Positions 1 through 45,788 of a stretch of DNA of 45,788 nucleotides are shown one piece after another. This DNA is from Candidatus Doudnabacteria bacterium (lineage in GTDB: Bacteria; Patescibacteriota; Doudnabacteria; UBA920; O2-02-FULL-48-8). Where the stretch lies: NCBI GenBank assembly GCA_016186915.1, contig JACPKU010000007.1, positions 1 through 45,788 on the forward strand, in the 5' to 3' direction. Position 1 is the stretch's first letter, and each line of letters starts with the position of its first letter. The notes below the pieces were generated by a model that was not told the DNA's origin, searched no databases, and saw nothing but the letters and a program-made list of their open reading frames with translations. Both the position numbers and the translations under genes were made by a program.

Positions 1-491
1 GTAGCACCCGTGTGATCAGAAAGGAAAATCCTTCCCGCGCCGGTAATCACCGTGCCTGCGGAATCAAGATGAACTAAGATACCGCTTGTTTGGGTAATTC
101 CAGTTGCGTCAACGTGGATGGCTTTGCCGGTGGTAATGGCGGCGAGGTCAGACATATCAATGCCTTTGCCAGTTGTTAATGCGCCAAGGGCGATGTCAAC
201 GCCGTTGCCAGAGGTCACTAAGGCGGCGTTGATATCCAAAGCATCCGTGGTTGTGGCCCCGGAAGCAATGGTCGTGGCGCCGGTATGCGTTGTCGAACCA
301 ATAGTGAAGGAACCAGTCGTGTTGCTGGCGCCCAAAATAAAGGCGTCAGCCGCAGCCGTGTCTATGGCCGTGCTCGTAAAGGTCAGCGTAGCCGAGGCAG
401 CGGTTGCCAAAAAAGCAAAGGCGAAAACCAAGACGGCAATCATCAAAGCTTTTTGTCTATTGTTTACAATGTATGCAGTTAATTGTTTCAT
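1..491 (-). CDS. secreted low-complexity surface/fibre-like protein, partial (C-terminus beyond window)
   Basis: Manual minus-strand translation: MKQLTAYIVNNRQKALMIAVLVFAFAFLATAASATLTFTSTAIDTAAADAFILGASNTTGSFTIGSTTHTG..., signal peptide then Thr/Ala/Gly-rich repeats, open to the window edge; absent from ORF track because no stop is in the window. Confidence 0.75.
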   Translation of the reverse strand, partial: MKQLTAYIVNNRQKALMIAVLVFAFAFLATAASATLTFTSTAIDTAAADAFILGASNTTGSFTIGSTTHTGATTIASGATTTDALDINAALVTSGNGVDIALGALTTGKGIDMSDLAAITTGKAIHVDATGITQTSGILVHLDSAGTVITGAGRIFLSDHTGA

Positions 492-865
492 TGTTTTATT
501 ATTAATTACTTATTTATTAATTATCTTTCTAACGTATAGACTTTTTGGTTATCCCTATATCGACCAAGGTTAGGGAATTATTTTATAAATAAAAACACAC
601 CTAAATAGGTATGAGTTATTTAACAAAATGAAATTTCTCCAAAGCAAGAACCTGCTCTGAAGTATTATCTATGCAGATAGAATTTAAATCTTTTTCTTTC
701 AATTTTTTATCTTTATTTGTCTTGTTTATTTAGTTTCTTAAGGTGAAGAATTATCCACAAGACACAAAAAGTGTAACACAAACATTTAAAAAAGGCAAAT
801 TTGGAATTTCTAAGCTCAAATATCTCGCAGTTTCCCCTCTCCTTCTGAAAGGAAAAAGAGTCAGA

Positions 866-1126
866 TTACAAATTCTTATAAACGTTTTTGCGATGTCTAA
901 GCCGATGTAAAATTAATCTTGACCGGTCAAAACTATAGACTAATCTATAAACGCCAATGCGTATTCGCCATGCTGGAAAACTGATTTTTAGTTTTTTAAC
1001 TCCAAGATTTGGATCCACCGGATTTTTGCGCAACACAAGAAGCAGGCCATCCGCCTGCTTCTTAATTTCTTCTGGAATACCTTTCAAGTCTTTGCGAAAC
1101 TGCGGCGTAAAAAACAGCTCGCGCAT
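866..1126 (-). CDS. RelE/ParE-type toxin
   Basis: FTPQFRKDLKGIPEEIKKQ...WRIRIGVYRLVYSFDRSRLILHRLRHRKNVY typical RelE fold motifs; adjacent small upstream partner. Confidence 0.75.
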   Translation of the reverse strand: MRELFFTPQFRKDLKGIPEEIKKQADGLLLVLRKNPVDPNLGVKKLKISFPAWRIRIGVYRLVYSFDRSRLILHRLRHRKNVYKNL

Positions 1127-1131
1127 CGGAA

Positions 1132-1341
1132 TTATATTTCCTTTAGCGAATTAGTCTTTTTCAATTTGCTTGATCGTGCTTGCTTAAAAGACAATTCCAA
1201 GCCTTTAAGAAATTCCTGGCTGAAACTTCCATGAGACTCCAAAATATCTTCTAGGGTATCCGCCAAGTCATTGCTGATCCTAAAAAGTCTATAAGCCTCT
1301 TTTGGCGCTAATTTAAATTCTGTTATATTAGTCCTGGCCAT
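1132..1341 (-). CDS. putative antitoxin partner of RelE/ParE-type toxin
   Basis: Small ORF 5 bp upstream of toxin on same strand. Confidence 0.5.
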   Translation of the reverse strand: MARTNITEFKLAPKEAYRLFRISNDLADTLEDILESHGSFSQEFLKGLELSFKQARSSKLKKTNSLKEI

Positions 1342-1398
1342 GTTCTTATATTGTTTTAGTGAATGAATACTAACACGATTAAACTCCTGGTGTCAAAA

Positions 1399-1445
1399 AG
1401 TATACGAGTTCTAAGTTAATAGTTCTTAGTTCGTAAAGTACTAAG
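1399..1445. repeat. 7-mer tandem array (AGTTCTA-like) at 3' side of four-helix-bundle gene
   Basis: agttcta agttaat agttctt agttcgtaa agtacta agttata. Confidence 0.7.
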
Positions 1446-1790
1446 TTATAAAGTCTTAATCAGCCCCGAGATCAATTTTGAGATTTCTACTGTTGCTCTG
1501 TAAATATGCTCGAATTGATCCTTTGTTATATAGCCTAATTCCAAAGCAATATAAGCCATAGATCTGACTTCTGCACAAGAACCCTTGGCTATATACAGAA
1601 ACTTTCTGAATTCTTTATTGCCTTTTCTTTCGAATCCTTCGGCAATATTATTTGACATGCTGACCACGGCACTCCTGATTTGATCGCGGAAACTGAAGTC
1701 GCGATTATCTTTAAAAACTTGGTAAACATAAATCGCCAAGTCCCTAGACTTCTGCCACGAGATTATATCTTCAAATTTTTCTATCACCAT
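1446..1790 (-). CDS. four-helix-bundle protein (23S rRNA IVS / TIGR02436 type)
   Basis: FEDIISWQKSRDLAIYVYQVF...FRDQIRSAVVSMSNNIAEGFERKGNKEFRKFLYIAKGSCAEVRSM hallmark motifs. Confidence 0.9.
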   Translation of the reverse strand: MVIEKFEDIISWQKSRDLAIYVYQVFKDNRDFSFRDQIRSAVVSMSNNIAEGFERKGNKEFRKFLYIAKGSCAEVRSMAYIALELGYITKDQFEHIYRATVEISKLISGLIKTL

Positions 1791-1796
1791 ATAACT

Positions 1797-1832
1797 TTAT
1801 GAACTTAGAACTTAGAACTTAGAACTCAGAAC
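1797..1832. repeat. 7-mer tandem array (GAACTTA, inverse of the other flank)
   Basis: gaacttagaacttagaacttagaactcagaactt. Confidence 0.75.
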
Positions 1833-1835
1833 TTT

Positions 1836-2582
1836 CTATTTGATAACATCCTCTAATAACTTCACGCCCTCTTCGTAAGATAAGCCGTGAGTTCTAAAAA
1901 CCAACGCCCCAATACCCGGGTTAGGGGTGCTTAAGATAGCCGCCGGCCTGCCCGCCGAAGCTTCAGCGAAGGCGGGATCTCCATTCCCGTCTGCTTCCAC
2001 GGTATTTTTAATGATGTAGGCGGTATAAGGCACGAAACTGCCGCTGGGAATAGTGATGGTTTGCTCGACCGTGATCTCTACGACCGGGTCTTGATCAGTC
2101 AGGTGCAGCTTCAATTTATTCCCGACATTTTCAAACCAAGCAGTCTTAAACAAGACAAGACCTAAGTCTGGGCAGTTTTTATACCCCGTGGTGGCATAGC
2201 CAAAATCGAGATTGGAACTGTTCTGAAACGTGCCCACCGCCAAGAAGCCTTCGGAACATTCATATGTTTCTACCCTGACCTCACCGAAACTCGCCGGATA
2301 GGTAAACTCAAATTCGTATTCGGGATTTCTGTAGATTTTCTTGTCCGCCGACTCACTTAAGACAGGGGGCGCCTGAATGTCGCCAACAGTTGCGGGCTCA
2401 CCTTCCTGCGGCACTGAATTTTGATCAGAAGGCTGGGACCCGATCTCGTAAGTTTTTTGCTCGCCCAAAATATCTTGGTTGGGATTCCCAGCTTGGTTAT
2501 TTTTATAAAAATTTAAACCCGCGGCAATCGCGATAACTGCCAGAACCCCTAACCACATTATAATTTTATTTTTGGGAGTCAT
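1836..2582 (-). CDS. membrane-anchored hypothetical protein containing in-frame repeat-derived peptide
   Basis: N-terminal TM helix; contains DPAFAEASAGRP encoded by palindromic repeat. Confidence 0.65.
   Translation of the reverse strand: MTPKNKIIMWLGVLAVIAIAAGLNFYKNNQAGNPNQDILGEQKTYEIGSQPSDQNSVPQEGEPATVGDIQAPPVLSESADKKIYRNPEYEFEFTYPASFGEVRVETYECSEGFLAVGTFQNSSNLDFGYATTGYKNCPDLGLVLFKTAWFENVGNKLKLHLTDQDPVVEITVEQTITIPSGSFVPYTAYIIKNTVEADGNGDPAFAEASAGRPAAILSTPNPGIGALVFRTHGLSYEEGVKLLEDVIK
1947..1976. repeat. palindromic repeat inside CDS (cctgcccgccgaagcttcagcgaaggcggg)
   Basis: CCTGCCCGCC...GGCGGG hairpin; related copy at 18911-18945. Confidence 0.75.
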
Positions 2583-2610
2583 GTTAAGTAATAAGAATTG
2601 TTAGTTGCTT

Positions 2611-2640
2611 CGCAATCCTGATGACAATCAGGATCTCTTT
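2611..2640. repeat. palindrome cgcaatcctgatgacaatcaggatctcttt, 3' flank of GIY-YIG gene 1
   Basis: near-identical copy at 2995-3024. Confidence 0.8.
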
Positions 2641-2930
2641 ACAAACTCTTCGTATAAGTCTTTCCATTCTGGGTTATACTTTTCGATTAGCTCTATTTTC
2701 CATTGTCTGTGCCAATTTTTAATTTGTCTTTCCCGTTCTAACGCCTGTTCTACCGTCTCACACGGTTCAAAGTATACAAGCTTCGTCAAATTGTATTTCT
2801 TGGTAAAGCCTTCTACTAACTTCCGTTTATGTTGATCAATTCTTTCCAGACCATAACCTGAACTGCCTGTATATAACACGGTATTCGTCTTATTCGTCAT
2901 TATATAGATCGCGGGTTCTCGGTCGTCCAT
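2628..2930 (-). CDS. solo GIY-YIG endonuclease domain protein
   Basis: IYIMTNKTNTVLYTGSSGYGLERIDQHKRKLVEGFTKKYNLTKLVYFE...ALEREKQIKNWHR-type motif; start moved to 2930 because upstream codons are repeat-derived. Confidence 0.85.
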   Translation of the reverse strand: MDDREPAIYIMTNKTNTVLYTGSSGYGLERIDQHKRKLVEGFTKKYNLTKLVYFEPCETVEQALERERQIKNWHRQWKIELIEKYNPEWKDLYEEFVKRS

Positions 2931-2940
2931 AATTTTTTGA

Positions 2941-3056
2941 GATGCTGAATTAAATTCAGCATTACGTGAGAGAGTCAGGGTTCGTCCCTCCTCCCGCAAT
3001 CCTGATGTCATTCAGGATCTCTTTCTTTGAGACCCTGAATCAAGTTCAGGGTTGCG
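2941..3056. repeat. cluster of three palindromes on 5' side of GIY-YIG gene 1
   Basis: gatgctgaattaaattcagcattacg; cgcaatcctgatgtcattcaggatctcttt; gaccctgaatcaagttcagggttgcg. Confidence 0.75.
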
Positions 3057-3128
3057 TAAGAGTGTTCAGGATTGCGAAAAAGTCTTCTATTCTAACTTTA
3101 CAAACTCAGAACTTAGAACTTTATTAAC

Positions 3129-3875
3129 TCAGAACTTATTTCTTAGCCTTTGAATCTCGGCCTCATAAATCTCGTAGCTCTCCGGATGCGCTTCTTGGGC
3201 CTTTTGCCACTGCTCGATTGCTCCACTTATGTCGCCAATGCTTTCCAAATACCCAGCAAAGCTGGTAAAGATATCGGTCTTTTCCTTTACCGCTGCTTCA
3301 GCCAAGGCATATAAGTCCCGAATTTCAGATTCCGACCAATCTAATTTTTCCACGGCCAACAGCAGATACCGTCTCCAAGCGTCGGGATTATTCGGCAGGA
3401 GCTCCAAAGATTTTTGAATGCTTGCTTCCGCTTGTTGGTAGTTTCCCATTTCAAAGTAAACTTGGTATAAGTGGACATAAATATTAAAGTTTTCCGGATT
3501 AACCTCGGCCGCTTGAATAAAAACATCCCTGGCCTCGGCCAGCTTGCCTAATCCAGACAGCTGGACGGCCTTGTAAACCAAAGCGTCGGATTTTTCTTGA
3601 TTATCTTTGGCTTCGGCAATAAATCTCTCGGCCTCAACCAAACGGTCTTCGTAAACCTTGCGGTCTTCGTCGCTTAGCTTGCGGTCCACTTCCTCAATGA
3701 AACTGGTTTGCTTCTGTTGCTCCTGCCAAACCGTAAAGCCTATGACTGCGCCGAGTAAAATAATAGCAATTAGGATTCCAAAAATAAGTTGTTTATTTCC
3801 GCCAATAGATTTTGCGCCAGCCGGAGGCTCAACCTTCGGCTGAAGTCCGCCCCCGGCGGACATTTCTTCGTTCAT
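3129..3875 (-). CDS. membrane-anchored TPR-repeat protein
   Basis: One TM helix then TPR-like repeats (AVQLSGLGKLAEARDVFIQAAEVNPENFNIYVHLYQVYFEMGNYQQAEASIQKSLELLPNNPDAW). Confidence 0.8.
   Translation of the reverse strand: MNEEMSAGGGLQPKVEPPAGAKSIGGNKQLIFGILIAIILLGAVIGFTVWQEQQKQTSFIEEVDRKLSDEDRKVYEDRLVEAERFIAEAKDNQEKSDALVYKAVQLSGLGKLAEARDVFIQAAEVNPENFNIYVHLYQVYFEMGNYQQAEASIQKSLELLPNNPDAWRRYLLLAVEKLDWSESEIRDLYALAEAAVKEKTDIFTSFAGYLESIGDISGAIEQWQKAQEAHPESYEIYEAEIQRLRNKF
3797..3863. repeat. dispersed repeat overlapping N-terminal codons of TPR gene
   Basis: ttccgccaatagattttgcgccagccggaggct..ccttcggctgaagtccgcccccggcggaca, similar to 8253-8322. Confidence 0.7.
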
Positions 3876-4000
3876 AAATTATTCATTTAATTGCCTGACA
3901 ATTTTAGCAAAAAAGCTGGATCTTTTCAAGCATAAATTCAACGGGTTGTCATTCTGAACGCAACCTTTTCCTCCTTGTCATCGCGAACTTTTTTCCATTC

Positions 4001-4139
4001 TCCCATCCCCGCTGAGGATTCTGACGGGTTGGGCGGGGATCTAATCCTCGATCAGGTCGAGGTAAGATCCTCGATTACTTGCCCAACCCTCACCTCGGGG
4101 ATGGGCAGGAGGGAGGGAAATCCTCTCCTCGGGGATGGG
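4001..4139. repeat. solitary nested palindromic element of the CATCCCCG/CGGGGAT family
   Basis: CCCATCCCCGctGAGG...GGGTTGGGC..GGATCT.../...AGATCC..GCCCAACCC..CCTCGGGGATGGG nested complementary arms. Confidence 0.8.
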
Positions 4140-4224
4140 TGGAAAGTAGGATGGCAATAGTTTCTTAAATTATACCAAATCAAAACCGCCCGATCGGCTG
4201 ACTAGGCGGTAATGTCAAAAATAT

Positions 4225-4485
4225 TTATTGCGGCAGTTCGATGCCGAGTTTGGCCGCGGCCTGTTTGGCCCACTTTTCCAGAACTTCCAGCCGGCGGTGG
4301 ATGACGATATGCTCATCGCGAAAATCTTTGACCAGCTTGGCCAGGTTGTCAATTGATGTTTGGAGAATTCTGACTTGGCTTTCCAGATCGTCGAATCTTT
4401 CAGCAACTAAACGAAACCCTTCGTCCATTTCCTTTCGGCCAGCCAAAGACTCAGTCAGCAATTTTATGTCTTCTTTAGTAAGCAT
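4225..4485 (-). CDS. small coiled-coil protein
   Basis: Heptad-rich (FRLVAERFDDLESQVRILQTSIDNLAKLV). Confidence 0.6.
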   Translation of the reverse strand: MLTKEDIKLLTESLAGRKEMDEGFRLVAERFDDLESQVRILQTSIDNLAKLVKDFRDEHIVIHRRLEVLEKWAKQAAAKLGIELPQ

Positions 4486-4561
4486 AGCGCCCTTTTAAAG
4501 ATTACCTTCCTAATTCATGGTAAATAAATTTTAGTCGCGAAAAAACGCTTTGTCAATAGCA

Positions 4562-4590
4562 AAACCCCGCGCCTGGCTGGCGCGGGGTTA
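4562..4590 (-). terminator. hairpin terminator after S-layer-like gene
   Basis: AACCCCGCGCC-agcca-GGCGCGGGGTTTT on minus strand. Confidence 0.75.
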
Positions 4591-4631
4591 GGACAATTAT
4601 TCTCGTAATTGCGAACGGTTGAACTAACTTG

Positions 4632-7600
4632 TTAGTTAGTCATTGTGTTCGACGTGGTCGGCAAGAACTTGAGCAAGTGATTGTTGACCCAGTCAAGAGT
4701 GCCGGTGTCGTGGTTGGCCGCTGACATATCGCTCCAGACGAATGTTGCGTCGTCTGCAGTAAGATCATTGTCATTGGTCAGGTATGCGGCGGAGTCAACG
4801 TGCGCCAAGTTGGAGCCAATGTAGGTGGACACGTATTCTCCAGTGGAGATTGCGCCACCTGCGGTTACCCGAACTTCATAGGTCTTAGCGCCGCTCACGG
4901 TTTCTTCCACGTTAAGATCGGCTTTGGTGCCGACGGTAATGAGAAGTTCGCAAGTCGTGTCTGACGCATCGCAATCAGCGTCTGCGCCTTCATCAGAGTT
5001 CTGGAATATTTCCGCGGCTGTAACTTGAGTGTTACCACCGCTGGTGACATCCCATATGCTTGGAACGGTCAAAACCGGATCAAGGCTCTTGCTGATGTAG
5101 ATCAAAACGTCCTTCCAAGCCACTGAACCGGTGCCATTGGTATTCACTGTGAACTTGGCAATGGTCCTGGTGCCAGCTGTTAAGGCGGTGGAAGGCAGGT
5201 TTTCGTAGGTCACGGTCGGTACGGCTTTGTAGACGTACATCACGTTGCCTGCTGGATCAGCCGAAGCTTCAGTGACTGCTGCTGAGACACCTTGTGAATT
5301 TCTGCGGGTGGCAGAAGTCAAGGTGGTCAGAAGCGAGGAACCGGTAGTGCCTGCGCCCACACCTACGCTGGCCATAGTCAGTTCAACTTTCAGCACAACA
5401 TTGTTGTTGGCATCCACAGGCACTGACACATTGTTGAAGGTTGTGGTAGCGGCTGCGGGCTTGCTGGCAACTGTCGTGCCGTCAGCTTTCTTTAGGGTGA
5501 CGGTTGAGACAGCTGAAACATTGGCGATTGTGAAGGTGATGTCTGTGACGGTAAAGCCGTCATAGAGCGATTCAAACTTCCATGCGCCAGAGACCACGGT
5601 GCCGGAATCATCAACCAAGGCGGAAACCGGGGCCGAAGCGTCTTTCGACACTGTCAGGGTTCCAGCTTCAACGGTGATGGTTTGCCCGGTCGCGCCATTG
5701 TCAGTAGCAACGGCGTCGGAGTCAGTGTCGGCATAGACAGTAGTACCAGATTGAGCAGTGATACCAGTGACACGCATGTAAGTAATCATGGTGTCGTCAC
5801 TGCCGGCAGCAGTGATGCTTGAACCAATGGTGGCCCAAACTTCTACGGTCATGCTGCCGTCTATCGGAAGCGTTTCGCTGACTGACCAGGAGTTGGCCAT
5901 GGAGGTGATTGAACCGTCAGCTACCGTTCCTTTGATGGAACTGGTCTTGCCACCGTATTTAAGAAACACGTTGGTCAGATCGTCTGATGGGTCAAACGTA
6001 TCATTGCCCACAAAACCGATGGCCATGGTGTTGAGGTTCACAGCTTCAGTGGCATTTCCCGTAAGGTCAAACGAAGCCAGCTTGTAAGAGCTTTGAGGTG
6101 CAACCGTGCTCTGGTTTGGATAGCTTGGAGTTGAAGCCAAAGCGATCGAGCCAGAAGCAATGGTTAAGCTGTTGGCATTAACGTTCGCGGAAGGAACATC
6201 CAGGGTGCCCAAGGAAACCTGCGGCACCGCGTTGTTGAGAGTAGCGCCGCCAACCAAGGCCACTTGTACTGTGGTCGTAGTTAAGAGCGCGATTTGATCG
6301 GTGCCTTCATTGTCAAAGATGTCGGCACGGAATTCCACGGTGGCCGGGGTTCCAGGGTTAACCAAAAAGTTAACCGTGAAGCTTTGGCCGGTCGCGGCGG
6401 CATCAGCGGCAGCCACATGAGTGGTTGAGCCATATTGCGCGCCGTTGATCATGACGCGGCCATTGCGGAAGGTGTTGTCGGCATCAGTGCCGTTCACATC
6501 AATACCCACAGTCAGGGTTTCCAATTTCACTGCTTCGCCATAGACCGTAACGGTCCAGGTGCCCAATGAAACATCCGATCCGCCAACAGTCACATTTTGT
6601 GATTGTGAGTTGGAGGCCTTGACCACAGTCACAGTGCCGGCGTTAACCGTAAAGGCAGCTGGATCATATGGGAAGGCATCACCCGTGGCCGTAACAATCG
6701 GAGCGGCATTGTATTGGGTGTCAATCACGCGGATATCGTAAGCGCCGCGCAGCGACATTTGGACCGTGCGTCCGGAGCCGCCGATGACGTCAGCGATAAC
6801 TTTGAGCACGCGGGAACCGGTGGTCAAAGTTTTGCTTAGGGTGAAGGTAACATAGCCGTTGCCATCCAAGGCTGCTTGGGAGGCTATTTCCACGCCATCA
6901 ACAAACAATCGGAAGTTCTTGATGTCTACTGATTGAATGGAACCAATTTGGCGCAAAGCCAAACGATTCAGAGTAACATCGCGAGTGGTAACAGAGACAG
7001 TGCCCTGCCAGACATTGATGTCAGTGCCAGGATCTGTGTCGCCAGAGCCGGTAGGCGCAGTGCTTAAGTCAGCGCCTGCCAAAGTGGCGGTGGCGATGGA
7101 GTGGTTGTTGCCAGCAACTGGCAAGCCACCGACTGAGCCGGACGAGAGAGTCACGGCAGTCAATTTCACGCCCACGGTTTCACCGGCGGTAGCGGCCATG
7201 TCAGCTCGGGCAGAAACTGTCTTGGTGCCTGAAACTGAGAACAGACCGCCTGAATTGCTGAAGTTGATCACGCTGCCGGAGGTAACAGAAGCGGCATCAG
7301 TAACTCTGACATCGCCGTCAAACAAATAAACGTTGGTCAGCGAGGTGTCAGCTGAAATGCCGGTTCGCTGCATGGTAACGGCGGTTACAGTGCCAGAGCC
7401 TGAGAACACGAAGTTCGCCAGGACCGCTTGGGATTCGTCGTTGATTAGAGTGGAAGCAGCGGGACCGGACAGCGAAACGTTAAGAGATCCTGTGGGGGTG
7501 GAAACGCTGGCACAAGTGCCGCGAGCTTCCACCAGTCCTTCGTCCGTGGCTGCGAGGTCAGCAGAGTTGGCAGTCACGACTTTGGCCAAACTAAAGCCAT

Positions 7601-8171
7601 GGGAGTTAAAGACGCTCATAGAAGCGATGCCTTTGCGTCCAGTGGCAGTCATTTGCCAAATGGTGCCGGAAGCGTTGACCAGCACGCCTGCACTGTGGCG
7701 TTCGGTGGCGGACTCGAGATTGGCGCCGGTGGGCAGGTCAGCAAAAGTGTTGACTGCCGCGGACATGATGTTAGCAAAGCTAAAACCCAGTCCGGTAAAC
7801 ACCGAGCCGGAAACGAATCCTCGCTTTTGTCCGTTGGCTACTAAGTAGACCAAGGGATCAGAAGGCCCCTTGACTAAAGAGCCGTCTGCGTAGACCTGAA
7901 TGGGACCTACTGGCAGAGTGGCATCTTCAGAGTTAGCGGCAACCACTTGACCGAAGTTATTCCCGTGAGAGGTAAAAACTTCCGCGGAAGTGTAACCCCG
8001 CTTCTGTCCGCCGGTCACCAAATAAACGGTGCCCGACTCATTGATCAGACAGTTGTCGCCATGAGGAGCAGCAAAAGCTACAGGCAAAGCAAATAATGAC
8101 ACACTCCACAAAATCATGGAGATGGCCAATCCGCCTGCCAAGCCTCTGCGTGCTTGAATAGATAATTGCAT
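4632..8171 (-). CDS. large secreted S-layer-like protein with N-terminal KRG(Y/F) repeats
   Basis: Signal peptide; repeats VYLVTGGQKRGYTSAEVFTSHG / VYLVANGQKRGFVSGSVFTGLG / IWQMTATGRKGIASMSVFNSHG; Thr/Ser/Val-rich beta domains; gene preceded by AGGAGAAAATA. Confidence 0.75.
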   Translation of the reverse strand: MQLSIQARRGLAGGLAISMILWSVSLFALPVAFAAPHGDNCLINESGTVYLVTGGQKRGYTSAEVFTSHGNNFGQVVAANSEDATLPVGPIQVYADGSLVKGPSDPLVYLVANGQKRGFVSGSVFTGLGFSFANIMSAAVNTFADLPTGANLESATERHSAGVLVNASGTIWQMTATGRKGIASMSVFNSHGFSLAKVVTANSADLAATDEGLVEARGTCASVSTPTGSLNVSLSGPAASTLINDESQAVLANFVFSGSGTVTAVTMQRTGISADTSLTNVYLFDGDVRVTDAASVTSGSVINFSNSGGLFSVSGTKTVSARADMAATAGETVGVKLTAVTLSSGSVGGLPVAGNNHSIATATLAGADLSTAPTGSGDTDPGTDINVWQGTVSVTTRDVTLNRLALRQIGSIQSVDIKNFRLFVDGVEIASQAALDGNGYVTFTLSKTLTTGSRVLKVIADVIGGSGRTVQMSLRGAYDIRVIDTQYNAAPIVTATGDAFPYDPAAFTVNAGTVTVVKASNSQSQNVTVGGSDVSLGTWTVTVYGEAVKLETLTVGIDVNGTDADNTFRNGRVMINGAQYGSTTHVAAADAAATGQSFTVNFLVNPGTPATVEFRADIFDNEGTDQIALLTTTTVQVALVGGATLNNAVPQVSLGTLDVPSANVNANSLTIASGSIALASTPSYPNQSTVAPQSSYKLASFDLTGNATEAVNLNTMAIGFVGNDTFDPSDDLTNVFLKYGGKTSSIKGTVADGSITSMANSWSVSETLPIDGSMTVEVWATIGSSITAAGSDDTMITYMRVTGITAQSGTTVYADTDSDAVATDNGATGQTITVEAGTLTVSKDASAPVSALVDDSGTVVSGAWKFESLYDGFTVTDITFTIANVSAVSTVTLKKADGTTVASKPAAATTTFNNVSVPVDANNNVVLKVELTMASVGVGAGTTGSSLLTTLTSATRRNSQGVSAAVTEASADPAGNVMYVYKAVPTVTYENLPSTALTAGTRTIAKFTVNTNGTGSVAWKDVLIYISKSLDPVLTVPSIWDVTSGGNTQVTAAEIFQNSDEGADADCDASDTTCELLITVGTKADLNVEETVSGAKTYEVRVTAGGAISTGEYVSTYIGSNLAHVDSAAYLTNDNDLTADDATFVWSDMSAANHDTGTLDWVNNHLLKFLPTTSNTMTN

Positions 8172-8252
8172 TATTTTCTCCTGTTTATAGAAATCTTAAG
8201 AAACGATTAATTAATAGTTCATATGAGACCATCAATTACCATTTCATTCGAT

Positions 8253-8322
8253 TTTCCGCCAGAGGTTTTTGCGCCAGCCAGGGGCTGGCCAGCCTTCGGC
8301 TGGGATCCGCTTTTGGCGGACA
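8253..8322. repeat. dispersed repeat, second copy of the 3797-3863 family
   Basis: ttttccgccagaggtttttgcgccagcc...ccttcggctgggatccgcttttggcgga. Confidence 0.7.
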
Positions 8323-8769
8323 ATAAACATTCTTTCGTTAATTCTTTATGGATACCTGTTGTCCAGATTAATGACAAAGACCGACCGTGCCCTGAACCGG
8401 AAACGTTAGTGACTGATTTCGGGCCAGTGTCTTCTTAAGACAACAAATATAATCCATAATCTAAGACGTTGTTTGCCAATGAAAGTTACAAGCCAAGTAT
8501 GGGCTTGAGGCATTCATGCAAACCCTCAAAAATCAAGGTTAAAACCTAAAAATAACACAAAAACACCGCAGTAAACTTCGAGTTTAGCTGAGGCAGATTA
8601 TGTGGATAATCTTTGAGATTTCAACAACTTCATCTTTGAGTATCCAAATTATAAAGATAATCTACTGTCTTGTCAAGTTTGAGTAAATTTGTTAGAATCT
8701 TCAAAGAATGTGCGAAAGTAGCACAAATGGTAGTGCACCTTGCCTTCCCCGCCTGCCAAGGCCTTTGGT

Positions 8770-8843
8770 GCGGGATTAGTATAGTGGTAGTACATCACCC
8801 TTCCAAGGTGAGAGGACGGGTTCAAGTCCCGTATCCCGCTCCA
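8770..8843 (+). tRNA. tRNA-Gly (anticodon TCC), CCA encoded
   Basis: GCGGGAT...cacc CTTCCAA ggtg...GGTTCAAGTCCC...ATCCCGC T CCA. Confidence 0.9.
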
Positions 8844-9074
8844 GTGGCATCGGCGGGCAGGCAAGGTGGGACGTAGGGTTCTTGAGCACATTTATGAACA
8901 AATATTGGCGAAATCCGCCTAAGTCCAGCGGACAAAGGCGGAGATTCCGGTATCCCGGCTTCAATAAGATAAAAAACCGACTAAATATTGGCGATTTTTT
9001 GTTTGTCCACATAATTAAAAACTGCTAATGATAGGTTCAAAACAATTATTCACATTTTATCTACAACCACACAA

Positions 9075-9974
9075 TCACCTAAATGATCTATAAAATTTCC
9101 AAAGATATCTTAACAACAAAATAATCACAATTAGCAAAAGCCATTGCCTATTCAATATAAATACCAACCCTGACAGCAACCCTTTGTATATCTTTTTCCC
9201 AGTAACGCTATTGTCCTTCTCTTCTCGCACCCCAGCCAATCCCTCCTCTCTGGCTTCCTGTTGTTTGATTTCATGGTCCAAATCTTCAATTTTCTTCTCC
9301 AATTTCTCAGTAACCTGCTCGAGCGCACCACTAGTTTTTTCGCCAAGATTATCTGCTACTTTCTGAACCACTGATCCCGCTCCACTCGTGGGATTGGAAT
9401 TTTGTTTTACTTCTTCACCATCATTTACTCCATCATTGTCAGTGTCAGGATTAAGCGGATCAGTGCCAAGTTTCTCTTCTTGTTCATCGTCCAAACCATC
9501 ATTGTCATCATCAGGGTCTTCCTTGTCTCCAACCTCATCATTGTCTGTGTCAATGTCAACAAATCTTTTATCCACGCTCGAAATGCTAAAGCCCAAATCA
9601 ATTGGTTCAGGATCATTTCCTGCGATGGTTTTGTAAGTGTCTATTAACTTAACATAAATTTCATGTTCGCCTGCGGTTGCCGCCCAATCTGTCCATTTCT
9701 CGATGAGTCTGCCGTCAATTACTTCGAACTCATTCTCACCCAAAACCTGATCCTTATCGAAAAACTGAATCTTGCCTGTGATATCAAATCCAGACTGGTT
9801 TTGGAGCGCAGTGTAAATCCGGACGTCATCCCCGGCAAAAAACGGATACTCTGAATACCAAATCCCACTCACAAACCCCGCATTCACCCCTGGCTCCTGA
9901 GCCGTCACCAAACAAAAAGGCAGAGTCAAGCCTAATAATATTGCAAGGCTATTTTTTAATCTGTTTAATTTCAT
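9075..9974 (-). CDS. secreted thrombospondin type-3-like Ca-binding repeat protein with C-terminal TM
   Basis: DIDTDNDEVGDKEDPDDDNDGLDDEQEEKLGTDPLNPDTDNDGVNDGEE; signal peptide; C-terminal hydrophobic segment. Confidence 0.8.
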   Translation of the reverse strand: MKLNRLKNSLAILLGLTLPFCLVTAQEPGVNAGFVSGIWYSEYPFFAGDDVRIYTALQNQSGFDITGKIQFFDKDQVLGENEFEVIDGRLIEKWTDWAATAGEHEIYVKLIDTYKTIAGNDPEPIDLGFSISSVDKRFVDIDTDNDEVGDKEDPDDDNDGLDDEQEEKLGTDPLNPDTDNDGVNDGEEVKQNSNPTSGAGSVVQKVADNLGEKTSGALEQVTEKLEKKIEDLDHEIKQQEAREEGLAGVREEKDNSVTGKKIYKGLLSGLVFILNRQWLLLIVIILLLRYLWKFYRSFR

Positions 9975-10317
9975 AAATATTTCCGTCAGGGCCGCGGAAG
10001 TGAGCCCAGCGAGAGTTGGTGCCTTGGATAGGACCTATAAATCCTATGCCTTTACTCTCTAATTCTTTTCGCGCTGCTTCTATATTATCCACTTCAAAGC
10101 CGGCGACCGGACCAGTGGTGAAATGATCGTGGTTAGGAGCATTAGGGTCGTTGTTGCCATAAATTTCAACCTTATCTCCGTTTGGCATTGCAAACGTAGC
10201 AAACCCTGGTTCAAAATGATCCTGCTCTAGCTTTAGTGTGTCTTTATAGAACTTATAAAGTTCTTCAAATTTATCCGTCTTAACTCCTAAATAGACAATG
10301 CCTTTTATCACTTTCAT
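9949..10317 (-). CDS. VOC/glyoxalase-family protein
   Basis: IVYLGVKTDKFEELYKFYKDTLKLE...FRGPDGNIYEIKQ. Confidence 0.85.
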   Translation of the reverse strand: MKVIKGIVYLGVKTDKFEELYKFYKDTLKLEQDHFEPGFATFAMPNGDKVEIYGNNDPNAPNHDHFTTGPVAGFEVDNIEAARKELESKGIGFIGPIQGTNSRWAHFRGPDGNIYEIKQIKK

Positions 10318-10359
10318 ACCTCAATCATATCAAAATATTACCTTCTCCGCACCAACTAA

Positions 10360-10397
10360 AATAACATAAAAATATCTATAGATATTTTTATGTTATT
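10360..10397. repeat. perfect 38-bp AT-rich palindrome
   Basis: AATAACATAAAAATATCTATAGATATTTTTATGTTATT. Confidence 0.85.
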
Positions 10398-10443
10398 TGA
10401 AAAGTTAGTGGATTTTGGGTATAATAATAAAAGTTCGCAGACT

Positions 10444-10536
10444 TCGGGGACTGGCTCAATCCCGACGCTTGCGGTCGGGACTCCGACTGAAACGTCGGAG
10501 TTGGCTTACAGAGGCCAGTCTTCAAACAACAATCCA
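10444..10536. repeat. structured insertion with 17-bp duplication of tRNA-Pro 5' end
   Basis: tcggggactggctcaat at 10444-10460 repeated at 10537-10553; internal hairpins CCCGAC..GTCGGG and ACTCCGAC..GTCGGAGT. Confidence 0.7.
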
Positions 10537-10537
10537 T

Positions 10538-10614
10538 CGGGGACTGGCTCAATTGGCTAGAGCGCTCGCTTTGGGAGCGAGAGGTTCCGGGTTCAAGTCC
10601 CGGGTCCCCGACCA
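10538..10614 (+). tRNA. tRNA-Pro (anticodon TGG), CCA encoded
   Basis: CGGGGAC...CTCGC TTTGGGA GCGAG...GGTTCAAGTCC...GTCCCCG A CCA. Confidence 0.92.
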
Positions 10615-10683
10615 ACATTACCCGCTATGCGGGTTTTTATTTTACTTGTAAGATTGTTATGATTATCACGTCATATACAATGT

Positions 10684-11181
10684 ATGTTTAAATCCCAAGA
10701 ACGGCAATTCCTTAAGGCATATGATGAATATGCTGACAGTATATACCGGCACTGCTACTTCCGGGTTTTTCAGAAAGAACAAGCGCAGGACCTAGTGCAG
10801 GACACGTTCACCAAAACATGGGAGTACCTCTCCAAAGGCAACACAATCGAAAACATCAGAGCCTTTCTCTACCGGACTGCCACCAATTTAATAGTCGACC
10901 AATCACGAAAACCTTCCGAGCTGTCGTTGGAAAGCGCGATGGAAGAAGGGTTTGAGCCGCAGGCCGTGGAAAATATTGAAGTAAACGTTGATACAGAAAT
11001 TTTGGTAAATCGGTTGAAAGATTTGGAGGAACCCTACCGCGAGGTTATTATTCTAAAATACATTGAAGGATTTAAGATCAAAGAAATAGCTGAAATCTTG
11101 GATAAATCTGAAAATATAATTTCTGTAAGGCTCCATAGAGGGGCAAAAAAACTTAAGGAAATACTTAAAGAATATGAGTAA
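10684..11181 (+). CDS. ECF-like sigma-70 family RNA polymerase sigma factor
   Basis: YRHCYFRVFQKEQAQDLVQDTFTKTWEYL (region 2) and region 4 IKEIAEILDKSENIISVRLHRGAKKLKEIL. Confidence 0.9.
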   Translation: MFKSQERQFLKAYDEYADSIYRHCYFRVFQKEQAQDLVQDTFTKTWEYLSKGNTIENIRAFLYRTATNLIVDQSRKPSELSLESAMEEGFEPQAVENIEVNVDTEILVNRLKDLEEPYREVIILKYIEGFKIKEIAEILDKSENIISVRLHRGAKKLKEILKEYE

Positions 11182-12289
11182 TATTTTTGACCAATTAAAA
11201 ACTGTAAAACTCGACAAATCGGATAGAAAAAGGATCCGTTCAGATTTAAAATTGTTTGTTAAGCAAAATCCTGTAAGATTTTCAGAAGATCCACGTCATA
11301 TATGGCATAGGTCGTTAATATCATTAAAAGAAAGGAAATTTTCTATGCCAGCAGTATTTTTAGCTCTTGTGCTTGCTTTGAGTGGAGGAACAGCCGCCGC
11401 AGCAAGCGACACTTTGCCGGGCGACTTCCTCTACCCTTACAAACTTCATGTCAATGAGAACGTCCGCTCCTTCTTCGCACTCTCAGAAGAGGCCAGAGCG
11501 GATCTGGCAGTAGATCTCGCAAGTCGCAGGCTTAACGAAGCCGAACGGTTGGCTCTCAGACAAGAATTAAGTGCCGAACATCACGCCATGTTGGAAGCGC
11601 GTTTCCAAGATCGAATTGAGCACATGCAAGCAATCATTACTGATCTGGAAGCAGAAGGTAAAACTGAAGCAGCCGCGGAACTTTCTGCCAAACTGGAAGC
11701 AATGCTGAAAGCTCACGAAGAAATCTTAAGCAAACTCGAGGCCAAGGCACAGGCCGAAGGTGAAGTAAATGCCGAAGCAAAAATCAATTCAGGTCTTGGC
11801 CCCTTACTGAAAAACATTAGAATGCGTCATGGAGCAGCCATGGAGCAACGCGCCGAATTAGAGGCTAAGTTGGAAGGCTCGGATGCCGATGACCGAGCCG
11901 AAGTGATGAGTGAAATTCATATCCGGCAAGCGGAACAAAAGCTCAATCTCGCCCAAAATACACTCGTAAGAGCAGAAGGAAAAATTTCAGCCGATTCCAA
12001 AGCCCGAGCCGAAGGTTACATCAATACTGCTAACGAGCTGTTGGTTCAAGCCAAAACCAAATCCGAAGCCCAAGAATTCAGCGAAGCCATACGCTTAGCG
12101 TTAGAAGCCCAGGCGCAAGCCTTAAATGCAGAATTACTGCTCAAAGCCTACTTACGCTTAGACGCCAACCTCAAAACCGAGCTAGAGGTAGAAAGTGAAA
12201 CCGAAACTGATACTGAGGATTCCAATGTCGAGATTGAATCAGGTCTCCATCTGGAGACCGACGCCGATTTCGAACTTCGCCTCCAATAA
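11174..12289 (+). CDS. DUF5667-domain membrane protein, candidate anti-sigma/partner
   Basis: DTLPGDFLYPYKLHVNENVRSFF motif after TM; overlaps sigma gene by 8 bp. Confidence 0.75.
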   Translation: MSNIFDQLKTVKLDKSDRKRIRSDLKLFVKQNPVRFSEDPRHIWHRSLISLKERKFSMPAVFLALVLALSGGTAAAASDTLPGDFLYPYKLHVNENVRSFFALSEEARADLAVDLASRRLNEAERLALRQELSAEHHAMLEARFQDRIEHMQAIITDLEAEGKTEAAAELSAKLEAMLKAHEEILSKLEAKAQAEGEVNAEAKINSGLGPLLKNIRMRHGAAMEQRAELEAKLEGSDADDRAEVMSEIHIRQAEQKLNLAQNTLVRAEGKISADSKARAEGYINTANELLVQAKTKSEAQEFSEAIRLALEAQAQALNAELLLKAYLRLDANLKTELEVESETETDTEDSNVEIESGLHLETDADFELRLQ

Positions 12290-12304
12290 ACAAAAAGCGG
12301 GAAT

Positions 12305-12343
12305 AAAAAAATGCGCCCCTGTAAATCCAAGGCGCATTTTTTT
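12305..12343. terminator. bidirectional hairpin terminator
   Basis: AAAAAAATGCGCC...GGCGCATTTTTTT. Confidence 0.85.
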
Positions 12344-12357
12344 ATGAACCAAGCACT

Positions 12358-12391
12358 CCCTCATACTATTTCATATGTTAAAAGATGAGGG
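12358..12391. repeat. 34-bp degenerate palindrome, 3' flank of Cas2/PaaX-like gene 1
   Basis: ccctcatactatttcatatgttaaaagatgaggg. Confidence 0.75.
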
Positions 12392-12393
12392 AA

Positions 12394-12939
12394 TTAAATA
12401 TTGAACATTTTCTCTAGTTCGTTCTTCCTGTCCATCTCCTGACAAATAAGTAGTCGGGTATATTTTCTGACGCGGTAATATTCAGCGATAAAATCTACTT
12501 CGTCTTCACACGGATAGGGGCAGACCCAAACACTTTTTTGAAGATACTTAAAGCCCAGCTCCCGCAGTTTGCTGGTAAAAGCCAGACGCGCCGAATTGAG
12601 CGAAACCGGCACATCAAAAATCACTATTCGCCAAAGTTTATCCCAACGCTTCGGCTTCTCTATCTTTAGATCGTCAACTTGATATTTCAAAATTTTTTCT
12701 TTACCGTTTTTAGTGAGTTTCATGACGATTTTGTTGCCTTCATAACTCATAGAAACCAGACCGTCTTTTTTAAGTTTCTCTAACGATCTTTTAAAATTAT
12801 CCTTTCTGGTTTTACTAAAATCACCAAAACGGCCAAATGCTGCAAACAGGTTGGGAGCCGCTGCAGCCACCACTATCACTCCGGCTAATCCCAAAGCCAA
12901 AAGGACTCCCTTCGCCACTTGTTTTCTACTGATTTTCAT
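12394..12939 (-). CDS. membrane-anchored wHTH + Cas2/PaaX-C-like regulator
   Basis: TM, wHTH (LEKLKKDGLVSMSYEGNKIVMKLTKNGKEKIL), WDKLWRIVIFDVPVSLNSARLAFTSKLRELGFKYLQKSVWVCPYPCEDEV ferredoxin-like domain. Confidence 0.75.
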   Translation of the reverse strand: MKISRKQVAKGVLLALGLAGVIVVAAAAPNLFAAFGRFGDFSKTRKDNFKRSLEKLKKDGLVSMSYEGNKIVMKLTKNGKEKILKYQVDDLKIEKPKRWDKLWRIVIFDVPVSLNSARLAFTSKLRELGFKYLQKSVWVCPYPCEDEVDFIAEYYRVRKYTRLLICQEMDRKNELEKMFNI

Positions 12940-12961
12940 TCTATTTTGATCCTTTCTTACC

Positions 12962-12995
12962 CCCTCATAATATTACATATGTAATATTATGAGGG
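12962..12995. repeat. perfect 34-bp palindrome upstream of Cas2/PaaX-like gene 1
   Basis: CCCTCATAATATTACATATGTAATATTATGAGGG. Confidence 0.9.
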
Positions 12996-13044
12996 AAACG
13001 ATTTACGTTAAAGTTAATAAATAAACCAGCTTCTTCTAAATTGA

Positions 13045-13320
13045 TTATCTTACAGCGTCTTTCAAACCTTTGCCGGCTCGGAACTTAGGCACCTTGGTAG
13101 CAGGGATCTGAATTTTCTCAGACGGATTTCTGGGGTTCACTCCTGTCCTGGCGTGTCTTTCCGAAACCGCAAACACACCAAACCCAGAAATACTCACCTC
13201 TTGCCCGGCGCGCAGAGATTCCATTACCACGTCTACAAAGGCATCCAAAACTTTTTCGGCCTCAGGTTTGGTCACCTGCAACTTATTCGCTAAGGCATCA
13301 ATCACATCTTGTTTGTGCAT
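13045..13320 (-). CDS. HU-family DNA-binding protein
   Basis: KQDVIDALANKLQVTKPEAEKVLDAFVDVVMESLRAGQEVSISGFGVFAVSERHARTGVNPRNPSEKIQIPA. Confidence 0.95.
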   Translation of the reverse strand: MHKQDVIDALANKLQVTKPEAEKVLDAFVDVVMESLRAGQEVSISGFGVFAVSERHARTGVNPRNPSEKIQIPATKVPKFRAGKGLKDAVR

Positions 13321-13323
13321 ATT

Positions 13324-15357
13324 TTATATATTTATTTTGCCTTTACTTACCACACTATAACAAAAAATACCCAACATGACAAAGCCTATCAAATCAAAAT
13401 TATACTTGACTCCCGTGGTTGGCAAACTAACTCCTTTGACATCGCCTCTTTCGGCAATCTGATTTTCTTTTCCTGGAGTAATTACCATACTCCATCTAAA
13501 CTCGCCATCCTCGTCAAGGTTATATGATTGATTTTTCAGCGCGTCCTCATACTCTATTTCTTGCATGATTTTATCCTCAGGATCAATCAAACGCACTGTT
13601 TCCTGACCTGAATTATTCAATGCTATTTTACTAACAGACTTGGTAACAAACCCAATTTCTCCAGGCTCTAATACTAAACTTGTTATGGTATATTTGCTCG
13701 CGTTGTCTGCCAGAACCCAGCCAGTCAAATCAGCGACCTCCTCTCCTGTATTTTTTAACTCGATAAATTCCTCGACACCGACATCTGGTTCAGGAAAAAT
13801 TTCATTGATCAAAATTTTAGTAGGATCAAAACTTGCTGTTTCGGCTTCAAACAAATTCGGCTCCTCTGGCGTGGGCGTGGTCCAAGTCCAAACGCCATCC
13901 TCGTTTTTGGCATAACTTAAATCCTGGATGGCTCCCTCATAACTTACATTGTCAATCAAGGTTTTATCAGGCCAGAACAATCTCACCGTTTCTTTCCCGG
14001 TATTATTTAGCGCAAACTTGCCGGCCGGAATTATGATGATAGCCAATCCGCCCGGCTCAATAATCGGGCTTTGAATTTGGTAAGCGCTACTGCCAATAAC
14101 TGCTTCCACCTCACCATCATCCAAAATCCAGCTATGCAAATCCACAACCATGTCTCCGACATTCATTATTTCCACCCATTCATTGCCGCTGTCCTGCCCG
14201 GAAGGATTGGGAAATATTTCATTCAACTTCACTTCTTTATAGGTAACCAAAGATTGTTCTGCTTGTTGTGTCTCTTTTGAAGAAGAATCTGAACCGTTTG
14301 GTACGGACACAGGAAATTTGTTTGAAGCGCCTTTAGTAACAATTGAAGTCCAAGCGTAGCTGTCATCATCCTTTCGAGCATAAGTTTCATCTGAAGAAGC
14401 GGAGCCGGTATAAGTTACCAAACTCACAAGCTGTCCATTGGGCCAAAATAAACGGACCTCGTCTCCGCCAGAATTATTAAGCGCGAAGCTGCCTTCCGGT
14501 AAATCGATGGCCAAATAGCTTTCTGGTTTGATGACTAGGTTTTCTAAAGTGTAAGCGCTGGAACCAATCTCGCCACTTTCCGAATCATCGTCTAAAATCC
14601 AGCCAGACAAATCTACTTGTGCGTCAGATGAATTAAAAAGCTCGATCCATTCCTCCCCGCTGTCAATCCCGTCTGGATTGGGCAGAAACTCTGAAATAGT
14701 TACACTTGATGAATACTGGATGGTGGACGGAGGATTTGTAGTAGGCTCAGAGGGAGAGGGTTGAGGTGAAGGCGCCTCTGGAGCAAAAGACGAGTTGCGA
14801 GGATTGGGGTCAGCCAAGACAAAATCAAGGCTGTTATTGTTTGTGTCATCGCCGAAACGTAACAATACTTTTTCGGATTCCGGCAAAGCAGCGCTTGATC
14901 CTTCCGGAGAATTATTTTCCGAGCCGCCGTAAGCTAATTTATCTACTATGTTCGGATCCGTTCCTGATTCGACAAACTGATTATCATTCACCAAAAAGAT
15001 GGTGCCGCCGCTCCCAGCACCTGAAAGACTAAAACTAGCATGCACATGGTCAGCCGAAACTGCACCATTATAATCACTGCGCGCAATCAAAAAATATCCA
15101 TGCGCCAGCACTGTGGTATCAGGCAAATTTTTCTTGCCGGTTGTAAGGGGAAAATCGCCGGACGCAGATTTGTATTGAATTGACCAGCCGATCAGAGATA
15201 CGGCCTGACCCGTTGGGTTGAAAATTTCAATAAATTCATCGTTCGCGCCATTATCGCCGCTCACTTGAACCTGACTGATAACCAGGTGGTTAGTCGCTGC
15301 CAAAACCAAAATCGGACTGAATAAAGCCAGCCCTAAAATGTATGCTATTTTTTTCAT
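13324..15357 (-). CDS. secreted multi-lamin-tail-domain (LTD) protein with C-terminal TM
   Basis: Repeated ISEFLPNPDGIDSGEEWIELFNSSDAQVDLSGWILDD-type motifs; signal peptide. Confidence 0.85.
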   Translation of the reverse strand: MKKIAYILGLALFSPILVLAATNHLVISQVQVSGDNGANDEFIEIFNPTGQAVSLIGWSIQYKSASGDFPLTTGKKNLPDTTVLAHGYFLIARSDYNGAVSADHVHASFSLSGAGSGGTIFLVNDNQFVESGTDPNIVDKLAYGGSENNSPEGSSAALPESEKVLLRFGDDTNNNSLDFVLADPNPRNSSFAPEAPSPQPSPSEPTTNPPSTIQYSSSVTISEFLPNPDGIDSGEEWIELFNSSDAQVDLSGWILDDDSESGEIGSSAYTLENLVIKPESYLAIDLPEGSFALNNSGGDEVRLFWPNGQLVSLVTYTGSASSDETYARKDDDSYAWTSIVTKGASNKFPVSVPNGSDSSSKETQQAEQSLVTYKEVKLNEIFPNPSGQDSGNEWVEIMNVGDMVVDLHSWILDDGEVEAVIGSSAYQIQSPIIEPGGLAIIIIPAGKFALNNTGKETVRLFWPDKTLIDNVSYEGAIQDLSYAKNEDGVWTWTTPTPEEPNLFEAETASFDPTKILINEIFPEPDVGVEEFIELKNTGEEVADLTGWVLADNASKYTITSLVLEPGEIGFVTKSVSKIALNNSGQETVRLIDPEDKIMQEIEYEDALKNQSYNLDEDGEFRWSMVITPGKENQIAERGDVKGVSLPTTGVKYNFDLIGFVMLGIFCYSVVSKGKINI

Positions 15358-15429
15358 ATTTGTTTCTCCTCCTAAAAATATTTATATGTTAAATATATAA
15401 TCAGTATTCTCCGGGTTTAAATAGTCCCG

Positions 15430-15894
15430 CTATTTTCCTTTTTCTTTTTTCTTTTCCATTGCTTCGCCTTTTTTCTTTTCTTCTTCTGGCAGGTCCTTAT
15501 ACAAAGTGCCCAAAACACCGTTTATAAACTTCCCACTGCTTTCTCCTCCAAATGTCTTGCCCAACTCCACTGCTTCGTTGATTACCACTTTGGGCGGCAC
15601 TGATTTGGCAAACATTAACTCATAAATGCCAAGCCGTAGGATGTTGCGATCCACCACTGTGATCTGATCCAGTGGCCATTCCGGCGCTGTTTTTACTATT
15701 ATTTCATCAATTTTGGGCAAATTATCTTCGACACCTTTAAGCAAATCAAAAATAAAAACAGGATCTTCTAATCCCGGGCCAAACTGCTTAATGTTGTATT
15801 CTGCAATTTCTGCAAGCGGTTTGACTCGGTCGTTGAAGTCCCATTCGTAAAGACTTTGCATCGCAATTGTTCTGGAGAGATGTCTGTTGGCCAT
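15430..15894 (-). CDS. nusB: transcription antitermination factor NusB
   Basis: [17 protein letters not shown]...[50 protein letters not shown]. Confidence 0.93.
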
Positions 15895-15896
15895 AC

Positions 15897-16097
15897 CTAA
15901 CTTTTGACTTTTGACTTTTGACTTTTGAGTTTCAATACTTGCTTGCCTTTGTAGTAGCCGCAGTTGGTGCAGGCCTGATGAGGCATCGCTGGGTATTTAC
16001 AATTCTGACAAATGCTGAGATTGATCTTGCTTAGAGCGTCGTGCGATCGTCTTTGGTTGCGCGAGGATCTGGTTTGTCGTTTTTTAGGTACTGGCAT
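15897..16097 (-). CDS. rpmF: 50S ribosomal protein L32
   Basis: [22 protein letters not shown]...[26 protein letters not shown]. Confidence 0.92.
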
Positions 16098-16196
16098 AAG
16101 GTTAGAATATAGAATGTTGAATGTAGAATATGGACTGTTAATTTATAGCATAAAAAGTTGTGCGAGTCAAAAAAATTACCCTTATATCTCTTTTCT

Positions 16197-16332
16197 TAGC
16201 GAGGAATTCCTGCGAAATTAGCCTTCGGAACCCTGCCCGCGGCAGGGTGAGAACGCAGGGAACGTCTGACGTTCCAGGCTGCGTTTCGTAGCAACGAAAC
16301 GACAGCCGTTAATTTCGCAGGAATTCCGAGCG
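16197..16332. repeat. multi-branched inverted-repeat element (GCGAG...CGAGC family), copy 1
   Basis: 18-bp perfect arms GGAATTCCTGCGAAATTA/TAATTTCGCAGGAATTCC plus internal hairpins, AGCA-loop hairpin. Confidence 0.85.
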
Positions 16333-16469
16333 CTCCCAGGCAGCTGCCGACGAACAGGAGACCAGCGCTAGTTTTGCAAATAGTACTGGATTCGTCGACA
16401 GGTGTCTGAAAACGGGATGGAGAGAGCGCAAGTGCGGTTAAGCTACCGCGCTCTCTCCTTGAACGCACC

Positions 16470-16733
16470 TCACGGATCTGGTTCGTCAGCCAGGCCGAAA
16501 GGGACGTTATTGCAGTCCGGGTCTTGCTCGCACTCGGCCAGCGCTTTCTCCATCTTGCGCTGGAAGCGCTGGTCAGGCGTGCGGACTGCTTCGAGCTCCT
16601 GACGCACCTCCTCGCTGGGATTAGGCGCGAGCAGTACAAGCAACGCCCCTATCACCAGCAACGAGACGACCGCCGCAATCACCCACGCGAGCACGCTATT
16701 GCCTTGGGGCGATCCAACGATTTCGCCTCGCAT
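16470..16733 (-). CDS. small membrane orphan protein
   Basis: MRGEIVGSPQGNSVLAWVIAAVVSLLVIGALLVLLAPNPSEEVRQELEAVRTPDQRF...; GGGGG SD. Confidence 0.6.
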   Translation of the reverse strand: MRGEIVGSPQGNSVLAWVIAAVVSLLVIGALLVLLAPNPSEEVRQELEAVRTPDQRFQRKMEKALAECEQDPDCNNVPFGLADEPDP

Positions 16734-16746
16734 AGTTTGTCCCCCT

Positions 16747-16860
16747 TTAGAGCAAGGCCGCCGCGACCACAATGATTGCGATCACGACGATGGCGCCAAC
16801 TACGTACTTGGCCCGCCCTGACTGCTTGGGCGGTTCCGGGTTCAGTAGGATCGACGGCAT
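16747..16860 (-). CDS. 37-aa single-TM peptide MPSILLNPEPPKQSGRAKYVVGAIVVIAIIVVAAALL
   Basis: manual translation; GGGAGGAAACA-ATG; below ORF-track length cutoff. Confidence 0.55.
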   Translation of the reverse strand: MPSILLNPEPPKQSGRAKYVVGAIVVIAIIVVAAALL

Positions 16861-16871
16861 TGTTTCCTCCC

Positions 16872-17036
16872 TCAGTGTACCGTTGGCCGACCCAACGGAT
16901 GAAAACAAACGCGAATGACCACGTCCTCGAGTTCTTGACGCTCAAGCGCGATCTCGTCGCGACTCAAACGCTTGGGACCAGTAGGACCATATCCGAACCT
17001 CGCGAACTTGTTTGGGACGTCAGGACCCTTTTGCAT
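16872..17036 (-). CDS. 54-aa orphan protein MQKGPDVPNKFARFGYGPTGPKRLSRDEIALERQELEDVVIRVCFHPLGRPTVH
   Basis: manual translation; AGGAGG SD; first gene of a tiny operon. Confidence 0.55.
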   Translation of the reverse strand: MQKGPDVPNKFARFGYGPTGPKRLSRDEIALERQELEDVVIRVCFHPLGRPTVH

Positions 17037-17283
17037 ATAATGGTCCTCCTACACCTCCACAATATAAGATACTTTGAGAATTCATACAAGCATCCTAAAT
17101 TCCAAAGGCTTCTCCCGCCGCTAAGCTTGAAGCTCAAGCTCACTGGCGGGAGAAGATCTGAAGTCTTGGGGGACTATCAGATCTCCGTGAAGTTTCCTGG
17201 CGGGGGCCAGTGTAAGCTGGCAGCCTGCGTTTGAAACGCAGTTAGGAAACCTCGGTTTGCCGGTGGATTTTGTGGGTCCCCTA

Positions 17284-17403
17284 TCACCGGCAGGTGGGCG
17301 AACTCCGACGGACCGAGCAGCCGGCCTTGGCGTCAAGTCGAATGACCCGAAGGCCAAGCGCCAAAAGCGCTGCGACAGCGAGAAAGGTGCATAGCTCAGC
17401 CAT
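17284..17403 (-). CDS. 39-aa hydrophobic orphan peptide MAELCTFLAVAALLALGLRVIRLDAKAGCSVRRSSPTCR
   Basis: manual translation; AAGGAGGA SD. Confidence 0.5.
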   Translation of the reverse strand: MAELCTFLAVAALLALGLRVIRLDAKAGCSVRRSSPTCR

Positions 17404-17420
17404 CGGACTCCTCCTTCGCC

Positions 17421-17636
17421 TCATCCGAGCCTTCTTTTCCAAACCAACCAAGCGCCGACAACGCCTGGCAAGTATACGATGGCAGCCTCGACAAAGACTG
17501 CCGTGACACCCCAGCCGAGCCCCAACTTAGGCTCCAGCCAGAGCCACAGCGGGTCGTGAACATCGCCGATGGGTCCGCCCTGAAAGGCGAATAGAAAGCC
17601 GGATAGTGCGAGCAAAAACACACCCAGAATTTGCAT
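17421..17636 (-). CDS. small two-TM orphan protein
   Basis: MQILGVFLLALSGFLFAFQGGPIGDVHDPLWLWLEPKLGLGWGVTAVFVEAAIVYLPGVVGAWLVWKRRLG; AAAAGGAGGA SD. Confidence 0.6.
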   Translation of the reverse strand: MQILGVFLLALSGFLFAFQGGPIGDVHDPLWLWLEPKLGLGWGVTAVFVEAAIVYLPGVVGAWLVWKRRLG

Positions 17637-17652
17637 CAAGTCCTCCTTTTGC

Positions 17653-17754
17653 GTCCACAATTCAGGATATTTATTCTAAGAAGTTCTGTGAGACTAAAAT
17701 TACTTGATTCTCTCTTAACTTAAATAAATATCCTACTTTTGCGGAAACAAACTA
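17653..17754. repeat. long leader inverted repeat upstream of orphan gene
   Basis: tccacaattcaggatatttatt...aataaatatcct...gcggaaac. Confidence 0.6.
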
Positions 17755-17818
17755 GTTTGCAAGAAGTTTAATCTTTCAACTAACAACTGTCAACTGTCAT
17801 TTCCGATCCTCTGACCTC

Positions 17819-17846
17819 CACTTCAATACGTTAAAGTATTAAAGTG
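17819..17846. repeat. AT-rich palindrome cacttcaatacgttaaagtattaaagtg
   Basis: near-perfect dyad; related to 18983-19012 and 20157-20182. Confidence 0.75.
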
Positions 17847-17978
17847 AAGCCCAAGGGAAGGGAGGCTGGACGAAACGCAGTGAAGCGAATCGACCAGCCA
17901 TACTAAGAGGGATCTGTGCGCGGATATGGAATCCGCACAGCGCGGTCACCTTCTTCACGATGTCCACCGGGCGGTGGA

Positions 17979-18239
17979 TCAAGCCGTCGGGTGGTAAATG
18001 AACCCGCCCAGGTTGTCGGGACTGCACGAGCCGTCGCATACCCCCTTTGGCTCGAACGAGATGTCCTCTGCGTAGCTCACGTTACCGTCCTGGTCGAACC
18101 AGACATGGATCAACCAATCAACGTGAGAGTGGCCGTCGCAACCGTAATTCCTCTGGACTTCCACCTTGCCGAGGCCACCGCGGACATCAGCAGGCTCCTT
18201 GCTCTCCACCTCAACTCCGTAAATTCGGTAACCGTTCAT
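17979..18239 (-). CDS. orphan protein
   Basis: MNGYRIYGVEVESKEPADVRGGLGKVEVQRNYGCDGHSHVDWLIHVWFDQDG...; AAAAAGGAGGACAGC-ATG. Confidence 0.6.
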   Translation of the reverse strand: MNGYRIYGVEVESKEPADVRGGLGKVEVQRNYGCDGHSHVDWLIHVWFDQDGNVSYAEDISFEPKGVCDGSCSPDNLGGFIYHPTA

Positions 18240-18316
18240 GCTGTCCTCCTTTTTTGCTCGGGTTTGCTCGGGCGAGCGATATTTCGGGCACACTGGTCGC
18301 ACACCTTGTCCTCCAT
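18236..18316 (-). CDS. 26-aa leader peptide MEDKVCDQCARNIARPSKPEQKRRTA overlapping next start (ATGA)
   Basis: manual translation; weak SD; CxxC motif. Confidence 0.35.
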   Translation of the reverse strand: MEDKVCDQCARNIARPSKPEQKRRTA

Positions 18317-18334
18317 AACTTCTCTGGAACCATT

Positions 18335-18379
18335 CCCTCCCAGAAAATTCCAATTGCTTGAAATGCTCTGGGAGAGAAA
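18335..18379. repeat. 45-bp leader hairpin, copy 1
   Basis: ccctcccagaaaattccaattgcttgaaatgctctgggagagaaa; 1 mismatch to 20732-20776. Confidence 0.9.
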
Positions 18380-18432
18380 AAGAATTGATTTGATTTTTAA
18401 ATAACAATAAATTATACTAAGATTACTAACTT

Positions 18433-18690
18433 ATGAAAAGACCGAAGATTGCTCTGAGCCACCACGCACATTATCAGATCAAGGAACGGAAACTGTCAAT
18501 TCAGAAAGTCAAAGCAGTCGTTCTTAGTCCAGACAAAGTCACAAAGCAACCTGACAACCGCTTCTTGGCTTACAAACTAGTTAAACGCTCTGATAAAGAT
18601 TATCTGTTAATCGTGATTTATGAACAAACCAACTCAAGGCTTAAAATCGTGACCACATTCTTAACCTCTAAACTTCGTAAATATTTATGA
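18433..18690 (+). CDS. DUF4258-like protein (toxin-like)
   Basis: IALSHHAHYQIKERKLSIQKVKAVVLSPDKV...LLIVIYEQTNSRLKIVTTFLTSKLRKYL. Confidence 0.7.
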   Translation: MKRPKIALSHHAHYQIKERKLSIQKVKAVVLSPDKVTKQPDNRFLAYKLVKRSDKDYLLIVIYEQTNSRLKIVTTFLTSKLRKYL

Positions 18691-18902
18691 AATTCCATTA
18701 CGATAAAAAAATTGACGCTCTCTCTATCCGTTTCAATGACAAACGGTATGTTGAGTCTGACCAGGTTTCGGATGACATCATCTTTGATTATGACAAGCAA
18801 GGACATATCATCGGGATAGAAGTGCTTAATGCTTCCAAACGCTTCCCCAAAGAATTTCACAAACAACTTCATAATAAGCTAATTCCAGTCCAAACCGTCT
18901 AA
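18687..18902 (+). CDS. DUF2283-like protein (antitoxin-like)
   Basis: MKFHYDKKIDALSIRFNDKRYVESDQVSDDIIFDYDKQGHIIGIEVLNASKRF; ATGA overlap with upstream gene. Confidence 0.8.
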   Translation: MKFHYDKKIDALSIRFNDKRYVESDQVSDDIIFDYDKQGHIIGIEVLNASKRFPKEFHKQLHNKLIPVQTV

Positions 18903-18982
18903 GCAAGGCGCCTGCCCGCCAAAGCTCGAAGAGCAAAGGCGGGGTTTTAATTTATCAAAGAACTTTCCCTTCCTCTACGCTC

Positions 18983-19012
18983 CACTTATAATACGTTAAC
19001 GTATTATAAGTG
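18983..19012. repeat. perfect 30-bp palindrome CACTTATAATACGTTAACGTATTATAAGTG
   Basis: direct reading. Confidence 0.9.
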
Positions 19013-19167
19013 TAGAACAAAGGAAGGGGCTGGACGAACGAATTGCTTGCTGTCCAGCTGCGTTGGTAGGGACTTGTGCGCGAGCAGGATGCTCGCACAG
19101 CGAGGTCACCTTTCACGATGCTTGCCGAGCGGCAGACATCGGCTGGTTTTCTGGTCCAGCAACCACT

Positions 19168-19794
19168 TTAGTGCCTCCTGCTAACCACGTAGTTCACTCG
19201 CACTTGGGAACCGGCCGGCAACTTCTGGAACCACAGTTCCACACTGCCGGCCTGGTTGAACTTCACCGTTCCCGTGACGAACGGCTTATGCTCCCAAGCC
19301 TGATCCCCGAACTTGTAGGCGGCGTAGCCCGCACCCGCCTTGAACCGGCCAAAGTCGTACTCGAGCTTCGCCCGGTCGAGAACGTGCTGGATACGTGCAA
19401 TTTTGTTGATCGGCACGTACAGCAGATAGTTGGCCTGCGCGCTCACCCGCTCGGTCAGTTGGAACAGTCCGAGCACGAACGGTTGGACGTATCGCTCGGA
19501 TGTTCCCGGACTGATGGCCTGAACAAAGTAGGTCTCGGCCACCAACGCCATCCGCTTGGCAGGCGTGAGCACTCGGCCGGCACCGACATACAGCTCACGA
19601 TAAACGTCAGAGCCGAAGTCAATGTAGCCAAGATCCCAGGCCACCGTATTGCCTCGAGTCTGATAGACCTCAAGCAACCGATATGTATGGCCGTCGGAGT
19701 TGCCAGCGATGCGGAACTCCGCACTGGTTTCGGTCTGCGCGAAAAGCTGCACAGGCAGGCTGATTACAAACAGAACAACAAGGATTCTGGTCAT
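19168..19794 (-). CDS. secreted orphan protein, possible beta-barrel/beta-rich
   Basis: MTRILVVLFVISLPVQLFAQ signal peptide; alternating beta pattern; GGAGGCAAGC-ATG. Confidence 0.6.
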   Translation of the reverse strand: MTRILVVLFVISLPVQLFAQTETSAEFRIAGNSDGHTYRLLEVYQTRGNTVAWDLGYIDFGSDVYRELYVGAGRVLTPAKRMALVAETYFVQAISPGTSERYVQPFVLGLFQLTERVSAQANYLLYVPINKIARIQHVLDRAKLEYDFGRFKAGAGYAAYKFGDQAWEHKPFVTGTVKFNQAGSVELWFQKLPAGSQVRVNYVVSRRH

Positions 19795-19908
19795 GCTTGC
19801 CTCCATGCGCTTTCGCGCCAAAAAAGAACGATCTAGTTGCTTCCACAATCTTGAACACTTTATTTAAGCATCAAAAATTCTGGAAACAATATTCTCCCTC
19901 ACCCCCGT

Positions 19909-19933
19909 CCCCTCTCCCCTGAGGGGAGAGGGG
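19909..19933. repeat. CCCCTCTCCCCTGAGGGGAGAGGGG palindrome (DUF559-type family)
   Basis: perfect arms; preceded by ctccctcacccccgt. Confidence 0.8.
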
Positions 19934-20156
19934 AGTTCTAATTTGTAAAAATCATTTGCACAACTCTGGGTGCTAAGAAACTTCTTGGAACTATGGTACT
20001 GAATAATTTTCCTGTTTAACTGCTAACGCCCAGAATGGTGGAAACCAGCCTTCTCCCGGACTTGATCCGGGGTTGGACTGATAAGTAAAATGTATATACA
20101 AAAGTATATACACAGATATAACTTTTTTAATGTTCGATCATATAATATTGTATTAT

Positions 20157-20182
20157 ACTTAAATACTGTAAAGTATTTAAGT
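20157..20182. repeat. palindrome ACTTAAATACtgtaaaGTATTTAAGT
   Basis: direct reading. Confidence 0.85.
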
Positions 20183-20299
20183 TTTTCCGATCCTCTGCCC
20201 CGAACCAAATGGTTCTGGGGCAAGGGAAGGGAGAGAGACGGGATTTACTCAATCAAGAGTGTCAACCATCTCTCTTCTTCACACACAAACTTCCTCCAA

Positions 20300-20662
20300 T
20301 CATTTCTGTGATCGGCCCGCTGCTCTCGTCCTGAAGTACTGGACGAGCATGGGCAGAACAATGAGTAGTCCCAACATCCTCATCGCATTGCCGATCAAAT
20401 CGTACTCCGGCCAGAATGAGATGGTCGAACCGACAACCATCCCGACCGCGCCAGTCCAGAAAACCAGACAGGAGAACATGATCTCCGGGACTGTCGCCAG
20501 AGCGCCGCCATACCCGAGAATCGGGAGGCCGTTACTCAAAAGCTCTCCCGACCAGCCCGCAAGAAACGGGAAGTCTTGGATCACCCGTGGGTGACCCACG
20601 AAGAACCCGATGAAGACCAGCACAACGCCGAACTTCAACAAAGCCTTAGCACAGCGGTCCAT
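20300..20662 (-). CDS. small multi-TM orphan membrane protein
   Basis: MDRCAKALLKFGVVLVFIGFFVGHPRVIQDFPFLAGWSGELLSNGLPILGYGGALATVPEIMFSCLVFW... Confidence 0.6.
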   Translation of the reverse strand: MDRCAKALLKFGVVLVFIGFFVGHPRVIQDFPFLAGWSGELLSNGLPILGYGGALATVPEIMFSCLVFWTGAVGMVVGSTISFWPEYDLIGNAMRMLGLLIVLPMLVQYFRTRAAGRSQK

Positions 20663-20731
20663 ACTCTATCACCTCGCGCATTATTCCCACGCCTTTGGCG
20701 GGGTCAGCGCAAAAAAGAACGATCTATTCCT

Positions 20732-20776
20732 CCCTCCCAGAAAATTCCAATTGCTTGAAATGTTCTGGGAGAGAAA
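20732..20776. repeat. 45-bp leader hairpin, copy 2
   Basis: see 18335-18379. Confidence 0.9.
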
Positions 20777-20792
20777 TACCTATAAATTTTTG

Positions 20793-20933
20793 AGCGAGGG
20801 TTGTCTGCGAAAAAAGAATCTCGGAGCTGAAACCGCTTAGTTCCTGCGGTTACAGGGAGAGCTTAGCGGCAAATTTTGCGTCCAGTAAAATTTGACCTCG
20901 TCTTTTTTCACAGACACCCGAGCGTTATTTCCA
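20793..20933. repeat. multi-branched inverted-repeat element (GCGAG...CGAGCG), copy with diverged core
   Basis: GGTTGTCTGCGAAAAAAGA / TCTTTTTTCACAGACACC arms; CAAATTTT..AAAATTTG hairpin. Confidence 0.7.
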
Positions 20934-21047
20934 CAATTCTGGGCACTGCTGTATGCAAGTGTACGGGCATAAAAAATATGGTTATCCCTCTTAAGCATAA
21001 GTTGAATGCCCAGAACAGTGGAAACAATAACGCGGGATGGCGGGCAG
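20929..21047. repeat. long inverted repeat gcgttatttccacaattctgggca ... tgcccagaacagtggaaacaataacgc
   Basis: about 24-bp imperfect arms. Confidence 0.8.
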
Positions 21048-21360
21048 GTTAAACCTCACTTGTCCGCCGAAGTCCCGCAAAGCGGGACGTAGGCGGATAG
21101 AGTGCCCAACATCCGAGAAGCAAAAAATCCCTTGTTCAGGGACTATTCTAGCTCTGCTATAAGCTATCAGCTAAAAGCTATAAGCTTACGGCTTCCGTCT
21201 CCTGAACGGAAAATTATATATAGTAACCCTTCGATTTCGCTTCGCTCCGCTCAGGGATCAAATGTTGCCTGAGCTTGTCGAAGGCGATCATGTAAGGGTC
21301 TATTTTCAAAGAACAGGCAAGTATATACCAAAATCGCAATCTTGTCAACCCCTTTAGAGT

Positions 21361-21388
21361 AAATATTGGCTAATATAAGCCAATATTT
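21361..21388. promoter_or_regulatory. palindrome AAATATTGGCT-aatata-AGCCAATATTT just upstream of TATAAT (21399-21404), possible operator
   Basis: dyad plus -10 box ahead of CDS 21436. Confidence 0.55.
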
Positions 21389-21435
21389 ATCTTTTTGATA
21401 TAATAAACCCAAGACCCCAAAGGAGGATATTCGCG

Positions 21436-22239
21436 ATGAAAAGACTGTTGCTTGTGCTGGCACTGACAGTTGGTGCCATGCAGGCACCAGTTGGACAGGA
21501 ACAAACGCCTGAACCGAACCGCATCAAGCGGGTGCCAGAAGACACGCGAGACTGGGTGAATGCCTACTTCCCGCCCGAAGTCATGGAAGTGCTTTGGCTT
21601 ACTGACTACGCTGCCTTAGACCAAGCCTATGAGAACGGCTGGCTGGTTGATATCCCGCAAAACAGCGACCCCTTGGCAGAAGCTCTGGGGATTCGATTGC
21701 AGACAGAAGGCGACTTCCCCATTGCCGAAGCAGAACCCGATCCCAAGCTTAAGGTCAAGCTCTTCCGCCTGGCCAAGCCTGGGGCAGGCTTGCTCTACTC
21801 GATCGCTGATCATGTGCGAGAGGAAGAGAGAAAAGAACGAGAAAGAAGAAAGCTCCAACCAAGGCCGTTCTTGCCCATCGGCGTTACAAGCCTGGTCAGA
21901 ACGGCAGAATACCAAGCCCGCCTGATTCCTCTCAACGCTAACGCAGATACAGAGAGTCAGGGCGTACCAGCGACCCACATAACTGGATTGGTGACTGACA
22001 TCACGCGCGCGAACATGACTACAGCGCGTGATAGAATCGTCTCTAACTATCTGATCGAGCTTAGAGACGCTGATAAGATCCTTTACTTCCGTGAAGGGGC
22101 CAAACAGGCCACCTACCACGTGATCGCACTCCTGCAAACCCGCGAATTCTTCGAGGCCGAGTATGACCGACTGCTCCTTAAGGCCCGGGAACGAATGGCC
22201 GCCGAGGCACAAGGAACAATCGAAAAGCCGAACGACTGA
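21436..22239 (+). CDS. secreted DUF5715-like protein
   Basis: signal peptide; PFLPIGVTSLVRTAEYQARL; AGGAGG SD; family call from memory. Confidence 0.6.
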   Translation: MKRLLLVLALTVGAMQAPVGQEQTPEPNRIKRVPEDTRDWVNAYFPPEVMEVLWLTDYAALDQAYENGWLVDIPQNSDPLAEALGIRLQTEGDFPIAEAEPDPKLKVKLFRLAKPGAGLLYSIADHVREEERKERERRKLQPRPFLPIGVTSLVRTAEYQARLIPLNANADTESQGVPATHITGLVTDITRANMTTARDRIVSNYLIELRDADKILYFREGAKQATYHVIALLQTREFFEAEYDRLLLKARERMAAEAQGTIEKPND

Positions 22240-22260
22240 CTCGCTCGGCTTCTTTTTTTT
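22224..22260 (+). terminator. hairpin terminator
   Basis: AAGCCGA...TCGGCTTCTTTTTTTT. Confidence 0.85.
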
Positions 22261-22274
22261 ACAGATTATTGAAA

Positions 22275-22322
22275 CGAGGAATAGTTGCAAAATTAGCCTG
22301 CGCAGGACAACGGTGATTATGC
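22275..22322. repeat. truncated copy of multi-branched element
   Basis: CGAGGAATAGTTGCAAAATTAGCCTGCGCAGGACAACGGTG..TGCAACCTATTCCT. Confidence 0.65.
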
Positions 22323-22336
22323 AACCTATTCCTAAG

Positions 22337-24110
<1,774 letters not shown>

Positions 24111-24115
<5 letters not shown>

Positions 24116-24404
24116 GAACTATCCCGAGGATGTCCTCGTCTTTTAGAAATTTGTATTCGACCTTGCCTTTGCCATCTGGTGATTCCATTTCGACTTCGTC
24201 CCCGGCGTATTTGCCGAACAGCACTTTATCGCCAATCTGCAAATTCAACTTTTTTATTTTCTCGCCGTCGCCGATTGCCACTACTTCGCCCTGCTCTTTC
24301 TTTTCTTTTTCCGCCGTATCCGGCAGCACAATGCCCGACTTGGTCACTTCTTCCTGGGTTAAGGGCTTGACCAATACCCGGTTTCCCAATGGTTTAATAT
24401 TCAT
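24111..24404 (-). CDS. groES: co-chaperonin GroES
   Basis: MNIKPLGNRVLVKPLTQEEVTKSGIVLPDTAEKEKKEQGEVVAIGDG. Confidence 0.97.
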
Positions 24405-24550
24405 AGCTTATCTCCTCGCAAATTGAGTTAATGAAATGTCATCCTGAGTGAAACGAAGGATCTATTTGTTAGATTCTTCACTGCGTTCAGAATGACAAAA
24501 ATTATTTGACCGCCCTTTATTATAATAATTTTTTTCAAGCTTGGCAAGGG

Positions 24551-25291
24551 CTAAAAATCTTTATTTTGCGCGTAAATGTAAGCCCCTGCAACTTTGACAT
24601 CAAAGCCGGCCTGCCTTAAACAATCGACTAATTGATGGTGACTACGCACACCGAAATTATGATATTCCAAGGCTATTTTTTCTATCCGTTTCAAAATCTC
24701 CGGCTTTATATTCAACAAAATATTATACTCTGCTCCCTCGCAATCGAGTTTCAAAAAATTAATTTTCTCAAGGCCGTGATCAAGCATAAATTGTTCTAAG
24801 GTCATCGTTTCAATCTCTAACTCCCCCTTGCTCCAGGGTTTTTGATACAAACTATGCCCGCCGATATTCTCAGTCAAATACATTCGATATCTGCCCGCAG
24901 TTTCCCACAAAGCCTTGGAAATGATTTCAACGTTTGAGAGCTGGTTAAGCTTTATGTTCTCCGCCAGCGCCTCTAAAAGAAATGGCACTGGTTCAAATGC
25001 AAATACTCGTCCTTTGCTCGCTTGGATAGAAGCGTAAACTGTAAAATAACCTTTGTTGGCCCCCACGTCCACCACGACATCGTGTTTTCCAATTGCAAAT
25101 ACTCGATCGTAAACCTGTCGACCCCAGATATCCAAGAGCATGGACAGTTCCGCGCGCCCCAGAGTTTGGTTTACCGCAAACTGCTGCCCCGAACGCAGAC
25201 GGAGTTGTGCTAAATTTCGAACCAACAGAATCTGTGGCCAGTTCTTAAATAATCGAATCGTCAGCCAAATGTTATATATCAATCTAAACAT
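24551..25291 (-). CDS. FkbM-family methyltransferase
   Basis: DVVVDVGANKGYFTVYAS...FAFEPVP...NFLKLDCEGAEYNIL. Confidence 0.9.
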   Translation of the reverse strand: MFRLIYNIWLTIRLFKNWPQILLVRNLAQLRLRSGQQFAVNQTLGRAELSMLLDIWGRQVYDRVFAIGKHDVVVDVGANKGYFTVYASIQASKGRVFAFEPVPFLLEALAENIKLNQLSNVEIISKALWETAGRYRMYLTENIGGHSLYQKPWSKGELEIETMTLEQFMLDHGLEKINFLKLDCEGAEYNILLNIKPEILKRIEKIALEYHNFGVRSHHQLVDCLRQAGFDVKVAGAYIYAQNKDF

Positions 25292-25294
25292 GGG

Positions 25295-26200
25295 TCAGGT
25301 GTTCAAGCGATTCTGGAATTCTGCCTTGAAATCTTTGCGCGGATCTAACGCATGGAGTTTTAAGATATCCTTTTCTGCGATGGTCGTGGCAGTCGGCCAA
25401 TGGTTTTCCGGCAGACTGAAAGTATGGCGAATATGAACCAAACGCGCCAACGGCTCCAGCAATTCTGCGGGCAGCCAGAAAATAATCTCCAGCGTTTTTT
25501 TTATGACTTTCAAAATAAAGCTTGGCTCTTTCAATTTCTGAAAACAGCTATCTGGCTCAAAATTCGGCAAATAATCATAAATCCACTGATTTTGTTTCAT
25601 AAATTCTAAATAATCTTCCCGGCCGTACAAGGGCAAAAAAGACGCAAACCAAAAAGCAAATAAAGGATCACTGCCCGGAATTAACACCCGCGATAAATCC
25701 TGATGTTTTTTTGTGACATAAAACCCGAAACAAAACCGATCCTTCACTTTATACTTAGTTTTGTAAAGCCCAAATAATTTGAGGATGACAATGATGATTG
25801 ATCGGGCCACATACAAGCGTCTGGGCGAGGTAATCACAAAAAAATCAATGTCCGACTTTTCGTTGGTATTATTTAGCGCCAAACTGTTGATGATAGAAAT
25901 CTGCCTCACAAACGGCAACAAGTATAATAGCCAATAAAAACGAAAAACCTTTTGCCACTGCTTGTTCACCAAAGTTAATTTCTGTTCGTATCTATCCAGA
26001 TCTGCTTGCGATAAAGCATAATACGCGCCTCGCTTAAAAATTTTTCCCTGATTGAGCAGTTGATTTAGATTATTGTTCAATTCAGACAAATTCGTCTTGG
26101 TTTGATAGAGCAATGCCAAAATTCGTTCCTTGGTGGCCGGAACTTGAAAAATGTTAAAAAAAATCAGGGTCGAAAGAATTCCCCGTTCTATTTCGGACAT
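25295..26200 (-). CDS. wHTH + nucleotidyltransferase-like protein
   Basis: NSLALNNTNEKSDIDFFVITSPRRLY. Confidence 0.65.
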   Translation of the reverse strand: MSEIERGILSTLIFFNIFQVPATKERILALLYQTKTNLSELNNNLNQLLNQGKIFKRGAYYALSQADLDRYEQKLTLVNKQWQKVFRFYWLLYLLPFVRQISIINSLALNNTNEKSDIDFFVITSPRRLYVARSIIIVILKLFGLYKTKYKVKDRFCFGFYVTKKHQDLSRVLIPGSDPLFAFWFASFLPLYGREDYLEFMKQNQWIYDYLPNFEPDSCFQKLKEPSFILKVIKKTLEIIFWLPAELLEPLARLVHIRHTFSLPENHWPTATTIAEKDILKLHALDPRKDFKAEFQNRLNT

Positions 26201-26203
26201 ATC

Positions 26204-26551
26204 TTATACCGCAAATTGCTCGGCATCAATTTCCTGCCACTCATCGTCATCTTCGCTCCACTTATAAACCTTTAATTTGTGTGAGAATTCGGAGTCGGAA
26301 AATTTGTATTCCGTGCGGGCCGCCTGACCAGCGCGGTGAGAGTAATGAAACTTTTTATCCAAAACCACCGGTTTCGATTCGCGCGTCAACTTCATCCTGC
26401 CCATCGGGGTTTCAACAACTAAATATTCCACCAACCCTTGCTTGACCGCTCCATCAGCGGTCTCCACGATTAAATCCTCTGTCTTTTCTTCCAAGACACG
26501 GAATTTACTTTTTACGTTCTCTTTTAATTGTTCCCAGCGATCATTATCCAT
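26204..26551 (-). CDS. conserved hypothetical protein
   Basis: 115-aa ORF between annotated neighbours on the same strand. Confidence 0.6.
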   Translation of the reverse strand: MDNDRWEQLKENVKSKFRVLEEKTEDLIVETADGAVKQGLVEYLVVETPMGRMKLTRESKPVVLDKKFHYSHRAGQAARTEYKFSDSEFSHKLKVYKWSEDDDEWQEIDAEQFAV

Positions 26552-26590
26552 AAGTCTTTTAGATTGCTTCGCTAAGGCCGTCGCGGCAGC

Positions 26591-27508
26591 CTATTTCTGG
26601 CAGACCGGACAAAAACTGCCAGTCCGTCCACTAAATTTCATGCTCTTTATTATACTACCACAAACTTTGCATTTCAGTCCTGCGCGCCCATAAACCTTAT
26701 GTAATCGGCCGTATTTACCCCAAGCACCTGAGGGTCTCACAAAATCACCAACCGAGGAGCCGTTATGCCTTACTGCGTCTTTCAAAACCTCTTTTATAGC
26801 CTTAAATAATCTTTGTTCCTCTGACTTAGTCAGGGTTTTTACAATACGACCGGGTCTGATCTTGGCAAAGAACAAAATTTCGTCTGAATAGATATTACCA
26901 ATTCCGGCGATGATTTTTGGATCCATTAAAAACAGCTTTACTTTCATTTTCGGTCGCTTACTTAGGATGTTTATAAATTTCGCGATCGCGAAATTTATTT
27001 TCAGGGGTTCTGGACCAAATTCATTTAATTCTTTAACTTGGTCTATTTCACTGTCTTTCACTAACTTCAAATATCCAAATTGGCGCAGGTCGTTAAAAAA
27101 CAGTTTGGAGCCATCGGTAAAAGTAAAAATTACATGGGTCCATTTGGAAGGTAGGGTTATCGGCTGGAAAGTCTCAATATTTAAAAGTTTGATTTTCTTG
27201 TTTAGCTGCTTCTTTTCGAGAAAAATCAATTGGCCTGTCATTTTCAAATGCACCAAAATAGCGAACTTGCCCGCGATGTCGATAATGATGAGCTTGGCGC
27301 GCCTTTGAACCCCGGTAATTTTTTTGCCCTTCAAAATTTGGGCGAATTTTTTCGCGGCCACGCTATTCGACTTTCGAACATTCGACAAAGTCAAAGGCCC
27401 GACCGCAATAAGTTTCGGCGATCGGACTTCTACTTGTCTGATAACTTTATTCTTCAACAGTGGTCGCAGCTCCGAAACCACAGTCTCGACTTCCGGCAAT
27501 TCTGGCAC
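26591..27508 (-). CDS. mutM: formamidopyrimidine-DNA glycosylase
   Basis: MPELPEVETVVSELRPLL; C-terminal zinc finger CKVCGSIIKSMKFSGRTGSFCPVCQK. Confidence 0.96.
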   Translation of the reverse strand: MPELPEVETVVSELRPLLKNKVIRQVEVRSPKLIAVGPLTLSNVRKSNSVAAKKFAQILKGKKITGVQRRAKLIIIDIAGKFAILVHLKMTGQLIFLEKKQLNKKIKLLNIETFQPITLPSKWTHVIFTFTDGSKLFFNDLRQFGYLKLVKDSEIDQVKELNEFGPEPLKINFAIAKFINILSKRPKMKVKLFLMDPKIIAGIGNIYSDEILFFAKIRPGRIVKTLTKSEEQRLFKAIKEVLKDAVRHNGSSVGDFVRPSGAWGKYGRLHKVYGRAGLKCKVCGSIIKSMKFSGRTGSFCPVCQK

Positions 27509-27640
27509 AAATTTGGTCTTCGACTTCGCTCAGACAACAAATTTATGCCCTGAGCCTGTCGAAGGGCTATTAATCATTGAGGATATTATACCCCCGACAC
27601 TCGAATTAATCGAGGTCGGAACAAAAAAGGCCGCTGCAGC

Positions 27641-27829
27641 TTAACGCTGAACGGCATACAACAATCGTCGGACTTCGGCGGTGACCTCGGCCGGATCCAG
27701 CCGTTCGCACTCGTGGTGATTGATATCGGAGATGATCCGACTAACCACTGGCAAGGTGCCGCGGCTGTTAAACATCCGAATCCAAACCGCTGCCTGATCG
27801 GCCGAGCTGATCACCACCTTCAATGCCAC
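27641..27829 (-). CDS. orphan protein (GTG start)
   Basis: GGGAG SD; stop codon lies inside terminator hairpin. Confidence 0.5.
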   Translation of the reverse strand: MALKVVISSADQAAVWIRMFNSRGTLPVVSRIISDINHHECERLDPAEVTAEVRRLLYAVQR

Positions 27830-27859
27830 AAAATCTCCCTTCCTATGGCGTATATTCCC

Positions 27860-28105
27860 TCATCCGGCGCAGATCTGCTCGACTTCCACGCGCAGGGAAG
27901 CCCGCAGATAATCCGGCTCGATCGGCCACAGCTCGATCGTGGCTGAATCGAAAGTCACGTGAAGACCCAAATCAGCGGCGATGTGCCTCACCTCTACCTT
28001 CAGATTGTCCCTCACTGAAGGATTCGGCGGGCAAATAAAATGCCTGACAAAGGACACTCCGTCAAACCCGGGTCGCTCGAACCTGGCCGTAAAACCATTA
28101 TTCAT
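27860..28105 (-). CDS. orphan protein
   Basis: MNNGFTARFERPGFDGVSFVRHFICPPNPSVRDNLKVEV; GGAAGGAGGA SD. Confidence 0.55.
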   Translation of the reverse strand: MNNGFTARFERPGFDGVSFVRHFICPPNPSVRDNLKVEVRHIAADLGLHVTFDSATIELWPIEPDYLRASLRVEVEQICAG

Positions 28106-28178
28106 GGGATCCTCCTTCCTTTCCGAATCTTAGCATTCTATCAATCCCGCTGAACTCTGTCAAAACAAAAAAGCCCTC

Positions 28179-28649
28179 CTAACTTTTATTCTTTTTGTCT
28201 GATTCGTTTATGAGATCGTAGATTTTTTGTTTCAAGAGATTCGGCTGGTCAATGTGCGGCAGCTTAATCTCATGGACTTCCAGCCCGGCGGTGTTGACGT
28301 AAATGCTGCCGCTTTTGAACAACAGCCACTCAAAAAACGGCTGAATGATGGTCACATCCGTAATCCGGTCGTAATCAATACTGATGGTATTGGTTGACAA
28401 CCAGCCGCGATGAATGATGATTCTCCGATCAGTCAGACAATAAATATTGGAAACTTTCAAATAAAAACTCAAAATAAACCAAGCAGCGACAAAAGTAATA
28501 ATGCCCAAACCAAACGCAAACAACAGTGGAATACTGACCAGGGCCGCAATCAGCAGATTGACATTGCGAAACCGATCACTGATCGAAAACTCAAAAACCA
28601 CTTGCTCATCCCGACCCAAATGCTGTTGCCAAAGACGTTGATGTGTCAT
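28179..28649 (-). CDS. bacterial PH-domain (YdbT-like) membrane protein
   Basis: two TM helices then YCLTDRRIIIHRGWLSTNTISIDYDRITDVTI. Confidence 0.8.
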   Translation of the reverse strand: MTHQRLWQQHLGRDEQVVFEFSISDRFRNVNLLIAALVSIPLLFAFGLGIITFVAAWFILSFYLKVSNIYCLTDRRIIIHRGWLSTNTISIDYDRITDVTIIQPFFEWLLFKSGSIYVNTAGLEVHEIKLPHIDQPNLLKQKIYDLINESDKKNKS

Positions 28650-29233
28650 AGTCCTTCTTCAATGCGCGTGTAGATATGGATCTTCCCTTTCATCCCCCAG
28701 TGTTCAATCTCGTGTGCCGCTTCTTCTGCGGTTTCGGATGCGTGGATTAAATTATGGATCGCGCGCTTGTCTTTGTTCGCAGAGGCCGCAGAATCCACAG
28801 AATAATCACCACGAATGGTCCCCATTTCCGCCAAGGCTGGCTGGGTATTGCCGGCGAGCTTGCGGATCATATCCACCGCATGCACCCCTTGCACCACAAT
28901 CTTCACCACCGGTCCCGACGTCATATAATCAATAAGCCAACCCCTCACTTGCGGCCCAATCTTTTCTGCCTTATCAGTTCCCATCTCTTCCTTGGCATCG
29001 AAGCCATATTTTTCATAAGTGGAAAGTGTCTTTTCCCCCAAACGCGTAATCCAGGCCTCGTCTTTCGGATAATGACGGTCAATCTCTTCTTTGCTCGACT
29101 GGTGCATTTCTAATGCCACAATTTTCAATCCCGCCCGCTCAATCCGTCTGATTACTTCTCCAGCCAGCCCCCGTCTCACACCGTCCGGCTTAATCAAAAC
29201 GAAAGTAGTTTCTTCTTTTGGATGAGGTTTCAT
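28646..29233 (-). CDS. ndk: nucleoside-diphosphate kinase
   Basis: ETTFVLIKPDGVRRGLAGEVIRRIERAGLKIVALEM; GTIRGDYSVDSAASANKDKRAIHNLIHASET. Confidence 0.92.
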   Translation of the reverse strand: MKPHPKEETTFVLIKPDGVRRGLAGEVIRRIERAGLKIVALEMHQSSKEEIDRHYPKDEAWITRLGEKTLSTYEKYGFDAKEEMGTDKAEKIGPQVRGWLIDYMTSGPVVKIVVQGVHAVDMIRKLAGNTQPALAEMGTIRGDYSVDSAASANKDKRAIHNLIHASETAEEAAHEIEHWGMKGKIHIYTRIEEGL

Positions 29234-29235
29234 AA

Positions 29236-29871
29236 TTAATCTTTAATAATAGTTATTTTATTAATTACCACATCGGTCAATGGGACAGACACCTCGCCGC
29301 TAAATGGATTGGGTTCCACTGGCGTTTTGCCGATTTGTTCCACCACTGCCATGCCGCTCGTGACATACCCGAACACCGTGTACTGTCCGTCCAAAAACGG
29401 CTGCGCTCCAAGGGTGATATAAAACTGGCTGCCTGATGATTCTCTGTTGGGATTGATCTGGTCTCCCAGTCTGGCCATGGCAATCGCGCCGTTGGTGTGC
29501 TTTAAGCCGATTTCTGCCGGAATGGTATACCCCGGTCCCCCTGTGCCGTCACCGTTTGGATCCCCGCCCTGAATCATAAACCCGGCCACGATGCGGTGAA
29601 ATTTCAAACCTTCATAAAACCCCTCGCGGGCGAGCTCCAAAAAATTGCTCACGGTGCGAGGTGCGGCCTGACCATCTAAGGTAACTTCAAAGCTGCCTTC
29701 GCTAGTCTCAATCTTAACCACTGCCTCGGCCGGGACTGAAGACTCAGAGGCTTCTGGCTGTTGCGGAGAATTGTTATCATCCTCATCCACCGGCTTTTGT
29801 GAATTATTCAATAGCACATACCCTCCAATCGCGATAATAAAAACAAGGAGAATAATAATGGCTTTATTCAT
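29236..29871 (-). CDS. secreted/membrane cyclophilin-type peptidyl-prolyl isomerase
   Basis: RTVSNFLELAREGFYEGLKFHRIVAGFMIQGGDPNGDGTGGPGYTIPAE. Confidence 0.95.
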   Translation of the reverse strand: MNKAIIILLVFIIAIGGYVLLNNSQKPVDEDDNNSPQQPEASESSVPAEAVVKIETSEGSFEVTLDGQAAPRTVSNFLELAREGFYEGLKFHRIVAGFMIQGGDPNGDGTGGPGYTIPAEIGLKHTNGAIAMARLGDQINPNRESSGSQFYITLGAQPFLDGQYTVFGYVTSGMAVVEQIGKTPVEPNPFSGEVSVPLTDVVINKITIIKD

Positions 29872-29913
29872 AGATTTGTTGGTTACTTTACTCTCTTTAG
29901 CTTAGCCAAAATC

Positions 29914-30798
29914 TTACTGTTTGTAAAGATTGGCGCCATCTGAGACAAACCTAATGGTTTGACCCTGATCAGTGCGAAAAACCTGCGATCCAACCTGTTC
30001 CAGCTTGTCCAAAACTTCCTGCGTGGGGTGGCCGTAATTATTTTCCCCGACTTCAATCACGGCAAACTCCGGCGTCACTTCTTCCAAAAACGGTACAGAG
30101 GTGGAATGCCGCGACCCATGGTGCCCGACCTTCAACAAATCAGCATCCAAATTAAACTGCGGCAACAAAATGCTTTCAATATTTATCCCCGCGTCGCCGG
30201 TAAATAATATGCTCGTTTTGCCGAAGCTAAGTTTCCCCACGATTGATGTGTCATTCAAATCTTGACTTGCCTGACTCACAAACCCTTCGGTAAAACTTCC
30301 TCCCGCTGCCTGGCCGTAAGGATAATAAACATCAAACACTGTGGCCTTGTCCAAATAAATCCGCTGTCCCTGTTTGGCATAAACTAATTCAACGCCCTTG
30401 TCGTTTGCCTCGGCCAAAAACTCATCATAGGTTTGGGAATGAAAATCAACTTCGGGCAGAATAATCTTTGTAACCTTATAGCGCCTAAGGATATCTACAA
30501 ACCCTGCCACGTGGTCAGCATGCGGGTGGGTCAAAACCAGAAGGTCAATTGTCCGGTCATAAAACGGCATGTCCTCTCCCAAATATTGCAGAACCTGGTC
30601 TGTCGGTCCACCATCGATCAAAATCTGGTTGCCTTGAAAGGTCTGAATAAATATTGAGTCCCCTTGCCCAACGTCATAAAAATTTACATGCAATAAAAAG
30701 TCGGGTTGGCGCTGCCAGCCAGCAGCCCACACTGCTATGGTAGCAAACAGTAAAGGGACTAAGAAAAATTTAATAAGGTTTTTAGTTTGAGCGTCCAT
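29914..30798 (-). CDS. ComEC C-terminal-like metallo-beta-lactamase-fold protein
   Basis: VNFYDVGQGDSIFIQTFQGNQILIDGGPTDQVLQYLG..LTHPHADHVAGF. Confidence 0.9.
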   Translation of the reverse strand: MDAQTKNLIKFFLVPLLFATIAVWAAGWQRQPDFLLHVNFYDVGQGDSIFIQTFQGNQILIDGGPTDQVLQYLGEDMPFYDRTIDLLVLTHPHADHVAGFVDILRRYKVTKIILPEVDFHSQTYDEFLAEANDKGVELVYAKQGQRIYLDKATVFDVYYPYGQAAGGSFTEGFVSQASQDLNDTSIVGKLSFGKTSILFTGDAGINIESILLPQFNLDADLLKVGHHGSRHSTSVPFLEEVTPEFAVIEVGENNYGHPTQEVLDKLEQVGSQVFRTDQGQTIRFVSDGANLYKQ

Positions 30799-32381
30799 GC
30801 CAAGCGATGCTTATTGATATAATAAATCAAAACCAAATAATACAAGAGCAGCAGCCAGATGCCGAAGTTAGAGAAGTTGATTGAGGCCAAGGGAACCCGA
30901 GCGGTTAATTTAACCACTTGCATGACGTATTCAAGCATGGCCCAAGTGATCCAGGCCAAAGGCAACGCCAGTCCGGTCCAAATCAGACCCAACATCCCGG
31001 CCAAAAACCCAAACAGCATGGCAAAAGGTATCAAGGGCAGAATAAGCACGTTGGTAATGGGGGCAATCAGCGATAATCGGTCAAAGTTCAAAAGCAAGAC
31101 TGGCAGCACGAAAATTTGGGCAGACAACGTTGCAACCACAATCTCCCGCAAATAGCGCCAAAGCCAAACAAAGTATGGTTCCATTCTGGGAGCCAAATAC
31201 ACCAACCCCATGAGGGCCAAGAACGAAAGCTGAAACCCGATATCAAAATGCAAAATTTGCGGATTGATCGCAAGCATTACAGCACCTGTGAGCACCAAAG
31301 CATTGGTGATATTATCGAGCCTGCCGGTATTCAGCGCCAACATCCCTAAAATACCCATCACCGCTGCTCGCACCACTGAAGCCTGCGCCCCAGTCATGAT
31401 GACGAACAACACAATTGCCACCAAGGACAAAATAAACGACACGCGGCGCCGAAACCAATTAAGGAGGAGCCGGTCAAAAGCCTGCGCAATGATGGTGATG
31501 TTAAAACCGGACAAAGCGATAATGTGGGTTACGCCTGTGGTGTTAAAATCGGCAAGCAGTTGTTCAGGAATGCCGCGTCTTAACCCTACCAGTAATCCTG
31601 CCAGGAACGAGTGGTGAGGTTCTGGTAAAATTTCTGAAATTTTCCCGATAAACGCTTGTTTAAACTGAAAAAGCGAGGCTTTCACAAAATTGCCCTGTCT
31701 GGAAGCCAAAAGTTCTATGTCCGGATAATAGACTACCGCTTCAATGCCTGATTTGGATAAATAATTTTTGTAGGAAAACTCTCCCTGGGCTTCCGCATCC
31801 CGCGGGGCTGTGATTTTTTTTCTAAATTGAATTTGGTCGCCGTAGTGGTATTCCGGAAACAAGCTCGTGGTCAGAAGGAGCTTACTGTCAATCTCCCGGT
31901 TATTAACCTTTAATCGCCCGACCGTCAAATAAGTTTTATCTGACCTGACATCCGGCTCATCTACAATCAGTCCAACTACCTCCACTGTTTGATCCAAGTA
32001 GCCACTTAAGTGCTCGGCCTGCAAGCTAAAACTAATCCTGGCCATGCCCAAAACCAAAATCAATCCAGCAAAGCCAATCACCTTGGCCGCCCGACTGCTC
32101 CAACCCAAACTCACGACCATTGCAAAAATCATGGCGCTTAAAGCCATGATTTCGTAAGACGCGTATTTCCCGAGCCAGACCCCAACAATAAATGCGAGAC
32201 AAAAAATGAGGAAGATCTTGGACTTGGAAACCCCTCTCCTTGGAACAAGGGAAGCCTCTTTACCCATCCCCGCTGAGGTTTTCGTGAGTTGAGCGGGGAT
32301 CTTGCCCCCGATCTTAGTCGAAGGCACGCTATTGATTAATCTCATCATAGAGATCTTTCCAAGTGGGATTATGCTTCTCAA
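30759..32381 (-). CDS. ComEC/Rec2 competence domain protein (real start probably near 32267)
   Basis: GLLVGLRRGIPEQLLADFNTTGVTHIIALSGFNITIIAQ; first codons are repeat-derived. Confidence 0.9.
   Translation of the reverse strand: MRSIIPLGKISMMRLINSVPSTKIGGKIPAQLTKTSAGMGKEASLVPRRGVSKSKIFLIFCLAFIVGVWLGKYASYEIMALSAMIFAMVVSLGWSSRAAKVIGFAGLILVLGMARISFSLQAEHLSGYLDQTVEVVGLIVDEPDVRSDKTYLTVGRLKVNNREIDSKLLLTTSLFPEYHYGDQIQFRKKITAPRDAEAQGEFSYKNYLSKSGIEAVVYYPDIELLASRQGNFVKASLFQFKQAFIGKISEILPEPHHSFLAGLLVGLRRGIPEQLLADFNTTGVTHIIALSGFNITIIAQAFDRLLLNWFRRRVSFILSLVAIVLFVIMTGAQASVVRAAVMGILGMLALNTGRLDNITNALVLTGAVMLAINPQILHFDIGFQLSFLALMGLVYLAPRMEPYFVWLWRYLREIVVATLSAQIFVLPVLLLNFDRLSLIAPITNVLILPLIPFAMLFGFLAGMLGLIWTGLALPLAWITWAMLEYVMQVVKLTARVPLASINFSNFGIWLLLLYYLVLIYYINKHRLAWTLKLKTLLNFS
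32263..32310. repeat. left bracket of GIY-YIG gene 2 (CATCCCCG family)
   Basis: cccatccccgctgaggttttcgtgagttgagcggggatcttgcccccgat. Confidence 0.8.
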
Positions 32382-32616
32382 TCAGTCCGATTTTCCAAGC
32401 GCGGTTCCACTTCTTAAGTTGTTTCTCTCTTTTCAAAGCAGCGTCTCTGTCTTCAAAGATTTCAAAATAGACCAATCTATGTACGTGATATTTCTTGGTA
32501 AATCCCTCGATTAATTCATTCCGATGCGTATAAGTCCTGCCTACCAGTTCATCAGAAAAACCTATGTATAAAACTCCTCTGGGTCTGCTGGCTAAAATAT
32601 ACACGAAGTAATTCAT
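32329..32616 (-). CDS. solo GIY-YIG endonuclease domain protein
   Basis: MNYFVYILASRPRGVLYIGFSDELVGRTYTHRNELIEGFTKKYHVHRLVYFEIFEDRDAALKREKQLKKWNRAWKIGLIE. Confidence 0.93.
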   Translation of the reverse strand: MNYFVYILASRPRGVLYIGFSDELVGRTYTHRNELIEGFTKKYHVHRLVYFEIFEDRDAALKREKQLKKWNRAWKIGLIEKHNPTWKDLYDEINQ

Positions 32617-32619
32617 AAT

Positions 32620-32660
32620 AAGATCCCCGACTACTTGACTAATCCTTGACTCGGGGATGG
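32620..32660. repeat. right bracket of GIY-YIG gene 2 (inverted)
   Basis: aagatccccgactacttgactaatccttgactcggggatgg. Confidence 0.8.
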
Positions 32661-32688
32661 TTTCGGGGAGAAATGGCTACGAATCGCA

Positions 32689-33927
32689 TTACCAAAGCAT
32701 TGACTTCACTTCGGTCACTAAATTTGCCAACTCCACAGTGGTTTGTCTTTTTTCTTGTAAATTCTTGACATTAACTTTTTGTTGCTTGGCTTCTTCGCTG
32801 CCAAAGATAATGGCCAGCTTCATATTTTTGGCAATCGCGTATTTAAATTGCTTGTCCATTTTTACAGGCTCGTAATAAAACTCGCAATCAATGCCGGCTG
32901 CGCGCAAATTAGTCACCATATTGAGGTATTCAGCAGTCAAACTCTCATCCAAATTCATCACTAAGACTTCCGCTGTAGTTTGCGGTGCAATGAGTTTGGA
33001 TTCGGACAAAGCCGCAAACAATCGATCCAAACCGATGGAACCGCCAACGGCCGGAGTTTCTATGCCTGTAACATTTCCAATCAAATTATCATACCGACCG
33101 CCGCCTCCCACACTGCCAAATTCAGGCTTTTCTATAAGCTCGAACTCAAAAATAATCCCAGTATAGTAATCCTGCCCGCGCATCAAGTATTTGTCGAACT
33201 TCATGTTTTCAACGCCCATGCCGGATAACAGATTCTCCATCTCCTCGACATAATCCTTACTTATGTCTTCTATGGTACTGGAATATTTTGTTAAAATATT
33301 TTTTTCAAAACCTTTTTCAACAAGCATCTCAACGACTTTTTTTTCCCCGATTTTAGCGATCTTGTCAATGATACGGAAAAACGCAGGAACCATGTTTTTC
33401 GGAACTTTCAGTTTAGTGAGTGCCTGATCCACCAGTTCGCGGTTGTTGAATTTAACCAAAAAATTTCCGACCTCAAGGCTGTTGTATGCTGCTATAAGGG
33501 CGGCGATTACTTCGGCATCAGCAAGTTTAGAAGTAGTGCCCACAATATCGATATCGCATTGCATCAATTCACGATACCTTCCTTTTTGCGGCTTGTCCGC
33601 ACGCCAGACATTTCCGATCTGATACCGCTTAAACGGTTTAGGTAAATCCCTGTAGTCGGACACGACTCTGGCTAGCGGTACTGTCAAATCGTAGCGAAGG
33701 GAAACCTCTCGACCGCCCAAATCTTCAAACCTGTAAATCAACTTCTCGTCCTCCCCTATTTTCCCCTTGAACAATTCGTATGGCTCCAAAGCCGGCGTGT
33801 CAATCGGAGCAAAGCCGAAGCGTTCGAACACTTCGGAAATTTTGGTAATAATCTTCTTGCGCGCGATCTGCTCGCTGGGCAGATAATCGCGAAAGCCTTT
33901 TAAAACTTGGGGAATTTGTTTGGTCAT
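32689..33927 (-). CDS. hisS: histidyl-tRNA synthetase
   Basis: KGFRDYLPSEQIARKKI; GGRYDNLIGN; GGSIGLDRL. Confidence 0.95.
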   Translation of the reverse strand: MTKQIPQVLKGFRDYLPSEQIARKKIITKISEVFERFGFAPIDTPALEPYELFKGKIGEDEKLIYRFEDLGGREVSLRYDLTVPLARVVSDYRDLPKPFKRYQIGNVWRADKPQKGRYRELMQCDIDIVGTTSKLADAEVIAALIAAYNSLEVGNFLVKFNNRELVDQALTKLKVPKNMVPAFFRIIDKIAKIGEKKVVEMLVEKGFEKNILTKYSSTIEDISKDYVEEMENLLSGMGVENMKFDKYLMRGQDYYTGIIFEFELIEKPEFGSVGGGGRYDNLIGNVTGIETPAVGGSIGLDRLFAALSESKLIAPQTTAEVLVMNLDESLTAEYLNMVTNLRAAGIDCEFYYEPVKMDKQFKYAIAKNMKLAIIFGSEEAKQQKVNVKNLQEKRQTTVELANLVTEVKSMLW

Positions 33928-33959
33928 AAATCAATTTTACCACAAAAAAAAGCAAAAAA

Positions 33960-33991
33960 AAATGGGGAGTGATCACGTGGTAATCACTCCC
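33960..33991 (-). terminator. hairpin terminator of orphan gene
   Basis: minus: GGGAGTGATTACCACGTGATCACTCCCCATTTTTTTTT. Confidence 0.8.
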
Positions 33992-34013
33992 GCCTCGCGC
34001 GCGTCGACTCACC

Positions 34014-34331
34014 TCACGCTACCAGGTAGGCAGGTAGCAGTTGGCCTGTCTCGTCGAACACCTGCTTTCCTTGTCGCCTGTCAGCGTTGATGAGGGCTGC
34101 GCCTCGCCGCACAGCTTCTGGTGGATCAGGCCGACGGTTCATGACGTCGCACGCCATCCCCTTCAGCCGCGTTCCCATACTCACCGGCACGTTGCAGTTC
34201 AGAATGAGAGAGCTGATGGCATCAACGGTCTCCTGGGCTGCAACGACCACAGGCCCTCGACGTTGCCCATCCACTTGCCAACAATGAAACGGGCCTCCGC
34301 AGTTCACGATCCCAACAATCGGCTCGTCCAT
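34014..34331 (-). CDS. orphan protein
   Basis: MDEPIVGIVNCGGPFHCWQVDGQRRGPVVVAAQETVDAISSLI; GGGGGG SD; leader hairpin ACTCCTTG..CAAGGAGT. Confidence 0.55.
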   Translation of the reverse strand: MDEPIVGIVNCGGPFHCWQVDGQRRGPVVVAAQETVDAISSLILNCNVPVSMGTRLKGMACDVMNRRPDPPEAVRRGAALINADRRQGKQVFDETGQLLPAYLVA

Positions 34332-34400
34332 GAATCACCCCCCTGTTGGTTTATCAATATTAAAACTACTCCTTGTTTGCGGTTTTGGCAAATCAAGGAG

Positions 34401-34652
34401 TCAGTCAATCTCAATCAATTTATGCGTGCTTTTGTTGCCAGACTTGATATGGATGCTGCTTGGAGCCACATTGAAATGCTCAGCCAAAATTTCGATCACG
34501 GCTTCGTTGGCCCCGCCCTTTTGCGGGATCGCAGTGGTCCAGATTTTGTATTCGTCCAAATCCAGTTCCTCCAACCTGTCTTCATGCGCGTGGGTTTGGA
34601 CGTGCACTCGAATAATGCGTGACATACATTTCAGAACTCCTCTCTCCCTCAA
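34401..34652 (-). CDS. DUF167 (YggU-like) protein
   Basis: KIWTTAIPQKGGANEAVIEILAEHFNVAPSSIHIKSGNKSTHKLIEID. Confidence 0.85.
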   Translation of the reverse strand: MRERGVLKCMSRIIRVHVQTHAHEDRLEELDLDEYKIWTTAIPQKGGANEAVIEILAEHFNVAPSSIHIKSGNKSTHKLIEID

Positions 34653-34678
34653 GGGAGAGAGGCTGGGAGAGAGGGTGC
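34633..34678. repeat. left bracket of DUF559 gene (ctctctccctcaagggagagaggctgggagagagggtg)
   Basis: hairpin plus single arm. Confidence 0.8.
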
Positions 34679-34682
34679 AAGA

Positions 34683-35027
34683 TCACTTAATTGCTCGGAA
34701 AATTTTATCTAAAACGTCTGGTAATTTCTTTTCAATTTCACTATTCCAAAATTTGAGGACTTTATAACCTGCTTTTGTAGCATAATCTATTTTCTTTTTA
34801 TCTTCGACTTTGCCAGTGCCTTTATGACCAAAACCATCCAATTCGATCAACAATTTCTTTCGTTTAGCTCCAAAATCAAAAATATACTGCCCGAGCACAA
34901 TTTGTCTTTTAAATTTAATCCCAGAGTTATTCGCCCTTAGATGTTCCCACAAGAGCGATTCCCAAATGGTTTGCCTCGTTCTTAAGTCCTTGCTATGGGC
35001 AATCATAACACGGGACAACTTAACCAT
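34683..35027 (-). CDS. DUF559 (Vsr-like) nuclease-fold protein
   Basis: LRTRQTIWESLLWEHLRANNSGIKFKRQIVLGQYIFDFGAKRKKLLIELDGFGH. Confidence 0.93.
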   Translation of the reverse strand: MVKLSRVMIAHSKDLRTRQTIWESLLWEHLRANNSGIKFKRQIVLGQYIFDFGAKRKKLLIELDGFGHKGTGKVEDKKKIDYATKAGYKVLKFWNSEIEKKLPDVLDKIFRAIK

Positions 35028-35030
35028 AAT

Positions 35031-35546
35031 CTACCTCTCCCTTGTTCCCTCTCCTTTAAAGGAGAGGGAAGATCTATATTGTTGTACCAATTCGTATGCT
35101 CCAAAAAATATACTGACGTAAAACAAATCTCCCAAAACTGTATTTTTGAAAAACGGCAGAGCGTTGATATAAGATGAAAGAATCCCGGTTAGATCGTGTG
35201 GATACATCGTGGGTGAATAGAAGAAAGCAAAATTAGTAATCAGATAAAATAAAACTGATCCGAATAAGGCGCCGCCAAAAATTGTGCCAATATTTTTGTG
35301 TTTCTTAATGGCAAGCCCAATCAGCCCGATCAGAAGGAAAGAGCCGTAAACCATTATCCGGCTTTGGAGTGAATCAAAGCCAATGAAAAAATCTGAAATA
35401 AACATAGCAAGAAGCGGCAGAATTAAGGCTTGTTTTTTATTTAGATAAGTGCCGCCGAAAAGGGCAATGGCTGCGATAGGCGCAAAATTTGCTGGGTGCG
35501 GAATCACCCGCAACAGCGCGCCGATTAGAATAATTATGTAAGTCAT
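35031..35546 (-). CDS. DUF6580 / ECF-transporter S-component-like membrane protein
   Basis: ALLRVIPHPANFAPIAAIALFGGTYLNKKQALILPLLAMFISDFFIG; C-terminal SLSFKGEGTRER derives from repeat. Confidence 0.75.
   Translation of the reverse strand: MTYIIILIGALLRVIPHPANFAPIAAIALFGGTYLNKKQALILPLLAMFISDFFIGFDSLQSRIMVYGSFLLIGLIGLAIKKHKNIGTIFGGALFGSVLFYLITNFAFFYSPTMYPHDLTGILSSYINALPFFKNTVLGDLFYVSIFFGAYELVQQYRSSLSFKGEGTRER
35032..35076. repeat. right bracket of DUF559 gene
   Basis: ctacctctcccttgttccctctcctttaaaggagagggaagatct. Confidence 0.8.
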
Positions 35547-35552
35547 CGAATT

Positions 35553-35963
35553 TTAGTAATCTCCAATTTTTTCCAACTTCCACTCAATTCTCTCTCCGTT
35601 TTTTGTTTGGTATTGACCGGCCCCGACTTGTGCTTTCTGGCCGTTGGCATAAAACGCCCAAAAATGTGTGTTGGCTGGCTCAATCCCGTCAATCGAAAGG
35701 ACAAACTCTCCAAGCCCGCCAAAATCTTGCGTTTCAACGCTGTGAGCTTCTTTCAGCAACTCTAACGCCGTATGGCCTTCTACGCCTTGATAGGAAATTG
35801 TGCTTGCTGGAGCTTGTTGAACAGCCGGGGCTTCCTGAATTTCTGTTCGGTCAATCGTAAGATCCGCTTGCGGCCGGGACGGTGCGCGAGTGAGAGCAAA
35901 AGCCACGCCAATTACCGCAATGATCACAATGATTACAAACAGTTCTATTCTTTTGGCATTCAT
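35553..35963 (-). CDS. membrane-anchored DUF4430 (transcobalamin beta-domain-like) protein
   Basis: N-terminal TM; GHTALELLKEAHSVETQDFGGLGEFVLSIDGIEPANTHFWAFYANGQKAQVGAGQYQTKNGERIEWKLE. Confidence 0.8.
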   Translation of the reverse strand: MNAKRIELFVIIVIIAVIGVAFALTRAPSRPQADLTIDRTEIQEAPAVQQAPASTISYQGVEGHTALELLKEAHSVETQDFGGLGEFVLSIDGIEPANTHFWAFYANGQKAQVGAGQYQTKNGERIEWKLEKIGDY

Positions 35964-35973
35964 AAGTTATTCA

Positions 35974-36573
35974 TTAAGTGCGCCCAAACATACTAGCATA
36001 TTTCTTTTCTTCCTCAAAAGTCATGGGTATATCATCCTGAATCTTGTGCTGCTTACAATATTCGAGGAACAATGTCGAATAACCCTTATTAATCCCTTTG
36101 GTTAAAGACAGTCCTAATTTTGGCAAAAAAACATCCAGGGTGTTTTCCGCCGCCTCTATTTCCAGAAAATCTCCCAAAAAAGGCAGTTTATGAAATTCCA
36201 ATACTAGTCCTTCCAATTCGAATTTCGTCACAAACTTCTCCTTGATACGAAAATGATAAAACCCGATCTTTCTCAAAATCTCATCCATAACTTCGAAATT
36301 CTCTATTTTTGTCTGAATTTCAAATCTTTGCAGCAAATTCTGATGCTCCTCGCCCTTTTCCTTGTACGTAAAAACATTCCCATATGGGGCCTTTCGTAAT
36401 CTTAAATGCTTGCCGGTTGGATTGTCAAAATCAAAGTCTCCGGCTTGATTGTTGTACATAATATCCGACTCCAGTCCTTCTTGCTCGGAAATTTTTATTC
36501 CGCCCAAGGCCGCCACTTTTTTCATCAGAGCTTCCGGGTTGTCTAATTTTATTTTAACCTCAATCTCTTGCAT
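35974..36573 (-). CDS. CYTH-domain (class IV adenylyl cyclase-like) protein
   Basis: MQEIEVKIKLDNPEALMKKVAALGG..KHLRLRKAPYGNVFTYKEK. Confidence 0.88.
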   Translation of the reverse strand: MQEIEVKIKLDNPEALMKKVAALGGIKISEQEGLESDIMYNNQAGDFDFDNPTGKHLRLRKAPYGNVFTYKEKGEEHQNLLQRFEIQTKIENFEVMDEILRKIGFYHFRIKEKFVTKFELEGLVLEFHKLPFLGDFLEIEAAENTLDVFLPKLGLSLTKGINKGYSTLFLEYCKQHKIQDDIPMTFEEEKKYASMFGRT

Positions 36574-36579
36574 AATTGT

Positions 36580-37110
36580 TCAAAAATCTATTCCCCGCTG
36601 CGCTAGTATACCTTTGTAATACGGGTGTTTTATCATTCGCATCTCGGTCACTAAGTCCGCAGCCTCGATTAATTTCTTGATGCGCTTATGGCCAGTCAAA
36701 CACAGGTGCACGGATTTGGGTTTGGATTTAATAATTTTTAACACATCGTCTGTACTTAAAAGTTTGGATTCTATCGCAGAGATTGCTTCGTCCAAAACAA
36801 CCAAGTCGTATTTTTTGCTTTTCAAAGCCTTGATACTTTCTTTCATGGCATTCTTTGCGGCCTTTATATGCTCTTCAATCGGTTTGCGATCTCCCAAGAT
36901 GCCCACGAATCCGCGGCCCATTAGTTTAACTTCAACATTTGGCAAGCTCGCTAAAATTTTCCGCTCCCCTGACGGCCAATCACCTTTGACAAATTGCAAA
37001 AATAAAACCTTAAACCCTGTGCCAGCAGCACGTATGGCTAATCCTGCTGCGGCACTAGTTTTTCCCTTTCCATCTCCTATATAAATTAGGGTTAAGCCTT
37101 TTTGATTCAT
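36580..37110 (-). CDS. cobO: corrinoid (cob(I)alamin) adenosyltransferase, CobA/CobO type
   Basis: GLTLIYIGDGKGKTSAAAGLAIRAAGTGFKVLFLQFVKGDWPSGERKIL..YDLVVLDEAISAI. Confidence 0.93.
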   Translation of the reverse strand: MNQKGLTLIYIGDGKGKTSAAAGLAIRAAGTGFKVLFLQFVKGDWPSGERKILASLPNVEVKLMGRGFVGILGDRKPIEEHIKAAKNAMKESIKALKSKKYDLVVLDEAISAIESKLLSTDDVLKIIKSKPKSVHLCLTGHKRIKKLIEAADLVTEMRMIKHPYYKGILAQRGIDF

Positions 37111-37111
37111 G

Positions 37112-37525
37112 CTATCTAATTAAATTTAAGTCAGCATTTAAAATGGTGGGTTTAATGGCTTGCAGCTCAGTTTTGTAGATTGGATTGTCGGGAATTGGGT
37201 TAAGTAAATATATTTTTTGTTTCAAATAATAGGCAAGCGTGATATCCATAAATGAATTGCCGCCAATATAATTCTTAACGCCGTTTTTGTCGTAATTTAG
37301 GATCAACAACGCATCGCTGTTTTTCATACTATTCCAAAACGATTCGATCGCATTCTCGGAAAACTTTTGTTTCAATTTAATTTGTTCTTTCTCTTTCTGC
37401 GTTTTGCCGACCAGTTTCTCGGTATTCAAAGACAAGAATACCTGGTGGCCCATCTGTTCAAGCTTGCGCTTAACCTCCACCATCTGTTCTGCAAATTGCA
37501 TACTCCCACCCACGGCGATTTTCAT
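37112..37525 (-). CDS. nucleoside 2-deoxyribosyltransferase-like fold protein
   Basis: MKIAVGGSMQFAEQMVEVKRKLEQMGHQV...SDALLILNYDKNGVKNYIGGNSFMDITLAYYLKQKIYLLNPIPD. Confidence 0.65.
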   Translation of the reverse strand: MKIAVGGSMQFAEQMVEVKRKLEQMGHQVFLSLNTEKLVGKTQKEKEQIKLKQKFSENAIESFWNSMKNSDALLILNYDKNGVKNYIGGNSFMDITLAYYLKQKIYLLNPIPDNPIYKTELQAIKPTILNADLNLIR

Positions 37526-37613
37526 AAATTCTCTTTCGCTCCAAGCATAATTTTTAAGGCGGCGGTAACCCGCCGCCTTTCCTTTCTTTTCTTTATTCAC
37601 TTTCGAAATGCGG

Positions 37614-37724
37614 AACGCGAGGCGACGGGCTGCAAATTAACCCGCGCAGCACGACGGTGCAAGCGAGTAGGCTGCTCCGCCAGCAGGCGGAGACAGCCGG
37701 TAATTTACAGTCTGTCGCCGAGCA
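37614..37724. repeat. multi-branched inverted-repeat element, copy 2
   Basis: GGCGACgGGCTGcAAATTA / TAATTTaCAGtCtGTCGCC; CTCCGCC-AGCA-GGCGGAG. Confidence 0.85.
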
Positions 37725-40331
37725 TTAACATTTCGAATACCCACACATTTCGCATTTCGTACACCCTTCTGCCATCACCAGCATATTCCCGCACTCTGGA
37801 CAAGCCGGGGCATGGCCCAAATCCGCCACTGACACTTTCTGCGCCACCATGGTCGTGCCATTGGTCTTGATCTCCGTGGTCACTGACTCATACACCAATT
37901 CTTCTTGCGGCTGGACTAATTTCGGCTCGATCTTGGGCAAATCAAGTTTCAGAGTGGTTTGTCCGCGCTTGGTGTGATTTTCCAAAACATTGGCAATCGC
38001 ATCCGGCAGAGACAAAATCCGCTCGCCGTTGTGAAATACCGGATCCGGCCCTCGGATGCCTTTGAGCTGGTCAATCACGTCAGAGATAGAGATTCCAGAA
38101 CGCAAAGACAGAGAAATCATCCGACAGATCGCCTCGGTTTGCGCGCCAAAGAACCCACCAGCCTTACCCAGCTGGGAAAAAACTTCAAACGGTCCGGTTT
38201 CGTCTTCGTTGATGGTCACGTAAAGATTGCCGTATGCTGTGGATATTTTATAGGTTGAACCCTGCATCACATCCGGCCGTTCTCTGGGTGAGATGTGTCC
38301 TATGTTCACAAGCCCTGGATTGGACTTAAGCTCTGGCGCCATTTCTATCTTTTGGTTCTTGGCCTCCACCTGTTCGGCTGCGTCCTTGCCCAATTTTTTA
38401 TGATCCACGGCCAAAATCTGCTCGTCTCTGGAACCGTCCCGATAAATCGTCCCGCCTTTGCAGCCTAGGTCATACATGGTTTCGTACAATTTTTTGGTTT
38501 GCTCAACAGTGTAATTTTCCGGCGCATTCACGGTCTTGCTAATTGCACTGTCAGTCCAGCGCTGCACCGCGGCCTGCACGGCCACGTGTTCTTCCGGACT
38601 TAACTCCATGGCAGTCGCATAATAATCCGGCAGCTCCTCGCCCGGATGCTCATCCAGCCAATTTTTGGCCAACTTAATATGCTCCTGATGCACACCAAGC
38701 CGGGATTTGCGAAAATAAGTCCAAGAAAAAAACGGCTCAATCCCAGTAGAAGTGCCGACCATCGTCCCTACCGTGCCTGTGGGCGCTTGGGTCATGATAG
38801 TGACATTGCGGATGCCGTACTGGCCGACCAAATGGCGGATATAGTCTGGCATCTGCTTCATATAGCCGCTTTGTAAAAATTTTTCTTTGTCGAATCTCGG
38901 AAACGAGCCTTTCTCGCGCGCCAAATCCACTGAAGTTTCGTAGGCCACCACTGCGATGTACTGGTACAGTTTGTCGATAAACTTCACGGCTTCCGGTGAG
39001 CCATACCGCAGCCCCAGATGAATCAGCATCTCTGCCAAACCGATCGTACCCATACCCACCCGGCGCTCGCTCATCTGCTGAAGCTTGTTCTCCTCAAAAA
39101 AGTAAGGGGTGGCGTCAATCACGTTGTCCTGGAAACGCACCGCAGAAGACACCGTGGTTTTAAGTTTGTTCCAATCCACGTCCTTTTTCTCCATGTCCAC
39201 GTGCTTGGCCAAATTAACATGTCCCAAATTGCACACGCCCCAAGCCGGCAGTGGCTGTTCACCGCAGGGATTGGTGCAGGAAAGAGGGGCAAAGTACCAA
39301 GAGTTGGAATAATGATTCGCTCGATCTATAAAATACATTCCCGGTTCAGCCGAAGCCCAGGCAGAAGAAATGATGTTGTCCCAGATATCCCGCGCCTTCA
39401 CGGTTTTATGCTTGACCACCTTGCCGCCCACTTGCTTCCAGCGCTTGATGTCTCCGTTCCAATACTCTTTATACAAAGGATCAGAAGGGTCAGGAAAAAT
39501 CAGATCCCAGGCTTCGTCATTTTTTACAGCTTGCATAAAGTCATCGGTAATTCCGACCGAAATGTTCGCGTTGGTAATTTTGCCCGCTTCTTTTTTGGAA
39601 TTAATAAAATCCAAAACATCGGGATGCCAGACATTGAGAATGAGCATCAGCGCTCCTCGCCGCGAGCCCCCTTGTTCAATCAGGCCAGTGACAAAGCTAT
39701 ACAAAGACGCCCAGGATACGGCGCCTGAAGACCGGCCGTTTACGCCTTTCACATAGGAATACCGAGGGCGCAGGGAAGAAACATTGATGCCCACCCCGCC
39801 GCCGCGCGACATAATTTCGGCCATTTGCGTCAAAGTTTCAAAAATCCCACCCCGGCTGTCGTCAGGAGACGGGATCACATAGCAATTATAAAAAGTTAAA
39901 TTCTGACCGGTGCCGGCGCCGGTAAAAATTCTGCCGGCAGGCACGTATTTCCAATCATCCATCAGTTCCCGGAACCTGCCTTCCCATTCTGCCTGCAATT
40001 CCTCGGTTTCCTCCACGCTGGCCACGTGGCGCGCCACCCGATCAAACATTTGTTCTGGTGCAGTTTCCAAAGGCTTGTCCACATGCTCGACTGCCCGCGT
40101 CTCTGTGGAGCCATCGCGCATCTTCACGGTCACCTGCCGGTTTGTTTCATCAATGCTTTCCACTGTGCCAATCTCTCGGTGTCCGGTTTTGAGATTGACG
40201 CAGACCACGGCCAAATCGCCGATCTTCAAGGTTTCTTTCTTTGCATCTTTTACCGCGTATCGATCCAGAAAAATTTTTTCACCCAGTTCGCTTAAGGCAT
40301 TTTTGGTTCTTGCCTGCAAGTTCTCGTGCAT
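37725..40331 (-). CDS. nrdJ: adenosylcobalamin-dependent (class II) ribonucleoside-diphosphate reductase
   Basis: GRIFTGAGTGQNLTFYNCYVIPSPDDSRGGIFETLTQMAEIMSRGGGVGINVSSLRPRYSYVKGVNGRSSGAVSW; C-terminal CxxC zinc-ribbon. Confidence 0.95.
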   Translation of the reverse strand: MHENLQARTKNALSELGEKIFLDRYAVKDAKKETLKIGDLAVVCVNLKTGHREIGTVESIDETNRQVTVKMRDGSTETRAVEHVDKPLETAPEQMFDRVARHVASVEETEELQAEWEGRFRELMDDWKYVPAGRIFTGAGTGQNLTFYNCYVIPSPDDSRGGIFETLTQMAEIMSRGGGVGINVSSLRPRYSYVKGVNGRSSGAVSWASLYSFVTGLIEQGGSRRGALMLILNVWHPDVLDFINSKKEAGKITNANISVGITDDFMQAVKNDEAWDLIFPDPSDPLYKEYWNGDIKRWKQVGGKVVKHKTVKARDIWDNIISSAWASAEPGMYFIDRANHYSNSWYFAPLSCTNPCGEQPLPAWGVCNLGHVNLAKHVDMEKKDVDWNKLKTTVSSAVRFQDNVIDATPYFFEENKLQQMSERRVGMGTIGLAEMLIHLGLRYGSPEAVKFIDKLYQYIAVVAYETSVDLAREKGSFPRFDKEKFLQSGYMKQMPDYIRHLVGQYGIRNVTIMTQAPTGTVGTMVGTSTGIEPFFSWTYFRKSRLGVHQEHIKLAKNWLDEHPGEELPDYYATAMELSPEEHVAVQAAVQRWTDSAISKTVNAPENYTVEQTKKLYETMYDLGCKGGTIYRDGSRDEQILAVDHKKLGKDAAEQVEAKNQKIEMAPELKSNPGLVNIGHISPRERPDVMQGSTYKISTAYGNLYVTINEDETGPFEVFSQLGKAGGFFGAQTEAICRMISLSLRSGISISDVIDQLKGIRGPDPVFHNGERILSLPDAIANVLENHTKRGQTTLKLDLPKIEPKLVQPQEELVYESVTTEIKTNGTTMVAQKVSVADLGHAPACPECGNMLVMAEGCTKCEMCGYSKC

Positions 40332-40359
40332 GTTTGTTTCCTTTAGTTAATTCTTTAAT

Positions 40360-40466
40360 TATAATAGCGATCCGAATGATCCAAATCATCATCCGAATTA
40401 TCCGAATCTTAAACTCAAATTATTCGTGTCATTCGGATGTCATTCGTAGATTGGGATCGCATTAAA
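40360..40466. repeat. about 95-bp dispersed element between nrdR and nrdJ
   Basis: gcgatccgaatgatcc...attcgtgtcattcggatgtcattcgtagattgggatcgc. Confidence 0.75.
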
Positions 40467-40920
40467 GTTTTTTCGCTTCGCGGACGAATTCGTCTACGTC
40501 CTGGAATTGCCTGTACACGGAGGCAAAACGAATGTAAGCCACCTGGTCTTTCTTTTTAATCTGTTTCATCACAATACTGCCGATGTCTTTGCTGCCAATC
40601 TCGCTTTTCCCGCTTTTTTGAATGTCCTGTTCAATCGCGGATACAATCTGGATAAAATCATCTCGGGTCAGCGGCCGTTTTTCAAATGCCTTGCGGATAC
40701 CCGACTCGATCTTTTCCCGCATATACGGCTGCTTGGTGCCGTCGCGCTTAACCACGGTCAGATCCAGAATTTCCATCTCCTCATGGGTGGAGAACCGAAA
40801 ACCGCATTTAATGCATTCGCGCCTGCGGCGAATCGCCATACCTTCGTTAAGCGGCCGGGAATCTAGGACTTTGGTATCTTCATGAGAACACTTGGGGCAC
40901 TTCATAAATTTTGGGCTCAA
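40462..40920 (-). CDS. nrdR: transcriptional repressor NrdR
   Basis: MKCPKCSHEDTKVLDSRPLNEGMAIRRRRECIKCGFRFSTHEEME. Confidence 0.97.
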   Translation of the reverse strand: MSPKFMKCPKCSHEDTKVLDSRPLNEGMAIRRRRECIKCGFRFSTHEEMEILDLTVVKRDGTKQPYMREKIESGIRKAFEKRPLTRDDFIQIVSAIEQDIQKSGKSEIGSKDIGSIVMKQIKKKDQVAYIRFASVYRQFQDVDEFVREAKKL

Positions 40921-41318
40921 AAAAAATAAAAGAGATTACTCCTGGATTAAGCCTCTCGGTTAAGCTTGTCAAAATGAACGAACTATGTTTGATTTCGATT
41001 TTGTGCCTGCAAACCTTAAGATTTCAAGGTTCAACACAATATATAGTATTAACCTTATTTAATATAGCCCTATATATAGAACCTGTCAAAAATCGGTTTT
41101 TCCGCAATTTTTTCAAATTTTCCCATAATCTGGAAAAACTTATCAACAAAATCGCCCCTCCCAAAGTTTTCAATGTCAAGGCCAAAGCCAAAGACAAAAA
41201 TGGGATGATAACGTTGTAGAAAAGCATGATTATAATAATTCTGGGTCTCGCCCCGTACCTCCCTTGCCGGCAGGCAGGATGGTGCGGGGTCAAGGCCTCT
41301 CAATCCCTTCTTTTTAGC

Positions 41319-41425
41319 GAGAGATGGATATAAAACTAGCCTGCGCAGCACGGCGGTGCGAGCAAGCAGGCCGCCCCGCCAGCAGGCGGGGACGGCCGAT
41401 AGTTTTATAGCCCATCTCGAGCGGC
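41319..41425. repeat. multi-branched inverted-repeat element, copy 3
   Basis: GAGATGGatATAAAACTA / TAGTTTTATagcCCATCTC; CCCCGCC-AGCA-GGCGGGG. Confidence 0.85.
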
Positions 41426-41443
41426 ATATGCCCGAGCGCTTTC

Positions 41444-41472
41444 TTGACAAACTTTTTTTTGAGGTTTAAGAT
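41444..41472 (+). promoter_or_regulatory. sigma70-type promoter TTGACA-N17-TAAGAT
   Basis: direct reading upstream of riboswitch. Confidence 0.8.
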
Positions 41473-41498
41473 CAATTTACCTTAATAAATTAATATCC

Positions 41499-41755
41499 AG
41501 ATAACTCCCCGCAAGGGGTCGGTTAGGGAAACCGGTGCGTTCGTCTCTAAAAAAGACACTAGTCCGGTGCTGTGCCGCAACTGTAATTGTATCTTTCAGT
41601 TTAGTTCTCCCCTTTTAGGGGAGATGTCACGAAGTGACAGAGAGGTCTATAACCCTCTCTCGGCGCTTCGCGCCACTCTCTCCCTCAAGGGAGAGAGTTA
41701 AGCTGAAGATTACATAAGCCAGAGTACTAACCAGTTATTTTGCCAGTTACTCTCT
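41499..41755 (+). promoter_or_regulatory. cobalamin (B12) riboswitch
   Basis: ggttagggaaaccggtgcg..agtccggtgctgtgccgcaactgtaa....aagccagagtactaacc conserved core and B12-box-like motif. Confidence 0.9.
41604..41698. repeat. DUF559-type REPIN-like insert within riboswitch peripheral arm
   Basis: ttctccccttttaggggagatgtcacgaagtgacagagagg..ccctctctcggcgcttcgcgccactctctccctcaagggagagag. Confidence 0.8.
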
Positions 41756-41799
41756 CTTCGAGCAAAGAGAAGGGATTTTGTTTTCTCCAAAAAACAATC

Positions 41800-41832
41800 T
41801 TACCCGTCTCTTAACCAAGACGGGTAATTTTT
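41800..41832 (+). terminator. intrinsic terminator (riboswitch expression platform)
   Basis: TTACCCGTCT-cttaacca-AGACGGGTAATTTTT. Confidence 0.85.
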
Positions 41833-41844
41833 ATGGAGAAAAAT

Positions 41845-43644
41845 ATGAGAAAACGAACTGCTTGGGTTTTAATCGGGTTACTAATTTATTTTCCGCTCAA
41901 CGCCTTAGCAACATTTAACTCTTCCGGAGCACAGAGTTACCTTTTGGCGCACGGCAGCAACCCCTGGTCTACGATCGCATTGGTTTCGCTGAACGCTTCC
42001 TCGATACCCACCAATCATCTGACCAATGTTTCCGGTAATTCAGCAATCGAGTACGCCGCCCCGATCCTGGCTATAACCGCGCTGAACAAAGATCCAAGAA
42101 GCTTTGGCAGTACTGACTTGGTTTCGAAGTTAAAATCTTTTCACGACAACGGCCAAATTGGCGATCCCGTAACCCTCAACGACGATTTATTCGGCATCTT
42201 GGCTCTGGTTTCCGCAGGAGAAAGCAAGGCTAGCCCAATCCTTACAGATGCCAAAAACTTTTTGACCTCAAACCAAAACCCAGACGGCGGCTGGGGATTT
42301 ACCACAAGTAGTCCGTCGGATACTAATATGACCGCGGCGGGTATCTTGGCCTTAAAATCTTTAGACATTAACACTGCTGATAATCACATCCAATCGGCCT
42401 TGAACTATTTACAAGCCGCGCAGAACGATGACGGCGGCTTTCCTTATGACCCCCAAAGCTCATTTGGCACAGCTTCTGATTCTTCCTCAACTGCTTGGGT
42501 AATCTGGGCGCTGAACAGCCTTAACATCAATCCCGCGACCTGGAACAAAACCGGCGGGAACCCAACTAGTTATCTGGAAAGCACGCAAACTAACAGTGGC
42601 TTTTTTGAGTATCAATCCGGCTCAGGCGAAGACGCTTTTTCTGCCATCACCACGGCTTACGCTGCAATCGCGCTGCAAGGGAAAACTCTACCGCTAAACA
42701 TTATCAAGTCGGCAAGCAGTCTGCCAGTGATTCCTTTCCGCATTGAAGGATCCCAGTCCACGGTTTGTGAAGGGTCCATCCCTGGCCCGACTGCTTTGGA
42801 TGTAGTGAAAAATGCCGCTGAAATTTGCAACTTCACTTACAATGTCCAGGAACTTAGCTTCGGTCCTTATCTAAAACAAATCAACAATGACACGGCGCAA
42901 GGCTTGATTGGCTGGATCTATCTGGTCAATAACACTCCTCCCAGCGTGGGAGCGGCTGACTTTGTGCTTGGAGCCTCTGACGAACTGCTCTGGTTCTATG
43001 GTAACTTTGACGATAAACCTACCCGATTAAACTTATCCAATCCCCAAATCAGTACAAACCAATCAGCCACAGTAACAGTGGAGTCATTTGCCAACAATAC
43101 CTGGACGCCTCTCAACGCCGCTGAAGTATTTTATGCAACCAGTACTGCCACCACTGGCGCAAATGGACAGGCAACCATCAGCCCAGATGACGGCTTCTAC
43201 AAAATCTACGCAGAGAAACAAGGATTTATCCGCAGCAACCGCAAGCTTCTGAAAGTTGGCGAACCTGCGCAAGGATCAGTCAACCTTTCTGCCAATGTTT
43301 TACCGGGTGACGTGCTTGGCGAAGATAACGAACAATCTTCAGTGAGCTTCACCATGGATCTGAACAGTGTTGATTTTGGCACGCTTAATCCCGGCACAGA
43401 AAAATCCCAAACCATCAAGCTTACCAACACTGGCTCAACTGCCCTGACAATAGAGAGTATTGTGGAAGGTGATAGTCTGTTTGTTGATCATCTGCTCATT
43501 GATCAAAGCTTGTGGAAAGTGTTCAGCACAAAGCTGGCCGTGGATCAAGCAAAAAGCCAGCAGCTCAAACTTAAGATTCCTGCCAGCTATTCAGGCAGCG
43601 GCAGCAAAACCGGCACCCTGACTTTCTGGGCACAAGCCAACTAA
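41845..43644 (+). CDS. secreted intrinsic-factor-like protein: prenyltransferase/squalene-cyclase-like repeats + DUF4430 + C-terminal Ig-like domain
   Basis: signal peptide; FLTSNQNPDGGWGFTTSSPSDTNMTAAGILALKSL, YLQAAQNDDGGFPYDPQSS; ALDVVKNAAEICNFTYNVQ..GWIYLVNNTPPSVGAADFVLGASDELLWFYG. Confidence 0.8.
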   Translation: MRKRTAWVLIGLLIYFPLNALATFNSSGAQSYLLAHGSNPWSTIALVSLNASSIPTNHLTNVSGNSAIEYAAPILAITALNKDPRSFGSTDLVSKLKSFHDNGQIGDPVTLNDDLFGILALVSAGESKASPILTDAKNFLTSNQNPDGGWGFTTSSPSDTNMTAAGILALKSLDINTADNHIQSALNYLQAAQNDDGGFPYDPQSSFGTASDSSSTAWVIWALNSLNINPATWNKTGGNPTSYLESTQTNSGFFEYQSGSGEDAFSAITTAYAAIALQGKTLPLNIIKSASSLPVIPFRIEGSQSTVCEGSIPGPTALDVVKNAAEICNFTYNVQELSFGPYLKQINNDTAQGLIGWIYLVNNTPPSVGAADFVLGASDELLWFYGNFDDKPTRLNLSNPQISTNQSATVTVESFANNTWTPLNAAEVFYATSTATTGANGQATISPDDGFYKIYAEKQGFIRSNRKLLKVGEPAQGSVNLSANVLPGDVLGEDNEQSSVSFTMDLNSVDFGTLNPGTEKSQTIKLTNTGSTALTIESIVEGDSLFVDHLLIDQSLWKVFSTKLAVDQAKSQQLKLKIPASYSGSGSKTGTLTFWAQAN

Positions 43645-43648
43645 ACTT

Positions 43649-44146
43649 ATGAAAAAAATCTGGCTTTCGGCTCTGCTGTTTCCTTCTATGGTGTCTGCCG
43701 CTGGCATTGATATTAGTCCTGCCAAGATCGATCTGGAAACCCACAAAGACCAGACAGCAGAACAAGTAATCACGGTGGCAAATCCCACTGCAGATGTGCA
43801 GGTGTTCGAAGTGTATGCAGATGATTTTAAAAATCTGTTTACCTTTACACCTGCCAGTTTTACCCTGGAAGCAGGCGAGAGAAAAACAGTAACCCTTAGT
43901 TTTGATGGTAAGTCAACCGATTCGGCATTGCTGTCCACCAATATCTCGGTGCTGGCCACCCCTCTGGCAGACGCCAGATTTAATGCCAACACTGGGGTCA
44001 AGATCCCGACCACGGTAAGAATCTCGGAAGGCGGTAATTCTTCGAACTGGGTAAACAAGGATCTGATATTTTTTGGAACGCTTGGACTAGTTCTGCTTTA
44101 CTTAATCTTCAGACTCATCAAAGCCAAGCAGGATCACAATATCTAA
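43649..44146 (+). CDS. secreted Ig-like/MSP-like protein with C-terminal TM anchor
   Basis: signal peptide; GIDISPAKIDLETHKDQTAEQVITVANPTADVQVFEVYADD; LIFFGTLGLVLLYLIFRLIKAKQ. Confidence 0.75.
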   Translation: MKKIWLSALLFPSMVSAAGIDISPAKIDLETHKDQTAEQVITVANPTADVQVFEVYADDFKNLFTFTPASFTLEAGERKTVTLSFDGKSTDSALLSTNISVLATPLADARFNANTGVKIPTTVRISEGGNSSNWVNKDLIFFGTLGLVLLYLIFRLIKAKQDHNI

Positions 44147-44337
44147 CGAAAAAAGCAGGGCAGCGATTGTACGGCCCGCCGAACGCGAGCCTTAAAATAC
44201 ACTCTCGGTTTTTGTCCTCACTAACCTACACACTGCTGTTTGTACCAATTACCAAGCGATAGATACGTAGTGGTACAACTTCAATTTAAAACCACTTAAA
44301 ACCACAGTGCCGGATGCGACGTGATGTGGTGATTGAA

Positions 44338-44372
44338 CTATGATAGCACTATAGGTTGATTGTGATACAATT
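44338..44372. repeat. direct repeat ctatgatagcactataggttgattgtgatacaatt
   Basis: matches 44959-44993. Confidence 0.8.
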
Positions 44373-44395
44373 CATCATCACCGACTCGGACTTGC

Positions 44396-44962
44396 TTATA
44401 GACTAAAAAATTTACGCAACTCTTTGTCTAAATCCGTATAAACTACTTCCGCGAATAATGTATACTTGGCCACCTCATAGTATTCTGCCACTGTTTGAAG
44501 TTCCTTCCGACAATCATAAGGATATGCAAATAAGCTGCGCTGAATGTTATAACAACCTAGCGATTTTAACTTCCGTCGCATCATATTTCTGGCGGTGGTC
44601 AATTCCTGTGGTATATCAAAACTAAACAAACGCCACTTGCCGTCCCAGGCCTTGGGCTTGGGCAGGGCCAGCTTCTCAAACTCGACTCGCTTAAGCCACT
44701 TTCGTCCTTTTGGCAAAAGCCTAATTAACCAGCCCTCGTTGGTTTTAGTCAAGGCCACATATCCTTTCTTTTGCAACTTTTTAACTTCACGGTTAAACTC
44801 GTAACGGCGAAAATAGTATCTCGTAGCCCCGATTACTAAAGCGTACAAAGCAAAAGGAGATGTAATAGCCGCCGGGATTATAAAGGCCCAGATTAACCCA
44901 TCCGCAATTTTGTCCGCAATGCCCTTGGTTTCAATTTTCGGCTTCTTCTTCAATTGGTACAT
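44396..44962 (-). CDS. membrane-anchored wHTH + Cas2/PaaX-C-like regulator
   Basis: TM region; WDGKWRLFSFDIPQELTTARNMMRRKLKSLGCYNIQRSLFAYPYDCRKELQTVAEYY; start at 44962. Confidence 0.75.
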   Translation of the reverse strand: MYQLKKKPKIETKGIADKIADGLIWAFIIPAAITSPFALYALVIGATRYYFRRYEFNREVKKLQKKGYVALTKTNEGWLIRLLPKGRKWLKRVEFEKLALPKPKAWDGKWRLFSFDIPQELTTARNMMRRKLKSLGCYNIQRSLFAYPYDCRKELQTVAEYYEVAKYTLFAEVVYTDLDKELRKFFSL

Positions 44963-44993
44963 AATAGCACTATAGGTCGATGATGTTACAATT
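44959..44993. repeat. direct repeat acataatagcactataggtcgatgatgttacaatt overlapping start of Cas2/PaaX-like gene 2
   Basis: matches 44338-44372. Confidence 0.8.
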
Positions 44994-45051
44994 TTTATAT
45001 ATTCAGTATAGCACAACTGTAAAAATTTCCATGTCAACAAAAAGCAAATTA

Positions 45052-45104
45052 GACAAAAAAATAGGCGGTGCGAGGGGTTAACCCACTCGCCCGCCTTTTG
45101 GTTT
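45052..45104 (-). terminator. hairpin terminator
   Basis: minus: AGGCGGGCGAGTGGGTTAACCCCTCGCACCGCCTATTTTTTT. Confidence 0.8.
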
Positions 45105-45107
45105 CGG

Positions 45108-45314
45108 TCAGCTCGAGACAGCCACTTCGTCTTGCTTCGCGAAGTAGTAGCCCTTACCGTCGTCGAGACAGACCGCGTTGCGCTCGCCGAGCGTCTCGGC
45201 CAGCTTGAGGAACTGGCCATCTGTGCCCGACGAATGCCGGGCGTAGAATTGTCCCGCTGGCGCCACCATCTCGAACGTGGTATCCGGCCTCGGCGGCCTC
45301 GCCCCTCGAATCAT
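45108..45314 (-). CDS. orphan protein
   Basis: MIRGARPPRPDTTFEMVAPAGQFYARHSSGTDGQFLKLAETLGERNAVCLDDGKGYYF; AAGGAGGACGC-ATG. Confidence 0.55.
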   Translation of the reverse strand: MIRGARPPRPDTTFEMVAPAGQFYARHSSGTDGQFLKLAETLGERNAVCLDDGKGYYFAKQDEVAVSS

Positions 45315-45330
45315 GCGTCCTCCTTAGACT

Positions 45331-45780
45331 TCAGTTCACATCCTGCTGTTGCAGCCAGAGTTCGTTCCAGTTCGGTTTGCCCTTGACCACGGGTGACCCC
45401 GCCGCACAGTAGGGGCAATGATCCGGTTCGTAGGTCTGGACATCAAAGTGAAACGGAGAACGAACCGGTGTCCCGTCCGTCAACTCCCAATCTCCGCTCC
45501 GATGCACCAGCACCACCGCAAACTCGTCGAATTGCACCGGATGAGGGTTGGACTTCTGTACGGCCAGCTTGGTGGTGTACGTACTGCCGCCCCCCGTTGT
45601 CATGAGTTCATTCATGACAAGCACACGCTCCCCTTCCGGAATCTCACCGTTGAAGACCGTGGGGTTACCTTCTGCGTCCTTCTCCACAAAGGCGTACTGG
45701 GCACCCAATTGACGAGCCAATTCAGAGCCGAGAGTAACCGCCGCCATGGCCGAACTGACAACCCAGTCAACAGTGTCCAT
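45331..45780 (-). CDS. phosphoribosyltransferase (orotate PRTase-like), possibly N-terminally truncated by window edge
   Basis: ERVLVMNELMTTGGGSTYTTKLAVQ resembles PRPP-binding loop. Confidence 0.65.
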   Translation of the reverse strand: MDTVDWVVSSAMAAVTLGSELARQLGAQYAFVEKDAEGNPTVFNGEIPEGERVLVMNELMTTGGGSTYTTKLAVQKSNPHPVQFDEFAVVLVHRSGDWELTDGTPVRSPFHFDVQTYEPDHCPYCAAGSPVVKGKPNWNELWLQQQDVN

Positions 45781-45788
45781 ATCCTGCA

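Follow-up and report, generated by a model that had tools for sequence, protein, structure and literature searches.

How a CPR bacterium obtains the cobalamin that its ribonucleotide reductase depends on is the question raised by the locus described here, as most biosynthesis is missing from these bacteria and their cofactors must be imported. The locus lies in a 728-kb genome of Doudnabacteria type (CPR), which is 97% complete; the window, the whole stretch of DNA that was analysed, covers 45.8 kb. A preliminary description of the window had proposed a B12 scavenging route feeding dNTP synthesis. Profile matches to DUF4430 and toroid domains, fold matches, conservation of the neighbourhood, and the absence of CbiC, CobS, and FecCD all support this proposal. 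The purpose of the gene set is very probably corrinoid acquisition. We also consider it probable that the locus serves a CPR bacterium auxotrophic for B12 by scavenging corrinoid (B12) via transcobalamin-like surface binders and an S-component free of an ECF module.

All open reading frames were found where the preliminary description had placed them, and the secreted toroid protein, its Ig/TM partner, and the gene set on the other strand were all matched by Pfam/NCBIfam profiles (Table 1). The system had been drawn as starting at 34401, but the range 34401-35027 falls outside it. That range contains a YggU/DUF167-like gene, recognized by eye, and a DUF559 gene.

Table 1. Features of the candidate corrinoid scavenging locus.
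Feature	Coordinates	Strand	Evidence
Membrane protein of the DUF6580 family with an S-component fold; candidate corrinoid importer	35031..35546	-	DUF6580 6e-50
Stand-alone DUF4430 protein, N-terminal TM anchor, transcobalamin beta-domain-like	35553..35963	-	DUF4430 4e-16
CYTH-domain protein, gene flanked by those for CobA and DUF4430 and in the same direction	35974..36573	-	Pfam/NCBIfam
CobA/BtuR cob(I)alamin adenosyltransferase	36580..37110	-	8e-60
NrdJ, adenosylcobalamin-dependent ribonucleotide reductase	37725..40331	-	NrdJ_Z 6e-180
NrdR regulator	40462..40920	-	Pfam/NCBIfam
Sigma70-like promoter TTGACA-17-TAAGAT, ahead of riboswitch	41444..41472	+	consensus match only
Cobalamin riboswitch aptamer	41485..41749	+	clade covariance model, 55.9 bits, E=4.8e-10
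Hairpin resembling an intrinsic terminator, then T run, immediately ahead of SD/start; putative expression platform	41800..41827	+	consensus scan
Secreted toroid-DUF4430-Ig protein, transcobalamin/intrinsic-factor-like, 603 aa	41833..43644	+	Pfam/NCBIfam, fold search
Putative surface anchor or partner: Ig-like protein whose N-terminus is signal-like and whose C-terminus carries a TM helix	43649..44146	+	weak Ig/ASH-like match

On the minus strand lie the genes for NrdJ, CobA, and NrdR. Upstream of nrdR, two NrdR-box-like sites at 41034..41082, whose starts are 33 bp apart, agree at 15/16 and 11/16 positions with the NrdR-box consensus. Corrinoid synthesis had been reported as unseen in the window, and CbiC and CobS indeed had no match in the source genome or in 29 other genomes searched. 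An importer of the BtuCDF type had been named as evidence that would count against scavenging; the FecCD/BtuC permease (PF01032) had no match in the source genome either. These absences, like that of EcfT described below, depend on the completeness of the genome and on HMM sensitivity. Because CbiC and CobS are missing, we also rejected a role of DUF6580 in cobalt rather than corrinoid uptake.

The DUF6580 protein had been described as ECF-S-like, a claim of which one part stands. Searched against the PDB, the DUF6580 profile had a single match, 6fnp_A (E=7e-4), which is the B12 S-component CbrT (PMC5997447). The predicted structure (pLDDT 94.3) retrieved S-components by Foldseek at probability 0.97-1.00, yet with weak E-values (0.19-0.5), and matched BtuM with bound cyanocobalamin (8c7p) at a TM score of 0.66 and probability 0.99. 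Thus, the S-component fold and the relation to CbrT are supported, whereas a normal ECF transporter is not, because the genome has no EcfT. EcfT (PF02361), by which we judged the presence of an ECF module, was missing from the source genome and from 97 of the 98 genomes searched, being found in one, while the same search was positive in 10 of 14 control genomes.

Could DUF6580 nevertheless be a normal S-component whose partner module is too divergent for the EcfT (CbiQ) model? CbrT, its closest sequence relative in the PDB, requires its own ECF module (PMC5997447), and ABC ATPases that could serve DUF6580 occur in every genome. The control genomes argue against this explanation, as do the 80 DUF6580 loci compared, where no CbiQ-like gene adjoins DUF6580 and only four ABC-type ORFs occur, all distant. 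We therefore regard a divergent ECF module as unlikely, and we favour, with modest confidence, transport of corrinoid by DUF6580 without one. If DUF6580 is a transporter, it could act as a solitary S-component, by analogy with BtuM, or with another partner. BtuM, a solitary B12 S-component, is nearly confined to organisms that lack an ECF module (PMC6072759); DUF6580 resembles it in its fold and in being encoded by a genome devoid of EcfT. However, BtuM belongs to a different sequence family and has an essential axial-ligand cysteine, Cys80, for which DUF6580 has no conserved counterpart: none of the invariant or nearly invariant columns among 72 sequences is a cysteine. His17, Asn20, and Asp52 are among the invariant residues of DUF6580. 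Unlike BtuM, DUF6580 is paired with transcobalamin-like binders. The locus of ECF-CbrT in Lactobacillus delbrueckii (nrdJ-cbrS-cbrT-pduO) similarly places a B12 S-component gene beside an AdoCbl-dependent ribonucleotide reductase and an adenosyltransferase, PduO there and CobA here, but CbrT alone gives no growth on cobalamin and needs EcfA/EcfT (PMC5997447).

Instead of B12 itself, DUF6580 and the surface proteins might handle a precursor of corrinoids, some other cobamide, or another ligand belonging to the riboswitch regulon. CbrT also takes up cobinamide (PMC5997447), and archaeal transcobalamin-like domains have been suggested to bind other metabolites (PMC1796856). The known route for completing cobinamide, however, is closed because the genome lacks CobS, and the only identified consumer is the AdoCbl-dependent NrdJ, encoded next to CobA. 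A ligand other than B12 is rather improbable.

Comparison with relatives bears out the expected conservation of the neighbourhood, as this set of genes is found again in dozens of related lineages of bacteria, and DUF6580 itself is present in at least 429 genome contigs. Directly upstream of DUF6580 (<=300 bp), 66 of the 80 loci have either DUF4430 (51) or a toroid gene (15). The two units of our locus are joined in loci L125, L164, L169, and L185 in the order riboswitch-toroid-IgTM-DUF4430-DUF6580, with NrdJ-CobA just upstream of the joined operon in L164; in the window itself, DUF6580 lies outside the riboswitch unit. Another arrangement, NrdJ-CobA-riboswitch-DUF4430-DUF6580, is seen in G068/L053. 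In Omnitrophota the order is CobA-DUF6580-riboswitch-BtuB, and in Ignavibacteria a cobalamin riboswitch detected at Rfam level is followed by a BtuB-like gene, a Dph6-like ATPase, a BtuF-like gene, and DUF6580, which thus occupies the place expected for BtuCD in a BtuB-BtuF operon.

The cobalamin riboswitch announced ahead of the secreted protein is confirmed by the clade model, though it scores under the RF00174 gathering cut-off (21.0 against 31.5 bits; local E 0.006), so that Rfam at gathering threshold called no riboswitch in the whole window. The low score is due to a hairpin-rich insertion of about 117 nt in a peripheral arm (about 41592-41708). The clade model was built from 18 relatives with the window sequence left out, and its match at this site is the only one in the window and in the whole genome. 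With no more than 8 pairs, its automatic secondary structure was not taken as structural evidence; the match rests mostly on conserved core sequence because the model has so few base pairs. Of the 37 riboswitch matches (E<=0.005) in the 80 loci, 34 lie directly before DUF4430 (29) or a toroid gene (5) on the same strand. The promoter and the terminator of the preliminary description were both recovered by consensus scan, although chance alone also predicts such sites.

Translation of the toroid protein likely starts at 41845, six bases downstream of GGAG, as the coordinate given previously also implies. The domain order proposed for this protein was confirmed by HMMs for both domains: SQHop_cyclase_C (PF13243, 6e-12) and Prenyltrans (PF00432, 4e-6) for the toroid, then DUF4430 (PF14478) over cut-off at residues 319-390 (2.6e-7), with an Ig/ASH-like C-terminus. 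The DUF4430 part matched transcobalamin-2 with E=0.0025 (phmmer). Regarding the suggested likeness to intrinsic factor, a PDB fold search with the helical model (pTM 0.56, built from 15 sequences) returned only transcobalamin, haptocorrin, or intrinsic factor at ranks 1-15. Each domain matches transcobalamin, but their relative placement in this model does not superpose (rmsd ~23 A across both domains, TM 0.27-0.46), so that the model shows no closed two-domain cleft. That the protein is instead a secreted terpene-cyclase-like enzyme or a structural surface protein unrelated to B12 is highly improbable: squalene-hopene cyclases are its top sequence matches, but terpene cyclases rank below the B12 carriers in the fold search, DUF4430 is fused to the toroid, no DxDD motif was seen by eye, a cobalamin riboswitch precedes both the gene of the window and at least 13 of the retrieved orthologues, and the toroid gene shares operons with stand-alone DUF4430 and DUF6580.

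A DUF4430 profile made from 17 stand-alone domains and the toroid-protein domain of the window matched the B12 carriers haptocorrin (1.4e-7), transcobalamin (4.5e-7), and intrinsic factor (1.3e-4) in the PDB, and haptocorrin and transcobalamin each have a Trp where the profile has its invariant Trp. Mouse MHC chains, retrieved at E~0.1 when a single DUF4430 sequence was searched, proved to be noise once the profile was used. The animal carriers share the order of toroid and beta-grasp domains, whereas the Ig-like C-terminal domain and the TM-anchored partner, whose gene also directly follows the toroid gene in relatives, are extra features of the bacterial system. The ligand would presumably be handed to a membrane importer, as opposed to the endocytosis of the animal carriers.

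We propose that low internal cobalamin would let the riboswitch permit expression, by transcription or translation, of the toroid protein together with the Ig/TM partner. Once secreted, the toroid and the beta-grasp domain could bind corrinoid at the cell surface in the manner of animal transcobalamin, held there by the partner, and the anchored stand-alone DUF4430 protein may hand it to DUF6580. The latter would carry it across the membrane without EcfA/EcfT, as solitary BtuM does, and adenosylation by CobA would trap it as AdoCbl for NrdJ.

Toroid proteins with a transcobalamin beta-grasp (SLBB) domain were already proposed to scavenge B12 in other bacteria by Burroughs, Iyer, and Aravind in 2007 (PMC1796856). 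Those systems share with ours the secreted fusion, a second SLBB protein, and B12-auxotrophic hosts. Their operons usually carry CbiO/CbiQ (ECF), whereas our genome has no CbiQ and its membrane component is DUF6580; the occurrence in CPR lineages, the riboswitch, and the NrdJ/CobA linkage appear to be additional. Our search, with most subscription journals and preprints outside it, found no literature on DUF6580 or on B12 uptake in CPR bacteria, and the role of DUF6580 and the ECF-free version appear to be new. We lean slightly towards regarding DUF6580, which is widespread in Patescibacteria and also occurs in Ignavibacteria and Omnitrophota, as a new B12 importer family that works without an ECF module and in Patescibacteria would be fed by a transcobalamin-like surface relay of secreted toroid and beta-grasp, Ig/TM anchor, and membrane-tethered beta-grasp. 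A domain of unknown function would thereby gain a function, and the architecture of animal intrinsic factor may, in its bacterial form, work with an importer lacking an obvious ATP motor, linking B12 uptake directly to dNTP synthesis.

The genome carrying the window (728 kb, 97% complete) arranges the genes in two units about 0.9 kb apart. The plus-strand unit comprises, in order, a promoter-like site, a cobalamin riboswitch, a terminator-like hairpin, the toroid gene and the Ig/TM gene, and the minus-strand unit follows the order of the table from nrdR to DUF6580, with gaps of 1-10 bp throughout from the 162-aa gene onward. ORF and HMM analysis recovered every gene named in the preliminary description (toroid, DUF4430, Ig/TM, DUF6580, CobA, AdoCbl-dependent RNR and NrdR). 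The first of two NrdR-box-like sites upstream of nrdR is the sole window site exceeding 12/16; cobA, DUF4430 and DUF6580, co-directional with nrdR, might thus also be dNTP-controlled.

Features of the window
Feature	Position	Strand	Description
Toroid protein	41833-43644	+	603 aa, secreted; toroid (squalene-cyclase-type repeats by HMM), DUF4430, C-terminus Ig-like
Ig/TM protein	43649-44146	+	165 aa, Ig-like, TM helix at C-terminus; starts 4 bp past toroid gene
Riboswitch, clade-model match	41485-41749		
Riboswitch insertion	41592-41708		hairpin-rich, CTCTCTCGGCGCTTCGCGCC... type
NrdR-box-like pair	41034-41082		15/16 and 11/16, starts 33 bp apart
nrdR	40462-40920	-	
nrdJ	37725-40331	-	
162-aa protein	37112-37600	-	without a significant family match; gene lies between nrdJ and cobA
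cobA	36580-37110	-	
CYTH	35974-36573	-	
DUF4430	35553-35963	-	stand-alone, TM-anchored
DUF6580	35031-35546	-	
Pair, first member	12394-12939	-	C-terminal part like that of 44396-45220 product
Pair, second member	44396-45220	-	weak matches to PaaX-type regulators and Cas2

The riboswitch proposed earlier scored 21 bits, below the Rfam cut-off of 31.5 bits; its core motifs are complete and a peripheral arm carries an insertion of ~117 nt. A covariance model from 18 relatives, with the window excluded, matched it (E=4.8e-10) and nothing else in the window or genome, which is chiefly core-sequence evidence because the model has only 8 pairs. The position of the element and the scores of relatives above the Rfam cut-offs add to the case for the assignment.

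The likeness to intrinsic factor and transcobalamin was borne out by the AlphaFold model of the toroid protein (15 sequences, pLDDT 81.7, pTM 0.56). Transcobalamin, haptocorrin and intrinsic factor occupied ranks 1-15 against the PDB (E 2e-12 to 2e-9), above terpene cyclases and prenyltransferases. The overlap covers both domains, with an rmsd of ~23 A in this pTM 0.56 model, so the modelled toroid/DUF4430 placement is unlike the closed animal proteins. For a DUF4430 profile of 18 sequences, 17 of them stand-alone domains, the best PDB matches were human haptocorrin (1.4e-7), transcobalamin (4.5e-7) and intrinsic factor (1.3e-4), and the invariant W of its W-F/L-Y motif aligned with a Trp of haptocorrin and transcobalamin.

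DUF6580, described beforehand as ECF-S-like, was modelled from 72 sequences (pLDDT 94.3). The high-probability Foldseek matches were all S-components: 4huq_S, BtuM and RibU, with TM-scores of 0.54 and 0.66 to BtuM with hydroxo- and cyanocobalamin, respectively. Since the E-values were weak (0.19-0.5), the fold call leans jointly on probability, TM-score and an independent sequence match: a 22-sequence profile hit a single PDB sequence, 6fnp_A (E=7e-4), the vitamin B12 transporter ECF-CbrT (PMC5997447). A normal ECF module, whose A and T subunits had been suggested for a search, found no support, as EcfT had no match in the window genome, nor in 97 of the 98 genomes searched, with positive controls. 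FecCD was likewise without a match in the window genome. CbiC and CobS had none in 30/30 genomes, in agreement with the proposed lack of corrinoid biosynthesis genes. The B12-binding domain PF02310 had no match in the window genome, leaving NrdJ as the visible B12 consumer.

The neighbourhood proved conserved. DUF6580 is present in 44/98 relatives, about 37 of which have DUF4430 within 300 bp by coordinates. Among 80 DUF6580 loci from named genomes, DUF4430 (51) or the toroid (15) lies within 300 bp upstream in 66, a neighbourhood not independent of DUF6580 as the query; independent of it are riboswitch position and strand, and 34 of 37 riboswitch matches (E<=0.005) directly precede a same-strand DUF4430 or toroid gene. 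Toroid orthologues occur in many relatives, and in most cases the Ig/TM gene follows immediately. Of those with intact upstream sequence, most are preceded by a cobalamin riboswitch. The two units of the window form one in relatives: four loci (L125, L164, L169, L185) read riboswitch-toroid-IgTM-DUF4430-DUF6580, preceded immediately by NrdJ-CobA in L164, and genomes G096 and G068 read riboswitch-DUF4430-[DUF4430+toroid]-DUF6580 and NrdJ-CobA-riboswitch-DUF4430-DUF6580, respectively.

Other genes also adjoin these riboswitches. Small secreted proteins with a Tat-like MNRRxF/MKRRxF N-terminus lie directly behind them (L041, L043, L087, L090, L091, L094), in several loci before the toroid gene; those checked had no family match beyond a weak Tat signal. 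Some toroid riboswitches, those of L093, L096 and L101, have a gene resembling the pair in the table just in front of them. In five relatives (L190-L194; G015, G003, G001, G030, G019), what follows the cobalamin riboswitch is instead a conserved cassette of three genes, which may form a second system under B12 control. It encodes an acidic protein (390-850 aa, C-terminal ssrA-like AA, no Pfam match in the part checked), a double-AAA ATPase resembling ClpB and a DNA-transport ATPase resembling VirD4/TraG. DUF4430 and DUF6580 are missing from G015 and G019, and also from G027 and G031, whose first genes resemble the cassette's.

Two Ignavibacteria have the order riboswitch (83-88 bits), BtuB-like receptor, Dph6-like ATPase, BtuF-like binding protein, DUF6580, and one Omnitrophota genome has CobA-DUF6580-riboswitch-BtuB-like; thus, DUF6580 in diderms accompanies known outer-membrane and periplasmic B12 proteins. 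The Dph6/ATP-pyrophosphatase-like gene lies at 8294-8956 in L156, the locus used for the family match, and at 8222-8911 in L147.

The toroid-SLBB architecture and the scavenging idea were already described: Burroughs et al. report, for bacteria, toroids fused to SLBB domains, second SLBB paralogues and scavenging of B12 (PMC1796856). Their systems usually have CbiO/CbiQ, whereas the window genome gave no match to CbiQ (EcfT). CbrT resembles our system in its linkage to nrdJ and an adenosyltransferase gene (PMC5997447), and BtuM is a precedent for a solitary S-component taking up B12 (PMC6072759), as proposed for DUF6580. The parts, folds, regulatory element, linkage and absences were established computationally. 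In the B12 scavenging they point to, surface binders would bind corrinoid and relay it between them, transport would be ECF-free, and CobA would trap the corrinoid.
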